In this document: positions 1 to 57,458 of the stretch, one piece after another
Layout: the number at the start of each line of letters is the position of its first letter
How positions within the stretch are numbered: the stretch's first letter is position 1
Made by a program: the position numbers and the translations under genes
Notes under the pieces: model-generated
Told to the model about the DNA's origin: nothing
Databases searched by the model: none
Seen by the model: only the letters and a program-made list of their open reading frames with translations
IMG/VR virus record: IMGVR_UViG_3300047311_000444
Span: 1 to 57,458 of that record
Length of the DNA: 57,458 bases
Reading direction: 5' to 3' (one strand)
Origin: a virus

Positions 1-130
1 CGCGGGATTTAAACCAGCGGGTAATTTGATGCCCAGGGAGAGAGACTGAGAACCTCGGCCAAGTGGGGTCCGATGACGGGTAGATTTTGACCGCGACCCG
101 CGCGGCAAGTGTTGAATCGTTTGTCTTCAT
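1..130 (-). CDS. Truncated hypothetical protein (cut by the contig edge)
   Basis: A minus-strand frame opens with ATG at 130 and runs open to base 1, giving 43 residues that begin MKTNDSTLAARVAV. The first five residues and the leader match those of the gene starting at 56651, after which the two proteins diverge completely. It faces the terminase-small-subunit-like gene across a shared divergent promoter region, as the right-end copy does. No function is recognisable. Confidence 0.55.
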   Translation of the reverse strand, partial: MKTNDSTLAARVAVKIYPSSDPTWPRFSVSLPGHQITRWFKSR

Positions 131-167
131 TGTCGTTTGTCTGTTCGTTTGTTGTTATACCGTAGGC
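117..167. repeat. 51-bp divergent leader/promoter segment, copy A
   Basis: Fifty-one bases are identical to 56638-56688. The segment covers the first codons of the minus-strand gene and its A-rich leader, and contains TATAAC (minus strand), a possible -10 element. Copy conservation followed by divergence on both sides looks like recombination between alleles of one locus. Confidence 0.85.
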
Positions 168-260
168 AATGAACATACCAGCGAGCAAGCCCACAAGATA
201 GTCCGTAATAATACGGGATTTCGCTTGCCCTGGGAGCGAGACCTGTGCGACAAGTCCGGC

Positions 261-782
261 ATGATCACAGCAGCCGACACGGCACCGACAAAACCATACC
301 CGAGACCCACCCAAGAGCAGAAAATAAAAGCTCGCGCCGCATACGTTCAAGGGAAGGGGTCCGCTCGCGTTGTTGCGGGTCTCTTCGGGCTCAATGCAGA
401 GACCGTGCAAGACTGGATCACGGATGAAGGATGGGTGGACATGCGAGCGGATTATGACAAGCGGCAACTTGAGAAGTTGCTCGCTCCCCCGACACCGGCG
501 CCAGCAATCCCGCAAGAGCAGAGCAGCGGAAACCGACAGGTGGACAGACTGTCTGGACAGATGCGTGCGATAGAAGAGCAGATGGAAGGAATGACGAACG
601 CCGATAGCCTTGCCAAGCTCGCAATGGCTCATTCAAAGCTCTTTGACGCATGGTGCGTACTCACTGGCACCCCTAGACCTGGGGTCCGCAAGGTCGCAAA
701 GCCGGGTCGTTCGCTCGCTCCTATCGTGGCGCCTACTGAGTCTACAGCGCAAGCGGTTGAATCACAGCCGCTTCCCGAATAA
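261..782 (+). CDS. Terminase small subunit-like HTH protein, allele A
   Basis: This 173-residue protein has an N-terminal helix-turn-helix-like stretch (about residues 14-55, with GSARVVAGLFGLNAETV), a variable middle and a conserved C-terminus ending in a Pro/Ser-rich tail. Small terminase subunits of many phages have this plan and bind the packaging site to direct TerL. The start is set at 261 because the homologue at 56783 begins with the same MITAA. A start at 87 would translate the low-complexity promoter. The C-terminal 45 residues match the second copy closely while the middle does not. TerL lies 16 kb away on the other strand, so the assignment rests on the HTH architecture alone. It could instead be another DNA-binding protein. 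Confidence 0.6.
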   Translation: MITAADTAPTKPYPRPTQEQKIKARAAYVQGKGSARVVAGLFGLNAETVQDWITDEGWVDMRADYDKRQLEKLLAPPTPAPAIPQEQSSGNRQVDRLSGQMRAIEEQMEGMTNADSLAKLAMAHSKLFDAWCVLTGTPRPGVRKVAKPGRSLAPIVAPTESTAQAVESQPLPE

Positions 783-906
783 TGGCATCACAATGCTTAT
801 TATGTTTCAATCGGGCTTGCTCCTTTCGTAAGTGACTCCTAAGCATGCTTTTGCGCTGGTCTGGACCGTCACCGCGGGCCCAGGGCGGCACCCCCCGCGC
901 GGCGTG
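780..906. repeat. Exact 127-bp repeat, copy A (possible pac/cos region)
   Basis: These 127 bases are identical to the last 127 bases of the window (57332-57458). The segment starts at the stop codon of the terminase-small-subunit-like gene and ends in a very GC-rich stretch around CCGCGGGCCC. It holds no gene. Packaging sites often lie in or beside the small terminase gene, so this is a plausible pac or cos neighbourhood. The exact length of 127 more directly suggests the k-mer of a de Bruijn assembler. Confidence 0.9.
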
Positions 907-948
907 CCCGATCGTATATGACGCCCCCTCTTTTATCGGCAGTGCATT

Positions 949-1425
949 TTACAGCATTCTCTTGGGATTCAACCACTTAATGAACTGCCTTGCTGGACGG
1001 TGAAACCACAGTGCTTCGGGCATCTCGATCGGGACCCCGGCGATGTCGGCTCGGAAGTCGATCATTGCGCGCCAAACTTCGATTGGCATCCACTTGGGCT
1101 TCAACGGTTCAAGGCTCTCGTAGCAGACGTGTCCTATCCAGGCGTCGTCAGTTGGTGCCCAGTCTTTGAGAATCTCGCGATCGAAGTGCGGGGTTTGGTC
1201 GAGGAGGAAGTTGATGTACTCCGAGCAGTCGGGCTCCTCTTTCCTGCGTAAGTTGGGCTCTTTCACGTGAGTTACGTCGATTCCTGCAACCGTGTCCGGA
1301 TTTGTCCGGGACATGTCCGGGACATCCTCGTAGGTGGAGTTATACCCACGCGCGTTATAGATGCCGTGACAGGAGAGGGCCTTTCGGCGGGCTCCTGCTC
1401 CGCGCCCCATGGTGTTTACTGCCAT
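949..1425 (-). CDS. Small protein carrying the capsid N-terminal motif
   Basis: This 158-residue protein has no recognised domain of its own, but residues 73-100 match residues 12-39 of the major capsid protein (37420-38751) at about 23 of 28 positions. Shared words are PHFD, ILKDW and PTDDAWIGHV. The DNA of the two copies differs at many third positions, so this is not a recent duplication. The rest of the protein is unrelated to the capsid: an Arg-rich start and a C-terminal half rich in Trp and Pro. There is no clear ribosome-binding site. An internal Met at residue 38 follows a GAGGA and could be the true start. A capsid-assembly, portal-binding or decoy role is inference only. Confidence 0.75.
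   Translation of the reverse strand: MAVNTMGRGAGARRKALSCHGIYNARGYNSTYEDVPDMSRTNPDTVAGIDVTHVKEPNLRRKEEPDCSEYINFLLDQTPHFDREILKDWAPTDDAWIGHVCYESLEPLKPKWMPIEVWRAMIDFRADIAGVPIEMPEALWFHRPARQFIKWLNPKRML
1293..1324. repeat. Tandem 11-bp palindromes TGTCCGGGACA (2.5 copies)
   Basis: Two perfect abutting copies of the near-palindrome TGTCCGGGACA occupy 1303-1324, preceded by a partial copy at 1293-1300. The reverse complement of this 22-mer shares 21 bases with 8472-8492 inside the replication initiator gene. It lies inside a coding region, so it may be an iteron-like binding site or chance. Confidence 0.5.
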
Positions 1426-1790
1426 GGGTGGGCGGACTGTCGGGTTTGACTATTGGTCGCGGCGCTGCGGGGACAGGCGTAAGGACAGCGGTAAATGCCG
1501 TCGACGCGGACCTCTTCGGACTTTGTTGTCGCAGGCCCATGCCCCCCTGCTCGGGGACGGCACGTTGACACATGGCTTGGGCTCAATCAGCGGCCCTACT
1601 GTGACCATGCGTTGGTTATCTGCGTCTGCACTGCTTCGTGCGGATAGCGGGGAAAGGGGTTGTTGTACTCGAGGATGAGCCTGAGCCCTGGTTGTGCTTT
1701 TAGGGGATACCCAGAGCGGCCCTCCCACCTGCGGGCAATTGAAGCGCCAACCGCACCGTGTACGCTCGAAGTGTGCGCCGGGATGGGTAG
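1426..1790 (-). other. Poorly coding stretch between minus-strand genes
   Basis: No convincing gene is visible here. A 56-codon minus-strand frame (1586-1416, TTG start, containing a CPYAC pair and overlapping the next start) and a longer Arg-rich frame (to 1450) are both open, but neither has a ribosome-binding site or clear codon bias. The segment may hold the promoter of the 949-1425 gene or decayed coding sequence. Confidence 0.3.
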
Positions 1791-2147
1791 CTATTTCACT
1801 ACGGGTCCGCAGCGGAAAACGAGTCGATTGGTACCGTGGAGGCGCTTCAAATTGGCGGCACCCCTGATCGGCAGTCTCAGCACACGGGGACTGTCCAGGA
1901 GCCCCGTTCGTTTTGGACACGTGCTTAGCCGGGGATGCCAGAAGATCAGCAAGGGTCCCGCCGAACTGACGGACCAGGACGGGCATAAAACAGGACCCCC
2001 GTTCGGTTCCTCCGACGCCGGGGGTCCTGCCGCCAATGAACCGATCCGCTGCTGGATTCGTGGAAGGGAAGGCTCCAGCGGGCCTTGCGTCTGGTTTCCA
2101 CCCCAGATCAAACCGGCGCACGACCACCATAGTAATGCGCCGATCAC
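1791..2147 (-). CDS. Possible small membrane protein, doubtful
   Basis: A frame of 118 residues begins with GTG overlapping the stop of the preceding frame (GTGA), the coupling style used throughout this genome. Its start is a hydrophobic segment (IGALLWWSCAGLIWGG), suggesting a membrane anchor, followed by a Pro/Ser-rich tail. A strong hairpin plus T-run at 1981-2028 lies inside the frame, and codon use looks random beyond it. The true gene may therefore be shorter or frameshifted. Confidence 0.3.
   Translation of the reverse strand: MIGALLWWSCAGLIWGGNQTQGPLEPSLPRIQQRIGSLAAGPPASEEPNGGPVLCPSWSVSSAGPLLIFWHPRLSTCPKRTGLLDSPRVLRLPIRGAANLKRLHGTNRLVFRCGPVVK
1981..2028 (-). terminator. Rho-independent terminator of the left minus-strand operon
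   Basis: Perfect 10-bp arms AGGACCCCCG (1992-2001) and CGGGGGTCCT (2019-2028) enclose 17 bases. Read on the minus strand, the hairpin is followed by TGTTTTAT. This fits an intrinsic terminator for the long transcript that begins near 7780. It falls within a weak open frame, which is one reason that frame is doubted. Confidence 0.55.
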
Positions 2148-2317
2148 ACAGCCAACGAACAGGGATACACTCCTGATTTGCTGCGTGAAAAGGAAGCGCC
2201 GCGCGTTGTTGAAATCTTGGAACGATTTGCCCACCTTGAGCGACGCGCGGCGAAAATGTTACTGTCTGTTCCAGATTCAACGTGGCACTTGTCGCACACG
2301 TGCTCCGGGGTTGTCAA
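2144..2317 (-). CDS. Hypothetical CxxC mini-protein
   Basis: A 57-residue frame starts with TTG overlapping the upstream stop (TTGA) and carries HVCDKCH near its start, a half-site typical of small zinc-binding phage proteins. The second half is rich in Ser and Arg. The coupled start supports it. The lack of a Shine-Dalgarno and its short length weaken it. Function unknown. Confidence 0.4.
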   Translation of the reverse strand: MTTPEHVCDKCHVESGTDSNIFAARRSRWANRSKISTTRGASFSRSKSGVYPCSLAV

Positions 2318-2532
2318 GTGGTTTTCGGCGGGACCTTGGAAAATCTCCGATCCAGGTCCTCCACGGTGATCGTCCGCTGGCGGCGCTTCCAGCCCTTCGA
2401 GTGCCGAAAATGCCAGTCGTTTCCGGGGTCTGGAACTTCCTTCTCCTGCCACGCAACAGTGACTTTGTTCTCGAAGGATGCGGAGCCCCTGATAATACGA
2501 TACCAGCGGACGATGCGGACGAGCTTGCTCAT
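2314..2532 (-). CDS. Hypothetical basic protein
   Basis: A 72-residue basic protein (start MSKLVRIVRWYRI) whose ATG lies one base after the stop of the upstream gene. It contains two short beta-rich stretches and a charged C-terminus with TITVEDLDRRF. A longer upstream extension would overlap the neighbour in another frame and is rejected. No family is recognised. It belongs to the run of small minus-strand genes transcribed from near 7780. Confidence 0.7.
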   Translation of the reverse strand: MSKLVRIVRWYRIIRGSASFENKVTVAWQEKEVPDPGNDWHFRHSKGWKRRQRTITVEDLDRRFSKVPPKTT

Positions 2533-2533
2533 G

Positions 2534-2851
2534 TCATCGGCGCGGGTATCCCGGCTCACCGATCGGAGCAGTCGGAGCGGGCGGGACGAAATCCTGAGAG
2601 GGCGGCGCGGAGCCGACGCGGGCGCGTGGCTCGCGTAGTCCCGGCTCACTGGCGATGCAAGGTCCGTCGTCACGCTTCAGGCCCGGGTTGACGGCGCTGG
2701 CGAGAAACGACTTTTCGAGCGCTTGCGGGTTTTCCATGTAGCGGCGCAGCGCGTCCAGCAGATATTCCCGGCTCTCGAACACGACGGTTTGACAGCCCAC
2801 GTGACAGACGAATCCGTTCAACACGGGGATGATTTTTATTTCTCGGGTCAT
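2534..2851 (-). CDS. Hypothetical protein
   Basis: A 105-residue protein starting MTREIKIIPVLNGF. Its ATG overlaps the stop of the upstream gene as ATGA, with AAAGGA just before it. The first half looks folded (CHVGCQTVVF then a Tyr/Leu-rich helix). The last 40 residues are Pro/Arg-rich and probably disordered. No function can be given. Confidence 0.75.
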   Translation of the reverse strand: MTREIKIIPVLNGFVCHVGCQTVVFESREYLLDALRRYMENPQALEKSFLASAVNPGLKRDDGPCIASEPGLREPRARVGSAPPSQDFVPPAPTAPIGEPGYPRR

Positions 2852-3345
2852 GGGTCCTTTGGTTGTGGTTTTCCGAACAGATCGAAATAACTCTCGGGCG
2901 GACAAAGCTCATGCTGCGGGACCCAGAAGGCGGGGCGATTCTTGGCGTATGGAGAGCCCCAAAGCTCCGGTCGCTTCCCGTCGCGGGCGTACGTCCAACC
3001 CTTGATCACATACGTTCCGTTTTTCCCGCAGACCAGCCAAAAGATTCGGTCGTCAGGATCGGACGGGTGCAGGCGCAGAGCGTAATCATCCTTCGGTGCG
3101 GTGCGGCAATCCATGTCGCCCACGTCGGGACCCCGGAAAATGCCCTTGCCATTCCACGGCAGGCCCAGGAACTTCGACAGCGCCATTTCCCCCAGGATTC
3201 CCTCAATGTGAATTTGCCAGTCGTTGAGAGATTCATCACCGTGGGCGGGCTTGCGGTTCAGTTTGAGGTTCTCAATCTGCCGCGCGATACCCGCTAAGGC
3301 GCAAAGCTCGATCTCTTCGATGGGTAGGACGACGCGCTTGTTCAT
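2848..3345 (-). CDS. Conserved phage protein, possible PD-(D/E)XK-like fold
   Basis: A 165-residue protein whose ATG overlaps the GIY-YIG gene stop (ATGA). An Asp/Glu-rich core runs HIEGILGEMALSKFL, then GPDVGDMDCRT, then a beta-rich half ending at a Pro-rich tail. I recognise the E...GE...D arrangement from a family common in uncultured phages that looks like a restriction-endonuclease fold, but a clear catalytic ExK is not visible. The neighbouring gene is a nuclease of another family. The nuclease idea is inference and the family name is unknown to me. Confidence 0.7.
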   Translation of the reverse strand: MNKRVVLPIEEIELCALAGIARQIENLKLNRKPAHGDESLNDWQIHIEGILGEMALSKFLGLPWNGKGIFRGPDVGDMDCRTAPKDDYALRLHPSDPDDRIFWLVCGKNGTYVIKGWTYARDGKRPELWGSPYAKNRPAFWVPQHELCPPESYFDLFGKPQPKDP

Positions 3346-3791
3346 TTCAATAGTGTTACATTGGGCCAACCGGCGTGTTTGTAAAGAGCCGACGCAATCA
3401 CGTCATACCACGCGACTCTTGCCACTCGTCGCACAGACGATTCAATAGCATCGACCAGGATTGATTTTCCCTGCCCGTTCGGGGGCATGTGTGCGCGATT
3501 GTTATCCGGAAAAAAGAGCACAATCAGGGTCCTTTCAACGGCGTCGAGTTGGTCCGGGGCGCAGGGAATAATAACCGCCCGATTCCACTTCATGTGATGG
3601 TGTGCGGTGACTCTGGAAATCACGTTCACCGATTGGCCGACATACACAAACTCAAACACTCCGGTATCTGCAAAATCCACCAGCACGTAAACTCCACAGA
3701 TGCGATCAACTCGCTTGATGACTGACGTAGTCCCGATGTCGACAACAGCGGGCAGGCTGAAGGGTAACGGAGATTCTTGGCGGACGCTCAT
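3342..3791 (-). CDS. GIY-YIG endonuclease
   Basis: This 149-residue protein has the GIY-YIG nuclease signature: GVY at residues 33-35, YVG at 50-52 within VYVGQSVN, Arg60 and a candidate catalytic Glu86 in DAVERTLI. Enzymes of this family cut DNA with one metal ion, as homing, repair or restriction nucleases. No DNA-binding domain follows, and the gene sits in register inside the operon with ATGA coupling on both sides. It therefore looks like a resident gene rather than an inserted homing element. The target is unknown. Confidence 0.85.
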   Translation of the reverse strand: MSVRQESPLPFSLPAVVDIGTTSVIKRVDRICGVYVLVDFADTGVFEFVYVGQSVNVISRVTAHHHMKWNRAVIIPCAPDQLDAVERTLIVLFFPDNNRAHMPPNGQGKSILVDAIESSVRRVARVAWYDVIASALYKHAGWPNVTLLK

Positions 3792-4015
3792 TTCAATCCC
3801 TTAATCTCCTTGCTCATCGGTTTGCCGTGGACCGGCGCCGCGATCGCGCCAACCATGGTGAGCAGCGCAGCGACACGCTTGATGCCATTGCGCGCTTTGT
3901 ATTTATTCATCGGCAGGTCCGGATTCTGCGGCAGCGCGGTCTCCAGGAACTTGTTCCGCTCGATCGCCATTTCCGCACGCTGCTCCAGCGTGCCTCTACG
4001 TTTTGCTTGGCCCAT
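3788..4015 (-). CDS. Small MGQAKRRG-type phage protein
   Basis: A 75-residue basic protein beginning MGQAKRRGTLEQRAE, a start seen in many small phage proteins of unknown role. Residues 1-30 are probably helical. A short hydrophobic stretch (VAALLTMVGAIAAPV) lies near residues 48-62. It overlaps the next gene start by four bases. Function unknown. Confidence 0.75.
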   Translation of the reverse strand: MGQAKRRGTLEQRAEMAIERNKFLETALPQNPDLPMNKYKARNGIKRVAALLTMVGAIAAPVHGKPMSKEIKGLK

Positions 4016-4379
4016 GGTATTGTTTTATCCCTCCGGGGGCGGGGGGCGTGATCGGTTCAGTTTCGAACGTCCACCTCCCAGCGAGTCCGTGATCAGTCCA
4101 CACGAAGCGAGGATCAGCGAATTTCTTGTTGCGCTGCCAGATGCGGCGCGAGGACTCGATCGTGAGTTGAAGGAAGGGTGTCACTTGTTCACCCCATAAA
4201 GGAAGCAAAGAGCCTTGATGATTCGCACCCGCTCCCATTGTCTCGCCGTGTTGAGTATCCTTACAACTTTGGAGTAGTAGTGCATCCTCACTCGCCTTTG
4301 ACGCTTCGGGCTTTTCATTCAGTCCCTCGATTGAATCCCGCACAGTTTCCAGTTCTTGTGTCCCTGCTTGTTCATCCAC
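3996..4379 (-). CDS. Hypothetical protein
   Basis: Up to 127 residues. The N-terminal 50 are Glu/Ser-rich and low in order, while the C-terminal part contains a Trp/Arg/Phe-rich segment (RRIWQRNKKFADPRFVW). The start is uncertain because the first 20 codons overlap the upstream gene, and a GTG at about 4343 is another candidate. No family is recognised. Confidence 0.6.
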   Translation of the reverse strand: MDEQAGTQELETVRDSIEGLNEKPEASKASEDALLLQSCKDTQHGETMGAGANHQGSLLPLWGEQVTPFLQLTIESSRRIWQRNKKFADPRFVWTDHGLAGRWTFETEPITPPAPGGIKQYHGPSKT

Positions 4380-4687
4380 GTCTCCACCTTGATCGCGCAG
4401 CGGACGATTTCTCCGGGAACGTCGGCAGCGTTCAACTCGTTGGTCGTGTCGCGCTGGCCCTTGTGGGGTCCCACACGCTGCGGCGTGGAGGGGATCATGT
4501 AAACGCTGTAGTGCAGGCGGGAATCAGCGCGAGCAAAGCCCGCTCCGTCGTGCCATGTCACATCAACCTGAATGCGCTGACGATCAATTTCAAGGACCCC
4601 CAAAACCTGCACATCGGTTGGCACGTTGCCGTTAAAAATGCGGACGTGATCACCACGCTTGAGCGCTTTGGCGTCAGAGATTTTCAC
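4319..4687 (-). CDS. Hypothetical beta-rich protein
   Basis: A 122-residue protein starting with GTG that overlaps the phosphatase stop (GTGA), with GGAGG upstream. The N-terminal half (KRGDHVRIFNGN, QVLGVLEIDRQRIQVDVTW) resembles a small barrel of the SH3/KOW type. The C-terminus is polar. Coupled expression with the exported phosphatase is clear, but a joint role is not. Confidence 0.7.
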   Translation of the reverse strand: MKISDAKALKRGDHVRIFNGNVPTDVQVLGVLEIDRQRIQVDVTWHDGAGFARADSRLHYSVYMIPSTPQRVGPHKGQRDTTNELNAADVPGEIVRCAIKVETWMNKQGHKNWKLCGIQSRD

Positions 4688-5190
4688 TTGACCTTGTCCT
4701 CCCAAAATTCCCAGAGACCGTGCAGGATCGGGTGGAAGTTGTGCTGCATCATTTCCTCCTGCGCTTTCTCTTTGCTCCAGCCGTTGCATTGAATGCGATA
4801 CATGCCGACGACGAGCCCTGTCCGGTCCTCCCCGTGCTGGCAGTGGATGAAGATGTTTGTCATCGAAATTCCACCGTAGCGATTGAACACGAAGCCGGGT
4901 TGCAGGGACTCCAGCCCGATCTGCTGCCAGAAATTGATCGGCGCGCGGTAGACCGTCATGCCGATTTGCTCCGCGTAATTGTCGGAGCCCTCACGCTCCG
5001 TGTTGAGTTTGATCACCTTGGTTACGCCAAAGGATTTCAGGTAGTCCCATCCCTCCTTGCTCGGCTGGCCTCCACGCCAAACGCCTGGGCTCACCTTGTA
5101 AAAATTCGGGATTCCGAAACTTGTTGGCTTCGTCGCGCAGGACGTGGTGAGCAGCAGCGCCGCGCCGCCAATGATCTTCAGCAATTTCAT
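4684..5190 (-). CDS. Exported dual-specificity/tyrosine phosphatase lipoprotein
   Basis: This 168-residue protein has a lipoprotein signal (MKLLKIIGGAALLLTTSCAT, Cys18) followed by a cysteine-phosphatase domain. The active site is HCQHGEDRTG, with Cys117 and Arg123 in the CX5R arrangement. GVWRGGQPS near residues 36-44 is typical of the DSP-like phosphatases of bacteria and plants that act on phosphotyrosine or phosphoinositides. The signal places it in the periplasm or envelope. It is coupled to the genes on both sides. An exported phosphatase in a phage is unusual. A role in envelope modification or superinfection control is inference. Confidence 0.85.
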   Translation of the reverse strand: MKLLKIIGGAALLLTTSCATKPTSFGIPNFYKVSPGVWRGGQPSKEGWDYLKSFGVTKVIKLNTEREGSDNYAEQIGMTVYRAPINFWQQIGLESLQPGFVFNRYGGISMTNIFIHCQHGEDRTGLVVGMYRIQCNGWSKEKAQEEMMQHNFHPILHGLWEFWEDKVK

Positions 5191-5750
5191 GTCAGACTGC
5201 TCCTTTCGATCGGGGGGAGTGCGTAGAGGATGCCACGCTTGTTCCCTTCCGCGACCTGGTTGTACGAAAGATTGAAGTCCTGATTGATGTACGACAGCGA
5301 CTCTCGGACATAGTCCAGATCAAGGTCCTTGCCTCCGTAACTATCAAATCCCCACGGCTTGCCGGGGACCTTGAAATCGTGGATGATGATCACGCAAGAC
5401 CTCGGGCCAAGCTCAGCGATCACCTTCAACTCGTCCAATAGCGGCCAGTACTCCCCGCCGTGGGCATCAAGGTAGAAGCAAATGGTGGGTCTCAATGGAA
5501 TTTCGGCTGACAGCGTCAGAAGCCCTCTTAAAATATCGGGTGAATTTCCGCACCACTCCGATATTCCAGGCCCCAGATTACGTTTCAAAAATAGGTCGCT
5601 GTTGTTGTCGATCGTGTGAACGTGGTTGACGATCTTTTTCGCCTCGCGCGCTCCGTGGCCTTGATCGGTGCCGGTCTCAATCAGTGTGTTAATCGAGAAC
5701 TCTTCAACGAGTTGCTTGAACTTTTCAACTGCTATGGGGTCGTGGAACAT
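5187..5750 (-). CDS. Class I SAM methyltransferase-like protein
   Basis: A 187-residue protein with a Rossmann methyltransferase pattern: motif I IETGTDQGHG at residues 24-33, an acidic end of strand 2 (HTIDNN), and CFYLDAHGG followed by a strand and IIIHDF. This is the layout of Methyltransf_24/FkbM-like enzymes, which often methylate sugars or other surface groups. The phage also encodes several sugar transferases, so glycan modification is a reasonable guess. The substrate is not known. Confidence 0.75.
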   Translation of the reverse strand: MFHDPIAVEKFKQLVEEFSINTLIETGTDQGHGAREAKKIVNHVHTIDNNSDLFLKRNLGPGISEWCGNSPDILRGLLTLSAEIPLRPTICFYLDAHGGEYWPLLDELKVIAELGPRSCVIIIHDFKVPGKPWGFDSYGGKDLDLDYVRESLSYINQDFNLSYNQVAEGNKRGILYALPPIERSSLT

Positions 5751-5760
5751 GGTTCAGCGT

Positions 5761-5961
5761 TTAGGGGGTTGTTCCGTCCGAAACAGGTTTATGTGCCCAA
5801 TGCTCAGCAAAGTATTTCCGGTTTGCGTTGCAGGCATAGCATGGACACCCAGGCACGTAATGCTCAATTCCTTTTTCCATGAGATAAAGCTCGAAGCCTC
5901 CGAGATCGGCAGGCTCAGGGAATTGGGGTCTTTCGACTGTGACATGCTTGTCCTTTTTCAA
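5761..5961 (-). CDS. CPCYAC zinc-binding-like small protein
   Basis: About 66 residues. A TTG start overlaps the upstream stop (TTGA) seven bases after GAGG. The core YVPGCPCYACNANRKYF holds three cysteines close together and is probably a metal-binding knuckle. A competing frame with an ATG at 5945 after AAGGA is less protein-like. Function unknown. Confidence 0.65.
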   Translation of the reverse strand: MKKDKHVTVERPQFPEPADLGGFELYLMEKGIEHYVPGCPCYACNANRKYFAEHWAHKPVSDGTTP

Positions 5962-6218
5962 ACCCAGACCTCTTTGATGCAAGGCAGGTCTTCTGGGTCG
6001 CTGGCCAAGCAGGTTAAACCATCGGGCACCAAATCGCGAGCGGCGCTGAGCGTCTTCTGCGGCTGGCCAATCATTTCCATGGGGATCGCAATCACCGCGC
6101 TGTCCAGCCGCATTTCGTGGCGCCGGACAACGTACTCTCCGGGGAAATCGCTCGGGTGTTCGTAGATCACGAACATGGAGAGCTTTTCAACTTTCTGGTT
6201 CAGGGTTTGGTCGCCCAC
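5958..6218 (-). CDS. Hypothetical protein
   Basis: An 86-residue protein with a core MFVIYEHPSDFPGEYVV and a C-terminal CLASDPEDLPCIKEVWV. Met15 (about 6176) is an alternative start that would remove most of the overlap with the upstream gene. Composition and spacing fit a genuine member of the operon. No family recognised. Confidence 0.7.
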   Translation of the reverse strand: MGDQTLNQKVEKLSMFVIYEHPSDFPGEYVVRRHEMRLDSAVIAIPMEMIGQPQKTLSAARDLVPDGLTCLASDPEDLPCIKEVWV

Positions 6219-6474
6219 GGTGCTTGTTCTTTTGTTGTTCGAGGAAAGAATTATGGAAAGCGTCGATCTGCTCCGGTGTCAAAGTTTTGGCCTCCATCGA
6301 GGCGGCGTTTCCGGATTGTGATTGCCGAAAGTCCATGAAATCTTTTGCCATTTGGTAGACCGGCCACATGGTCGCCCTCTCCCTTTGGGTCGCGGTCTCC
6401 AGCCCCACGGGAATGATCGTCATCGTCGTGACTTGGCCCTCCAACTCCTTGACCTGGATTTTGATTTCAAACAT
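6187..6474 (-). CDS. Hypothetical helical protein
   Basis: A 95-residue protein, start MFEIKIQVKELEG. It is predominantly helical with a Gln-rich C-terminus (FLEQQKNKHRGRP). It overlaps the genes on both sides by a few bases, as is usual in this block. No function can be inferred. Confidence 0.7.
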   Translation of the reverse strand: MFEIKIQVKELEGQVTTMTIIPVGLETATQRERATMWPVYQMAKDFMDFRQSQSGNAASMEAKTLTPEQIDAFHNSFLEQQKNKHRGRPNPEPES

Positions 6475-6724
6475 TGACCTTCTCCCATTGGATAGTTGTT
6501 AACTCTTTGTCAGGCGGCAGCCTTCCGGATTTCAGTATCGCTTCGGCGGCAATGTGGAACGCGCGATCGTTGAGCAATGTCTCTGGCGTCGTGGTTGAGC
6601 GATGATATGAACAAGCGTGAATGTCGGTTTGGTGAATCACAGGCGGGCTGTTGTGGTTGGACCGGAATTCAAAGTTGACCTTCCACTCCGCTTTTTCCGG
6701 ACACTTGTAAAAATCGCAGTTCAC
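6467..6724 (-). CDS. Small zinc-binding-like protein
   Basis: An 85-residue protein whose GTG overlaps the upstream stop (GTGA). It opens with VNCDFYKCPEKAEW and later has HACSYHRS, giving Cys/His pairs that could bind zinc. Genes of this kind are frequent in phage early regions but have no assigned role. Confidence 0.7.
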   Translation of the reverse strand: MNCDFYKCPEKAEWKVNFEFRSNHNSPPVIHQTDIHACSYHRSTTTPETLLNDRAFHIAAEAILKSGRLPPDKELTTIQWEKVNV

Positions 6725-7197
6725 GGAAGCTTTTCGATTTCGTCGGCGTAATCGTTCCACTTCACACCAATCGTTGCGGCGAGCAAGCGTTCAACCCCCG
6801 TGGCGAAGCAATGCTGCCCATGGTATGGAGCGTGCGGGTCGTCTCCCGGCTCGTCCTCATTGCCCACGGCGCGATCCTTCTCAAACTCCATGTCGAATTT
6901 GTCCACAGTCACCTGATCAATACCATCGGACTTGCATAGCATGCACTCAACGAGTTCGTGGACCGCAATCAGCGCTTCCATTTTCCAGGACGGAAGCTTG
7001 CTGACGCGGATATTAAGCGTGACGTTGATCAACGGCAGGTGCTCGCGCCTGCACCCGGCGCACGTGACTGCTTCAACCCGTGGAGTGATGATGCTTTGAG
7101 AGCACTCCTTGCAAAAATAAGTGTAGTCGTAAAACCAGTCACCCACGGTTGCATACCTCTGGTCCTTGTGCTCGATCGTTTCGATGACGATTCTCAT
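6721..7197 (-). CDS. Conserved phage zincin-like protein with inserted zinc ribbon
   Basis: A 158-residue protein of a type widespread in uncultured phages. The core carries AVHELVECML, an HExxE pattern that resembles zincin metalloprotease active sites, and a conserved block EPGDDPHAPYHGQHCFATG. Between the first strand (GDWFYDYTYFCKEC) and the core sits an extra four-cysteine ribbon (CKEC...CAGC) that I do not recall from the usual shorter versions. Activity is not shown. The HExxE could be structural. It is coupled to MazG upstream. Confidence 0.75.
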   Translation of the reverse strand: MRIVIETIEHKDQRYATVGDWFYDYTYFCKECSQSIITPRVEAVTCAGCRREHLPLINVTLNIRVSKLPSWKMEALIAVHELVECMLCKSDGIDQVTVDKFDMEFEKDRAVGNEDEPGDDPHAPYHGQHCFATGVERLLAATIGVKWNDYADEIEKLP

Positions 7198-7580
7198 GAT
7201 CGCTTGTTCCCGTGTTTGTGCGGGCGGGTTTGGTTGAAAGCGTGTTTGGTGAGGATCGCATGCACAATGTCGATCTTCAACCGCTTCGACGTATCAAAGG
7301 CCCGGATGACGATGTCGGCAAGCTCCTCCTCCGCGCAGGTGAGAGCGTCAAGGCCAACTTCCCGCATCTTCCCCGCCTTGTCGCAGGGTTCATCGAAGGT
7401 CCCATTTCTCCACGCTTCATGAAACTCGCTGATTTCATCGTGCATGTTGTTCGACGTTTGCTCGATGAACGTATGCTTGGTCTGGCCCTTCGGGTGAAAT
7501 CCCTTGTTGACGGCGTTCCGGTGGATTGAAGCAACCAAGTCCTTCAGAAAACAGTGAGTCGTTAATTCGATTTCGGGCAT
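7194..7580 (-). CDS. MazG-like nucleotide pyrophosphohydrolase
   Basis: A 128-residue helical protein with paired acidic motifs EISEFHEAW and EEELADIVIRAFD, the metal-binding pattern of the all-alpha NTP pyrophosphatase (MazG) superfamily. Phage MazG proteins hydrolyse nucleotides or lower ppGpp and help redirect host metabolism. It sits second in the operon, directly after the promoter-proximal gene, fitting early expression. Substrate unknown. Confidence 0.8.
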   Translation of the reverse strand: MPEIELTTHCFLKDLVASIHRNAVNKGFHPKGQTKHTFIEQTSNNMHDEISEFHEAWRNGTFDEPCDKAGKMREVGLDALTCAEEELADIVIRAFDTSKRLKIDIVHAILTKHAFNQTRPHKHGNKRS

Positions 7581-7780
7581 GGTTCAACAGCGAGTTGATT
7601 GTGATTGAAAATATGCAGTATGCCGCGATCGTCCTCCACGACGTACCGGCAGGCGCCAGATTTCTTCGTGAACGCACTCATGATCTCGCCCGAAAAGGTG
7701 TAATCGCCCCCGATCTTTCGAACGTGCAGGCCGACCCGAAATAGAAAATCAGTCTTGGGAGTTGTTTGATCGTCGCTCAA
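7562..7780 (-). CDS. Hypothetical protein, first gene of the left operon
   Basis: A 72-residue protein with a beta-rich SH3/KOW-like pattern (VRKIGGDYTFSGEI, RYVVEDDRGILHIF). The start appears to be TTG at 7780, and no ATG is available upstream. The predicted -10 at 7790-7795 would leave almost no leader, so a later start or another promoter is possible. Function unknown. Confidence 0.65.
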   Translation of the reverse strand: MSDDQTTPKTDFLFRVGLHVRKIGGDYTFSGEIMSAFTKKSGACRYVVEDDRGILHIFNHNQLAVEPCPKSN

Positions 7781-7789
7781 TCGTCGTGG

Positions 7790-7817
7790 ATAATGAACGA
7801 GCGGCTTGACTTGTCAA
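7790..7817 (-). promoter_or_regulatory. Sigma70-type promoter for the left minus-strand operon
   Basis: On the minus strand TTGACA (7817-7812) is followed by 16 bases and CATTAT (7795-7790). The spacer contains the GCGGCTTG element (plus-strand orientation) found in two other minus-strand promoters of this genome. Confidence 0.5.
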
Positions 7818-7853
7818 CAACAATTTTAGTGAACAACTGGGAACAAGTTTCCA

Positions 7854-7882
7854 TTGACCCCATAGACAACGCATGAGATAAC
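7854..7882 (+). promoter_or_regulatory. Candidate promoter of the replication operon
   Basis: TTGACC (7854-7859), a 17-base spacer and GATAAC (7877-7882) point rightward, about 35 bases from the divergent leftward promoter. The predicted transcript would start near 7889 and have a leader of about 120 bases. Confidence 0.4.
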
Positions 7883-7916
7883 CGGCATGCGACGTTCACA
7901 AATGACGCCACACTTT

Positions 7917-7997
7917 TTCAACTACACCCTCGGAAACTCGGGTTTTACCGTTCGTCAGAGCGGGATTGTCCCTCGTCGCGCCGGGGGTGTAGTTGAA
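7917..7997 (+). promoter_or_regulatory. Leader inverted repeat overlapping the initiator ribosome-binding site
   Basis: Perfect 13-base arms TTCAACTACACCC (7917-7929) and GGGTGTAGTTGAA (7985-7997) enclose 55 bases. The right arm runs straight into the Shine-Dalgarno AAGGAG (7996-8001) of the initiator gene. If transcribed, the stem could limit access to that site. It may alternatively be a protein operator. Nothing else is seen in the 228 bases between the divergent genes. Confidence 0.55.
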
Positions 7998-8008
7998 GGA
8001 GCCTGGTG

Positions 8009-8779
8009 ATGTTCGCCAAAGTTTTTGAGCAGATTCTTGATTCGTCGATAGCTTCCGACTGGCAAATCCGGCACGTATTCGAAGACTTCCTGAAGCTCGC
8101 CAGAAAGGTGGGCTCGGACTGGATCGTCGATATGACGCCGGACAGCATCTCTCGGCGAACCGGGGTCCCGCTGGACATTGTTGAGCGGGCGATCGCAAAC
8201 CTCGAAAGCCCAGACACGCAGAGCCGGACTCCAGATCACGACGGACGCAGGCTTATTCGCCTGGATGAACATCGGTCCTGGGGCTGGATTATCGTCAACT
8301 ACCAAAAATACAGGGAGATCGCTTCCAAGGAGATGGTTCGCATGTCGGAGGCTGAGCGGAAGAAGGAATACCGCAGCCGATCGACTCCCCTCTCCCCCTT
8401 TCCCCCTGTACCCCCTAACCCTTGTACCCCTGTACAGAGTACAGATACAGAAGCAGAGCGGTCCCGTGTTGGTCCCGGACATGTCCCGGACAGACCCTCA
8501 CTGAACAACATGGTTGAATACGGGAAGACCATAGGTCTATCTGTAACAGAATCAACGAAGTGCTTCGATTATTACCAGTCAAACGGCTGGAAGGTAGGAA
8601 GAAACCCGATGAAGGACTGGAAAGCCTCAATTCGTAACTGGTCCCGCAACGTCAATGCAACCACTCAAAAACATAATCCCCCGCGTTATGACAGAAATGC
8701 CACGACCGTCAACGACCCCGACAAGTGGGCAGCAGCCCGAGCCGCCAAAGAGGGAAGAGAAAACCTTCCAGGACTTTAA
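8009..8779 (+). CDS. DnaD-like phage replication initiator
   Basis: A 256-residue protein. Its N-terminal winged-helix-like half covers residues 1-110 (IRHVFEDFLKLARK, SISRRTGVPLDIVERAI). A Pro/Ser-rich linker follows (about 125-165), then a C-terminal segment FDYYQSNGWKVGRNPMKDW that is the DnaD/phage replisome-organiser hallmark. Such proteins bind the origin and recruit the helicase loader. ATG at 8009 is preferred over GTG 8006 because AAGGAG lies seven bases upstream. The linker is encoded by repeat-rich DNA (8384-8492), like the lambda O gene. The downstream loader and helicase complete the set. Confidence 0.85.
   Translation: MFAKVFEQILDSSIASDWQIRHVFEDFLKLARKVGSDWIVDMTPDSISRRTGVPLDIVERAIANLESPDTQSRTPDHDGRRLIRLDEHRSWGWIIVNYQKYREIASKEMVRMSEAERKKEYRSRSTPLSPFPPVPPNPCTPVQSTDTEAERSRVGPGHVPDRPSLNNMVEYGKTIGLSVTESTKCFDYYQSNGWKVGRNPMKDWKASIRNWSRNVNATTQKHNPPRYDRNATTVNDPDKWAAARAAKEGRENLPGL
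8384..8492 (+). other. Candidate replication origin inside the initiator gene
   Basis: The linker-coding DNA holds a long pyrimidine tract (about 8384-8408), two TGTACCCC units, a perfect inverted repeat CTGTAC-AGA-GTACAG (8430-8444), and two abutting copies of the near-palindrome TGTCCCGGACA (8472-8492). This clustering inside an initiator gene parallels lambdoid origins. The protein segment it encodes is low complexity (PLSPFPPVPPNPCTPV). No functional evidence exists in the sequence itself. Confidence 0.4.
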
Positions 8780-9299
8780 AACCTTCAAGGACCCTACCCT
8801 CCTTCAGATGCTCGGAGCAGCGAAGGCTTTCGTAGATCAGGCCACGGTAGGGGCAATCAGCGCCACTGAACCGTACTGGCTTTCATTCTGTGGCACTGTG
8901 GGAACTGGGAAAACCCTCCTCGCGGACATCACCCTCAGCCAATTGAGGCGAGTGAAAGCGCTTGTTGATCATCCAACATTGAAGTGCGGTATCATTCGAA
9001 AGCACTGGCCCAAGGTGATGACGAGAATTTACAGCGGCGAGTTCTGGCATATCGACGACATGGCTGACGCAAACCTGCTCATGCTTGATGAAATTGCGTG
9101 CGCGAGGGACCCAAACGGAACAGAGCGAGAATGGCTCTGGCGAGTGCTTAGCGCGAGAGCTTTCAAGTGGACGATCATCACTTCCAACTATTCATTGGAA
9201 AAAATCAGCACTCTGATTGACACCAGAATAGCGTCCCGAATGGTGCGCGACGGGTCCGTAGTTATAGCCGCCAACACAGAAGATTTCGCCAACAGGTGA
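8655..9299 (+). CDS. dnaC: DnaC-like helicase loader ATPase
   Basis: A protein of up to 214 residues with Walker A GTVGTGKT (80-87) and Walker B LLMLDE (141-146), followed by TIITSNYS, the sensor region typical of DnaC/DnaA-type AAA+ loaders. These proteins load the replicative helicase on DNA opened by the initiator. The start is uncertain: 8655, 8688 and 8697 are all ATGs overlapping the initiator gene, and none has a clear ribosome-binding site. The Pro-rich N-terminus may contact helicase. Confidence 0.85.
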   Translation: MQPLKNIIPRVMTEMPRPSTTPTSGQQPEPPKREEKTFQDFKTFKDPTLLQMLGAAKAFVDQATVGAISATEPYWLSFCGTVGTGKTLLADITLSQLRRVKALVDHPTLKCGIIRKHWPKVMTRIYSGEFWHIDDMADANLLMLDEIACARDPNGTEREWLWRVLSARAFKWTIITSNYSLEKISTLIDTRIASRMVRDGSVVIAANTEDFANR

Positions 9300-9302
9300 T
9301 CT

Positions 9303-9485
9303 ATGAAAAAAATCATTTGGAAATTCAAATACATGCTCGCCATCCGAAAACTCTTGGGACTTTCGATCCGGGCGAGTTGGGGAATGTCCGGAAGTGCGGT
9401 TGAGAATTACGGAGACGACATCAATATATGGACTCCACAACAAGCCGCCGAAGAAGAGCGAGACGAATGGCTTGCCTGCTCCTGA
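9303..9485 (+). CDS. Hypothetical small protein
   Basis: A 60-residue protein with AGGTGA correctly spaced before ATG 9303. A basic, mildly hydrophobic N-terminus (KKIIWKFKYMLAIRKLLGL) is followed by an acidic C-terminus (AAEEERDEWLAC). It lies between the loader and helicase genes and is probably part of that operon. Role unknown. Confidence 0.75.
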   Translation: MKKIIWKFKYMLAIRKLLGLSIRASWGMSGSAVENYGDDINIWTPQQAAEEERDEWLACS

Positions 9486-9496
9486 ACAGGTGAAAT

Positions 9497-9814
9497 ATGC
9501 ACCACCCACCAAAACGCTACACCGACGAAGCTCAGATCATCAAGGACATCGACCGAGCCAAAAAGCGCGTGGTTCGATTAACGAAGCGCGCTGAAAAAGA
9601 GGACGCTGAGGCCGACGAAATGGCGAAGTTGGATGATCCCAGCAACTCCGAAAAAATAACGACTCTCAGGGAGTTCGCCAGAGACGATCGCGACAAGGCT
9701 GAGCGAATCACGAAGACCCGATTGGTGCGTCTCCAGAACACTCTCGCTGCGTTCCGCACTGAGCTTCTGCCTGGAGTGGCCGCTGACAACTCGGTCGTGC
9801 TTCAGCGCAAGTGA
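9497..9814 (+). CDS. Hypothetical coiled-coil protein
   Basis: A 105-residue, highly charged helical protein (Lys/Glu/Asp/Arg) likely to form a coiled coil across residues 12-90. AGGTGA precedes the ATG. Its stop overlaps the GTG of dnaB. Expression with the helicase suggests a replication role, but none is recognisable. Confidence 0.8.
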   Translation: MHHPPKRYTDEAQIIKDIDRAKKRVVRLTKRAEKEDAEADEMAKLDDPSNSEKITTLREFARDDRDKAERITKTRLVRLQNTLAAFRTELLPGVAADNSVVLQRK

Positions 9815-11280
9815 GCGACGAGGCTGAAAATTGGGACAGCGCTCAGCCTGCGGACCTCAAGCGCACACGCCGCGTCCGGAACGGCTCCGGGGCTGCTCCC
9901 GTTGATCGTCTCCCGCCGCATTCAATAGAGTGCGAAACGGCGGCGCTGGGTTGCATCCTTCTCTCGCCAAAGGAGTGCATGGCGGAATCAATCGAAGCCC
10001 TCCGCGACAACGGGCAGGAGTTCTACGATCTTCGTCACCTCACGATCTGGGACGCGCTGGTCGAGATGTATGATCGCGGCATAGTCATTGACGTGATCAG
10101 TCTCCAGCAGCAACTCAAAGACAAGGACATGCTTGAGCAGGTGGGGGGGATCGCCTACCTCTCAGCGCTTCCAGATTCAACTCCGTCCGCCTCCAACCTG
10201 AATTACTACCTCGGTGTAATCGTGGAGAAATTCATCCTCCGAAAAGCCCTTCGGGTTTCCGCTGAGGTTGGCGAGCGCGTCTACACCTACCAGGGTGAAG
10301 TTGACGAATTGATGGACACGATCGAAGCGGACATGCTCAGCATCCGTGGAAGGCGTCAGGAAAATGAGGTTAAGACGATCAAGACGCTTATTCGTGAGAA
10401 CATTTCCACAATCGAGGATTATGTCCAGCGTCAGGGCGTCGTCACTGGAATCCCCACAGGATTTACCGACCTCGACAAGATGACTTCAGGGCTTCAAGCC
10501 TCCGAAATGATTGTGATCGCTGGAAGGCCCTCAATGGGTAAAACCTCGCTGGCGATGAACATCGCGGAATTTGTGTCGCTCGAAGCGAAACTGCCAGTCG
10601 GAGTGTTCTCTTTGGAAATGTCGGCGCCGTCGCTCACGCTGCGTATGCTCTGCTCTCGGGCGCGCGTGAACCTGCGGAGCATCCGGGAGGGATTCCTCGC
10701 GGAGAGAGACGTTCCGCGACTCCGGACAGCCGCCGACCGTTTGATGAACGCCCCGATTTACATAGACGACTCAGGAGCGCTCACGATTATGCAACTGCGT
10801 GCCAAAGCGCGCCGCATGGCCATGCAATACGACATCAAGCTCGCCGTGATCGACTATCTTCAACTCCTGAAATCGACCAACCGCAAGGTGAAGAGTCGAC
10901 AGGAGGAAATCAGCGACATTTCCAGCGGGATCAAAGCGCTGGCAAAGGAACTGGGAATCCCGATCATCGTCATGAGCCAACTCAACCGGGAAATGGAGCG
11001 CGAAAAGAATCGCAAGCCCAGGTTGGCGGACCTCCGGGAGTCCGGCGCGATCGAGCAGGACGCGGATTTTGTGGGAATGCTGTACCGACCGAAATCTGAC
11101 GACGAGGATTCAGAGGAAGACTACAACGACGCCGTCGCGATGAATCTACTCATTGCCAAACAGCGCAACGGTCCAACCGGCGACGTGAATCTGACTTTCC
11201 TGAAATCATTCACGCGCTTTGAAAGTGCGGCGAGGGTGTCCGACGAGGACGTTCCGCAGCAGACTCAATTTCCAACATGA
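9811..11280 (+). CDS. dnaB: Replicative DNA helicase DnaB
   Basis: A 489-residue DnaB-family hexameric helicase of normal length. The N-terminal domain begins at about residue 34 (RLPPHSIECETAALGCIL). The RecA-type motor has Walker A GRPSMGKT (238-245), a Walker B strand LAVIDYLQLL, and the C-terminal motif LADLRESGAIEQDAD. It unwinds DNA at the fork after loading by the DnaC-like protein. GTG at 9811 overlaps the upstream TGA (GTGA). No primase or polymerase gene accompanies it, so the host's are probably used. Confidence 0.97.
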   Translation: MSDEAENWDSAQPADLKRTRRVRNGSGAAPVDRLPPHSIECETAALGCILLSPKECMAESIEALRDNGQEFYDLRHLTIWDALVEMYDRGIVIDVISLQQQLKDKDMLEQVGGIAYLSALPDSTPSASNLNYYLGVIVEKFILRKALRVSAEVGERVYTYQGEVDELMDTIEADMLSIRGRRQENEVKTIKTLIRENISTIEDYVQRQGVVTGIPTGFTDLDKMTSGLQASEMIVIAGRPSMGKTSLAMNIAEFVSLEAKLPVGVFSLEMSAPSLTLRMLCSRARVNLRSIREGFLAERDVPRLRTAADRLMNAPIYIDDSGALTIMQLRAKARRMAMQYDIKLAVIDYLQLLKSTNRKVKSRQEEISDISSGIKALAKELGIPIIVMSQLNREMEREKNRKPRLADLRESGAIEQDADFVGMLYRPKSDDEDSEEDYNDAVAMNLLIAKQRNGPTGDVNLTFLKSFTRFESAARVSDEDVPQQTQFPT

Positions 11281-11906
11281 GGGTCCTCATAGCCTGCGAG
11301 TTCTCGGGGGTCGTCAGGCGTGCGTTCAGGGAACGGGGACACGATGCCTGGTCGTGCGATATACTGCCAGCGGAAGACGGAGGTGAACATCTTCAATGCG
11401 ATGCGCTGGAGGTCCTCGGTTGGGATTGGGACCTTATGGTTCATCACGCTCCCTGCACCTTCATTCTGAACAGTGGTTGCAAATGGCTTTACAAAAACGG
11501 CAAGAGGTGGTTGTCGGACGGCACCGAAAACCAGCGCGACCCGGATCGCTGGCGGAAAATGGAAGAGGGCGCAAACTTTTTCAAAACTCTTCAGTCGGCG
11601 CCGATCGACAAAATCGCCGGGGAAAATCCGATCATGGTTGGCTACGCTGTTGAGATCGTAGGGCAGGATTGGACCCAGCGCATTCAACCCTACGAGTTCG
11701 GACATCCCGAGTCCAAGGCAACGTGCCTCTGGTTAAAAAATCTCCAGCCACTCAAACCGACCAAGAACGTGTTTTCTGAAATGGAAAAACTCCCACGAAA
11801 GGAAAGAGAGCGGGTGCATTTTGCGTCTCCGGGTCCAAATCGCGGGCAAGAAAGGAGTCGGACGTTTCCGGGAATTGCTCAGGCAATGGCAGAGCAGTGG
11901 GGCTAA
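11277..11906 (+). CDS. Cytosine-methylase-like phage protein
   Basis: A 209-residue protein coupled to dnaB by ATGA. Its start MRVLIACEFSGVVRRAF resembles motif I of C5-cytosine methyltransferases, and HHAPCTF (Pro59-Cys60) resembles the catalytic Pro-Cys loop. This compact family is common in phages. Whether it methylates DNA is uncertain because it lacks an obvious target-recognition domain. If active it would modify phage DNA against host restriction. It converges with the minus-strand gene ending at 11903. Confidence 0.7.
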   Translation: MRVLIACEFSGVVRRAFRERGHDAWSCDILPAEDGGEHLQCDALEVLGWDWDLMVHHAPCTFILNSGCKWLYKNGKRWLSDGTENQRDPDRWRKMEEGANFFKTLQSAPIDKIAGENPIMVGYAVEIVGQDWTQRIQPYEFGHPESKATCLWLKNLQPLKPTKNVFSEMEKLPRKERERVHFASPGPNRGQERSRTFPGIAQAMAEQWG

Positions 11907-13159
11907 GCCTCAGCGGGCTCCTCTTGCATTTCCTCAACGCATTTGTCGAGGGAATCGGCCTCGGATTCCAAATCGAACCCGCGAACCTGTTCGGCGATCT
12001 CCTTGCACTTGTCAACGGCTTCTTCCGGAGTGTCGCCCAGGGCAACAACCGAACCGATCTGTTTCATCTTCGCGATCTGCGGTATGAAAAAATCCACAAT
12101 TCCGCCGTCGCCCTTCGTGTCGATACGGCAATGGTTGTAAATCTTCAAGTACTCCCGAATATCCTCGGGGAAGCGAATCGGTTGCCAGCGATCAAGAGCC
12201 CATTCTGAGCAGAGCAAAATCTGCGCTCCGAATTTCGCTTTCCACTTCGGTTCAACAAGAGTTCCCTCGGCTCCGTAGAAAAGAACCTCGTCGAGATTCT
12301 CCATCGCCTCCCACATGACTTCACCGGCAGGCGAAGCGTGGCGGCAGGTGAGATCAATCGGGATGTCGTTACGGAGTTCGCTGGAGAATGCGTTGCAGTA
12401 ACCAAGCTCCTTCATCACGGGAGCAACTGCCTTGTTCACTGCGATCAATTCCGGTGGCAGATCATCGTAGTTCGAAACCTTCCCAAAGTAGGACTTGTCC
12501 TTTTGCTCGATCCCCCAGAAGGATGACTTTGGAAACTGTCCGAACACCGAAAAACCGTCGTAGCCGATCTCCTTCGCGTCCGGAATGCTGGCCTCGATGA
12601 TGAACGGCGTGAGGTATTGTAGTCCGCCATATTTCAAATCGAATTCATCAATCGCACCCTTCGCGTCGACGTAGTCTCTTGCGAACCACGTCTCTCCCAG
12701 GCCGCGAAATCCGGAGACCTTCACAAACCAGCCCTTGTCGCTGGGATTGTCCTGGAAGAATTTCCTCAGTGCGGCTGTGCCGGTTACAAGGTGAGACTCT
12801 CCAATGGGGATCGCAGCGGCCTCCAGCCGCTCCTTGGTCGCCCAGCGCGCCAGTTCAAGCTCGGCGCCTAAACCTGATCCCCAAACACGGTATCCGTGAT
12901 CGCGGAGATACTTCTGGAGCCAACCGTCGTGACAATCCGGGAAGCAAATCAAACTGAACTCGTCCACAACCTTGTCGAAGTATTTGATGCGCTCCACCCC
13001 TTTGAGTCCATGTCCAATCAGCAACTCCCGACCGTCAGAAAAGGAGGTCTCCCACGGAGAGAAGTAGCCGACGCGACCAAAAAACTTCGTGCAGAGTTCC
13101 GCGAGGCTCACAAAGAGCCCGTAGTCGTAAAACAAAATGCTATCGTTTTGCAGACTCAC
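11903..13159 (-). CDS. ATP-grasp-like protein beside the portal
   Basis: A 418-residue protein of a family found next to phage portal genes. After an N-terminal domain (FGRVGYFSPWE) it has GYRVWGSGLGAELELARWAT and a central WFVKVSGFRG...EIGYDGFSVFG region resembling the ATP-grasp fold of PurD-type ligases. A Glu-rich helical tail follows. ATP-grasp enzymes join an acid to an amine or thiol, so a covalent modification of a virion component is conceivable. The GTG start has no ribosome-binding site and lies six bases after the portal stop. Function is inference. Confidence 0.75.
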   Translation of the reverse strand: MSLQNDSILFYDYGLFVSLAELCTKFFGRVGYFSPWETSFSDGRELLIGHGLKGVERIKYFDKVVDEFSLICFPDCHDGWLQKYLRDHGYRVWGSGLGAELELARWATKERLEAAAIPIGESHLVTGTAALRKFFQDNPSDKGWFVKVSGFRGLGETWFARDYVDAKGAIDEFDLKYGGLQYLTPFIIEASIPDAKEIGYDGFSVFGQFPKSSFWGIEQKDKSYFGKVSNYDDLPPELIAVNKAVAPVMKELGYCNAFSSELRNDIPIDLTCRHASPAGEVMWEAMENLDEVLFYGAEGTLVEPKWKAKFGAQILLCSEWALDRWQPIRFPEDIREYLKIYNHCRIDTKGDGGIVDFFIPQIAKMKQIGSVVALGDTPEEAVDKCKEIAEQVRGFDLESEADSLDKCVEEMQEEPAEA

Positions 13160-13164
13160 AGCGA

Positions 13165-15399
13165 TCAGTTCTCAGACATCGGACTTTTCGGAGTCGCACC
13201 CTGTTTGACTCCGTTGATGAAGGTCTCCGCGACAGCCTGTCCAGTGCGGAGCTTCAAATCAGTCTGACTCTTCTCTTCGTTGTGCCGCTGCTGCTGCACA
13301 AACTTCTGTTCCTTGTGCTGCAACTGCTGCTTGGCTGTCGCGTCCTTGCCCTGGAGCTTCACCTTGAGAATTGCCATCTCGCTTTGAATCTTCGCCATGG
13401 CCTCCGGGTCCTGCTGCGCGCTGGCCTGCTTCGCGGCCTCCTGCTGGCGCTGGGCGAAAGCCCGAACATCGTTCATGATCTTGCCCAGCGTGTCGGCGTA
13501 AACCTTGACCCGAGATTTTTCCTTCGGGTCCTGGGCGATGATCATAATATGCTTGCCGATATACTTCGCGACGTTCTCAAGACCAACCAAATCCTCGGGT
13601 TTGCCGACGCCGCCAGTGGCCTTGATGCGTTCAACAACCTGCCCCATCATTCGCAGGAGCGTCTCGACGATCTCAATGTGGCTCATGCCCTCCTTGGGCT
13701 CCATGTCCGCGCCGAACATCAACGAGCCAAACGACTGCTGGGCGTGATCCACAGAATCCGTGACTTTCGACTTCGCATTGAGCGGCACAAGCCGCGCAGC
13801 CTTGCGAGCGTTGTTCGTAACCGCGAGGACGTAGTCGTGCTTGATCTCCTGCTGCGCGCCGGGATCGAACACATTGACGCGCTCCATGAGTTCGGTCGCT
13901 TCAGCCATTTCGAGCATCCGGTTTCCGTTTCCAAGGACCTGCTCGACTTCGACCTCCCAGCGCTCCGGGTCCAGATATTTCTCGTCCACGCCGTCGTTGA
14001 TGCAGTCGCGCCGGAATTTCTTCACGTCGAAATCGTCAGAATTCTTGATGCCAAAACGACGGGCAATTTCCACGTCCGCGAAGTACTCCTGACGGTAGGC
14101 ACGCCCGAGCATGGACGACATGAGGGAGCTAACCTGAGCGAGAAGGGCCTGCACCTCGTATTTGGTGCGCTCCTTCTGTGTCCCGCTGTCCACATTCTGC
14201 GTGTACATCGAAGCGGTCTCACCCACTCGCTGCTTGAGATTGGACAAAAGACCCTGAACGAGCCCGTCGTTCACCTGGTAGCGCTCCTGCGCTGTAACCA
14301 TGTTCAATCCCTCGGGAAGTAAACCTACAATGCCTTGCAGGACGAGCTTGGTGAGACGATCCCTGTCGGCGGGATCGTTCACCCGGAAGAGCATCATGAG
14401 TTGCTCGAAGACGTGCTGCGTGAACTGACAATTGAGCCGGTTCATGATCCAGACCAGATCGTAAACCAACCACGCGAGCGCTCGGATGGAATGATACTTG
14501 AACGGCGGCACGTTGTTGCCGTCGCCAAACTGGAAATGCACAAAGTTCCCCATGCTCTGAGCAAAGGGCCTCTTCGAAGCGTAGATGAAGCTCGCGGGAT
14601 CGCTGAACGTCTTCCCAGACTGAACGTCCTTGTCGAGAATGAGCTTCCGATGCCAGCCCATTTTTGTGAGCTTCGTCGTCTCCTCCTCCAAGTGGTAGAA
14701 ATCCCAAAACCAAATCATGGGAGCGGAGTCGGCGTCGTAGTAACAAGCGTTTTGTTTATACAACTCCGTCATCTGCTCCGGATTATTCGACCAGTCGTAA
14801 TTCTGCTTATTCGTGTTGAGGTCCTTAAAATCGTTCAGCAATTTGCGAACGCTCTTGAGGTCCCAACCGGGATCAATGTTCTTTTTCTGCTTGGCGAACG
14901 TGCGCTTGAACAATTCCCCCGGCTTCATCCCTCGTCGGAAAGCGATGTACCGGCAATTATCCATCGTGAGATCGGTATCCGTTGGCAGGAGAATGTCCTG
15001 GATTCCCACGAACTGCGGGCGCCACTTGAATTCATCGAACCACACCTTTGCGCCAACGCCATGGAGCACGACCCCACCCCAAACGCAATCCTGCGTGTAG
15101 TAGTAAGCCGGACTTCGGCGCATGGTCTTGTTGATTCGGTTGGTGATTTTGAAACCAGTGTCGCTCTGCTTGTCGACCGGCGCGTCCGGCACAGTGACTT
15201 TGAAAAAGTTCCCGGCCTTGCTGAATGCGTTCTCGTACTGGTTGCGCGCTTGATGCAGCAGGGTGCAGCCCTGCTTGTCGTTGTAGTTGATCAGGATGTT
15301 GTTGTCCTGAGCTTCCTTTTGCGTCCACGGCGGCTCACCATTGAAAAAAGAGTTGAGGAGCGCGCGGTTTGGGGCGCGCGTGACCTCCGCATTCCTCAT
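13165..15399 (-). CDS. Portal protein
   Basis: A 744-residue protein of the size and order expected for podovirus-type portals. A mixed N-terminal domain contains SPAYYYTQDCVWGG, a central helical region contains YHSIRALAWLVYDLVW and the tunnel-like segments, and the long C-terminal helix (about 640-730) is Gln/Lys-rich and would form the barrel. The portal ring is the DNA entry vertex and docks the terminase. The neighbours, TerL three genes upstream and the ATP-grasp gene downstream, support this. Assignment is by architecture and context. Confidence 0.85.
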   Translation of the reverse strand: MRNAEVTRAPNRALLNSFFNGEPPWTQKEAQDNNILINYNDKQGCTLLHQARNQYENAFSKAGNFFKVTVPDAPVDKQSDTGFKITNRINKTMRRSPAYYYTQDCVWGGVVLHGVGAKVWFDEFKWRPQFVGIQDILLPTDTDLTMDNCRYIAFRRGMKPGELFKRTFAKQKKNIDPGWDLKSVRKLLNDFKDLNTNKQNYDWSNNPEQMTELYKQNACYYDADSAPMIWFWDFYHLEEETTKLTKMGWHRKLILDKDVQSGKTFSDPASFIYASKRPFAQSMGNFVHFQFGDGNNVPPFKYHSIRALAWLVYDLVWIMNRLNCQFTQHVFEQLMMLFRVNDPADRDRLTKLVLQGIVGLLPEGLNMVTAQERYQVNDGLVQGLLSNLKQRVGETASMYTQNVDSGTQKERTKYEVQALLAQVSSLMSSMLGRAYRQEYFADVEIARRFGIKNSDDFDVKKFRRDCINDGVDEKYLDPERWEVEVEQVLGNGNRMLEMAEATELMERVNVFDPGAQQEIKHDYVLAVTNNARKAARLVPLNAKSKVTDSVDHAQQSFGSLMFGADMEPKEGMSHIEIVETLLRMMGQVVERIKATGGVGKPEDLVGLENVAKYIGKHIMIIAQDPKEKSRVKVYADTLGKIMNDVRAFAQRQQEAAKQASAQQDPEAMAKIQSEMAILKVKLQGKDATAKQQLQHKEQKFVQQQRHNEEKSQTDLKLRTGQAVAETFINGVKQGATPKSPMSEN

Positions 15400-15440
15400 T
15401 GTGTCGATTACTGAGCCGACTTTATCCGGCGTTGAAAAGT

Positions 15441-16250
15441 TTATGGTACCTCGATTTCAGCGGGGAGTGGGGTTGAAGGTTTTTCGACTATAGTTCCGCA
15501 TTCAATTTGCGGGTCTGGTAAAAAACTGGAGCGTAGCAATGGCAAAAGCGAATGCGTTTTGTCCCGGTGGAAAATCACAGCCTCGGGCTTGATGAAGTCC
15601 AGCGTCAAAAAGTTCTTGGGAGAATCGGCATCACGGGCCTTCACAAACACAGGCGGCAGTTCCGGCAGGCCCCAGTAGTGTTGAATCAGTTTCGTGTCCG
15701 CAGACTTGGGGACTACCGCTTCAGCGCAACCAATGTCCCACGCGTCTTGACCGCTCCTCACGGACTGGAAGTTCTCGATTATGCCATAGCAGTCCGGGGG
15801 ATAAATTGAACAACCCGTCAAATGAACCTTCGGAAGATCAGGCTGTTTGTCCTGAGTGATCAGAGGCCCCATGAACCGCTTCGGGCAATCGCCATAAACA
15901 TTCTCCAGTTGCTCCAGCCAATCAGGAACAAGCGGCACGCAATCCGGCTCCATCCAAAAGAAAGGCCAGCGGTATTGATCCTGAATCTGGTAGGCCACTT
16001 GCAGGAACATCTTATTGGGAGGCCAGCCGCCTTCTGTTACGGGGACCATCATCGCTTTAACGAAGTTGAACGTCGTCTTTGCCTCCCGCGCCATTTCTAT
16101 TACTCTCTCGCTGGCAATCTCGTCGTCAGAGGCGAGTAGAATGGCTGCTGCCTTTGGCGTGTTGATCTCTGCCATCCACCGAATAATTTGCGCGGCGAGG
16201 TCAACGTCTTTTTTGCAGAAGGGAAGGACTACCAGGAGGGGTGTACTCAT
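15441..16250 (-). CDS. Glycosyltransferase-like (GT-A) protein
   Basis: A 269-residue protein starting MSTPLLVVLPFCKKDV, with ATG overlapping the upstream stop (ATGA). WPFFWMEPDCVPLVPDW has the hydrophobic-strand-then-acidic pattern of a GT-A nucleotide-sugar site, and the N-terminus is Rossmann-like. It sits between terminase and portal genes, an odd place for a sugar transferase, but three more lie at 31852-36907. It may decorate a virion protein. The donor sugar and acceptor are unknown. Confidence 0.65.
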   Translation of the reverse strand: MSTPLLVVLPFCKKDVDLAAQIIRWMAEINTPKAAAILLASDDEIASERVIEMAREAKTTFNFVKAMMVPVTEGGWPPNKMFLQVAYQIQDQYRWPFFWMEPDCVPLVPDWLEQLENVYGDCPKRFMGPLITQDKQPDLPKVHLTGCSIYPPDCYGIIENFQSVRSGQDAWDIGCAEAVVPKSADTKLIQHYWGLPELPPVFVKARDADSPKNFLTLDFIKPEAVIFHRDKTHSLLPLLRSSFLPDPQIECGTIVEKPSTPLPAEIEVP

Positions 16251-16972
16251 ATTGCGGGGCTGTTCTGTTCTGTGACGATCCAGCAAGCGGGTTGCTCCTG
16301 CCGGATTTTGTCGATCATGGGTTGCGGGGTTTCGGATAAAATGTGCTTCAACGGTACGTGAACTTTAGTCGGCAGGTGGCACCAGCAGAGTTCGCAAGTG
16401 TGTAGCTTGTCTTCACCTTCGACGGAGAGTTTGAGATCGTTCTTTTGCTCTGCAAGCAATCGTAGAAACTCGGCTGCCGCTTCAACAGGTCTGAAGCCGG
16501 GGTTGTTAAATTGACAGGGAGTTCCGTTGTTGATCGTCGTGCAGACATTGGCGCGGGCCTGGGAAATCTCGGGATAGACCGGAGTAAGCCCATCACCAAA
16601 CCAACGGCGAATGATGCTCGCACCGTCAACCAACTGTCCAAGACGTTCGGCTGCACCCTGAACAGTTTCCCGGACGTGCTGGGCTGACACCTTGAAAAGT
16701 TTGACCGGCTGAAAGGTAAAAGTCTTTTTTTTTGACTGGACCCAGTTCGGGTCAAAGCCCAGCCGCTCGCACTGTGCGGCGTCGAGGTCTTCAGCGACTT
16801 CCTGGGCGGAAGCTCGGGGCAGACCATTGGCCTGCCTGACTCTCAGAATCTCGGTGACTGCCTCATTGAACGGGGACATTGACCGGAATCTGGCGAGGTC
16901 TTTGCCGTCGTTTCCCTTTTGGATGTACACCCATCCACCTGGAGGAAGTGTGGCGGTTGTTTTAAGTGGCAT
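16247..16972 (-). CDS. Conserved phage zinc-site protein downstream of terL
   Basis: A 241-residue protein starting MPLKTTATLPPGGWVYIQ. The C-terminal part contains HTCELCWCHLP, a compact Cys/His cluster likely to bind metal, and a third segment with VCTTINNGTPCQFNNPG. The middle is helical. Proteins like this often accompany terminase genes in uncultured phages, so a packaging-related role is possible. I know no tested function. It overlaps terL by 11 bases. Confidence 0.7.
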   Translation of the reverse strand: MPLKTTATLPPGGWVYIQKGNDGKDLARFRSMSPFNEAVTEILRVRQANGLPRASAQEVAEDLDAAQCERLGFDPNWVQSKKKTFTFQPVKLFKVSAQHVRETVQGAAERLGQLVDGASIIRRWFGDGLTPVYPEISQARANVCTTINNGTPCQFNNPGFRPVEAAAEFLRLLAEQKNDLKLSVEGEDKLHTCELCWCHLPTKVHVPLKHILSETPQPMIDKIRQEQPACWIVTEQNSPAI

Positions 16973-18773
16973 AGTTCAGACGCTTAGAGCCATAGAGCTT
17001 TTCCAACTTTCTCCTGCGTTCGTCAAGCCATTTGTCGCTATCGTTCTCGATCATTATCACGCCAAGCTTCTGCAAAATGAACCCACGACGGCGCGCTCCC
17101 TCGATCGCAGTAACAAGCCAGTCGTAGAGATCGGGGCTCACTTTCATCCTCTCGCGGGCCTTTTTGTCGTGTTTACTCTCCACAAAATACTTGTTCCCCG
17201 CCGCTGTGCCGTACTCGCGCTGACATCCCTCCCTCATAACATCATCGGGCAATTCCCTCAACTGGTCGCTCTCGATCACGTAGCGGCTTGTCATCCAAAG
17301 CTCCGAAACAAAATCGTAGTAGTGCTCGTCGCAGCGCTTGTGCCGACGCTGCTTTGTTTGCTCGTCAACTATGAACAGATCATGCCGTACGGGACGGCGC
17401 GTTGGTTTCCCTCCGAATTCAATCGGGACGGGAACCGAACTCCCGAACACTCGGGCAAACGCTGAGCCAAGAGTGCCGCGTCCGGTTGAGTCATAAAATC
17501 CGTTCTCCACCAGAATGCCCTCCTGGTCCATGTCGCGCTTCACAAACTCTGCAATCTGGTCCTCTGGAATTTTGTCCCCTCGAATGTTGACTGGAATCAG
17601 TTTCGGCGGATTCACCTTGATGATCTGTCGCCCCTCAAGATCGTTGCCGACTTCAATGGAGCCTCCAATACAGCGGTCCCCGCCAGTGCCAGAGTAGGCA
17701 GCGTCCACAGCGTAATACTTTTTGCGCTCACCAGAGCCCCACACTGCTTTTTCAAGAGCGCGGTGCTGGACGCACAGGTCGCGCGTGATCACCCGTCGCT
17801 CCAGTAAGCCGGTCTTCATCACTCCGACTGCCTGAGAATAATACTGCTGGGAATCCTTGCTCCAGAACGCCTCGACCTCGTCAATCGACTTGCGATTGAT
17901 CATGTATGGGTAACGAGGTGGTTGATCCTGCGGGAAGTCGTTGTTGGGAGAATCAGTGCCGACAAAGTTGATGCAGCGGCCTCCGGGATATTTCGTGTCC
18001 CAAGTAGTCGTCTTCGTCGGTTCAGCCAAACTTGTCCAACCGCTCTCGGGCTCGCAGATCATTCCGAGTGGGTCCATGGGGTCGATCGGATTTCCCATGA
18101 ACACACCCTTGAAGTCCGGATTGTTTTTCAAGTTCGAGACGGAATCCAGAAAGGTGATGCCCATCAACTGGCACTCGTCAGCGAACAAGCGAACGCGCTT
18201 CTGTTTGATGCCGACGTATTTTCCCAGCCCGACGTAGCGTCCGCTCTGCAAGCAGGGAATGCAGATGATCCCCCGCGTGAGGACGCGCGCTCGATCGTCT
18301 TCCTCGATGTCGTCCGTGGCAATCGCATGAATGGATTCAAGGACAGTGCCGGGGAGATAATCGAATCGCTCCCGGCCACGGTTGTAGAGGTCCTTGATCT
18401 TCCCCCACACTCGAAGCTCCAGGCCGCGAACGTCGGTCGAGGAAACCAGCGTGCAAGTGTTCTCCGGGAAAACCCAATAGTCAGTCAGGGCGAATTTGGC
18501 CCCGGAGTACGTCTTGTTGGAACTGGCGGGACCCATCATGCCAGTGATCGTGTTTTGAATCTGCTCCTGCAACGAAAGTTCAGCCCAGCGATGCCAATCG
18601 TCTTCGGGCCAAATCAGCGTCATTGCGCGCTTGTAGTGTTCGAAAAGTCCCAGCCCGATTTCGCCGCGTTCGCCCTGCCACTTCCCGCCCCGGCGAATCA
18701 TGTAAAACTCTTTTTGGAGGTCGTCGGTTTCGGGGGTCCAGTCGAGACCGTACTTTGCTATTTTGTTTGACAT
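16962..18773 (-). CDS. terL: Terminase large subunit
   Basis: A 603-residue packaging motor. The ATPase domain has a variant Walker A GPASSNKT (81-88), Walker B VRLFADE (Asp199, Glu200) and a coupling region after FMGNPIDP. The nuclease domain begins YYAVDAAYSGTGGDRC, whose Asp residues fit the RNase-H-like site. It cuts concatemers and pumps DNA through the portal. The ATG at 18773 is chosen because the open frame upstream runs antisense through the divergent structural gene. Confidence 0.93.
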   Translation of the reverse strand: MSNKIAKYGLDWTPETDDLQKEFYMIRRGGKWQGERGEIGLGLFEHYKRAMTLIWPEDDWHRWAELSLQEQIQNTITGMMGPASSNKTYSGAKFALTDYWVFPENTCTLVSSTDVRGLELRVWGKIKDLYNRGRERFDYLPGTVLESIHAIATDDIEEDDRARVLTRGIICIPCLQSGRYVGLGKYVGIKQKRVRLFADECQLMGITFLDSVSNLKNNPDFKGVFMGNPIDPMDPLGMICEPESGWTSLAEPTKTTTWDTKYPGGRCINFVGTDSPNNDFPQDQPPRYPYMINRKSIDEVEAFWSKDSQQYYSQAVGVMKTGLLERRVITRDLCVQHRALEKAVWGSGERKKYYAVDAAYSGTGGDRCIGGSIEVGNDLEGRQIIKVNPPKLIPVNIRGDKIPEDQIAEFVKRDMDQEGILVENGFYDSTGRGTLGSAFARVFGSSVPVPIEFGGKPTRRPVRHDLFIVDEQTKQRRHKRCDEHYYDFVSELWMTSRYVIESDQLRELPDDVMREGCQREYGTAAGNKYFVESKHDKKARERMKVSPDLYDWLVTAIEGARRRGFILQKLGVIMIENDSDKWLDERRRKLEKLYGSKRLNYAT

Positions 18774-18797
18774 CGGACTGCGGAAGAGGACTCTAAT
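18767..18797 (+). promoter_or_regulatory. Possible promoter for the structural genes
   Basis: TTGACA (18767-18772), a 19-base spacer and TCTAAT (18792-18797) point toward the structural genes in the short gap opposite terL. The spacer is longer than usual. The gene at 18826 has an A-rich start region and no Shine-Dalgarno. Confidence 0.35.
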
Positions 18798-18825
18798 CTT
18801 GGCTTGACCCCGCAGCCAGAAAAAT

Positions 18826-19602
18826 ATGAGTACGCCAAAATCTTGCTGTGCCCCCTGCCCCGATGTTATTACCGTCAACATTCCCGGAGTAGAAGGTCCC
18901 GATGGAACGGACGGGAAGGACGGAACGAACGGGCTCAACTCTTTTACGAACACCACTGCCGACTTCGTCGTTCCAGGTCTCGGCAGCGACGTGACTATCA
19001 ATGTCGTCGACTCCACTTGGATGCTTCCAGGGCAAACCGTCTTCATCACTGGCGCTGGTAACTTTACCGTAGTCTCCAAACCGACGACGACCAGCGCCAC
19101 TCTGAACTATGACAACGTGGGAGCAAACACCGCGACCGGAAACACAATTAGCACCGGCGCCGGGGTCTCGCCCTCGGGAAAAATCCTGACGGCGCTCCCG
19201 CTGACTTCGAATTATCAATCGGGTGGATCGCAGGCCATGACGATCACACCCGCGCAAGTCCTCAACGGGACGATCACTCTGGCGGCTGCTGGGACATACC
19301 TTCTTCTGGCAACTGGACGATTCGATTTCAGCATTGCTACTTTCAACAGCGAGCAAATCCTGACGTTCAAACTTCGACGAACGAACAACACGCCTGGTGA
19401 TGTCGCGAACGCACTCGCCCACTTCGATACCGGCCTGACAGTCCTGGTGAGCAAAACCATGGCAGTCATCCCGCTTCCCCCGGTGAGCTACACCGCGACG
19501 GCAGGAGACATCATTCAGCCGTTCGCCAGTCTCAACGGATTGCCCTACTCGGGAAGCTTGATCGCTGTCGAGGTGGGCGTCATGGCTGTTCGGATTTTCT
19601 GA
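18826..19602 (+). CDS. Virion protein with short collagen-like segment
   Basis: A 258-residue protein. A Cys-rich start (SCCAPCPD) is followed by a short Gly-X-Y run (GPDGTDGKDGTNG, about 23-35), then beta-rich, Thr/Asn/Gly-rich sequence to the end. This plan is typical of phage fibre or head-decoration proteins that trimerise. It is the first gene of the long rightward structural block. Confidence 0.7.
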   Translation: MSTPKSCCAPCPDVITVNIPGVEGPDGTDGKDGTNGLNSFTNTTADFVVPGLGSDVTINVVDSTWMLPGQTVFITGAGNFTVVSKPTTTSATLNYDNVGANTATGNTISTGAGVSPSGKILTALPLTSNYQSGGSQAMTITPAQVLNGTITLAAAGTYLLLATGRFDFSIATFNSEQILTFKLRRTNNTPGDVANALAHFDTGLTVLVSKTMAVIPLPPVSYTATAGDIIQPFASLNGLPYSGSLIAVEVGVMAVRIF

Positions 19603-19604
19603 GC

Positions 19605-21635
19605 ATGGCCAAAGAAAAGGAAACGCCGACTTGGATTGACGGATTCACCCAACTTGACGCTGGGATGAATTCCGGAGTGGCCCCGCAGATTCTCCCGAGA
19701 AACCAAGCCGCGTTTGCAACCAACTGCACCTTCCGCGGGAACTTCGTCACCGATCGACCTCCTGTAAGGCAAGTCACCTTGGACTTCGGTGGAAATGCTT
19801 CCACCCAGCAGAATTTTGAAGACAAACTTTTTCAAGGCGCAACGTATTTTAACCCGGACACAGGAACGCAGGCATTGGTTGCGGCGATCGGTGGTCGCTT
19901 GTTCGATTGCTCGATTGAGGGAAACGTAGCCACTGTCGTTGACGCGACTGTTCCGGGTGATCCCAATCCTTCAACCGTAACACAGGCATGGCTCTGGCAA
20001 GCGGAGTCCTGGATCATCTGGAATGACGGGCAGAGCGTGCCGGTGTTTTACAATCGCGTGCAGACAGCCCGACGATCAAACTCTAACGGCTTCACGTACG
20101 GATTAACCACAAATGGAGGCTTCACTGCTCCCCCTGTAAATCAGTACGCCGTCGTCTTCTTCACTGGAGGCAACATGCCACCAATCGGCGGCACCGTTTT
20201 AATTGGCGGCGCTCAATATCAGTTCGGAGGATATGCCCTTTCCGTTGGAATGCCGAACCCCGCTGTGGGCGGAACCTTTCCCACGTTCAAAAATCTCACT
20301 GACATACCGGGAACGGTTTACGGCAATGGAGTCTCCGTAAAGAGCATCGGTGGAGGCGGCACCGAATTGCCAGTTGGACGCATGGGAGCGTACGGCATGG
20401 GTCGCAACTGGATTTCTTTGCCGGACGGGAAAAGCTTCCTCGGTGGAGACATTGTCGGCAGTAGCACCGGCACTGCTCAATTCAATTTTCGTGATGCGGT
20501 GCTCAATGTCGCCTCCAACCCATTTTTGGCCGCTGGTCAAACCTTTACCGTTCCGGGACAGAATCAAACGATCAACGCCATGTGCTTCGCCACGACGCTG
20601 GACGTGTCTCTTGGCCAAGGACCCCTTGAGGTTTACACCGCAAACACGGTCTTCAGTTGCATGTCTCCGGTGGATAATTTCACGTGGACAACGATCACGA
20701 ATCCGATCCTCACAGAATCACTGATCGGCGCTGGTGGGCTCGGGCAGAATTCCACGATCGCTGCGAGCGGAGACACTATCTCACGCTCCCTCGATGGAAT
20801 TCGATCCCTGATTCTTGCGCGCCGCGATTTCGACACGTGGGGCAATGTGCCAATCAGTGAGGAAATGCTTCGCGTGTTGCCGGATGACGCCGCCGCGCTG
20901 CTGCAATACAGCAGCGCTTTGGTCTTCGATAACCGGATGCTCATGACGTGCATCCCCACCACCGGAGACAGAGGTGTCTATCACCAGGGTTTGATCGCAC
21001 TCAACTTCAGTCCCGTGAGTAGTCTTCGCGGCAAGCAGCCCTCGATCTATGATGGACTTTGGACCGGCCTCAACATTCTTCAACTCGTCAAAGGACTCTT
21101 CCTTGGGGTCGAGCGCGCGTTTGCATTCACCTTTAACCAGACGACCAAGAAAATTGAACTCTGGGAAATCCTCCCCACCAGCAAAACGAACCACTTCGAC
21201 AATGACACGATTCCAATCACTTGGTCCTTCGAGTCTGCGTCACTGATGCGGCAGGTGAAGGGCAAGGGAGAATTCGAACTGTGCCGCCTGATCGACGGGG
21301 AGATTTACGTCTCCGACGTGATTGGTACCGTCAACTTTCAAGTGTTCTACCGACCCGATTATGACGATTGCTGGCACAAGTGGCATGAGTTCAGTGTATG
21401 TGCCAAAAACACAGAGCCGGGAGCACCGTTGCAATACCGGCCCCGCCTCGGACTTGGAACCCCTGACATTACTCAATGCGACCCCACAACCAACAAGCCG
21501 TTTGCTATTGGAAGATTCTTTGAGGTTCGCGTGCAGGTTTCGGGGCATTGCGTAATCAAGGGGATGTTGATTAAAGCGTCGAAAGAGGACGAGCAGGAGT
21601 TTGCTCCCCAAGTCTGCGACCCGATTTGCACATGA
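19605..21635 (+). CDS. Large beta-rich tail/nozzle-like structural protein
   Basis: A 676-residue protein, almost entirely beta-rich with Gly/Asn/Thr turns, beginning TWIDGFTQLDAGMNSG. The opening pattern of contrived repeats and NQAAFATNCTFR resembles nozzle (T7 gp12-like) proteins that cap short tails. The next-but-one gene resembles the adaptor type, which supports a podovirus tail. No enzymatic motif is seen. Assignment is from architecture and gene order. Confidence 0.65.
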   Translation: MAKEKETPTWIDGFTQLDAGMNSGVAPQILPRNQAAFATNCTFRGNFVTDRPPVRQVTLDFGGNASTQQNFEDKLFQGATYFNPDTGTQALVAAIGGRLFDCSIEGNVATVVDATVPGDPNPSTVTQAWLWQAESWIIWNDGQSVPVFYNRVQTARRSNSNGFTYGLTTNGGFTAPPVNQYAVVFFTGGNMPPIGGTVLIGGAQYQFGGYALSVGMPNPAVGGTFPTFKNLTDIPGTVYGNGVSVKSIGGGGTELPVGRMGAYGMGRNWISLPDGKSFLGGDIVGSSTGTAQFNFRDAVLNVASNPFLAAGQTFTVPGQNQTINAMCFATTLDVSLGQGPLEVYTANTVFSCMSPVDNFTWTTITNPILTESLIGAGGLGQNSTIAASGDTISRSLDGIRSLILARRDFDTWGNVPISEEMLRVLPDDAAALLQYSSALVFDNRMLMTCIPTTGDRGVYHQGLIALNFSPVSSLRGKQPSIYDGLWTGLNILQLVKGLFLGVERAFAFTFNQTTKKIELWEILPTSKTNHFDNDTIPITWSFESASLMRQVKGKGEFELCRLIDGEIYVSDVIGTVNFQVFYRPDYDDCWHKWHEFSVCAKNTEPGAPLQYRPRLGLGTPDITQCDPTTNKPFAIGRFFEVRVQVSGHCVIKGMLIKASKEDEQEFAPQVCDPICT

Positions 21636-23146
21636 GCAAATGCGATCCATGCAAAGTGATTTCGGAATGCCTCCAGTTCCCGCTGGTGTTCTACAATCTG
21701 AACGTGGGAAAGCACTACACCAATCCCACTCTCGGATTTCAAATCACGTGCCCCAACGGAAGTATTGTCACTCAGTACGTTCAGGCTGGGACCGTAAATT
21801 TCACACTGCCGTTTCCTCCAGGATTCACCGGAGATTATCCCCCGCTGGTGCTTGGCTGTGCCGCTGGTGGAAACATTGTCCGGAACATTCCGTCAGGCGC
21901 GACCCAGGATCAGATCGACGTGATTGTCAATGAGATGATCATCACTTGCGCCCGAGCGATCGCAGAACAGCAGGCCAGTTGCACAGCACCCAACCCCGCG
22001 TCCAATGATGTCGTCTATTTCAATCACCCGTGCCCCAGCGGAACTTTGACGCTGTCGGTGACTCCTCCTTCCTGGATCACTCTTGACTCAGCGAACAGCC
22101 GACTCGTTGGAGCGGCTGGCACGTTCACTTCAAGTTCAAAGTCGGCAGCAAACGAACTCGCCCAGGACGCGCTGAACGGCTACGGAAATCAGCAAATCGG
22201 TCTCGGCACTCTCTCTTGCTCGCTGCCGTGCCCCTCTCAGATTGGAACGATCGCCTCAGTTCAATCGGGAACGGAATATAGCTACACTCCGACCCACACG
22301 GCGGCTGTGCAGAGATTGGTGGAGGCGGACATCATTACTCCCAAATTGAACTTCATCAATACGGCTCTCGGCACTGTGATTGCGTCACCCGTGTTCAAAG
22401 GCGGGAGATTGGGCTGCTTCGCCGCGTCACAAAACCATTTTTTCCTGAACGACGCGAACACCGCCAACAACATCGGGGTGTACGACCAAAATGGCGGATT
22501 CGTGGCAACCGTGGCGTACCCAGATGCTCCCAGCGACCCGGTTTACAGTGCAGCGCAAGATCGAGTTTACGTCACAACTCTTCCAGGCTTCACCCATGTC
22601 CGCGGAGTCAACCCCACTACCAATGCCATTGTCAGCGACGACAACCTTGGGGCCAACTACGCAGCGGGGCCACAACTGTTCAACCTGAATGAACGACTGG
22701 TGTTCAAAGGATTTCTTTTTTTCGACGCCATGTTTTTCTTCGACATCCCCAGCATGGCCCTTGCCGGAAATGTTCCCATTCCCGGAGGATTCGCCGGTGG
22801 AGCGTGTTACGCCCCCAACGCGGGCAAATACCTCGTCGGCGCTTTCAACTCCGGAACATTCAACGCGGAGGTGTGGCAAATCAACTCGACGACGTTTGCC
22901 GTTGAGCATGTCTACACCCCCACGGACATAGGCGACGGCGTCTTCACCCTGGAGTACAATCCGGTGACGGGAAAGGTTGTGGGCAAGCAGGCGTTTTCAG
23001 GCCCGCTGCTGATCATTGACCCTTTGGCTCTGACGATCGTTTGTGAGATTCCGCAGGTGAGCGACATCAACGCAGTCATTGACGAATCGACCGGAAAGAT
23101 TTATACGGGAGATGACGGGGCTCAGCAAACCCTGATTTACCAATAG
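21632..23146 (+). CDS. Beta-propeller-like virion protein
   Basis: A 505-residue protein coupled by ATGA to the upstream gene. Residues 1-120 are a Cys-containing N-terminal domain (CPNGSIVTQYVQAG). Residues 220-505 contain recurring VYDQNGGFVATV, VYVTTLPGFTHVRGVN and KVVGKQAF blocks like YVTN/NHL propeller blades. Such propellers bind surfaces or other proteins, so this may be a tail or fibre component. No catalytic residues are identifiable. Confidence 0.65.
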   Translation: MSKCDPCKVISECLQFPLVFYNLNVGKHYTNPTLGFQITCPNGSIVTQYVQAGTVNFTLPFPPGFTGDYPPLVLGCAAGGNIVRNIPSGATQDQIDVIVNEMIITCARAIAEQQASCTAPNPASNDVVYFNHPCPSGTLTLSVTPPSWITLDSANSRLVGAAGTFTSSSKSAANELAQDALNGYGNQQIGLGTLSCSLPCPSQIGTIASVQSGTEYSYTPTHTAAVQRLVEADIITPKLNFINTALGTVIASPVFKGGRLGCFAASQNHFFLNDANTANNIGVYDQNGGFVATVAYPDAPSDPVYSAAQDRVYVTTLPGFTHVRGVNPTTNAIVSDDNLGANYAAGPQLFNLNERLVFKGFLFFDAMFFFDIPSMALAGNVPIPGGFAGGACYAPNAGKYLVGAFNSGTFNAEVWQINSTTFAVEHVYTPTDIGDGVFTLEYNPVTGKVVGKQAFSGPLLIIDPLALTIVCEIPQVSDINAVIDESTGKIYTGDDGAQQTLIYQ

Positions 23147-23147
23147 C

Positions 23148-24173
23148 ATGCTTACTTTTGGAGATTGCAAGGCGAGTCGGCAGATCATTTCTGCCGCTGC
23201 CGCGTGTCCAACGAGTGACGCCTTCCGGGACTACGTCAATCAGGGAACCGACATGCTCATGAAGCGTGGGAATTTCTGGGGAACGGTTCAACCCTTGCAA
23301 GTCTGCGTTTCAAATCAGTGCATCACGTGGAATCGGTACGTGGGAACGGTGCTCGCGACCAACGTGTGCCGCTCAGCGTCTCGTCCTCAAAATAACTGGA
23401 GCGCGTTCGTCCCGATTGGACCGATGGGGATTCGTGGAGACGGTTTCGGATTTGGCCACGGTGGTTGCACCGGCGATCTGGTCCTTGAGAATGTCGGCAC
23501 CAGTCCCGTGTTCAATCAGGTTGCTTGCTCGAAAGCCTTCTACGTTCGCGCCTACCCCTCCGTGCGTGCCGACGTGGGCAAGAAGATCAGGATTTTCGGG
23601 ATCGACAGCAACGGTCAAACCATTCTCACCAAGAACGCTGACGGGACATGGTCCGAAGGCGTTGATATTACGATCGCGATCGAGTTCGCCTCAACGCCGA
23701 TGCTGGTGGGGGAGATCACGCGAGTTATCAAGGAGCCCACTCAGGGCGTTGTGAGACTGTTCCAGTACGACCCCGTGGAGAACGTGCTTGTTGATTGCGC
23801 CGTTTACGATCCCTCTGAAACCAATCCGGATTACAGAGTCTCCCGCCTCCACGGATTTGTTGGACGCGGCTGTTGCAATTGCTCTGGAGTGAAAAGCATC
23901 AAGGCCCTTGTTAAGCTCCAATTCATCAAAGTCCAAGTGGACAACGATCTGGTGATTATCGACAACGAGGATGCGATTGCTTTGGCGATTCAGGCGATCA
24001 AAGCCGGTGAGTCCGGAAAAGTCGGCAAGTCTGCCGCCTTCGAAGCCTCTGCAATCCACGATCTCAATTTGCAGTTGAGGGACAAATTCCCCCTCGACCA
24101 AACTCCAATCAGTTACAATCCATTTGGCACGGCAATCCCCGCTGGTCGAGCTATGATCGGGAGGATTATTTAG
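23148..24173 (+). CDS. Conserved podovirus-type tail adaptor-like protein
   Basis: A 341-residue protein with the opening pattern DAFRDYVNQGTDMLMKRGNFWG, then ITWNRYVGTV, FYVRAYPSVRADVGKKIRIFG and VYDPSETNPDY. I recognise these as a conserved structural family in uncultured podovirus-like phages. By position it corresponds to the gp11/adaptor layer between portal and nozzle. That equivalence is inference. The C-terminus (about 230-341) is helical with a CCNC cluster. Confidence 0.7.
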   Translation: MLTFGDCKASRQIISAAAACPTSDAFRDYVNQGTDMLMKRGNFWGTVQPLQVCVSNQCITWNRYVGTVLATNVCRSASRPQNNWSAFVPIGPMGIRGDGFGFGHGGCTGDLVLENVGTSPVFNQVACSKAFYVRAYPSVRADVGKKIRIFGIDSNGQTILTKNADGTWSEGVDITIAIEFASTPMLVGEITRVIKEPTQGVVRLFQYDPVENVLVDCAVYDPSETNPDYRVSRLHGFVGRGCCNCSGVKSIKALVKLQFIKVQVDNDLVIIDNEDAIALAIQAIKAGESGKVGKSAAFEASAIHDLNLQLRDKFPLDQTPISYNPFGTAIPAGRAMIGRII

Positions 24174-24176
24174 CCT

Positions 24177-24800
24177 ATGGCAACCAACCCACTCTTCAAA
24201 TCAGTTGGGGGAGGAACATCAACCGGGACTTACAATCCTTCGCCCTCGCCGCGCACTGGACAAGGTGCTTATGGTTTGGTGCCTGGAGCCATTGGCCTGC
24301 CGAATCCATCGGCGGACCTCGCTGCCGTTTATCCGAATCTGACAGGGCAAAACGCACAACTGTCCAAGAATATCATGGGGGAACTCAGCGGCGAGCTTTC
24401 TCCTGAGACGATCAAAACAATTCAGGATCAAGCGGCTCGCTTCGGCGTCATGAGCGGCAGTCCTCTCAGCGGTTTTGCTGGAGCAGCGGGGCTGAAGAAT
24501 CTTGGGCTCTCGGTCGAACAGCAGCAAAAGGGGGGGCTTGCCGACTACCTCAATGCGATCACCGGAATTTCGAAGACGCAGACAGTTTCTCCGGAGCTAC
24601 AGACCGAGACCGCTCTGCAAAATTCAGTCTTCAATGCGGCTCCCGACCCCGCAATGGCGGCAGCGCAGCAGCAGAAGCTTCTGGACAAGTACCTCCAGGA
24701 AACCAAGGGTCCCGCTGGCGGCACAGTTCCTCAGGGGGTAACGAGGAGAAACATTTACCCCGGCAGTGCCGAATGGGGTGGTGCGCCATTTGATATTTGA
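24177..24800 (+). CDS. Small internal virion protein candidate
   Basis: A 207-residue protein, Gly/Pro/Ser-rich at the start and Ala/Gln-rich helical later (AMAAAQQQKLLDKYL). Its place directly before a coiled-coil protein and a giant virion protein mirrors the ejection-protein cluster of podoviruses, where such proteins are packed in the capsid core. No motif is recognised. Confidence 0.6.
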   Translation: MATNPLFKSVGGGTSTGTYNPSPSPRTGQGAYGLVPGAIGLPNPSADLAAVYPNLTGQNAQLSKNIMGELSGELSPETIKTIQDQAARFGVMSGSPLSGFAGAAGLKNLGLSVEQQQKGGLADYLNAITGISKTQTVSPELQTETALQNSVFNAAPDPAMAAAQQQKLLDKYLQETKGPAGGTVPQGVTRRNIYPGSAEWGGAPFDI

Positions 24801-25645
24801 TTATGCCCTACGTACCGCCATGGCTCGACATCAAGCCCGCTGACTTCACGCAGGCTGCGGAGGCTGGCGCGAGGATTGGGACACAACTTTCCAGCATTGC
24901 GACAGACGCGCAGGTTGCCCGCGAGCGTATTGCTGCATCGGCTGCGGAAAATGCGTCACGTGTGGCCGCTGGAGCGGAAGAGGCCGCAGCACGCAGGGTG
25001 CAAGCAGCGCAGGAATCGGAGTCCGAGCGTCAATTGCGCCAGTGGGAAAACCAGCAGCGGATTCAGATGGAGCAACAACAACTCTCCTCCCAGGAAGGTC
25101 GCTCAGCCGCAGAGCTTGGGCAGAAGACTGCTTACGAAGGTGGATTGCTCAATCTCCGGAGCGCGGCCAACGACATCGCCCAGCAGCGCGCAGACATCGC
25201 TGCGGGCAAGGCTGGAGACACTGGCGGGAAAATGACTCCGCTGGACACTCACATGCTGAGTGACGCCCTGATTCGTCGACGGCAAGCGCAAGCGGCAATC
25301 ACGAAAGCCTCTGAGGATATTTCAACCGGAGGACCGAGTCGCGACATGCTCTCGAAGCTTCGAGCGGCTGAAGCAGACATTGACTCGCTGACGAAGAAAT
25401 ACGCGGCGCCTCCGACTGCTGGCACGGGAACGAATCCGGCGATGCAAGAGGGTGCGCGCGTCAGAAGCAAAACCACTGGCCAAATGGGAACGATCAAAAA
25501 CGGGGACGTGGTTTGGGACGCTGCTCCCGCGGCGCCTCCCCCCGGCGCTCTTTACTCTGGTCTTCCCGGAGGCCAGCCCGTATCGTCCGGGAATATGTTC
25601 ATGGGGGCGAATCTGCCCGCGCTGACGGAGCAGGGTGCCCAGTGA
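24797..25645 (+). CDS. Coiled-coil internal virion protein candidate
   Basis: A 282-residue protein, ATG overlapping the previous stop. Residues 15-190 are Ala/Glu/Gln-rich heptads (AEEAAARRVQAAQESESERQ) predicted to form a long coiled coil. The C-terminus is Gly/Pro-rich. By context it is probably an ejected core protein. No enzymatic domain is visible. Confidence 0.65.
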   Translation: MIMPYVPPWLDIKPADFTQAAEAGARIGTQLSSIATDAQVARERIAASAAENASRVAAGAEEAAARRVQAAQESESERQLRQWENQQRIQMEQQQLSSQEGRSAAELGQKTAYEGGLLNLRSAANDIAQQRADIAAGKAGDTGGKMTPLDTHMLSDALIRRRQAQAAITKASEDISTGGPSRDMLSKLRAAEADIDSLTKKYAAPPTAGTGTNPAMQEGARVRSKTTGQMGTIKNGDVVWDAAPAAPPPGALYSGLPGGQPVSSGNMFMGANLPALTEQGAQ

Positions 25646-25646
25646 T

Positions 25647-28600
25647 ATGCCCGCAACAAATTTCGATGATCTGGAGGTGCTCCCTCCGGAGTCTGACGTA
25701 GGACCGATTCAAGTCGGCTCTCTGTTGCAGAAGCCTTTTGTCCCGCCCCCGTTCACGCCGCAGGAGATCAACATCGTCGGAGGTCAAAAGCCCCCACTCA
25801 CTGGCGGCGCTCTTCTCAACAAAGGAATTGCGGCGCTTCCCCCGGACTTGCAGGACGTGCTGACGAAGCAACTCCCGCAGGTGAGCAAAGCGATTGGAAG
25901 CTCCACTGAAGCCGTTGGGAATCTCGCTGTCGGCGCGCTGTCGGACCTGGGGCAAAACATCGTTTCACCCGAAGAGGGTTATCACACGGAGAATGTCCAG
26001 ACGGCGCTCAACAACCCGATCATTCCCATGCCAGCGCGACAGGGAGAGGAGCGGCTCGTCGTCACTCCCGGCAAAGGCGTTGAGAGCGTTCGCAAACAAA
26101 TCCCAGCGCAAGACATCGAGGAGCTTCCGACGTACGCGGACGTTCGCGCGGCACCTGGAATGAAGATTCCATTGATTGACACGCCGGTTGCATCCGTCGC
26201 CCAAGGCATCGTCAAGAGCCTTCCGCAACTTGCCCTCACCGCAGCCGGTGGAGAAGTGATCGGAACTCCTGCCGCCGCTGCCGCCGTTTTTGGATCAACA
26301 CCGCAGGGCTTCGACCCCAAAGCCGCCGCGATCGCCGCTGCGCTGCCGTTCGCTGGCAAGTACAGCGGAGAGATTGCTGGAGCGATCGCCAAGCAGTTCG
26401 GTGTTGAAAGCTCGACGGCGCTCAACTGGATCAAGGGTGCGGCTGGAACCGCAGGACCGGCTGCGGGTCTTATCGCCGAACAGGAGACGGAGATCAGCAA
26501 GCTCCCGAAAGACCAGCAGCATGAAGCCCGCATAAATATGTGGGCGAACATTGCCGGACAACTCGCGCTCGGCCCCATGGGGGTTGAGTTCGAGCGTGGC
26601 GGCGCGCCGCGAGCAGAGGCAGGTCCGGAAAAGATTTCCGTCGAAGGCCGACAACTTAAACCCCGCGCTCCGGAACTTCCGGAGATCAAACCAGGAGAAT
26701 TCTATGCCCTTCACCAAGAAACAGCACAACCTTTTCGAAGCCTGCGCGAAAGGATCGGGCAAGATGTCGGTCAAGTGCCCACCGAAGAAGGTGGCGGCGC
26801 GGCTGGCGTCAGAGGGAGTGAAGAAAAGCCCAGTCCGGAGTCAGGGGCACGCGCTGGCGAAGTACGCGCAACACCTGTCGAACAGGTAACAGCATTCACC
26901 AAGGCCCTTGATGTCACTGGGCAGCGTCCGCCCAGCACAGAGGAGTCCCATGCCGCAGGAATGCAATCCAAGACGGTCGCTGATCTCGACCATTTGATTG
27001 AGGCACAGCGGCAATTGAGGGATAAGAAAACTGCGGCGAGCGATCGGGCGAAATCGGCAACCAGCCCCGAAGCGAAAATGGCGGCATTGAACGAGGGCAT
27101 GGGCGCGGCGACTAAAGGACAACTTCCACGTGAAGCGATCGAAGCGGCGACAAATACTGGAAGCGCTAAAGAGGGTGAAGGCACTCGCAACAATCTCGGA
27201 GAACGTCCGCTTGATTGGCGCAACAACCCAGAAGCAAAGGACTGGCTTCTCAAAAACGGAGCGGAACTCTGGGGCGAGAAAAGCGAGCAGTGGAAAAACT
27301 TTCAGGCAGAGGCGGCAGCGCACACTCCTGAATCGAAAGGGGGTGTTGTCAGTGAAGAAACGCAAAGGCTCCAAAAAGAAAAAGGGGTACTGAGTCCCGA
27401 AGTTCAAAATGTGATGGAGTCTGAGGCTGCGAAGGACGCTCCCCGAAACCCGAACAACTTGGAAGTCGTCCAGCGCGGCCTCGGACCAAATGCTCATTGG
27501 GCAGTGATCGACCATGGGAAGGGCGACGTTGTCGCCACTTTTGGAAGCAAGTCATTGGCCGAACAGCAATTGGCCGACATGAAGGGCCAGAAGACTATTG
27601 ATGTTGAATCCAAGGCAATGGGTGCTGGCCCCGGCGCTCAAACGATCGGTGAGGAAGGCAAGCCCGAACTCGCCCAACTCACCGACGCTCTCCAAACCAT
27701 GGCAGAGCAGGGCAAGGGAAAACCTCAACTCAAGCGCGCGTACAGTCTCGGAGAGCAGTTCCAGCAGTTGAAAGCCCCCGTGCTGAAGGGCATCACCGGA
27801 CTGAAGACCGCAGCGCAATCCGCAAAGCTCAGCCTGACTCGCCCCACGGCATGGACTGGATTCAAAGCCGCATTGGGCGAGCGTCAACTTGCGCTCAGCG
27901 AATCGACGCTGAACCTGAGAGACTTCGTCGACAAGGCAATGCGTGGAGTGCCCAACGCGCTCGATCGCGAAGCGATTTCCAATTACGTGGACAACGGCGG
28001 AGACCGGCAGAAGCTTCTCACTGCGATCGCGGAGACCGATCCCAAATACGAAGCGGGCTATCAGCGGGCGCTGAACCTCCCGCCCGAACTCCGAAACGTC
28101 GCGGAAAACATCCGGAACTATTTCGAGTCTCGGTTGCAAGACGCGATCGACGCGGGAATCCTTGAGGACGGCGTCGAGGATTACATTCACAGATTTTATG
28201 AGAAGGATTCTCCTTGGAAGTCCGGTGTCATCTCCGAGATTCGGAGTGGAGTGTTCACCGGCAAGCCTGCATTGGCAAAGCAGCGAATTTTTCAGTACGA
28301 CTACGAAGCGGAAAAAGCGGGCTACAAGGTCAACAAGGATTTCTCTCAGCGCGTTGCCGCCTACGATTACTCGCTCAACAAAGCGATCGCTGATCGAAAG
28401 TTCGTCAAAGATTTAATGCAGTGGAAAATGAGCGACGGTCGACCCGCGATCGACGTGGGAGGCCGCGCTGACAAGGTTGGCGGAGTGGGAACTGACGCAG
28501 CGTTCCTGATCAAGCCACAGTACCGCCCCCGCCTGGAGGCCAAGCCGGGGATGACGCCCGCAGAGCTTGAGCAGGTGAGATTGAACGACCGAAGCGAATA

Positions 28601-30215
28601 CGTGCCTTACGATCACCCCGCGCTTCGAAAATGGAAATGGATGACGGTTGACGCTGAGGGCTCTCCGATCATGGTCCAAGGCGACGTGCTTGTTCATAAG
28701 GATGCAATGCGGGACCCAAGGAATCCGCTCAATCAACCGATCCCGGCAGTGTTCGGAAAATCCGCCGTCCGCAATTTCAAACCATGGGGAGTTCCTGTTG
28801 GTCGCGCCGCGCTGCTGGGCAGCAGCACCGTTAAGCAAACGATGCTGGACCTTTCTGGATTCCATCCGGTTCAGATCACAATCCACGGGCTGGAACATCG
28901 AGCCAATGTCCCGCTTACTCGCTGGTCCGCCAACATCACGGGAAGGTCGTTCAAAGCGATTGATCTCAACGACCCGGTTCAACGATCGCTCGTCTCTCAC
29001 GGGCTCAACGTCGTGGATCACAGCGGCCTTGAAGCCTTCTCGGAGGGCGTCTCCGGTGGAGGCTCCTCGCTGTTTCGAAAAGTGCCGTGGTTGGGAGACA
29101 AACTCCAGACGTATCAGCATTGGCTTTTCCAGGATTACATTCCTCGCCTGAAGATGGAAATGGCGACTCATGCTCTGGAGAGAAACCGGGCTGTGTATGC
29201 CAAAGACCTCGCCTCCGGGAAACTCACAGAGGACCAGTTGCTCCATATCACCGCGAATCAGGCCAATGCCGCGTTCGGTGAGTTGAATTACGAAATGATG
29301 GGACGCAACAAGACCTTTCAGGATGGTTTGCGGCTGGCCTTCCTCGCCCCGGACTTTCTCGAAGCTCGCGGACGTTTCGTCGGCCAAGCATTGAAGGGTT
29401 ACGGTCGCGAGCAACTCACGGCGCTCACGCTGGGCGCGGCCACGCTGTACATCACCGCAAGGATGATGAATAAAATGATCAGCGGCGAATATCACTTCGA
29501 GCCCGAACACGCTTTCGATGTCATGCACAACGGTCGCGCTTATTCGATTCGAACTGTCCAGGGCGACTTGCTTCACTTGGCGTTCAATCCCCGAAGCTTC
29601 GCCTACACCCGATTGAATCCCGTCACGACGAGAACGCTGTTCGAAATCGGCACTGGGCGAGACCAATTCGGAAGACCCCGCTCCGCGCTTGATCAAGTCA
29701 AAGACTTTGCCTCAACGATTGTCCCGATCTCCATTCGTGGAGCGCTCAAGCAGCCTGAGCAAAAATGGTGGGAGGGATTCATCAACAGTCTCGGGGTGAC
29801 GGAGCGCCGCGCAACGGCATCGGACAGCGTTTACAAGCTCGCCGACGATTTCAAAAAGAAGCACGGCATTCAAGAGCCGGGTGAGTTCATTTACGATCCC
29901 GAGAAGGACCCGTATCGCGGAACCAAACTGGCCTTGATGTTCGACACTCCGCAGAGCGCAGCCCAGGAAATGAAGCTCGCCGTGGACAAGGGCGCAACCG
30001 ACTGGAAGCACATTGGAGCTTACTTCAACGAGTTCGGCAAAAAGCCCTTCACTGGCAGCAAGGCACGCGAGAAGGATTTCTGGAACACGCTGAGCCCCGA
30101 TCAGCAGAAAATCTACAAGGACGCAGTCAACGAGCGTCTTAAAATGCGGAAGAATGCCGCCGAAGCGTTCAAGATTCTTCGAGCGGAGCGGGATCAGCAG
30201 CAACAAACTCCTTGA
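25647..30215 (+). CDS. Giant internal virion (DNA-ejection) protein
   Basis: A 1,522-residue protein and the largest gene. Residues 180-280 have Ala/Gly-rich segments that could insert in membranes. About 330-640 is low-complexity, acidic linker. From about 700 onward a helical, Arg/Lys-rich region includes FLAPDFLEARGRFVG and RPRSALDQVKDFAS, a pattern shared with large polyvalent virion proteins. Podoviruses eject such proteins to build the DNA channel. No lytic transglycosylase motif is seen. ATG 25647 is chosen just after the upstream stop. A small gene is nested in another frame at 26704-26889, where this frame loses its GC-rich third positions. Confidence 0.85.
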   Translation: MPATNFDDLEVLPPESDVGPIQVGSLLQKPFVPPPFTPQEINIVGGQKPPLTGGALLNKGIAALPPDLQDVLTKQLPQVSKAIGSSTEAVGNLAVGALSDLGQNIVSPEEGYHTENVQTALNNPIIPMPARQGEERLVVTPGKGVESVRKQIPAQDIEELPTYADVRAAPGMKIPLIDTPVASVAQGIVKSLPQLALTAAGGEVIGTPAAAAAVFGSTPQGFDPKAAAIAAALPFAGKYSGEIAGAIAKQFGVESSTALNWIKGAAGTAGPAAGLIAEQETEISKLPKDQQHEARINMWANIAGQLALGPMGVEFERGGAPRAEAGPEKISVEGRQLKPRAPELPEIKPGEFYALHQETAQPFRSLRERIGQDVGQVPTEEGGGAAGVRGSEEKPSPESGARAGEVRATPVEQVTAFTKALDVTGQRPPSTEESHAAGMQSKTVADLDHLIEAQRQLRDKKTAASDRAKSATSPEAKMAALNEGMGAATKGQLPREAIEAATNTGSAKEGEGTRNNLGERPLDWRNNPEAKDWLLKNGAELWGEKSEQWKNFQAEAAAHTPESKGGVVSEETQRLQKEKGVLSPEVQNVMESEAAKDAPRNPNNLEVVQRGLGPNAHWAVIDHGKGDVVATFGSKSLAEQQLADMKGQKTIDVESKAMGAGPGAQTIGEEGKPELAQLTDALQTMAEQGKGKPQLKRAYSLGEQFQQLKAPVLKGITGLKTAAQSAKLSLTRPTAWTGFKAALGERQLALSESTLNLRDFVDKAMRGVPNALDREAISNYVDNGGDRQKLLTAIAETDPKYEAGYQRALNLPPELRNVAENIRNYFESRLQDAIDAGILEDGVEDYIHRFYEKDSPWKSGVISEIRSGVFTGKPALAKQRIFQYDYEAEKAGYKVNKDFSQRVAAYDYSLNKAIADRKFVKDLMQWKMSDGRPAIDVGGRADKVGGVGTDAAFLIKPQYRPRLEAKPGMTPAELEQVRLNDRSEYVPYDHPALRKWKWMTVDAEGSPIMVQGDVLVHKDAMRDPRNPLNQPIPAVFGKSAVRNFKPWGVPVGRAALLGSSTVKQTMLDLSGFHPVQITIHGLEHRANVPLTRWSANITGRSFKAIDLNDPVQRSLVSHGLNVVDHSGLEAFSEGVSGGGSSLFRKVPWLGDKLQTYQHWLFQDYIPRLKMEMATHALERNRAVYAKDLASGKLTEDQLLHITANQANAAFGELNYEMMGRNKTFQDGLRLAFLAPDFLEARGRFVGQALKGYGREQLTALTLGAATLYITARMMNKMISGEYHFEPEHAFDVMHNGRAYSIRTVQGDLLHLAFNPRSFAYTRLNPVTTRTLFEIGTGRDQFGRPRSALDQVKDFASTIVPISIRGALKQPEQKWWEGFINSLGVTERRATASDSVYKLADDFKKKHGIQEPGEFIYDPEKDPYRGTKLALMFDTPQSAAQEMKLAVDKGATDWKHIGAYFNEFGKKPFTGSKAREKDFWNTLSPDQQKIYKDAVNERLKMRKNAAEAFKILRAERDQQQQTP
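26704..26889 (+). CDS. Nested out-of-frame small gene within the giant virion gene
   Basis: A 61-residue frame in another register starts MPFTKKQHNLFEACAKG six bases after AGGAGA, one of the best ribosome-binding sites in the window. It continues with SVKCPPKKVAARLASEGVKK. The basic, helical composition resembles small standalone phage proteins. By hand count about 80% of its codons end in G or C against about 46% for the giant frame over the same bases, so selection seems to act on this frame. The giant frame here reads as acidic, Gly/Glu-rich filler. Function unknown. Confidence 0.7.
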   Translation: MPFTKKQHNLFEACAKGSGKMSVKCPPKKVAARLASEGVKKSPVRSQGHALAKYAQHLSNR

Positions 30216-30223
30216 CGGCAAGC

Positions 30224-30247
30224 GGCTTGTTTGTGATAACACAAGCC
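30224..30247 (+). other. Short intergenic hairpin
   Basis: GGCTTGT (30224-30230) and ACAAGCC (30241-30247) form a 7-bp stem in the gap after the giant virion gene. No T-run follows, so it is not a clear terminator. An mRNA processing or stability role is possible. Confidence 0.3.
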
Positions 30248-30266
30248 ATGCGAACCCGCGCGCACT

Positions 30267-30557
30267 ATGATTGAGCCCAAGCAGCAATTTCTCTCTCAGT
30301 TACCGGCAGAGTCAAATTTCAGAAACGTGATCATATCCGACGTGTTTCAGAGGGCTCTGATACTGTCGTTCACTCAACTCGCCATTGAGACGATTTCTCC
30401 GGAACAACTGAAGGGGGCAAAGCGATTCGTGGAAATCCTCACCGACATCGGAACCCCGTCCGCCCCACCAAAAGACTTTCCGGACAAAAAGCTTGATCAC
30501 TCGGTATTTCATTCACCGCAAGAGCAGCCGAAAAAGACAAAGAAGAAAGCAACATAA
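30267..30557 (+). CDS. Hypothetical protein upstream of the scaffold
   Basis: A 96-residue protein with a helical core (FRNVIISDVFQRALILSFTQ) and a Lys-rich tail ending KKTKKKAT. No clear ribosome-binding site. It lies between the ejection proteins and the scaffold-like gene. Role unknown. Confidence 0.7.
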   Translation: MIEPKQQFLSQLPAESNFRNVIISDVFQRALILSFTQLAIETISPEQLKGAKRFVEILTDIGTPSAPPKDFPDKKLDHSVFHSPQEQPKKTKKKAT

Positions 30558-31855
30558 TGGCAGAAGTAGCATCACCCCCAGCCGCTCCAGCGGCAGCCCC
30601 TCCGACTCCCCCGCCGTCGTCTCCCCCGAGTGCGCCGCCAGCGGCTCCCGCTGCCGCGCCGTCCGGAGAGGGCGAAGGTCCTGGATCATTTGACAAGTTC
30701 GACACTGCCTTTGAAGACCTCGGGCAAGACACTCCCCCGCCGTCAGGGACTCCCGCCCCGGTACGCACTCCGAAGGCACCGGCGAAGCCTGCCGCCACAC
30801 CCGCGCCAGCCAAGCCAGCCGGGACGACTCCTCCGGGAGAATTCGAAGAGGTTGAGGGAATCCAGGTCCCCCGTTTTAAAAAGGACAGCGAGTTTCGGGG
30901 TTGGGGTCTCGCGGGCTATAAAAAGGCCAAGCAGTTGGAGACCGATCTCAACACTCTCCGAGCACAGCACCAGCAGATGGAGCAGGAGCACCCGAAGACC
31001 AAACAGGAGCGTGATGCCCTCGCCGCGCGCTTGGCTGACATCGAAAAGAATTTCAACGAAACGTCCGAACAGATCAAGTACCTCAATTACGAGCGCTCCA
31101 GCGAATACAAGGACAAGTACGAAACGCCCTACCGCAAAGCAGCGTCCGCTGCGTACGAAGCCGTAAAGCAGTTAACAGTGACGGAACCCGACCCGACGCA
31201 GCCGCCGAATCAGGACGGAAGTCATCCAACTCGGGAGCGTCCTGCCACGGAAGCAGACTTCGACGAAATTTATCAACTTCCCCTTGGTCCCGCCGCGAAG
31301 CTCGCGAGCAAAAAGTTCGGCCCCGAACTCGTCGGCACGATGATGCAACACTGGCACAACATCCGGACGCTGGCCAAAGACGCAACCAACGCGCTGAAGG
31401 ACTGGAAAGAAAAGGCGTCACAGCGCGAGAAGGCGGAGTCGGACCAGAAGACCATACAAGAGGGCCAGATTCAGGAAGCGTGGACGACAGTGAACAAGCG
31501 CATGTCGGAAGACCCTCGCGGCGCGGACCTGTGGGCAGAGGTGAAGGACGACAAGGAAATCAACGAAGCGATCGGGCAGGGATTTGCTCTCGCCGACCGT
31601 CGTTTCTCCAACGACTACGCAAAAATGTCACAAATGGAGAAGATCGTTCTCGATGCTTCAATCCGTCACCGGGTCGCGGCCTTTTATCGTTTACGGGTCG
31701 AAAACCAGCGGCTCAAAGCAGAGCATGCCCAGGCTCTCAAGGACCTTGCCGAACTTCGAGGTAGTGGCCCCGGAGAGCCTGGGACTCCCGGAGGCGGAGA
31801 GCAACCCGCTGGAGAGTCCAAGGGCGCAATGGCTGAGTTCGATGAGAAAATGTGA
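30557..31855 (+). CDS. Probable scaffolding protein
   Basis: A 432-residue protein. The first 100 residues are almost all Pro and Ala. Residues 125-180 (LETDLNTLRAQHQQMEQE) and 270-400 are charged coiled coil, and the tail is Gly/Pro-rich. This extended helical plan fits capsid scaffolds, which guide capsid assembly and then leave. It stands upstream of the capsid gene, though separated from it by sugar-transferase and fibre genes. Assignment is by composition and place only. Confidence 0.6.
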   Translation: MAEVASPPAAPAAAPPTPPPSSPPSAPPAAPAAAPSGEGEGPGSFDKFDTAFEDLGQDTPPPSGTPAPVRTPKAPAKPAATPAPAKPAGTTPPGEFEEVEGIQVPRFKKDSEFRGWGLAGYKKAKQLETDLNTLRAQHQQMEQEHPKTKQERDALAARLADIEKNFNETSEQIKYLNYERSSEYKDKYETPYRKAASAAYEAVKQLTVTEPDPTQPPNQDGSHPTRERPATEADFDEIYQLPLGPAAKLASKKFGPELVGTMMQHWHNIRTLAKDATNALKDWKEKASQREKAESDQKTIQEGQIQEAWTTVNKRMSEDPRGADLWAEVKDDKEINEAIGQGFALADRRFSNDYAKMSQMEKIVLDASIRHRVAAFYRLRVENQRLKAEHAQALKDLAELRGSGPGEPGTPGGGEQPAGESKGAMAEFDEKM

Positions 31856-33315
31856 GGAACTGCTGGATCACACTCGGCGCGTACGGTGACTGCTGCAACA
31901 CGCTGCCGCTGGTCCTCCACGATTTCCACCTTGGCAATCGTCCCACGATGATGATCGCTCGGGAGTTTGCTGGTCTCCTTGACGGCGTCTCCTACTGCGA
32001 GCGGCTTGTCTACGAAGGGGATTACTCCCAATCCGCAAAGGCCGCTGACGAAGCTCAGGCCAGCGGAAAGTTCGACAACATTTACCTGTGCCAGTGCTAC
32101 GGCACGACCGTTGAACGAGCAACCGACTCGTACGCGAAAGAAGCGTGGAGGCTCGTCCAGCGTCTTCACCTGTGGGATCAGTTGCCGCTGGTGTTTGATC
32201 GAAGAGACAGGGAGCGGGAGAAGAGGCAAGTTGAAGAGTTGGAGAACGATCCAAAATATCGCCGCGCAAACCCCATAGTGCTGGTTTCTCGCTCCGGGAG
32301 GTCCTCCCCATTTCACGATTGGTCTATGCTGATCCTGGCCCTTGGCTCCTTGGTGGAGGACTTCAATATCGTGGACGTGTCCGACATGCGACTCCACAGG
32401 TTTTACGACATGCTTGGATTGATGGAGAAAGCCGTTGTTCTGGTCTCCACTGACAGCGGATTACTTCACCTTGCTCAAGCGATTCCTTCGCTTCCAGTCA
32501 TTGCCCTCACGACACACTCTCCCGATTCATGGCATGGGTCTCCACGTCGGGGCAGTCATGTGTTCAATTGCCGGTACAACGAATTTAGAGAGCGCCAGAA
32601 TGAGATTCCGAACGTGATCAGAAGAATAATGTCCGGCTCAAAGATCAACCGGATTGTTCACGTCTATTCCGATTTCGATCACCGCGCTGAGGATGCAGAG
32701 TTCCGGTTCAACGTGGCGCGCCTGTCGTGGAAGCGGGAGTACGGTCTAACTGATTGGCTCCCGACTCCCGTCCACGACAAGACGCTCAACCGAAACGCAA
32801 CCGTGGTGGGAGAGAAAAAGCCTGCCCCATTCTTGAAGGATATTTTGGAACGCGGCGCGGAGATCGCAGCCCCGGACGACATCATTCTTTTTACCAACGA
32901 CGACACGAACTTTGCGCCGAACTTCTCCGTGGATTTGAAGCAGTGTATGGCAAACCATGATGCCATTTGGGGCTCCAGGATGGAACTGAATTACATCAAG
33001 TCCCCTCCCAGCCGGGAGGAAATGTCCAGAGGCTACAAGCATTGCGGCGCCGACGTGTTTGCCTTTCGCAAATCATGGTGGACAAAGCATCGCGATCGGG
33101 TCCCGGACTTTCTTCTCTCGTTCGAATGCTGGGACCTGTCGTTGAGGACCCTGATAAATATCACTGGCGGCGCGGAGGCTGAAGGGCTATGCGCTCACCA
33201 GATTCATACCTCGCATTGGCACACGGCGGAGCACCGAGAGTGTACCGGAAACCTTTACAATCGCCACTTGTGCCAAAAATTCTTTTCGGATAACCGTATG
33301 GGATGGCCAGCATGA
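31852..33315 (+). CDS. Two-domain glycosyltransferase: GT9-like plus GT-A-like
   Basis: A 487-residue protein coupled to the scaffold gene. The N-terminal half (1-250) resembles ADP-heptose glycosyltransferases (GT9): ANPIVLVSRSGRSSPFHDW, and VVLVSTDSGLLHLAQAI...PVIALTT, the usual nucleotide-sugar loop. The C-terminal half has DDIILFTNDDTNFAPNF, a GT-A-style acidic site, with HQIHTSHWHT later. Fusing the two types suggests two successive sugar additions. The cluster 31852-36907 may glycosylate virion fibres or alter host glycan. The acceptor is unknown. Confidence 0.75.
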   Translation: MRNCWITLGAYGDCCNTLPLVLHDFHLGNRPTMMIAREFAGLLDGVSYCERLVYEGDYSQSAKAADEAQASGKFDNIYLCQCYGTTVERATDSYAKEAWRLVQRLHLWDQLPLVFDRRDREREKRQVEELENDPKYRRANPIVLVSRSGRSSPFHDWSMLILALGSLVEDFNIVDVSDMRLHRFYDMLGLMEKAVVLVSTDSGLLHLAQAIPSLPVIALTTHSPDSWHGSPRRGSHVFNCRYNEFRERQNEIPNVIRRIMSGSKINRIVHVYSDFDHRAEDAEFRFNVARLSWKREYGLTDWLPTPVHDKTLNRNATVVGEKKPAPFLKDILERGAEIAAPDDIILFTNDDTNFAPNFSVDLKQCMANHDAIWGSRMELNYIKSPPSREEMSRGYKHCGADVFAFRKSWWTKHRDRVPDFLLSFECWDLSLRTLINITGGAEAEGLCAHQIHTSHWHTAEHRECTGNLYNRHLCQKFFSDNRMGWPA

Positions 33316-33599
33316 ATGAAGAAACCATCAAGCAGGCTGACGATTTACACTGTCCAAAGTGCGAAGGTGAAATTGCATACGTCCAGGACATACAAAATCC
33401 GCAGCCAATCACCAAGGGGAACATCATTGTTTGCGGTCACTGCGGTACCATCTGCAAGGTGGGGGACAGCAACCTGATTCAGATGACAAAGGAGGAGTTG
33501 GATTCTCTCGACAAACAGTCCAAGGCGATGTTAGCTCTAGCCGCTGGTGCTGTGATGACTCAGATCGCCAAGCGGCGAGCCGGTATCAGCGAAAACTGA
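33312..33599 (+). CDS. Zinc-ribbon small protein
   Basis: A 95-residue protein, ATG overlapping the previous stop (ATGA). CPKC and CGHC pairs about 35 residues apart form a zinc ribbon. A helical tail follows. Common in phage structural regions with no assigned role. Confidence 0.75.
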   Translation: MNEETIKQADDLHCPKCEGEIAYVQDIQNPQPITKGNIIVCGHCGTICKVGDSNLIQMTKEELDSLDKQSKAMLALAAGAVMTQIAKRRAGISEN

Positions 33600-33609
33600 A
33601 AGGCTCCCT

Positions 33610-35430
33610 ATGAAAAAGATCGCAGTGGTTTGCGCCTGCCTGTTGGCGCTGGTCAAAAGCATGGGCCAGCAGTCTCCCTACGGCACTGGCCTGATCCAAC
33701 AACCCAACGCCGCGTCCGCAAGGAATTATCTCGGGATCACAGGTGGAGGACCGGGCACAGTCACCAGTTTTTCGAGCGGCAATCTGTTTCCCCTGTTCAC
33801 GACGTTTGTTGCCACTCCAGGCACTACTCCCGCACAGTCATTCGCTCAGGTGAGTCAAAATCAAAACCTCGTCTTCGCAAGCCCGAATGGTGCGCCGGGA
33901 GTGCCCACCTTCCGCGCGCTAGTCTCCGCCGACATTCCAGCCGCGCCAAGGACTTCATTCACGAATCACTCTGACGTTGTTCCCACGACCCTGAATCCAG
34001 GCGACATTATTGCGTACAACGGAGCGGGAGCGTGGACGAATGGACCACAGGTAACAGCGGGAGGCTCCGGAACCGTAACCAGTTTCAGCGCGGGAACCCT
34101 CTCACCTCTGTTCACGACGAGCGTTGCGAATCCGACAACGACCCCAGCCCTGTCCTTCGCGCAGGTAAGCCAGAACGCCAACCTGTTTTTCGCGAGCCCT
34201 GACGGAGTGTCAGGAAATCCCTCCTTCCGAGCGATCGTTGCGGCAGACGTTCCCAGAACTCCGTTCACGAATCATTCAGACGTAGTGCCGTCAACACTCC
34301 AGCCGGGAGACCTTATGGCTTACAACGGGGCGGGCTCTTGGACAAACGGTCCTCGCGCTTCAGGAGGCGGCTCAGTTACGAGCGTGGCCCTCAGCGCTCC
34401 ACAGGCATTTTCAGTTTCCGGCTCTCCGGTGACAACGAGCGGCACGCTGACGTTTGCTCGCGCGAACGACGATAACTATCTGGGATTTGGTGTCACCAAT
34501 GCGGGCAATGTAATCACGACAAATCTTCAGGCTCAAGTGATCACAAATACCGGAACAGCAAGCGCGCCGTTCGTGTACACCGACTCTGGCGGCAAGCACA
34601 AGACCGGCATCGTTGGTCTCGGTCTGACATTTGATTCAGCGTCGGGAACACTCTCGAACTCAAATCCAAATCAGGTGAGTCTCCCTGGATTGCTTGTTCG
34701 TCCAGTGAGCGCTTTAGTCAACGGCACTCTTCAGGCGCCTACATTTCCCGATGACGACACTTACTACTTCGACGAAGAATTTGACTCAGCGATTGGAACA
34801 ACCGCTGGCCAATTCGGTAAAAACTATTGGAACGTAGTCGCAGCGGGTGGAGGAGGCGGCGCCTCACTGGGAACTAGCAACGAGCCTCCGCATTACGGAG
34901 TGGCTGTAATTTCCAGCCCGACAGGAGCAACCTCAAGCGCGAGCTTCGCGCAAACAGCGTCTTCGCTTTTACTCCCCTACCCGCAACTCGGGTTGAACCC
35001 CAACTGGCTTTTCCACGCTGTCTTTCGTATTGCAACCACGAATCAAGGCTCGATCTATCGCATCGGATTATCTGATACGAGTTTCTCCGCCTTCACGTCC
35101 TCGATCTCTCCCAGTAATTGCGTGATGCTGCGATGGGACAAGAATAAGAACGACCCGAACAATTTTGTTTTCGAAGCATGCAGCAACTCTATCCGGAGCA
35201 CCGCAAACAGCACTGTCAGGCCGAATACGAACAACTGGGTCAAGCTCACGATGATGTCTACGAATGCCGGGACAGTGCTCTGCTCAGTCAATGGAGAAAG
35301 TTGGGTCACTCTGACAACTATCCCGGTCGCTTCAATGTGCATCGTGGCAACTACGGCAGTCACCAACGCGGTGCAAGAGTTTCTTTGGCTCGACCGACTG
35401 TCCTTCATGGCATCCTCGACGGGAAGATGA
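33610..35430 (+). CDS. Fibre-like protein with signal peptide and internal tandem repeat
   Basis: A 606-residue protein. Residues 1-19 (MKKIAVVCACLLALVKSMG) look like a signal peptide. Two homologous units of about 100 residues follow (roughly 49-152 and 154-253), each with GTVTSFS, SFAQVSQN, FTNHSDVVP and AYNGAG. The C-terminal 230 residues look like a lectin or concanavalin-like sandwich (NWLFHAVFRIATTNQGSIYRIG...NNWVKLT). Such repeats are typical of phage fibres that contact the host. A signal peptide on a virion protein is odd, because assembly is cytoplasmic. An exported, surface-displayed product is the alternative. Confidence 0.75.
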   Translation: MKKIAVVCACLLALVKSMGQQSPYGTGLIQQPNAASARNYLGITGGGPGTVTSFSSGNLFPLFTTFVATPGTTPAQSFAQVSQNQNLVFASPNGAPGVPTFRALVSADIPAAPRTSFTNHSDVVPTTLNPGDIIAYNGAGAWTNGPQVTAGGSGTVTSFSAGTLSPLFTTSVANPTTTPALSFAQVSQNANLFFASPDGVSGNPSFRAIVAADVPRTPFTNHSDVVPSTLQPGDLMAYNGAGSWTNGPRASGGGSVTSVALSAPQAFSVSGSPVTTSGTLTFARANDDNYLGFGVTNAGNVITTNLQAQVITNTGTASAPFVYTDSGGKHKTGIVGLGLTFDSASGTLSNSNPNQVSLPGLLVRPVSALVNGTLQAPTFPDDDTYYFDEEFDSAIGTTAGQFGKNYWNVVAAGGGGGASLGTSNEPPHYGVAVISSPTGATSSASFAQTASSLLLPYPQLGLNPNWLFHAVFRIATTNQGSIYRIGLSDTSFSAFTSSISPSNCVMLRWDKNKNDPNNFVFEACSNSIRSTANSTVRPNTNNWVKLTMMSTNAGTVLCSVNGESWVTLTTIPVASMCIVATTAVTNAVQEFLWLDRLSFMASSTGR

Positions 35431-36137
35431 AATACATCACTGGGACCGGGTATTTCGCGAAGCCCAATTCCGGAGCGGAGTGGTTTTACAGGCTGTGGTG
35501 GGACAACATTCACAAGTACTCCAAACCGGAACGGGTCTTCATTGTCGGCATGGGCGGTTGTTCAATCCCGGCTGCTCCTGGGAGTTGGGTTGAGATCGAC
35601 GGGGACCTTGGGCACGTCCACGACATCCTGAATCGTATCAAGCCGTACCCGTATTGCGCGTGTGGGGTTGCCCTCTGCATTCTCGCCCTGATCGCCTACT
35701 CCAACGAATGCGATTTTGTTTACCACGAACAGGACGCTCTCGCGTTTGGTCCCTACGTTGAGAAAATGTATGAGGAGATCGGTGACGGGCAGTTGATCAT
35801 GGGGAAGCAGCGAGGCCAGCCTGTGGCAAACAGCATCATGCTTGTTAAGCATTCATTCCTGCTTGAGTTCGTTACGTCTTGGCTTACGAGTGAACCGGAG
35901 ACCAGTCCGGACAACATCGGGGAGCACAAGTTTGGGAGGTGGGCAGAGCGAAACAACAAGCTCCGGTTTTACTCGTTCGGTTACGATCGGGACCGTCCCT
36001 TCAACGCAGACGATCCTGTATGGCATGCCCAGAAGTTCAACAAGGAGGAATTGGAGCTATTAAAAAGCAAGGGGCTTGTTGACTTCGACTCGATTCCTGA
36101 TAGCATTTCCAGGTTTTCGAACTGCCCCGAATTATGA
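35427..36137 (+). CDS. Glycan-related, GT-A-like phage protein
   Basis: A 236-residue protein, ATG overlapping the fibre stop (ATGA). CDFVYHEQDALAFGPYV and the early RVFIVGMGGCSIP suggest a nucleotide-sugar type fold, but a canonical DxD is lacking. It is flanked by glycosyltransferase genes and coupled to one, so it probably works in the same pathway. Exact activity unknown. Confidence 0.6.
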   Translation: MKYITGTGYFAKPNSGAEWFYRLWWDNIHKYSKPERVFIVGMGGCSIPAAPGSWVEIDGDLGHVHDILNRIKPYPYCACGVALCILALIAYSNECDFVYHEQDALAFGPYVEKMYEEIGDGQLIMGKQRGQPVANSIMLVKHSFLLEFVTSWLTSEPETSPDNIGEHKFGRWAERNNKLRFYSFGYDRDRPFNADDPVWHAQKFNKEELELLKSKGLVDFDSIPDSISRFSNCPEL

Positions 36138-36907
36138 AACTTCACATTGTCACGATCGTCCTGGACGGCATGCCAACTCTCCCGGCGCTCTTCTTCAACT
36201 TCAATGCGCTCAAGGTCGACTGGCATTGGACCATCATTGAGGGAGCCGCAGCGAATACATCGTGCACTTACTGGTGCAACAAACAAGCCCCTCGTTTAAG
36301 CGAGGATGGCACGCATGAGTTTTTGCAGATGATCAGCAGTCACCCTCGCGTCAGGATCGTTAGTACGGTGTTCTGGCCCGGAGGCAAGGTTCAGATGTTC
36401 AATCACGCGCTCGACCAGATCAAAGAGGAGGGCGTGCTGCTTCAGTGTGACGCCGACGAGGTTTGGCAGGCGTGGCAACTCGATAGGCTTGTAGACGCCT
36501 TTCGCTCGGACCCAAGCATTGGCTCTGCTCAGTTCGTTTGCCGGTACTTTCTCGGGGTGAACATCCTGTCAGCAACTCCCAACACGTACGGGAACAAGCC
36601 CGATGAATGGCTCAGAGCATGGCGTTTCACTCCTGGGGATAAGTTCCTTTCACATGAGCCCCCCAATCTCCACCAGAGACAGCCGGGGCATCGGATCAAC
36701 CCGGAGTGGTTGGCGATGGAGGGGCTCATGTTCGACCATTACGCTTACGCCTTCCCCAATCAGGTCCAGTACAAGGAGCAATTCTACGGTTACAGGAATG
36801 CCTTCAAGGGCTGGCAGTCGCTCCAGCAGAACAAACGCTGGCCAGTGAAGCTCAAGGAGTTTTTCGGGTGGGTGGACGATCGGGCGACGGCGGAACCACT
36901 GAAGTGA
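36134..36907 (+). CDS. GT-A glycosyltransferase
   Basis: A 257-residue protein coupled by ATGA to the previous gene. VLLQCDADEVW is a clear DxD-type metal and nucleotide-sugar site at the end of a hydrophobic strand, and the N-terminus (KLHIVTIVLDGMPTL) is the first Rossmann strand. The C-terminal third contains a His/Pro-rich acceptor-like region (HEPPNLHQRQPGH). With 31852 and 35427 it forms a sugar-transfer cluster next to the fibre gene. Acceptor and donor unknown. Confidence 0.8.
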   Translation: MKLHIVTIVLDGMPTLPALFFNFNALKVDWHWTIIEGAAANTSCTYWCNKQAPRLSEDGTHEFLQMISSHPRVRIVSTVFWPGGKVQMFNHALDQIKEEGVLLQCDADEVWQAWQLDRLVDAFRSDPSIGSAQFVCRYFLGVNILSATPNTYGNKPDEWLRAWRFTPGDKFLSHEPPNLHQRQPGHRINPEWLAMEGLMFDHYAYAFPNQVQYKEQFYGYRNAFKGWQSLQQNKRWPVKLKEFFGWVDDRATAEPLK

Positions 36908-37210
36908 TCATTTCTGCGGCTCGCGACCTTCGAGGACCAAATGGTGATAGTGGCACAGCCAAACGACTTCGAGGGGCTTCGTGTAATCAATGTGGTGCGG
37001 CTCAGTCTTTGGATTGCCGCAGGCTTCGCATATTCCCCGTAGAATCTTGCCCCTTTTGAGATAAACGTGCAGGTACGATCGAGCGTTTGAGCGGAGACGT
37101 TGCTCTGTCGTAAGTGGATGATTTGGCCTCCAGTTACGCATATATTTTGCGTGGCAGTTCCAGCAGTTTCTCTGTCCCGGACGTGCCTCATTTCCGCAAG
37201 CGCATGTCAT
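36908..37210 (-). CDS. HNH-like homing endonuclease
   Basis: A 100-residue protein: CACGNEARPGQRNCWNCHAKY, then CEACGNPKTEPHHIDYTKP and WLCHYHH. These are the zinc pairs and HH core of small HNH nucleases that spread as free-standing homing genes. It is the only minus-strand gene in the structural block, placed just before the capsid gene, as expected for an inserted selfish gene. ATG 37210 is chosen; a longer frame would run into the capsid leader. Confidence 0.8.
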   Translation of the reverse strand: MTCACGNEARPGQRNCWNCHAKYMRNWRPNHPLTTEQRLRSNARSYLHVYLKRGKILRGICEACGNPKTEPHHIDYTKPLEVVWLCHYHHLVLEGREPQK

Positions 37211-37261
37211 CACTCCACGCAAACACCTTCTTTTCCGATTGTCGAGAAAGTTGTTGACTCC

Positions 37262-37279
37262 ATCCGTAAAAATACGGAT
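37262..37279. promoter_or_regulatory. Palindrome upstream of the capsid gene
   Basis: ATCCGTA (37262-37268) and TACGGAT (37273-37279) flank AAAA, forming a perfect 7-bp hairpin or operator in the 209-base gap between the HNH gene and the capsid gene. The rest of the gap shows no gene. Confidence 0.4.
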
Positions 37280-37419
37280 TGTCACGTCGAGATGTAAAAG
37301 GGTTGCTGGATTCTTCTCTCCAGCAGGCAGGACGGCGCTGCCCCAAAAATCGGCCTGTGTAGGAAACGACCCCGCGTAACCGCTCGCGCTTTGGCGCGGC
37401 AAACACAGACCGAACAGTT

Positions 37420-38751
37420 ATGGCAACCTGGAATTGCGCCGCATTTTTCGACTTTCTCTTTGATCAAAGTCCCCACTTCGACAAGGACATCCTCAAGGAT
37501 TGGTTTCCCACAGATGACGCCTGGATCGGCCACGTCGCGACCATCCCGTGGGATTCTTTCACCGGCACAACGCATGTGTACGATCACGTGCATGTTGGCG
37601 CCCCCGACCTGAGCCAAGCCTGGGACACCTTCGATACCCAGAGCACGCAATGCGTGACGAACGCTTGCACGCCGAAAGCAATCTCGGTGGGCTGGGGATC
37701 GACGCGGAAGACCTACAGCCGCGAGCGCAAGCGCTACGAGACGAATGTTCTCTGCTTCGACCAGATGAACACGCGCGCCAAGGCCAAGCAGCAACTCGCG
37801 GAGATCATCCGGGGCATCAAGGACCTCACGAAGATGATCTGGAGCGATTACATTCGCCGCAACTCCCTGATGCAGTCGCCCACGCTTTACATCGCTGGCG
37901 CGGCTCGCAACACCGTGGCGATCACTCCTGCGATGTTCACGGGCGGCATGGCGACGATCGTCCTCGGCAGCGACGGGCTGTTGCCGACGAGCACGCTGAC
38001 GATCCAGTATCTCCAGCGGTTTTACGAACTGCTCCAGGGCAACGGTTACTTCAAGTCGAAGTACGTTCCCAATGGCGTGTTCAAACTGATCACCGACCCG
38101 ATCTCGACGCAGCAGTTGATCGAGATGAACCCGGCGCTCGTCTCCAACTTCAAGTTCACCGACTTCACCCGAGGCGGCGAACTGTTCAAGTACGGCATGA
38201 GCAAGGGCATCGGAAACTTCGGCATCGCCTGGGATTTGTTTCCGGCGCGCTTCTATCCCAAAAATGACGGACACGGAACGCTCGTCCGTGTGTGGCCCTA
38301 TCTGAATCAGGCCGCAACGATCGGTATCAAGCCGGTCTTCAATCAAAAGTGGGTGGACGCGCCGATTCAATACAGCCCGATCTGGCACCCGGAAGCGATG
38401 AAGCGCGCCGTGCCGGAACTCACTCCGGTTCATCCGGAAATGCCCTTCCTCACCCGCGACCTGGGCGGCAAGTGGAACTTCACGGGACCCGACAGCGACA
38501 CGATCGTTGTCACGGACCCGACGACCGGCCAAACCTGCGTGATCGACAATAAGGCGCGCAATCAGGGGCTCTGGTGGGCGGACTTCGAATCCGGTTTCAA
38601 GTTCGAGTATCCGGAATGGACCGCTCCGATCCTCCACCTGCGCGAACCCGGCTGCGTCGTGGACAATCCGGTCTGCACCACGGCACCGGCTTACGTCGTC
38701 CAGGACTACTCGGACGTGAATCCGGTCTGCACCGAACTGGGACCGTTCTAA
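37420..38751 (+). CDS. Major capsid protein
   Basis: A 443-residue protein of HK97-fold size: an N-terminal arm (residues 1-60, with the PHFDKDILKDW and DAWIGHV words shared with 949-1425), a central helical and strand region, and a Cys-containing C-terminal end. The proposed scaffold lies upstream, and a hairpin follows the gene. There is no Shine-Dalgarno sequence before the ATG, which is surprising for so abundant a product. Identification rests on size, position and composition rather than a catalytic motif. Confidence 0.8.
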   Translation: MATWNCAAFFDFLFDQSPHFDKDILKDWFPTDDAWIGHVATIPWDSFTGTTHVYDHVHVGAPDLSQAWDTFDTQSTQCVTNACTPKAISVGWGSTRKTYSRERKRYETNVLCFDQMNTRAKAKQQLAEIIRGIKDLTKMIWSDYIRRNSLMQSPTLYIAGAARNTVAITPAMFTGGMATIVLGSDGLLPTSTLTIQYLQRFYELLQGNGYFKSKYVPNGVFKLITDPISTQQLIEMNPALVSNFKFTDFTRGGELFKYGMSKGIGNFGIAWDLFPARFYPKNDGHGTLVRVWPYLNQAATIGIKPVFNQKWVDAPIQYSPIWHPEAMKRAVPELTPVHPEMPFLTRDLGGKWNFTGPDSDTIVVTDPTTGQTCVIDNKARNQGLWWADFESGFKFEYPEWTAPILHLREPGCVVDNPVCTTAPAYVVQDYSDVNPVCTELGPF

Positions 38752-38763
38752 TCAATCTGGGGC

Positions 38764-38796
38764 GGGGGTGTGATTGCTGCGGGGCGTCACACCTCC
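38764..38796 (+). terminator. Hairpin after the capsid gene
   Basis: GGGGGTGTGA (38764-38773) pairs with TCACACCTCC (38787-38796) with one G.U, loop 13. No T-run follows, so it may slow or process transcripts and raise capsid over downstream genes rather than stop them. Confidence 0.35.
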
Positions 38797-38815
38797 GTCG
38801 CCGTAAGCGACGACA

Positions 38816-39193
38816 ATGGCGAGATCATACATGCAACCACGGACGCGGCGGCGCATGGCCGCTGCGGAAAATCCGATGGGTGAGGGCCAGAACAGTGAAC
38901 CGACCGGCGAGACAATGGTGGACCATCCTATTGACCCCGCTCCCTCGGGAACTCCTGCTCCCGCCGATGCTCCTTCGATCTTCGTCAAAAAGGAAATGCT
39001 TGGTGGCAAGGACTGGAAGGCGGGCGAGGAGATCGTTTTCAAAATCAAGGCGATCGACCCGGAAACTGGTGAGGCTGAGCTTTACTACGCTCCCGAAAAA
39101 GCCGGTGACGATCACATGGAAGAGCCCGCCGACGCAATGAGCGCAATGGACAACAAATTTCCCGCCGATCAAGGCGGGGCTGGAGGTTACTGA
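38816..39193 (+). CDS. Hypothetical protein, possible capsid decoration
   Basis: A 125-residue protein. The first half is Pro/Ala-rich and disordered. The second half contains FVKKEMLGGKDWKAGEEIVF and AIDPETGEAELYYA, a small beta domain. Its place directly after the capsid gene fits a decoration or head-completion protein, but no family is recognised. Confidence 0.65.
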   Translation: MARSYMQPRTRRRMAAAENPMGEGQNSEPTGETMVDHPIDPAPSGTPAPADAPSIFVKKEMLGGKDWKAGEEIVFKIKAIDPETGEAELYYAPEKAGDDHMEEPADAMSAMDNKFPADQGGAGGY

Positions 39194-39196
39194 TTT

Positions 39197-39583
39197 ATGG
39201 CTATCAACTGCGATCTGAACGCTCTCCTCGCCCTCTCAAAGTGCCTGGAGGAAACTTGCACGGCGGAAGAGGAACGCCTCGCCATTGACCTCTATGCTCG
39301 TATCGTCGAGCTTCAGGCGTCGGGTGGCGCTGACTACCGGAATGCAATGACGCTTCTGGCCAACGACGCGAAGCAGTTCCAGGTCTTGTTCAAAAATCAG
39401 CGTCAGGCGATCGCGCTGGCGATTGATCTCCAGAACGTCGTTGCCGTTGCTCCTTCATTTTCGACGGACATCAACGCTCTCAAGGCCGGGGCGAAGTGTT
39501 TCGAGTGCTGGGGAAGCGAGTTCAAAAAGAACGTGCTCCTATTCCTCAAGTGCCAACTCAATTCGCTCGGCAAGCCTGAATAA
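39197..39583 (+). CDS. CxxC-module protein (two module copies)
   Basis: A 128-residue helical protein. The C-terminal part reads INALKAGAKCFECWGSEFKK and then FLKCQL; the N-terminal part (NALLALSKCLEE...LAIDLYARI) is a weaker copy. The same module recurs in the next three genes. A small zinc- or disulfide-stabilised helical bundle is likely. The function, probably in the virion, is unknown. Confidence 0.75.
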   Translation: MAINCDLNALLALSKCLEETCTAEEERLAIDLYARIVELQASGGADYRNAMTLLANDAKQFQVLFKNQRQAIALAIDLQNVVAVAPSFSTDINALKAGAKCFECWGSEFKKNVLLFLKCQLNSLGKPE

Positions 39584-39585
39584 GC

Positions 39586-39708
39586 ATGGCGTGCGACGTT
39601 CAATCTGCGGCAGACGGAGCGGCTTGCTTCGAGTGTCTGTCGGAGAAGGAACTCTTGGTGCTGAAACTTTATCTGCTGTGCCAATGGCTGGCAGTTTTGC
39701 AACCGTGA
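39586..39708 (+). CDS. 40-residue single-module CxxC protein
   Basis: A very short gene, ATG two bases after the previous stop and TGA one base before the next start. Its 40 residues (AADGAACFECLSEKELLVL then LYLLCQW) are essentially one copy of the CxxC...YLLCQ module. Tight packing and homology to neighbours on both sides make it convincing despite its size. Confidence 0.8.
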   Translation: MACDVQSAADGAACFECLSEKELLVLKLYLLCQWLAVLQP

Positions 39709-39709
39709 T

Positions 39710-39934
39710 ATGCCAATCTCCTGCACACCTGAAGACCTCGCCGCAGCCGCCAAGTGTTTTTCCTGCCTGGATACTCAGTCCATGCTCGCGATCCAGACGT
39801 ACCTGCTCGCGGTGATCGCTGGCGGCTCGACCGACCCCGGAGTCCTCGCAGCGCAGGCCAAGGCGTTCCAGGGGCTCAACGGCAGGCAACTTGAAGTCCA
39901 GAGCTTTCTACTCTGTCAGATCGTTAATAAATGA
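39710..39934 (+). CDS. CxxC-module protein, second copy lacking cysteines
   Basis: A 74-residue protein with two modules: AAAAKCFSCLDTQSM then YLLAVIAG, and AAQAKAFQGLNGRQLE then FLLCQIVN, where both cysteines of the CxxC are lost but the fold pattern is kept. It overlaps the following gene by four bases (ATGA). Confidence 0.8.
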   Translation: MPISCTPEDLAAAAKCFSCLDTQSMLAIQTYLLAVIAGGSTDPGVLAAQAKAFQGLNGRQLEVQSFLLCQIVNK

Positions 39935-41808
39935 TCTCATGCAGCCCAACCTCTTTGAATCAGCAAGCGGCTTGCTTGGAATGCTTAGACGATAAGACGC
40001 TGGCAGGTGTCCGGACTTACTTAATGTGTCAGTGGGCAAATGCGGGAGGAGGTCCGCCTCCCGGACCATCAACTCCGACCAATCTGCTGATTTCCAACAG
40101 CACCACAAATGGAAACATCATCCTGAACTGGACCGCTGGAGGACCTGCTCCGACGACTTACGAGGTTTGGGTGAGCATCAACGGCGGGGCTTACGCGCTG
40201 TTGAGCACGGTGGGCGGAGGAGTCACGACCTACACCGATACCAATGCAATGGGGGCTTCGGACCAGTGGTACTACGAAGTCCGTGCGTGCGATGGGGCAA
40301 CCTGCTCGCCGTTCACCGACCCGGCTGGAATCTTCAACGGATTCACGCACACCGTTAACACCGGACTCACTGATTACACGTTCCCATTTTTGCAATTCGT
40401 GTTCGGAGATTTCTTCGTCCAGAATCAGGCAGCGATGACAACGGTGTCGGTGCCGAAACTAAGGAAATGCACCGGGCTATTCGTCGTGAATGCCATGCCG
40501 GTGTTGACGAGTCTGGTGACGACCAGTCTTCAAACATGCACGATTTTTGCGGCCAACCTTAATACGGTGTTAACCTCAATCAGCGTGCCCGCCTTCACAG
40601 CGAACTCCTTGACCGGATTCTTCTTTGGTGATTGTCCCGCATTGCAGTTCTTGTCTGCCCCAGCATTGACAACCGTGGTTGGTGATTTCGACGGGAGAAA
40701 CAACGGAGCCATGTCGAGTATTGCTGTCCCGCTTCTGGCCACAGTATCCGGAGACATTTTCTGCCGATTCGCTTCCTCCCTCTCCTCTGTGGATTTTTCG
40801 GACCTCACCTCGGTCACCAACATCAACTTCGAATCCTCCGGGGGTTTCGCTTGTTCGTTTCCATCACTCACCACCGTAAGCGGCAGCATGGAATTCACCG
40901 GAAGTTCGATCAGTTCCCTCGATGCGAACTCTCTCACTTCAATTGGAGTGGAACTGAATCTTACTTCGTGCGGCAACCTTATGACGCTTTCGATGACGAG
41001 CCTCACCACGGTTGGGGTTGATATACTGATCGACTGCAACCTGCTCACCACTGCCACACTCACGTCGCTGCAAACTGTTTCTTCGGGAACCAACGCAGTG
41101 CCGACCCAGTTCCAGATCACTGCACCGAACCTGACTTCATTGAACCTGTCGAGCCTCACAAGTATCGGACTGGCCAGCAGCAATGCCAGTTTTGGATTAA
41201 CACTCAGCGTGGCATCCCTTGTAACGGTGAGCCTTCCCGCTCTTAATTCAGTAGCGGGAGCAACGTCAATACGTTCAGGCATTGGCCCCGTAAATTTTTC
41301 TGCCCCTGCGTTGACCACAACGGACGGCGATATAGATTTTTCAACGAACACGGTGATTGCCTCGCTTACTCTCACTGCATACCAGACCAACGGGGAACTT
41401 TTCACCCTCTCGGGCTGTACTGCTATCACGTCGCTGTCACTGCCCAGCCTCGTCTCAGTGGTTGACACATTGCGGTTCGACGGTTGCACTGCTCTGACGA
41501 GCGTCAGTTGTCCTTCTCTCACGACGATCTCTAACATCGGGCTCAATCCATTTGGATCAGCGAACTGCCCGCTGCTCACCAGTGCCAACTTTCCTGTTCT
41601 GGTCTGTGCGGATGGTCTCGTTTACGATCTTGCCGGTTGTGCGTTGGCTGCCGCATCGGTAAATCAGATGCTTCACCGTGGAGTTGTGAGCGGGACTACC
41701 ACCGGAACCTACAATCTCAACGGTGGAACAAACGCCGCTCCGTCCGGCGCAGGTGTCGCGGACAAAGCCACACTGATCGGGCTGGGCAACACGGTAAACA
41801 CGAACTGA
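39931..41808 (+). CDS. Receptor-binding fibre: CxxC module + FN3 + leucine-rich repeats
   Basis: A 625-residue protein. Residues 1-37 are a CxxC module (AACLECLDDKTLAGV then YLMCQW). A Pro linker and a fibronectin type III domain follow (about 48-140, TYEVWVSINGGAY). Residues 150-590 are a long array of irregular LRR/L-domain-like repeats (LTSISVPAFT, LSSVDFSDLTSV). The array forms a flat binding surface, so a host-recognition role is likely, and the module may be the common anchor to the virion. No chaperone or cleavage domain is visible at the C-terminus. Confidence 0.8.
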   Translation: MISCSPTSLNQQAACLECLDDKTLAGVRTYLMCQWANAGGGPPPGPSTPTNLLISNSTTNGNIILNWTAGGPAPTTYEVWVSINGGAYALLSTVGGGVTTYTDTNAMGASDQWYYEVRACDGATCSPFTDPAGIFNGFTHTVNTGLTDYTFPFLQFVFGDFFVQNQAAMTTVSVPKLRKCTGLFVVNAMPVLTSLVTTSLQTCTIFAANLNTVLTSISVPAFTANSLTGFFFGDCPALQFLSAPALTTVVGDFDGRNNGAMSSIAVPLLATVSGDIFCRFASSLSSVDFSDLTSVTNINFESSGGFACSFPSLTTVSGSMEFTGSSISSLDANSLTSIGVELNLTSCGNLMTLSMTSLTTVGVDILIDCNLLTTATLTSLQTVSSGTNAVPTQFQITAPNLTSLNLSSLTSIGLASSNASFGLTLSVASLVTVSLPALNSVAGATSIRSGIGPVNFSAPALTTTDGDIDFSTNTVIASLTLTAYQTNGELFTLSGCTAITSLSLPSLVSVVDTLRFDGCTALTSVSCPSLTTISNIGLNPFGSANCPLLTSANFPVLVCADGLVYDLAGCALAAASVNQMLHRGVVSGTTTGTYNLNGGTNAAPSGAGVADKATLIGLGNTVNTN

Positions 41809-41809
41809 T

Positions 41810-42484
41810 ATGAAACGCACCGCACCATTCCTCCTCGTCGTGCTCTGCATGGCTGCATTGGCAGCGCACAAGAAAGTCCAGTCTCCCAAGGATGCGGAGC
41901 AGTCGTCTACTGCTGGCGCCGTCATGACGAACAGGACGGTCGCTCAGTCCTCGATCTCCAAGGCCCCGCCGTCCCCGCTGTCGTTCATCGTTCTGCCTCC
42001 GCCCCGGACAAATCTTGTCACTCATAAACTCTTCGCGTGGGACGAGGACCCGGACTTCCAACCGCTGGTGATGTTCTACACGATTTACATGGGCACCAAT
42101 GCGGGGGTTTACATTTGGTCTGACACGACTACGAATCTCACCTACGATTTCGCGCGCACCAATTGGGCGGAGCGAATCGCAAGACACTTCGTCACGGTGT
42201 CAGCGACGGACGAGTTCATGCAGGAGACGGACGTATCCAACGAGATTCACTTTCCAGCGTTCGACGCCGATCACGTGAGGATCACCTGGACTGCCAACTG
42301 GCCGATCTGCACCCTCTGGTATGAATATGAGGCGCAAGGGACTCCGGGAATGGGCTACCAACTGGCAGTGCTCCACTACACGAACGAGTTTGACGAGTTC
42401 ATTGACAAGTCCCTGCCTGCGAAGTTTTACTATTTGGACAAGCCTGATATTCTAACAATCACCTTGTTCAATCCCAACCCCTGA
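41810..42484 (+). CDS. Exported protein with fibronectin-like domain
   Basis: A 224-residue protein with a signal peptide (MKRTAPFLLVVLCMAALAAH) and a beta-sandwich-like middle (SNEIHFPAFDADHVRITWTA). The Asn/Thr-rich style resembles secreted proteins of Verrucomicrobiota. It sits between the fibre and lysis-like genes. It could act in the envelope during lysis or host-surface change. Function unknown. Confidence 0.7.
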   Translation: MKRTAPFLLVVLCMAALAAHKKVQSPKDAEQSSTAGAVMTNRTVAQSSISKAPPSPLSFIVLPPPRTNLVTHKLFAWDEDPDFQPLVMFYTIYMGTNAGVYIWSDTTTNLTYDFARTNWAERIARHFVTVSATDEFMQETDVSNEIHFPAFDADHVRITWTANWPICTLWYEYEAQGTPGMGYQLAVLHYTNEFDEFIDKSLPAKFYYLDKPDILTITLFNPNP

Positions 42485-42505
42485 CGGTTCAACTTCAAAG
42501 AATAG

Positions 42506-42829
42506 ATGATAAAATTCGTGAAGACTTGGGTGCTAAAATATCCTGTGAAACTTGGTTTGGCGTTGCAAAATTTCGGGCACTACCTAATGGGCATTAGCGC
42601 GGTGTCCTACATCTCCGGAAACCACGCCACGGTGATGGAGGTTGCGATCATTGTCGGCTTCTTCATGGGGGGCGTCGGCCAATTCATCTCGACACTTTTT
42701 ACCAACGGCAGGAGTGTGGACATCGCGGCGCCCGTGATCGCGGAAACGACGGTTCAAACGACCCTCAAGTCTGCTGGCGCAAAAATCGTTGACGCTCCCG
42801 AAAAAACGGAGCAACCTGCCGCATCATGA
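42506..42829 (+). CDS. Holin-like membrane protein
   Basis: A 107-residue protein. It has a basic, amphipathic N-terminus (KTWVLKYPVKLGLALQNFGH), two hydrophobic segments (about 25-45 and 53-75, VAIIVGFFMGGVGQF), and a charged tail. The size and topology fit holins, which form pores for lysis. It precedes a lipoprotein gene, as holin-spanin cassettes do, but no endolysin is nearby. Confidence 0.6.
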   Translation: MIKFVKTWVLKYPVKLGLALQNFGHYLMGISAVSYISGNHATVMEVAIIVGFFMGGVGQFISTLFTNGRSVDIAAPVIAETTVQTTLKSAGAKIVDAPEKTEQPAAS

Positions 42830-43206
42830 AAACTCGAATCCTTCCAGTTCTCCTGCTCGCAATGCTGTTCATCGGTTGCGGGACCTTGTACACCGGCACA
42901 GTCACATTCACGCAGATCGCGGACGACACGCAGAAGCAACTCGCCCAACTGTGGGTCCAGGGGAAGATCACCCCGGAAATGGACGTGCAGATTGGCAGGG
43001 CCAACGAGCGGTATCGGGCCTCCGCTGCGGTCGCGGCCACGGCGCTTGTTGCTTACAAGAACGGTGGCAGTCAGATGGCGTACGTGAACGCCCTGATTGC
43101 CGTGCGCGCTTCGCTGGACGGTTTGGTGAACTTGATCGCTCCGCTGATTGAGAGCAATCAAGCCGTTGCCCTCAAAAAGAAAATCGCAACTGCAACAAAA
43201 CTATGA
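42826..43206 (+). CDS. Lipoprotein (possible spanin-like)
   Basis: A 126-residue protein with signal and lipobox LFIGC (Cys18 of MKTRILPVLLLAMLFIGCG). The mature part is helical (KQLAQLWVQGKITPEMDV...YRASAAVAATALV). ATGA-coupled to the holin-like gene and to the next gene. An outer-membrane spanin role is possible but unproven. Confidence 0.65.
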   Translation: MKTRILPVLLLAMLFIGCGTLYTGTVTFTQIADDTQKQLAQLWVQGKITPEMDVQIGRANERYRASAAVAATALVAYKNGGSQMAYVNALIAVRASLDGLVNLIAPLIESNQAVALKKKIATATKL

Positions 43207-43457
43207 TCAACCCTTCAACAGTAACCTTGGTGGAGTCCGTGGCCAAAGTGGTTATCGACTCCGTGCTCGCCTTCCTCAAGGACGCTCAGAACGGCGGCGC
43301 CACGATCGACGACGCCATTGCAGCGCTTCAGGCGGCTGAGGGAAAGACCTGGGAGCAATACAAGGCGGAAGCGGCTGCTGCGGCAGGCGTGACTATTCCG
43401 GCTCCGACTGAAACTCCCGTCACCACAGGGGGAGAGGCAACTCCCAGCCCTTCATAG
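43203..43457 (+). CDS. Hypothetical Ala-rich protein
   Basis: An 84-residue protein. An amphipathic helix (VAKVVIDSVLAFLKDA) is followed by an Ala/Pro/Thr-rich tail. ATGA-coupled to the lipoprotein and possibly part of the lysis cassette. Its end overlaps the converging nuclease gene. Confidence 0.65.
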   Translation: MINPSTVTLVESVAKVVIDSVLAFLKDAQNGGATIDDAIAALQAAEGKTWEQYKAEAAAAAGVTIPAPTETPVTTGGEATPSPS

Positions 43458-43839
43458 CCGCGTCAGCAATACACTCGAATTCTCCAAAGGCTCTCACCAC
43501 GAAAATGACGTGGGAGAGCCTTTTCATTTCCGCCATCCACGCGAGTTGCTCAGTACTCAACTTTCCAGTCTTGGATTTTACCTCTATGCAGATCGTCTTC
43601 CCATTGGGAAAGAAAATCGTGAAGTCGTGAGCGCCAGTCGCGATCGTGGACCTGCGATCGGTGCGCGCGTGGATGTACTTGATTCGTGGACTTTGCCGGT
43701 TGCACCACGCAATTATCTCGTCGTGTAGCTTTAGCTCGTCGGTTGTCGCAGGGTAGGATTGATCTGGCGCTGGACCACCAGCAAGACGCAACCGACGCCT
43801 CCGCTCGTAATCGTCGTACTGTTGTTGTGTGAACGTCAT
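43420..43839 (-). CDS. VRR-NUC nuclease
   Basis: A 139-residue VRR-NUC (PD-(D/E)XK) nuclease. TGAHDFTIFF gives Asp72, and CIEVKSKTGKLSTEQLAWM gives Glu86 and Lys88, the catalytic triad spacing of the family. VRR-NUC proteins act on branched or flapped DNA, and phages use them for resolving replication intermediates. ATG 43839 is preferred over the longer frame because the N-terminus then begins in a typical helix. Confidence 0.88.
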   Translation of the reverse strand: MTFTQQQYDDYERRRRLRLAGGPAPDQSYPATTDELKLHDEIIAWCNRQSPRIKYIHARTDRRSTIATGAHDFTIFFPNGKTICIEVKSKTGKLSTEQLAWMAEMKRLSHVIFVVRAFGEFECIADAAMKGWELPLPLW

Positions 43840-43966
43840 GGCCGCACGATGGGACACCCCGCTGTCCAGACCCCGCCGCGCTTCCGAATCGAACGGATTT
43901 GCGCCTCCCGGCCCATCGGAGCGGGTTGCGTTCTGTTACGCAAGCGGGATGCCCCACGGTGCGGCC

Positions 43967-44575
43967 TCATGGCACGCTCAGTCTAAAGTATTCCTGGTCC
44001 GCTGCACGGTTAAAGAGAGCAATCTCCTTGGAGTAGTTCGTGAAGATCGCCTGCCCCTGTGGATTGAATCCCACGACGACGGAGTTGCTCGGCTGACTGT
44101 AGTTCGGCATTCCGCCCACTGTTCCAAAGCTCAAGTAGACGTGCAAGGGAATCTGCTGCCATGTCAATTGATTGGTCGAGCAATGCAGCGTCGCTTCGAA
44201 GTAGAGCGCGAAGAGGTTGCCCTGCTCGTCCGTCCAGCCGTTCGTTGAAATATCGCTGTAGTCGATCGAGGGAGAGACCAGCGTGATGATGGGTCCGACC
44301 GGAATTATCACAACAGGCGGCTCGTTCGTATTGGTGTCCGGTGCGGGATGGTGTGGCGGGGGAGGAGGGTTGTCAACGGGCAGATGTTTCCGGCAGAAGT
44401 TATACAGCGCGGCCATGACTACGACTCCGATTCCAATGGCGAGTAAACCGATGACGCAGCCGGGGCCGCACGCCGTCACGTCTTCAGGTGGAGGGCTTGC
44501 TTTGACATCCGGAACCGGGAGGACAATCAGTGCCGTTATCAGCATCATGGACAGAGCCAGAATGAGGGATTTCAT
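43967..44575 (-). CDS. Exported or membrane-anchored protein
   Basis: A 202-residue protein with a signal peptide (SLILALSMMLITALIVLPV), a second hydrophobic stretch (CVIGLLAIGIGVVVMAAL, about 40-57), a Pro-rich linker and a C-terminal beta domain ending FRLSVP. The style matches Verrucomicrobiota envelope proteins, so it may be a host-derived moron gene. Function unknown. Confidence 0.7.
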   Translation of the reverse strand: MKSLILALSMMLITALIVLPVPDVKASPPPEDVTACGPGCVIGLLAIGIGVVVMAALYNFCRKHLPVDNPPPPPHHPAPDTNTNEPPVVIIPVGPIITLVSPSIDYSDISTNGWTDEQGNLFALYFEATLHCSTNQLTWQQIPLHVYLSFGTVGGMPNYSQPSNSVVVGFNPQGQAIFTNYSKEIALFNRAADQEYFRLSVP

Positions 44576-44765
44576 AACGATTCATGGTTTTGAGTTTGAG
44601 CAGGTACAGGAGAACGAAGGAGTTGATGACTGTGAGAATTGCAGTCATCACCAGGGTTACGGACAGGAACACGTACACAGGGAAGTGTTCCCTGCGAATC
44701 GCCAGGAGCAGGAACGACACGGCGAAGGCGAGGAGAAAAAATGCACAGGCGAGTTTGAGTTTCAT
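44484..44765 (-). CDS. Two-TM membrane protein
   Basis: A 93-residue protein with two hydrophobic helices (CAFFLLAFAVSFLLLAI and VFLSVTLVMTAILTVI) and a polar tail that overlaps the start of the next gene. It could be a second holin-like or anti-holin protein. No specific motif. Confidence 0.6.
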   Translation of the reverse strand: MKLKLACAFFLLAFAVSFLLLAIRREHFPVYVFLSVTLVMTAILTVINSFVLLYLLKLKTMNRYEIPHSGSVHDADNGTDCPPGSGCQSKPST

Positions 44766-44944
44766 AAAGTGTCGATTGCTTTCCCGAATATGAGCACGCC
44801 CTCTGGTCTATTTTCAGTTTTGTAACCAAGGCGATGGAATTTGATTCCAATCGAGGGCGGCACGATAACTCCTGGTTGTCCAGCCTTGAATTTGTCGACG
44901 TATTTCTTCAAGGACCTAAACTCACGCATTTCGGCCTTGCTCAT
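44762..44944 (-). CDS. Hypothetical small protein
   Basis: A 60-residue protein (REFRSLKKYVDKFKAG, then IGIKFHRLGYKTE), overlapping its neighbours by four bases on each side. Basic N-terminus. Function unknown. Confidence 0.65.
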   Translation of the reverse strand: MSKAEMREFRSLKKYVDKFKAGQPGVIVPPSIGIKFHRLGYKTENRPEGVLIFGKAIDTL

Positions 44945-46092
44945 AAAGTGTCGATTGATTCCTGAGCCCGCTTCTCTTCAATGAAGGGCTGCAACTGTCC
45001 GCGCACGAAACCGTCCGCGACCTTTTTCGCCCAGCCCTGATCTCTCCGGAGCGCGTCCACCAGTTCACCCTTTGAAAACGACAACGAGGCCCACAACTCT
45101 GCCTCTGAAATGTTATACTTCTGCCGCAGGAAATCAAATGCCTCCTTGGTCTTGACGATCGGGTCCAGTCGTCGGCCTGGAACCTTGGTGAGCCCTATCG
45201 CTGTCAGGTCCTCGTCGCTCAGCGTCTTCAGTCTCGCCTTGACTGACTCCAGAATCTTGACGATCACTCCAGCACGGCGATGAACAAGCGCGAGGTCCTC
45301 GTTCGTCATCTGCTCCACCAGGAATGCAATGTCCTTTGGCGAGGCCACGTTGATCTTCTGATTGACGACGCTGGGGAGTAGAGCCCACGCAGCGGCCTCG
45401 CGGCAGATGGATTTGCACGGACAGTAATTGCAGTGATTCCCAGCAACACGCTGGGCATCGGGCTGCTTGGATAACCAGACCGCTTGAAAGATCGCCTCCT
45501 GAGACTTCTCCAGATCGCTCGGGAAGTAGTCCGTGAAGTCGAGTCGATCACTTGTCGCGATCGGTTTGACGAAGCCCACGCGCACGCTCTGCACGCCGTT
45601 GTGCTCCCTCCAGATCAAAACACCTTGGACTCGTAACTGCCAATTGCGTTGCGACGGTGTGAGATTCCAGGACCAGCCCGTTTTCCAGTCGCAGATCAAA
45701 ACGTGGAGCGCGTCGTCCGCGTCCCAACCCAAGTAGTGAACGTCCAACTTGGCTGACACTGCACGTTCCGCGCTGTCATCGTGAAGCCAGAGGCGAAGCT
45801 CTCGGGCACCCTCTTCGTAGCGAACGAGGTTCATCTGGGAACGCCACGCCGCAATGAGCTTTTCCTCGTACTCACGTCCCGCCGTGTAAATTTCGAACTC
45901 GTCCAGATCAAGCTCCACAGCGCTTTCCGTCTCCCGCGCTTTGTGGATTCGCTCGCCCACGGGGGCAAGGTCGTCTACGACTTCGACGACATTGTCCGGC
46001 AGTTCCGCCTTGAGATTTGGCTGGCCTGGGCAGGCGACTACGATCTCGAAGGACGAAGCGCTGGGGAGGTCGAGTCGCTCAAGGTCTTTCAT
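44941..46092 (-). CDS. Cas4/RecB-like exonuclease
   Basis: A 383-residue protein. Asp117 (AKLDVHY), ICDWKTG (Asp135, Lys137) and QLRVQ (152-156) form the PD-(D/E)XK core. CNYCPCKSIC supplies four cysteines for an iron-sulfur cluster, as in Cas4, AddB and related phage exonucleases (DUF2800 type). Phages pair such exonucleases with an annealing protein for recombination-dependent replication, and a candidate partner lies at 47274. The C-terminal helical region (about 245-383) is unassigned. Confidence 0.85.
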   Translation of the reverse strand: MKDLERLDLPSASSFEIVVACPGQPNLKAELPDNVVEVVDDLAPVGERIHKARETESAVELDLDEFEIYTAGREYEEKLIAAWRSQMNLVRYEEGARELRLWLHDDSAERAVSAKLDVHYLGWDADDALHVLICDWKTGWSWNLTPSQRNWQLRVQGVLIWREHNGVQSVRVGFVKPIATSDRLDFTDYFPSDLEKSQEAIFQAVWLSKQPDAQRVAGNHCNYCPCKSICREAAAWALLPSVVNQKINVASPKDIAFLVEQMTNEDLALVHRRAGVIVKILESVKARLKTLSDEDLTAIGLTKVPGRRLDPIVKTKEAFDFLRQKYNISEAELWASLSFSKGELVDALRRDQGWAKKVADGFVRGQLQPFIEEKRAQESIDTL

Positions 46093-46382
46093 TTCTTGCC
46101 CTTGGCCTTCGGCTTGAAATTATCCCAACCCGACGACGGCGACTCCTCCATGTCTCCATTCTTCCAGTCCTGCGCTTCGATAATTGAGCTTTGCTCGCCA
46201 TCGTCATAGTCCTGCAAAAATTCGTCCGTCGTCGTGTCTATGTCGCCTTTCAGGTATTCAATCTGAAAGTCCACCTTCTTCCAGTTGTCATCACCAAATG
46301 CGGTGAAGTGTGGAATGTAGGACTTGCACGCCTTCAGCGCTTTGATTTCGGCGTCGATTTCGGCTTGGGTTTTTTCGCTCAT
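46089..46382 (-). CDS. Hypothetical protein in the recombination operon
   Basis: A 97-residue acidic protein with a central FGDDNWKKVDFQIEYLKG and a Lys-rich end (KPKAKGKK). It overlaps the exonuclease start. ATG 46382 is preferred; a further upstream start adds five residues only. Function unknown. Confidence 0.7.
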   Translation of the reverse strand: MSEKTQAEIDAEIKALKACKSYIPHFTAFGDDNWKKVDFQIEYLKGDIDTTTDEFLQDYDDGEQSSIIEAQDWKNGDMEESPSSGWDNFKPKAKGKK

Positions 46383-46386
46383 AGAA

Positions 46387-47013
46387 TCATGGCACAAAGC
46401 CGATCAACCGCAGCGGGTACGGTCCTGACGGCAGGTTGGTTGGAAAATAGATCGTGAAACGGTACGCGGAACTCACTGGCGGGAATGGCACCGTGACGGA
46501 CCCGGCGCCGCAGCCGGTGTCACCGAATCTGCCCGCGTAAATAAACTTCGTGTCCGTTCGACCAGTCCCGTCCGTGGCGACAAAGATGGTCGTGTTGTTC
46601 GTGTCCGGATTCCAGCCGAACGCTGGCGCGCTCTTGATGTAGTTGGCAAGACCGATGTAGGAGCCGGGGCAACTTCCCACGTTGTTCACGTCCGGAATCG
46701 GCACAGACCAGACCAGAAAACCGTCCTCCTGCTTGCCCTGATAAAACGCTGCGTTGGTCGACACGGGAAGAACGTCCGACACGAAAAGCTCCGCGCCGTC
46801 CGCTCCGATGAAGTTGGTGCCCACCAAGACAGTGTTCGTGCTTGTTAAATCAAAGCGTCGATAGACCCCGTAAATGTGATTCGAGTCAGTGCCCGACACG
46901 CCCAGGGTGACGGTTCGCAGGCCAGCACTATCCTGGAAGGAAGCAACGCGGATTGTGAAGTCGTCGGCAAGGAGCAACGACGGAGCGAGGATTAGGGCAG
47001 CGGCAAGTTTCAT
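46387..47013 (-). CDS. Secreted protein of Verrucomicrobiota style
   Basis: A 208-residue protein with a signal peptide (MKLAAALILAPSLLLADD) and a beta-rich mature region with TNTVLVGTNF and TNAAFYQG, the wording common in Verrucomicrobiota secreted proteins. It interrupts a recombination operon, suggesting a moron gene acquired from the host. Exported and of unknown role. Confidence 0.7.
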   Translation of the reverse strand: MKLAAALILAPSLLLADDFTIRVASFQDSAGLRTVTLGVSGTDSNHIYGVYRRFDLTSTNTVLVGTNFIGADGAELFVSDVLPVSTNAAFYQGKQEDGFLVWSVPIPDVNNVGSCPGSYIGLANYIKSAPAFGWNPDTNNTTIFVATDGTGRTDTKFIYAGRFGDTGCGAGSVTVPFPPVSSAYRFTIYFPTNLPSGPYPLRLIGFVP

Positions 47014-47270
47014 GCGGTAATGGATTTTTGGGGATCGTCTTCGAACAATTTTATCGGGAGGTAGCCAGCAGCAGCATCGGCGCGCTCGGCGACGTACACC
47101 GCAACCAAATGTTGCTTCTTGCCGCACCCTCCGCACTGAAAAGTAAACGGCGCAGCCTTGTCTCGCGCAATCTGGTACTCAGTCCCCAGACCGATCTCGT
47201 CCCTGAGTGCGCGAAATCCACACGGACAGAGACTCAGACGCTTGAGCGTAACCTTTTCCAATTCCGCCAT
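47010..47270 (-). CDS. Zinc-ribbon small protein
   Basis: An 86-residue protein with CPCG and CGGC pairs (CPCGFRALRDEI...CGGCGKKQHLV), a common phage zinc ribbon. ATGA-coupled to the secreted-protein gene. Probably DNA- or RNA-related, not proven. Confidence 0.75.
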   Translation of the reverse strand: MAELEKVTLKRLSLCPCGFRALRDEIGLGTEYQIARDKAAPFTFQCGGCGKKQHLVAVYVAERADAAAGYLPIKLFEDDPQKSITA

Positions 47271-47273
47271 AAA

Positions 47274-48482
47274 TCACCCCCTGATCTTCGGCAGGATGTT
47301 GTGGAAGCCCTTCGCCAGCGTGAGCAGTTTCGCGTCGGATAACTCGCCCAGTTTCTTGTTCGCGGCCTTGGCGATGTTGTTGGCGCGGCAGTATCCCATG
47401 ATCTGCTCCTCAGTGACGCCGGATTTGGCCATTAAAAGTCGGAGAGACTGGAGCGCTTCCGTTTCATTCGTGTTTGCGTTCGGAACGGAAGCAGGAGGGG
47501 AGGGTGCTCCAGTCTCAGCCGGTGAGCCCACGGACGGAGCGGGTTCAGGCTCCGTTTTGGAGGGTGTGGGCTCAGGATTCGGGGTGTTGGCCGCGGCTGC
47601 CGTGGCTGAGGCAGGCGTTTCGGGGGCTGCCGGTGTCTTCGGAGCCTCCTTTTGCTCTGCGGGCTGCGGCGGGGCCTGCGGCGGCTTCTCGGCAGATTTT
47701 GCCTGTTCGGTCGTGGTTGTGGTGGACGCTGTACGCCCGCCGACCTCGGGAGTCTTGGCCGCGACCGGGAAAGCCTCTTCAACGGTCGTGTCCTGTTCAT
47801 TGATCGCGGTCTTCAGTCCGGTGAGCACCAGCAGTTGATCGTCGGTGACTTCGCTCCAGCCTTTGACGCCCAGGACCGCAAATACCCGATCGTCCGAAAC
47901 CTTGATTTGCTTCAACCACTGCCTTGCACGGTCCCGGCGCTGCTCGATCGTGGCAACCTCTTTGTTGATCACTGCACGGGCGGCTTCGATGATGGATTTG
48001 CAGAGGGCCTTCGGGACGACCTTGAAGACTGCATCCCGGTAAGCCTTCGCGAGACATGCCTTGGCGACAACTGCACGCTGCGATTCGGAGTAAGGGGTCC
48101 CATCAGTCTTTACGGTTGGCTCAATGCACTCGGACTTCCCTGCGTAGTTGCTCTCCAGGTCGTGGGCAACTCCTTCGCACTTCACATAGCGGGGGGTCTG
48201 CTCAATGATTCGAGACGCAACACGCAGGTTGCCGTAGCACGCGGCAACGATCTCAGCAAAACGAATGCTGGCGCCCTCGGCAGTCTTGCCGCCTCCGACC
48301 GGACGGGAGTAGATGCAACTCTCAGCAGTTTGCAGGTCCAGAGTCGCCATGTTGTGGGCTCGCTTTTTAAACATTTCCAGACTGCGAGGGTAAGCGTGCG
48401 CCGTCGCTACCTGGGAATCAATCTGCGCTCGTTCAATTGAGGTAATGACGGAGGGTGCGAGGAATTCGAGTTCGTTGCTCAT
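47274..48482 (-). CDS. Candidate single-strand annealing/recombination protein
   Basis: A 402-residue protein. Residues 1-240 match a conserved phage family I know from uncultured phages: IERAQIDSQVATAHAYPRSL, CIYSRPVGGGKTAEGASIRF, and later AYRDAVFKVVPKAL. About 240-350 is a Pro/Ala/Glu-rich linker, and the tail is helical. Its place near a Cas4-like exonuclease fits an annealing partner, but I cannot confirm a RecT/Erf/Rad52 fold from sequence alone. GGGKT here is not a convincing Walker A. Confidence 0.7.
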   Translation of the reverse strand: MSNELEFLAPSVITSIERAQIDSQVATAHAYPRSLEMFKKRAHNMATLDLQTAESCIYSRPVGGGKTAEGASIRFAEIVAACYGNLRVASRIIEQTPRYVKCEGVAHDLESNYAGKSECIEPTVKTDGTPYSESQRAVVAKACLAKAYRDAVFKVVPKALCKSIIEAARAVINKEVATIEQRRDRARQWLKQIKVSDDRVFAVLGVKGWSEVTDDQLLVLTGLKTAINEQDTTVEEAFPVAAKTPEVGGRTASTTTTTEQAKSAEKPPQAPPQPAEQKEAPKTPAAPETPASATAAAANTPNPEPTPSKTEPEPAPSVGSPAETGAPSPPASVPNANTNETEALQSLRLLMAKSGVTEEQIMGYCRANNIAKAANKKLGELSDAKLLTLAKGFHNILPKIRG

Positions 48483-48485
48483 AAT

Positions 48486-48794
48486 TTACTTGAGAGTATC
48501 GGCTAGGACCTTGGACAACGGCTGTCCATTGCTCAACTTTTCCCGGAACGTGCGCTCGGGCACACCAAGCTTTTTCGCCCACTCAGCGATCGTCCTGGTC
48601 TCACAGCCGCACACGATGACACGAATCCCTTGGCTGTTCGTCCTGAGCTTCGCGTCGGCGAAGCGCTTGATGTTCCGTGCACGACTGGAAGCTTTGCCCG
48701 CTCTGCTCTTCTGGGCTTTGCTTCCCGCCTTGCCGCCAATGCTGCCGATCTTCTGAAACCACTTGCGGAGATTTGAGGGTGCGTTGATTGACAT
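48486..48794 (-). CDS. Small HTH-like DNA-binding protein
   Basis: A 102-residue basic protein. The start is rich in Lys/Ala/Ser (GGKAGSKAQKSRAGKASSRA). The C-terminal part TIAEWAKKLGVPERTFREKL is a helix-turn-helix. It has its own promoter just upstream, so it may regulate the recombination genes that follow. Target unknown. Confidence 0.7.
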   Translation of the reverse strand: MSINAPSNLRKWFQKIGSIGGKAGSKAQKSRAGKASSRARNIKRFADAKLRTNSQGIRVIVCGCETRTIAEWAKKLGVPERTFREKLSNGQPLSKVLADTLK

Positions 48795-48807
48795 ATCGTG
48801 GGGCAAG

Positions 48808-48836
48808 AAACTAGCCAGTTGTTCAATCGGTGTCAA
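48808..48836 (-). promoter_or_regulatory. Promoter before the HTH gene
   Basis: Minus-strand TTGACA (48836-48831), 17-base spacer, TAGTTT (48813-48808). The predicted start of transcription is only a few bases before ATG 48794, giving a nearly leaderless message. Confidence 0.45.
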
Positions 48837-49071
48837 CAAGTTTGTTGTTCATGCGCTCCGACTCTCGCTTCAGGTCCATAAACCTACGGACGGCGCCGAT
48901 AAAATTCATGCCGTAAGGTCTGTGCTTCCAGTGCGCCCAAGCCATGTGTAGGTGACGACATAGCCCGCAGAATGGCCCCTGCTTGTTCACCTTAGCGGCA
49001 TTCAGACTCTTCAGAGCATCCGTGTCGTTGCACTCCCACTTGTAGCCGCAGAGATCGCAGGTGAGTTTCAT
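48823..49071 (-). CDS. Small zinc-finger protein
   Basis: An 82-residue protein with CDLCGYKW and CGLCRHLH pairs, then a helix with many Arg/Lys. A typical phage CxxC protein. ATG 49071 is chosen; the longer frame overlaps an upstream gene. Confidence 0.7.
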   Translation of the reverse strand: MKLTCDLCGYKWECNDTDALKSLNAAKVNKQGPFCGLCRHLHMAWAHWKHRPYGMNFIGAVRRFMDLKRESERMNNKLVDTD

Positions 49072-49655
49072 TTCATCGCGTGAATTATTGCGCCTTCCTG
49101 CGCTACTGCCATTTTGATTCCCAGGAGATGCCCATGGCAGCGGATATGCACGCAATCTCCGATGTCGCCAACTTCGCAAAGCTCGTCTCTGAACACTTCG
49201 GACCCATTCCGCGAGAGCCAGTGGTGCCAGTCGCCCTTCCTTGCATAGCAAGGGTCCTCAACTTCCCGGTATCGCTTCCTCAATTCTTCATCGCTGGACA
49301 GTAGCTCACGCAAGCGCTCCTGTGCCCTTCTCTGGTCCCAGCCGCGAAATCCCCTGCCCGTCTCAGAGGCACAGCACTTGCCCGCGAAGTAGTCCAGGTC
49401 ACAGCCTGCGAGGAATTCCCAAGTGAGCCAATCGCGCGGCCACGCATAGACCGCTTCGCCAATGTCACCGTGAACTGCGAGGACGTTGCGGTCGATTAAG
49501 TACCGGCAGCAGTAAACGCCGCTCCCCGGATTCATCCACGTGAGGGTTTGCACGGTGTTTTGAGAGTCCAGCCCAAGCCGGGTGAACTGAGCGGCGTGAT
49601 TAGGAAACCACTCCTTGCGGATTTGATCTGCTTGCTGTTCGAGTGTGTTGTTCAT
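49068..49655 (-). CDS. Hypothetical protein
   Basis: A 195-residue protein. The centre GSGVYCCRYLIDRNVLAVHGDIGEAVY and the following WPRDWLTWEFLAGCDLDYFAGKC look folded. The second half is charged and helical. No family recognised. ATG 49655 overlaps its neighbour by four bases. Confidence 0.75.
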   Translation of the reverse strand: MNNTLEQQADQIRKEWFPNHAAQFTRLGLDSQNTVQTLTWMNPGSGVYCCRYLIDRNVLAVHGDIGEAVYAWPRDWLTWEFLAGCDLDYFAGKCCASETGRGFRGWDQRRAQERLRELLSSDEELRKRYREVEDPCYARKGDWHHWLSRNGSEVFRDELCEVGDIGDCVHIRCHGHLLGIKMAVAQEGAIIHAMK

Positions 49656-49852
49656 GTGTCTATTCCTTTGAGACTTGATTTGTATGTCCTGCCAATAACC
49701 CAATACAGAGCGCGGAGTTTTGACTCCACAGAAATTTGCTGTAATGCGCGAGGGGCATTTATAGGAACTGAGGCCAAGCTCCCGGTAAGAATGTGAACGT
49801 TATCGTACTCGATCTGATCTATCTCGCGTTTAATTTCCGCTTCGCTTCTCAT
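49652..49852 (-). CDS. Hypothetical small protein
   Basis: A 66-residue helical protein (SEAEIKREIDQIEYDNVHIL), ATG overlapping the next upstream gene. Unknown function. Confidence 0.65.
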   Translation of the reverse strand: MRSEAEIKREIDQIEYDNVHILTGSLASVPINAPRALQQISVESKLRALYWVIGRTYKSSLKGIDT

Positions 49853-50181
49853 AAATTCATTTCCTTGCACTTCTCCTCCCATGCTTCATCGGTCGCTGCA
49901 CGAAGCAGGCCGATTGCACGAAAGAATTCAAGTTGCACGTTGCGGGCTCCTCGGCACAGCCGTTCGGGTCCGGTGGACTTCACGGGGATTGCGTCCTGCG
50001 TGCCGGTGGAGTGGCAAATCCTGGAAGCTTCGGAGAGAGCGCTCATGCCTAACTCTGTGCGGAGGTATTCGTAGGGTGATCCTTCTCTCCAAGGGCAGGT
50101 CTTGCACATTTCCTGCATGACGGGGGCACGCTTGCTCGTCACAGGCTTACCGCCCCAGCAATTTCCGTGAGGGTATTTCAT
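49849..50181 (-). CDS. CxxC phage protein
   Basis: A 110-residue protein with MCKTCPWREGSPYEYL and RICHSTG, a Cys/His pattern shared by many phage proteins near recombination genes. ATG 50181 overlaps the next gene's stop. Unknown function. Confidence 0.7.
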   Translation of the reverse strand: MKYPHGNCWGGKPVTSKRAPVMQEMCKTCPWREGSPYEYLRTELGMSALSEASRICHSTGTQDAIPVKSTGPERLCRGARNVQLEFFRAIGLLRAATDEAWEEKCKEMNL

Positions 50182-50582
50182 CGCGGGGTCTCCTTCAATT
50201 GCATTCGAACTTGCGGGTTGTTCAATTCGGTTAAGGCCAATGCACGAACCTTTTCGGGCGTGAGATACCGCTGCACGATTTCGATCTGCAAGCCGGTGTG
50301 GTGTGCGTAGAACTCCGCCAGCGATTCGAAAGCGTCCGGACCCGGAGGGAGGGAAAGCAATGCACGGGGCACCTGCACGCCCAGGTTGGCGCGCATGATC
50401 GCGGCGCCAGCGCACTGCGAAACTTCATTGACGTTCGTTTCCTTGCCCCGGTAGTTCGCGGAGCAATGGCAGGGCAGCCAGAACGGGAGCACGATTTGCC
50501 CCACGTAGACTTCCGGGGCGGACCCGCCCAGGTTGCCGGGTTCAATCGTCCGGCTGAACGGACATTCTTTGCAGGGCTTCAT
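50178..50582 (-). CDS. CxxCPFxR zinc-site protein
   Basis: A 134-residue protein beginning MKPCKECPFSRTIEPGNLGG, with CHCSANYRG later. It shares the CxxCP start with its neighbour but not its body. A small metal-site protein common in phages. Role unknown. Confidence 0.7.
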   Translation of the reverse strand: MKPCKECPFSRTIEPGNLGGSAPEVYVGQIVLPFWLPCHCSANYRGKETNVNEVSQCAGAAIMRANLGVQVPRALLSLPPGPDAFESLAEFYAHHTGLQIEIVQRYLTPEKVRALALTELNNPQVRMQLKETPR

Positions 50583-50635
50583 TGTTTCAAATCACCTGGG
50601 CGAGCGCGCAGAACGCTGCCCAGGTCCGGGGCGGT

Positions 50636-51577
50636 TTAAGCAACGGCTGCGGCTGGGGTCTCGCTGTCCTCGCTGAAATCGAATCGGCGGGCGGGCCTCT
50701 CCGTGATCATCTTTTCAAGCTCGCCTTGAATTTTTACGAATTGCTCGCGAGTCGTGTCCTTGACGCTGGCGAATTCGCGAAGCTTCTGGGGTGTGACTCC
50801 CTCAAGGACGGTCTTCGCTTGCGCTACCAATTGCGCAAGCTCTACGTCCCCCATCATATTGCGCTGGCTGAACGTATCAATGAATTGTTGAATGTTCCCG
50901 ATCATCGAATCACGGAAGACCTTGGGCTTTTCCCCAGGTTCAACAGCAAGCTTGCTAACAGCGTGCGAGAGTAATTCCTTGAACCCCTCACGGAGCGCTT
51001 GCAAAATCTGCTCGCCAGCATCCGCGAATTGCTTTTCCATTTTGTCTTGCTCCGCTTGCCGCAACTCTTCCGGCAACCCTTCCGGAACACTAAAGGCAAT
51101 CCAGTTCCACGATATTTCGAACATGCCGGAAAGTTCCTTCACGCTGGGATAGTCGCTCGCGTTGAATTGCTCCCCAAGCTTGCCCTTTGCCTCTTCAATC
51201 TTCGCGGGGAACACCGCAACAAGATTGTTCGTCAAAACGGCAAGCTCAGTCTGGGCTTTCCGCATGCGGGCTTCAATGGCTGCAATGCCGTCCTTGCCTA
51301 CAAGTTGAAAGCCCGTCTTGAAAAAGGAGGGAACGGTTTGCTCATAAATCCACTTTTGCAGCCCGCCCAGGAAAGTGCAAATGTCCTCGTATTCTTTGGC
51401 TTTGATTAGTTCCTTGGTTAAGTGCAAGCGCTCTTTCGTTTGCTTGTCCTGGGTTGCGTCCTCGTTCGTTGTGATCTTCGCCATGTTACCTTTGCGGCGA
51501 TTCCCCCAGCGGCAAAACGTAGTAGTGAAGCCCACAGCGTTTTTGAAGCGGTCAAGGTCAATTGTTTTCGTGCTCAT
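50636..51577 (-). CDS. DUF3150-like protein
   Basis: A 313-residue largely helical protein with FNASDYPSVKELSGMFEISW and WIAFSVPEGLPEELRQAE, a pattern I associate with DUF3150. Such proteins recur with AAA+ ATPases in phages. It has its own consensus promoter, and an SD-less A-rich leader precedes the ATG. The family label is from memory. Function unknown. Confidence 0.7.
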   Translation of the reverse strand: MSTKTIDLDRFKNAVGFTTTFCRWGNRRKGNMAKITTNEDATQDKQTKERLHLTKELIKAKEYEDICTFLGGLQKWIYEQTVPSFFKTGFQLVGKDGIAAIEARMRKAQTELAVLTNNLVAVFPAKIEEAKGKLGEQFNASDYPSVKELSGMFEISWNWIAFSVPEGLPEELRQAEQDKMEKQFADAGEQILQALREGFKELLSHAVSKLAVEPGEKPKVFRDSMIGNIQQFIDTFSQRNMMGDVELAQLVAQAKTVLEGVTPQKLREFASVKDTTREQFVKIQGELEKMITERPARRFDFSEDSETPAAAVA

Positions 51578-51600
51578 TTGATTTTGTTCTGTAGGTGCCC

Positions 51601-51629
51601 AACTTAACGGGCGGCTTGTTCGTTGTCAA
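51601..51629 (-). promoter_or_regulatory. Promoter before the DUF3150-like gene
   Basis: Minus-strand TTGACA (51629-51624), 17-base spacer, TAAGTT (51606-51601). The spacer carries the shared GCGGCTTG element, nearly the same 19 bases as the promoter at 54695-54723. The 206 bases from 51578 to 51783 hold this promoter and GC-rich hairpin-forming DNA (CCCGCC/GGCGGG), and no gene. Confidence 0.6.
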
Positions 51630-51783
51630 GCGGGTTTTCTATCTTCTGTTAAACCGCAAACGCTGCATTGGCGGCTGAACTTACGGACCCGCCAAACGTG
51701 ACGGGCGGGCTTGCAAACCCATTTCGAGACCCGTTGCCGCTTTGGGGGTTTGGGCTTGTGAAGCAATAATGACTTAAAAATTT

Positions 51784-52017
51784 TCAATTGTTTTGGAATG
51801 GCCCGCTGTGCCAGTAGTCTAATTGCTCCCGGACCTCGTTAAGCGCTTTGATTTCGGCGTCAACGGTTGCCTTGAGACTGGCGAGTGCGTCCGTTGCTCC
51901 CTCGTTTTCAACGGCGGCTTGCAAGCTCGCGAGCGCGCGGTTTTGCTCCGGGGTAAAGCTCAGGTTCGTTCGGAATAGGCTCAAGACTTCAAGAGCGCAA
52001 TCGTGGATTGTTCGCAT
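51784..52017 (-). CDS. Hypothetical helical protein
   Basis: A 77-residue helical protein (VLSLFRTNLSFTPEQNRALA, then SLKATVDAEIKALNEVREQL). Last gene of the AAA+ operon. It overlaps the ParB-like gene by 37 bases. Unknown function. Confidence 0.65.
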   Translation of the reverse strand: MRTIHDCALEVLSLFRTNLSFTPEQNRALASLQAAVENEGATDALASLKATVDAEIKALNEVREQLDYWHSGPFQNN

Positions 52018-52397
52018 AAGATAACTCCGTTTTCGTCGACAATGCACCGCAAGGTCTCTTCTGCGGTCAACAGGTCAACGGGCAGGTTGTTTGTTCGGGT
52101 TAAAACTTGCTTAACTATCCGGTGCCAGCCGTCAATGATGACAAAGCCCGCCGGGGTTGTGGCGATAATTAGCGGCTTGTTCAAATCGGTTTGCATCGCA
52201 TAGGTAAAGCTCAACGTGCGGGCATGCGGATTTGACCTTATAGCCTGTGCCGCATCTGCGAGACCAAAGGGCAAAGCCGCTTGCGGTTGCGGTCTCGCTG
52301 CGATGATTTCCATAGCGCGCGGAATTAAAAAGCGCACAACTCCAAGGGGGCTTTCCCAGTGGTACACTTGCACCCGTTTGATTTCTGCAATGATCAT
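51981..52397 (-). CDS. ParB/Sulfiredoxin-fold-like protein
   Basis: A 138-residue protein. KPLIIATTPAGFVIIDGWHR followed by a helix resembles the ParB/Srx nucleotide-binding core, where a Gly-Trp/His-Arg pair follows a strand. ParB-like proteins act as CTP-dependent clamps or nucleases. It belongs to the AAA+ operon. The match is partial and unproven. Confidence 0.6.
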   Translation of the reverse strand: MIIAEIKRVQVYHWESPLGVVRFLIPRAMEIIAARPQPQAALPFGLADAAQAIRSNPHARTLSFTYAMQTDLNKPLIIATTPAGFVIIDGWHRIVKQVLTRTNNLPVDLLTAEETLRCIVDENGVILCEQSTIALLKS

Positions 52398-52403
52398 AAG
52401 CGC

Positions 52404-52619
52404 TCAATGTGTGTGATGTTCCCCGCCGTGCTCATGATCATGCGAGTGCGTATGTCCGTGCGCGTGCGGCTTGCGCTTCCGCTCCACAGCCCCGCCCGCG
52501 AGTCTTGCCATGTCCCGCAAAAACGCTTCCGCGTTTGCATGGTTAGGCATTGAGACCTTGTCCGTGCTGGACTTAATTGTCCCGTCCGGAAGGATTTCGA
52601 TTTCAATCGTGTCGCTCAT
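52404..52619 (-). CDS. DUF2997-like protein with His-rich tail
   Basis: A 71-residue protein. IEIEILPDGTIK and a helix (NAEAFLRDMARLAGG) match the short DUF2997 plan, and the tail is a His run (HAHGHTHSHDHEHGGEHH) likely to bind metal. DUF2997 accompanies DUF1257 and Ycf46-type AAA+ proteins in cyanobacteria and phages. The association here supports the label. Function unknown. Confidence 0.65.
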   Translation of the reverse strand: MSDTIEIEILPDGTIKSSTDKVSMPNHANAEAFLRDMARLAGGAVERKRKPHAHGHTHSHDHEHGGEHHTH

Positions 52620-52622
52620 AAA

Positions 52623-52910
52623 TTAGTCAAAGTTGAATTTGCGTCCGGTGCCCCGCACAGGTTCAGGGCGGGTCCGGGTCGCTGTCGCTGGCATTGTTTC
52701 GCTGTACCGCTTAAAACTCTTCGCGTGCGCGTCCGCTTGCCCCAGGGCCACAAAGCGGACGTGCTTACAGGTCCGCACCGTGGCCCGCTTGAATTTCCAT
52801 CCTGGGCACTCGCAAGACGTGGACCCGTCAACGTAGAGCAAAGTCTGATAAACCTTGCCGGGAGCGCTCGAAGACTCAAAAAGCCAAACCGCTGCAATGT
52901 CCGATTTCAT
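52623..52910 (-). CDS. SWIM-like zinc finger protein
   Basis: A 95-residue protein with SCECPGWKFKRATVRTCKHV, a CxC...CxH pattern of SWIM zinc fingers, which bind DNA or proteins. Coupled to the DUF1257-like gene by ATGA. Likely a partner of the AAA+ operon. Confidence 0.7.
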   Translation of the reverse strand: MKSDIAAVWLFESSSAPGKVYQTLLYVDGSTSCECPGWKFKRATVRTCKHVRFVALGQADAHAKSFKRYSETMPATATRTRPEPVRGTGRKFNFD

Positions 52911-53176
52911 CGGCGAATAACTTGGTATTTAAAAGGAGCGGTTTGCTTGAGCGTCCAGCCGTACTTGCGGGCTTGAGACTTCACAACTTCAGCGGAATAC
53001 GCTTGCCGGACTTGCTCCCTTATCGTGTCCACGTTTCCGGACCCGGAAATAACAAGCTCGCCGTTGACGTATTGAACAAAGCCCCCCATACCAAGGGCGT
53101 CAATGGCGAGCGCTGCCAGCGGAGGGTCAAGCTTGCCAATGTCCACTTGCATTGTCTGAATCGAATCACAGGGCAT
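52907..53176 (-). CDS. DUF1257 (Ycf35)-like protein
   Basis: An 89-residue protein. The pattern IQTMQVDIGKLDPPLAALAI, a GEL strand, then AYSAEVVKSQARKYGW fits the DUF1257/Ycf35 family, which is unstudied in most lineages. It is next to the Ycf46-like ATPase, as in other genomes, so the two probably act together. The substrate is unknown. Confidence 0.65.
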   Translation of the reverse strand: MPCDSIQTMQVDIGKLDPPLAALAIDALGMGGFVQYVNGELVISGSGNVDTIREQVRQAYSAEVVKSQARKYGWTLKQTAPFKYQVIRR

Positions 53177-53179
53177 AAG

Positions 53180-54664
53180 TTAAACTCCAATCTTGCGTTG
53201 ACCCGTGGCAGCGTCCGCAGTCCTTGAATAAACACCGGCTTTGCTCGCTGAAATAAAGCGACCGTTCGCCAGCGTCCGCAAGCTTTCAACTTGGTCCGGA
53301 GCGCTCACAGCAACCGGGACGATATAGCGCGCGGCTTCTGCCAAGGACAAGCCCGTCCTTGAAGCCATATCGCAGCAAGCTTTAATCTCTGCCCCCGTCC
53401 AGTTATCACACTCCGGAAGCGGGTCATTGAAAGTCCCGTCCGGGAAAAACTTTTTGACATACATTGGCCAGATTTTGGCCCGTTCCTCTTCGCTGGGCAG
53501 GTCTACAAAAAACGTCCCCAGAGAGAAGCGGCGCCGCAACTCCGGGGGCAAGCTCGCGATTTTGTTACAAGTCGCAATGAACAGCCCTTTGCCCTGTGAG
53601 ACCGCTTTAAAAACTTCCATCGCTGTTCGAATTCTCCGCTCGCTCTCCCCGACAAGTGAACCCTTCATTGCTCCGGTATCAATCGCCACAACAGGGCAGC
53701 CCGCCACGTTCCCCGCTGCTTTGGCGATTGCGGACTTCCCCGTCCCCGGATGCCCCAGAAGGATGATTCCCGGAATGTTCAGGTCTTGCATGACTTTCAG
53801 AAAAACTTGCAATTGGTCTTGTGAAGTCCCGGACGTATCGCCAGCGCTCCCGGCAAGGCCCTTTTCTATTTCGTCAATGAAGCCAATGCAGCGCACCGGA
53901 GTTTTGCCGCTTGTTAAAACGCGAGTCAAAAAGTCTTTCAGGTTGCCCAGCCCGCCCAGGTCCGCAAACGTTTCCCCGCCCGTCCAGACTTGCAGCCCCG
54001 GAGTCTGTTCGATCATCTTGCGCTTGCGCTCCCAGAGTGCCCCGCAGTCGACTCCGGACTTTGAAACGGACATTGCAAGGACTTGTTCGGCGGCAAACGC
54101 AGAGAGACCGCGAAGCGTGTCAATAACCCTGGGCTTGTCCCCGTCGACGTTGCAGGGCACGGACGCTGCAATGCTGTCCACGATTGCGGAAAGTTCCGTT
54201 TCGTCCGGCAACTCTTCCGTGATCACTAAAACGTCTTGCTTGAGTTCAGCCGGGAGCGTCAATGCTGGGCACAGCAAAACAAGCGTGCATTGCTTTGACT
54301 TGAAAATGTCCCGCAAGTTCCAAAACCCTTGCAAAATATCTACCGTGTCAATGAACCGCTGCGCGTTGTGCCAAAAAAAGATTGAATTCTCCGGGGCACG
54401 CTCCGCAAGGACTTTCAGGCACTCGGCGGGGTTCAAACATTCAATCCCGTTCGGGTTCACTGTGGCCACAAAGCGCTTGCCCCGTTCGGACCCGAATACG
54501 GGGACAAGACCGCGCATAACATCCCACTCGCAAAGGGTGATTTCGGAAAGCTTGCCGTTGAGTTGCTTTAAGCAATTGGCAATTGTCTGGGCGGGGTCCG
54601 CCGATTCGATAGCGCAAAGCGGGACGCTCGCGCGGCGTATGGTTTTAAATTGTGCGGGGCTCAT
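53180..54664 (-). CDS. Ycf46-like AAA+ ATPase with permuted motifs
   Basis: A 494-residue AAA+ protein whose segments are out of order. Walker B with its helix (RCIGFIDEIEKG, 258-269, Asp264/Glu265) comes before Walker A (GHPGTGKS, 304-311). After Walker A come the GESE loop (339-342), sensor 1 (ATCNKI, Asn367) and LPPELRRRF (about 372-380). Canonical AAA+ proteins run Walker A, GESE, Walker B, sensor 1. The N-terminal 220 residues match the Ycf46 lead domain. It is probably an assembly or remodelling ATPase. Substrate unknown. Confidence 0.85.
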   Translation of the reverse strand: MSPAQFKTIRRASVPLCAIESADPAQTIANCLKQLNGKLSEITLCEWDVMRGLVPVFGSERGKRFVATVNPNGIECLNPAECLKVLAERAPENSIFFWHNAQRFIDTVDILQGFWNLRDIFKSKQCTLVLLCPALTLPAELKQDVLVITEELPDETELSAIVDSIAASVPCNVDGDKPRVIDTLRGLSAFAAEQVLAMSVSKSGVDCGALWERKRKMIEQTPGLQVWTGGETFADLGGLGNLKDFLTRVLTSGKTPVRCIGFIDEIEKGLAGSAGDTSGTSQDQLQVFLKVMQDLNIPGIILLGHPGTGKSAIAKAAGNVAGCPVVAIDTGAMKGSLVGESERRIRTAMEVFKAVSQGKGLFIATCNKIASLPPELRRRFSLGTFFVDLPSEEERAKIWPMYVKKFFPDGTFNDPLPECDNWTGAEIKACCDMASRTGLSLAEAARYIVPVAVSAPDQVESLRTLANGRFISASKAGVYSRTADAATGQRKIGV

Positions 54665-54694
54665 ATCGTTTGTTTTAGTTTTACTGTGGCGAGC

Positions 54695-54723
54695 AATCTA
54701 GCAAGCCGCTTGTTCGTTGTCAA
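54695..54723 (-). promoter_or_regulatory. Promoter of the AAA+ operon
   Basis: Minus-strand TTGACA (54723-54718), 17-base spacer, TAGATT (54700-54695). It lies just after a terminator and drives the ATPase and its partners. The SD-less A-rich leader is about 24 bases. Confidence 0.65.
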
Positions 54724-54726
54724 GAG

Positions 54727-54787
54727 TTTAAAAAGGTGCCCGTCCCGTAAGTGCAAGACGAACCTTGAGCTTGCCGGGACGGGTGCC
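54727..54787 (-). terminator. Rho-independent terminator before the AAA+ operon
   Basis: Arms at 54775-54787 and 54735-54747 form a GC-rich stem (nine paired bases, two mismatches, then two pairs) with a 27-base loop. The minus-strand transcript then runs into TTTTT (54734-54730). It ends transcription from the 55361 gene and separates it from the AAA+ operon. The gap from 54665 to 54821 contains only this and the promoter. Confidence 0.6.
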
Positions 54788-54821
54788 CCAGGGGACAAAC
54801 GAGAACCCCAGGGCGAAAGGG

Positions 54822-55361
54822 TTAAGGTGCTCGCCGCTCGCCGCGCATAAACGCGCGCCACTGTTCAGCCGCAAGTTGAGTCTTGAAGCGTGCGTACTCT
54901 ACAGCAACCGCGTCCCGTCCAACTCCACAAAGCGCTCGCCACGGATACTCAGGGCAAGCCGGGTCGCTTTCAATCACGATAGTTGGCAGAACATATCCGG
55001 GGTGTCTGTAGACTTCGCGACCGTCGACAAGCAATCGCACAATGCAGTCGCACAGGATTGCCGGACCCCCGGACGATTGTTTAGACTTCAGGAGCAAGAG
55101 GACTTTGACCGGACCCGTAGACCTGCCCAGGTATCCGGCAACGTCATTCTCTTCAAGCCAATCTTTCCCGGTAGTGGCATCGCCCAGGAACAAGCGCACG
55201 TACGCTTTACTGGCAAAGGCCGCTTCGAGCGCTTGAACTACAGGGCGCGGCGTTGTGTCGTGGTAGTACGTTCCGGACGGTTCGCGAACATCGCGGAACT
55301 TGACGCCGGTTGGACCCGTCCATTCGTGGACAGCCGGACCTTGTGTCGTTGCATTGCTCAT
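54822..55361 (-). CDS. Hypothetical phage protein
   Basis: A 179-residue protein (WTGPTGVKFRDVREPSGTYY, then VKVLLLLKSKQSSGGPAILC). Beta-rich with an acidic helix near the middle. It has a conserved SD-less leader AAACGACA before ATG. I know no role for it. Confidence 0.7.
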   Translation of the reverse strand: MSNATTQGPAVHEWTGPTGVKFRDVREPSGTYYHDTTPRPVVQALEAAFASKAYVRLFLGDATTGKDWLEENDVAGYLGRSTGPVKVLLLLKSKQSSGGPAILCDCIVRLLVDGREVYRHPGYVLPTIVIESDPACPEYPWRALCGVGRDAVAVEYARFKTQLAAEQWRAFMRGERRAP

Positions 55362-55447
55362 TGTCGTTTGTCGCTTTTGTTATTGGTTCAGTCTGGGCTT
55401 TTGCCCAGCGCTGGCGCCGCGACCTGGGGCCACGGCGCCGCCGCTGT

Positions 55448-55729
55448 TCAAATGCGGTGCGCCGCTTCGAATTGTTTACGTGCCGTGCTCCACCGCACCC
55501 CGGCTTTGCGCGCGTCCCGTTTCGCCTGTGCAAGCTTCTGCCCATGCCACAGGGCGGCCATGCGGTAAAGGTCCGAAAGGGCCACAACGTACCGCGTGCG
55601 CTTGCCTTTCAGCCGCAGTCCGATGAGCGCTTCAGACTGCGAACCTGCTGGCGCAATGGTTATGAGCACCGCGCGAGACCCGATACGCTTCGCGGTCTCA
55701 CGTGTGACGGGCTTTTCCAGTTTCGTCAT
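55448..55729 (-). CDS. Hypothetical phage protein
   Basis: A 93-residue basic protein (ETAKRIGSRAVLITIAPAG, and LYRMAALWHGQKLAQAKRDA). A helical tail rich in Lys/Arg suggests nucleic acid contact. Overlaps its neighbour by four bases. Unknown. Confidence 0.65.
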   Translation of the reverse strand: MTKLEKPVTRETAKRIGSRAVLITIAPAGSQSEALIGLRLKGKRTRYVVALSDLYRMAALWHGQKLAQAKRDARKAGVRWSTARKQFEAAHRI

Positions 55730-55935
55730 ACCCCCTTCTCTTTTTCCGCTTCAATGAAAGCCCAGCCGCGCGGCGCCGCTGCGGTCTCGCACTCCGCTTT
55801 CAATATCTCAAGCAAGACTTCGCAGTCGTTGAGTGAGTCGACGGGGTCTCTGTTGGCGGTCTCTGCCAGCGCTCGCTTAAGCCAGAATGAAGCGGCTGGG
55901 CATTGCATGACACGTGCGCGCGTTGTCTTACTCAT
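55726..55935 (-). CDS. Hypothetical small protein
   Basis: A 69-residue helical, acidic protein (SLNDCEVLLEILKAECE), ATG 55935. The longer frame would overlap an upstream gene. Unknown function. Confidence 0.65.
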   Translation of the reverse strand: MSKTTRARVMQCPAASFWLKRALAETANRDPVDSLNDCEVLLEILKAECETAAAPRGWAFIEAEKEKGV

Positions 55936-56138
55936 TGGCCCCTCGCTTTCATCCCGTTCAGAAACCAGCGGTTGCCAAGCAAGAGACCGTGCCGCCCATG
56001 CGTGCCGATAATCACGCCCAAGGCGTACCGTTGCCCGCACAGTGCGGGGATAACGGCGCACAGAAACCAATTGTGCCGATTGCAGAACAATCCCGCCGTG
56101 GCGAGCAGCGGGCCAAAGTTTTTGTTAAGGTTTCTCAT
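55932..56138 (-). CDS. Hypothetical small hydrophobic protein
   Basis: A 68-residue protein with a hydrophobic centre (FLCAVIPALCGQRYALGVII) that may be membrane-associated. ATG 56138 lies four bases after the upstream stop, favouring a real gene. Unknown role. Confidence 0.55.
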   Translation of the reverse strand: MRNLNKNFGPLLATAGLFCNRHNWFLCAVIPALCGQRYALGVIIGTHGRHGLLLGNRWFLNGMKARGQ

Positions 56139-56142
56139 AAGC

Positions 56143-56418
56143 TCAAAAGCAGTGAACAAAACCCTGTGAGTCTTCGCGCAAGTTCAAGGTGCGTTTCTTG
56201 CCCAGCCAGCGGAGCAATTCGGATTTGAAAGCGATGTCCGGATCCGTGGTATTGAATGCGAAGCGGAAAGTGAACACTTCGCCATTGTCTCTGTCCGCCA
56301 TACCTTCGAGCGCAAGCCCCCAAAAGTAGGGAGCGAAAACGGGCTCACCCTCAAACTTCCCCGGCTGTGTGATCCGCTCGCCATTGTTCTGGTAGTCGCA
56401 TTGTGGGGTGTTGCTCAT
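56143..56418 (-). CDS. Hypothetical protein
   Basis: A 91-residue protein (FAPYFWGLALEGMADRDNGE, then DIAFKSELLRWLGKKRTLNL). Moderately aromatic. ATG coupled to the next gene. Unknown. Confidence 0.65.
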   Translation of the reverse strand: MSNTPQCDYQNNGERITQPGKFEGEPVFAPYFWGLALEGMADRDNGEVFTFRFAFNTTDPDIAFKSELLRWLGKKRTLNLREDSQGFVHCF

Positions 56419-56651
56419 TGTGCCCCTCCTTCCATGCCGAACGTATTCAGAGTGTGTAAGTGATCACTGGCGCACTGGGGCTTTGAGAGCTTTTGCACAG
56501 TGGAATTGCCTTTGCTGTCATAGGTGACGCGCACAAGGGTGAATTTGCCATGTGCAACGTTGTGCCCAAGGGAGGAATCCCCAGTGCGGGCTTTCAATCG
56601 CTTCATAGCAGAGACCAAGTCCGCAAGCGTCAGTTTGTCGTTTGTCTTCAT
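56415..56651 (-). CDS. Hypothetical protein at the terS-like locus, allele B
   Basis: A 78-residue protein starting MKTNDKLTLADLVSAM. Shares leader and first residues with the truncated left-end gene, then differs. A small helical and beta protein. Unknown. Confidence 0.7.
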   Translation of the reverse strand: MKTNDKLTLADLVSAMKRLKARTGDSSLGHNVAHGKFTLVRVTYDSKGNSTVQKLSKPQCASDHLHTLNTFGMEGGAQ

Positions 56652-56688
56652 TGTCGTTTGTCTGTTCGTTTGTTGTTATACCGTAGGC
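56638..56688. repeat. 51-bp divergent leader/promoter segment, copy B
   Basis: Identical to 117-167. See copy A. The divergent gap 56652-56782 contains TATAAC on the minus strand and no further gene. Confidence 0.85.
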
Positions 56689-56782
56689 TGTCAACATACA
56701 GGAGAGCAATCCACAGCACAATCCGCAGTAGTACGGACGAAAGGGCTTGCCCTAGGCGAAGAGTCTGGGGTATGGAAAGGGC

Positions 56783-57334
56783 ATGATCACAGCAGCCGAA
56801 AGCCCCCCGCCAGCACCCCCCAGGATTATCCGTAGGCGCCCCACGGCAGAGACAAAGCGCAAGCTCCGGACAGACTTTGTGCAAGGTCGCGGTTCAATGA
56901 CAAGTCTGGGGCTCAAATACGGGGTCTCTCTCACCAGCGTTAAGGCATGGGCTAAGCGGGAAAAATGGAGCGAGCTTAAAACGGCGTTCAGTGAGCGAGC
57001 GCTTGAGAACACAGTCCTGCCAGTACCAGAACAGCCCGCAAGCTTGCCAGTACTCTCGCCACAGCAAACCCGAATTGCCAGAGTCGAAAGAGAGCTTGAA
57101 CGGTTGGAGCTTGCCATGGACAAGGCCCATGCGGAAGACGGCACGTGCAACGCGCAAACCGTTCGCGATGTAAGTGCCGCGCACTCAAGACTTTTCGACG
57201 TATGGTGCACCCTCACAGGAACGCCGCGACCTGGGGTCCGGAAGACTGTGAAACCGGGTCGCTCGCTCGCTCCTATCATTGCGCCTACTGAGTCGACAGC
57301 GCAAGCGGTTGAACCTCAGAAGCTTGGCGATTAA
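56783..57334 (+). CDS. Terminase small subunit-like HTH protein, allele B
   Basis: A 183-residue homologue of 261-782: same MITAA start, HTH-like region (TSLGLKYGVSLTSVKAWAKR), divergent acidic coiled middle, and nearly identical C-terminus (LFDVWCTLTGTPRPGVRKT). A small terminase assignment has the same limits as for allele A. Probably the allele present in the circular genome. Confidence 0.65.
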   Translation: MITAAESPPPAPPRIIRRRPTAETKRKLRTDFVQGRGSMTSLGLKYGVSLTSVKAWAKREKWSELKTAFSERALENTVLPVPEQPASLPVLSPQQTRIARVERELERLELAMDKAHAEDGTCNAQTVRDVSAAHSRLFDVWCTLTGTPRPGVRKTVKPGRSLAPIIAPTESTAQAVEPQKLGD

Positions 57335-57458
57335 TGGCATCACAATGCTTATTATGTTTCAATCGGGCTTGCTCCTTTCGTAAGTGACTCCTAAGCATGC
57401 TTTTGCGCTGGTCTGGACCGTCACCGCGGGCCCAGGGCGGCACCCCCCGCGCGGCGTG
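57332..57458. repeat. Exact 127-bp repeat, copy B (contig end)
   Basis: Identical to 780-906; the window ends exactly with it. It links the right end to base 907 in a likely circular molecule. Confidence 0.9.

Follow-up and report, generated by a model that had tools for sequence, protein, structure and literature searches.

The window, a stretch of 57,458 nucleotides (positions 1 to 57,458 of the IMG/VR virus record IMGVR_UViG_3300047311_000444), carries on its minus strand an open reading frame of 494 aa (53180..54664) that aligns end to end with its homologues and encodes a segment-swapped AAA+ ATPase of the Ycf46 type. The Walker B sequence RCIGFIDEIEKG (residues 258-269; 53858..53893, minus strand, as for all features below) comes first in its core and is followed by the Walker A sequence GHPGTGKS (residues 304-311; 53732..53755), the loop SLVGESE, sensor 1 ATCN (residues 364-367; 53564..53575), and the Arg finger R378/R379 within RRRF (53528..53533). 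An initial annotation had already placed Walker B ahead of Walker A, with the GESE loop and sensor 1 downstream in normal order; both the motif positions and the succession were exact when compared with the ORF reading and with the profile blocks described below. The Pfam AAA family (PF00004, 3.7e-15) matches the protein piecewise, and the best piece covers just 55 residues (300-354).

A gene for a small DUF1257 (Ycf35)-like protein (52907..53176) lies directly downstream of the ATPase gene, followed by genes for a SWIM-zinc-finger-like small protein (52623..52910), a DUF2997-like small protein with a His-rich tail (52404..52619), and a DUF3150-like helical partner protein of 313 aa (50636..51577). 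The SWIM match is weak and below the Pfam cut-off (E=0.0033). The family assignments of the DUF1257-, DUF2997-, and DUF3150-like proteins are also weak, as the window members have no Pfam match of their own and were assigned through their relatives. The family HMM of the DUF1257-like proteins, whose window member falls below the Pfam thresholds, also matches the DUF1257 protein of phage HJ05. In the aligned family of DUF2997-like proteins, 3 of 23 members match DUF2997 weakly, and 3 of 18 members of the partner family match PF11348 (DUF3150), the best with E=2.7e-8. Most DUF2997-like members of swapped operons end in a His-rich tail (HxHxHxH), which possibly binds metal.

The order of the core segments was analyzed with a canonical profile HMM built from 26 Ycf46 homologues with normal order, with which the swapped proteins were searched. 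This profile divides the window ATPase into four non-overlapping blocks in the order N-B-A-C, not the canonical order b1 (Walker A)-b2-b3 (Walker B)-b4. Block N is the Ycf46 N-terminal alpha/beta region (residues 5-253, profile 7-247; 53906..54652), and its score of 104 bits identifies a Ycf46 N-terminal region fused to the AAA+ core. Block B consists of b3-a3, the Walker B strand and its helix (residues 258-295, profile 316-356; 53780..53893), block A of b1-a1-b2-a2 (residues 299-355, profile 258-314; 53600..53770), and block C of b4 with sensor 1, the Arg finger, b5, and the lid (residues 361-492, profile 361-492; 53189..53584). When the order is restored in silico, the best partial match of 116 bits becomes a full-length match of 353 bits, and the median best single match of 114 swapped proteins likewise rises from 107 to 346 bits. 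The converse control, in which the swap is imposed on canonical proteins, cuts their median best match from 740 to 305 bits. The breakpoints are constant across the swapped proteins (profile 315|316-317 and 358|360), and the segment that leads from the GG motif into the first core strand has a constant length of 20 residues in swapped proteins compared with 29 in canonical ones. The swap is not a matter of chance motif matches, since the canonical HMM places all four blocks. A standard Walker B hidden elsewhere downstream of Walker A, which would have undone the annotated topology, is ruled out, as the block classification with the canonical HMM never assigns a swapped protein more than one B block.

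The segment swap [b3-a3][b1-a1-b2-a2][b4...] proposed in the initial annotation is supported by this block order, by a confidently predicted fold, and moderately by coevolution. A permutation like that of circularly permuted GTPases does not describe it, because the flanking N and C blocks are unmoved and two internal blocks are exchanged. The annotation had called the rearrangement something other than a simple circular permutation; this holds in that the whole domain is not permuted, but the description is better refined to a circular permutation within the b1-a3 sub-segment, accompanied by the loss of nine linker residues. Walker B and its b3-a3 unit are translated ahead of b1-a1-b2-a2, which holds Walker A, and the exchange would have been accompanied by the loss of about nine residues of the pre-core linker. 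The linker region before the core lies near the adenine in classic AAA proteins, and this core-entry linker must differ in the swapped proteins, given the shortened stretch after the GG motif.

AlphaFold2 with an alignment of 116 sequences yields a high-confidence model (mean pLDDT 94.5, pTM 0.90); an earlier run with 8 sequences had reached a pLDDT of only 75. All five core strands are predicted (residues 259-263, 299-304, 325-328, 360-366, and 384-387), and the Walker B strand 259-263 is modelled as a strand of the sheet, so that the motif at 258-269 does not lie outside it. The nearest viral structures found by Foldseek are Ycf46 proteins, with TM scores of 0.66-0.68 by query length from a sequential aligner that cannot superpose the moved part. 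In the canonical sheet, with strand order 5-1-4-3-2, the chain moves from strand 1 to strand 2 in one direction with a1 on one face, and from 2 to 3, 3 to 4, and 4 to 5 in the other direction with a2-a4 on the other face. The moves of the swapped chain, 3 to 1, 1 to 2, 2 to 4, and 4 to 5, would each keep the direction of the helix concerned, and therefore its usual face and the right-handed crossover, which sharpens the argument of the initial annotation that either connection is sterically plausible. The swapped chain would accordingly be able to adopt the usual 5-1-4-3-2 sheet, and the ATP site, sensor 1, and the Arg finger would be rebuilt through a different connectivity.

The sheet order itself is moderately supported by coevolution, the signal of which comes from about 105 effective sequences. 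The strongest pairs connect a3 with a2 (D283-E342, z 9.7; V291-K353, z 6.6; also V287-M349) and the end of a2 with the start of b3 (S356-C259, z 9.0). Without the sequences that share at least 50% identity with the window ATPase, D283-E342 retains z 7.4 and S356-C259 falls to 1.7. Couplings between canonical neighbour strands exceed those between non-neighbours (p=0.002). The end of a3 and the start of b4, expected to be close in three dimensions, give no coevolution signal (z 1.5). A comparison of canonical and swapped couplings over shared columns is underpowered, with an overlap of one pair in the moved segment against 0.5 expected, and is not counted as support. An AAA+-like fold with a rearranged core, for example with b3 beside b1 or at the edge of the sheet, is allowed in principle by the changed connectivity; indeed, coevolution places two non-canonical orders above the canonical one, which is third of 60, and the b3-b4 couplings form no clean parallel register. 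However, couplings of b1-b3 and b5-b3 are low compared with those of b3-b4 and b3-b2 (p=0.02), the a3-a2 packing through the three pairs above fits the usual arrangement, and Walker A and Walker B, with their invariant catalytic residues, must face one site. An altered sheet order is hence unlikely, and the couplings argue moderately for b3 in its usual position.

Walker A, Walker B, sensor 1, and the Arg finger are all present, and the positions invariant among 116 sequences are D264, E265, and K268 of Walker B, G304, G307, and K310 of Walker A, G339, N367 of sensor 1, and R379 of the Arg finger. A degenerate, non-catalytic homologue that serves for binding or scaffolding, in which the order of motifs no longer matters, might be suspected from the unusual P-loops of many members: the commonest Walker A in the swapped family is GPPGAAKS, without the usual G before K, and that of phage Tunturi_3 is GVPGVSKS, compared with mostly GxPGxGKS in canonical relatives. 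Nevertheless, the G, G, and K of Walker A, the D and E of Walker B, the N of sensor 1, and the Arg finger do not vary across these divergent sequences, which is not the pattern of relaxed constraint and makes a non-catalytic role quite improbable. In all likelihood, the swapped ATPase remains able to fold into a functional motor.

Viral contigs, contigs of bacterial genomes, and a phage collection supplied the relatives. The profile search for further proteins with the swapped motif order found 229 such loci among 358 classified, the remaining 129 being canonical and none intermediate. Full N-B-A-C order is seen in 226 of the 229, and the other three are without one end block. As these loci count some contigs more than once, they were clustered at 90% identity, which gave 126 swapped and 101 canonical clusters. 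The swapped order also occurs in gp103 of Tunturi_3, a cultured phage of Tunturiibacter, whose record annotates it just as 'ATPase', and twice in the complete genome of Nitrospira moscoviensis. Errors of assembly or sequencing and chance motif matching, for which nothing speaks beyond the metagenomic source of the window record, are refuted as practically impossible by identical breakpoints in the 126 clusters from many metagenomes, in the genome of a phage isolate, and in one complete chromosome of a bacterium, and by the single full-length family match that reordering produces.

The initial annotation mentioned similar sequences from uncultured phages; phage contigs do carry them, but this description is too narrow, as a cultured phage and bacterial genomes carry them too, at least one copy lying near a conjugative-transfer gene. 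Among whole genomes, few carry the swapped ATPase (3 of 297 Acidobacteriota, 3 of 198 Nitrospirota), the scattered pattern that mobile DNA would be expected to show. One of the N. moscoviensis copies is near genes for a TraG/TraD-type coupling protein, ribonucleotide reductase, and CHC2/Toprim primase. Bacterial copies (L127 from N. moscoviensis, L130, and L108) adjoin genes for class II ribonucleotide reductase, CHC2/Toprim primase, a TraG/TraD-type coupling protein, DUF6094 methyltransferase, and Sipho_Gp157, a setting that suggests integrated conjugative or phage-like elements. The Tunturi_3 protein, used as a single query against the viral contigs, found no relative. As for the window itself, 8 of ten large proteins (11903-48482) have no PHROGs match at E<=1e-4, and the other two match phrog_3657 (47277-48482, minus strand) and the exonuclease phrog_69 (44944-46092, minus strand); with so few matches, this phage is far from described ones.

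In an IQ-TREE phylogeny of the unmoved blocks (363 columns), the 30 sampled swapped proteins fall on one side of a branch with support of 100/100, and the swapped and planctomycete-type canonical proteins together likewise (100/100), so one state change suffices to explain the distribution of the swap. The split between swapped and canonical proteins recurs in FastTree analyses of all 227 clusters, with support of 1.0 for all columns, 1.0 for the unmoved columns, and 0.925 for the moved columns alone. The window ATPase lies inside the Ycf46 family tree and adjoins the planctomycete-type canonical members (100/100); its annotation as Ycf46-like is borne out by this position, by the block N match, and by the nearest viral folds, all of which are Ycf46. 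Walker A comes first in other AAA+ proteins, so that the swapped order appears to be the derived state. A single exchange, in a lineage adjoining the planctomycete-type Ycf46 proteins, would have given rise to this order, which would then have spread in phages and other mobile DNA. The swapped lineage is a topological variant, of single origin and probably functional, of a known ATPase family.

The gene neighbourhood is shared between the two topologies. With flank lengths that vary between clusters and make all counts lower bounds, a DUF3150-like homologue is found near at least 113 of 126 swapped and at least 30 of 101 canonical clusters, a DUF1257-like homologue near at least 82 of 126 and at least 21 of 101, and a DUF2997-like homologue near at least 39 of 126 swapped clusters; the SWIM-like homologue is an occasional neighbour (at least 17 of 126 swapped clusters). 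With the same partner genes beside both topologies, the ATPase has most likely kept its job through the swap. From this neighbourhood, there is about an even chance that the swapped ATPase is a protein-remodelling chaperone of a dedicated partner; that the DUF3150-like protein is its adaptor or substrate is a more tentative suggestion. The mechanism would comprise ATPase activity, ring assembly, and chaperone action, either on the DUF3150-like partner and the DUF1257- and DUF2997-like proteins or jointly with them. The block order, the breakpoints, the single clade, the catalytic invariance, the confident predicted fold, and this shared neighbourhood, all of them computed, are best explained by an active ATPase of the Ycf46 kind whose core was changed by one segment exchange with the usual sheet kept, and which, having arisen once, has spread in mobile DNA; this explanation is very probably correct.

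Canonical Ycf46 proteins of planctomycete type and of phages (Rhizobium phage RHph_I4 EVC24_084 and Pseudomonas phage SM1 A0A0U3CC34) have the N-terminal region, the four blocks, and the catalytic residues in common with the swapped ones and often the same DUF1257/DUF2997/DUF3150-like neighbours, whereas in the swapped proteins b3-a3 stands before b1 and not after a2, and the pre-core linker is nine residues shorter. Among solved structures, p97/Cdc48, VCP-like, Rix7, and NVL proteins match the window ATPase in the Walker A/b1-a2 and sensor-1/lid blocks, and Foldseek aligns the whole chain to the double-AAA p97; they have Walker A first, however, and the profile matches break at the swap, with the best stretch at about 298-350. 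No solved structure among the matches listed matches the profile across the swap. The identity 'anti-phage ATPase IteA' of NCBIfam was rejected, as the match is partial and reaches 33 bits against a cut-off of 510. The circularly permuted P-loop GTPases YjeQ/RsgA and YlqF are natural proteins that combine an altered motif order with a preserved fold. Their permutation spans the entire domain (G4-G5-G1-G2-G3) and leaves Walker A ahead of Walker B; in contrast, the swapped ATPase exchanges only an internal segment pair, and B precedes A.

In agreement with the initial annotation, which noted no earlier account of this topology, no description of a permuted AAA+ protein or of Walker B before Walker A was found in the openly available papers searched. 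Passages in PMC538276, PMC7617512, PMC7824862, PMC10853773, and PMC10659427 deal with other matters, and the paper on the Tunturi viruses (PMC11924767) says nothing about the ATPase. The swapped proteins are thus likely to represent a natural AAA+ lineage with a non-circular core permutation, B before A, that arose once and resides in numerous phages and mobile elements, the first in AAA+ proteins according to this literature. The order Walker A-Walker B-sensor 1 has been treated as a fixed AAA+ signature on which family profiles depend, and annotation based on order breaks the swapped proteins into partial matches. The existence of a widespread lineage in which B precedes A and the catalytic residues are intact indicates that the AAA+ core tolerates internal rewiring and provides a natural test of connectivity versus three-dimensional arrangement in folding and in the coupling of ATP hydrolysis to work. 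The cultured pair Tunturi_3/Tunturiibacter and the isolate N. moscoviensis open the swapped ATPase to such testing. In Tunturi_3, gp96 (L001:11681-12640), recorded as 'HNH endonuclease', can be aligned over its full length with the family of DUF3150-like partners, and its recorded annotation may be wrong.
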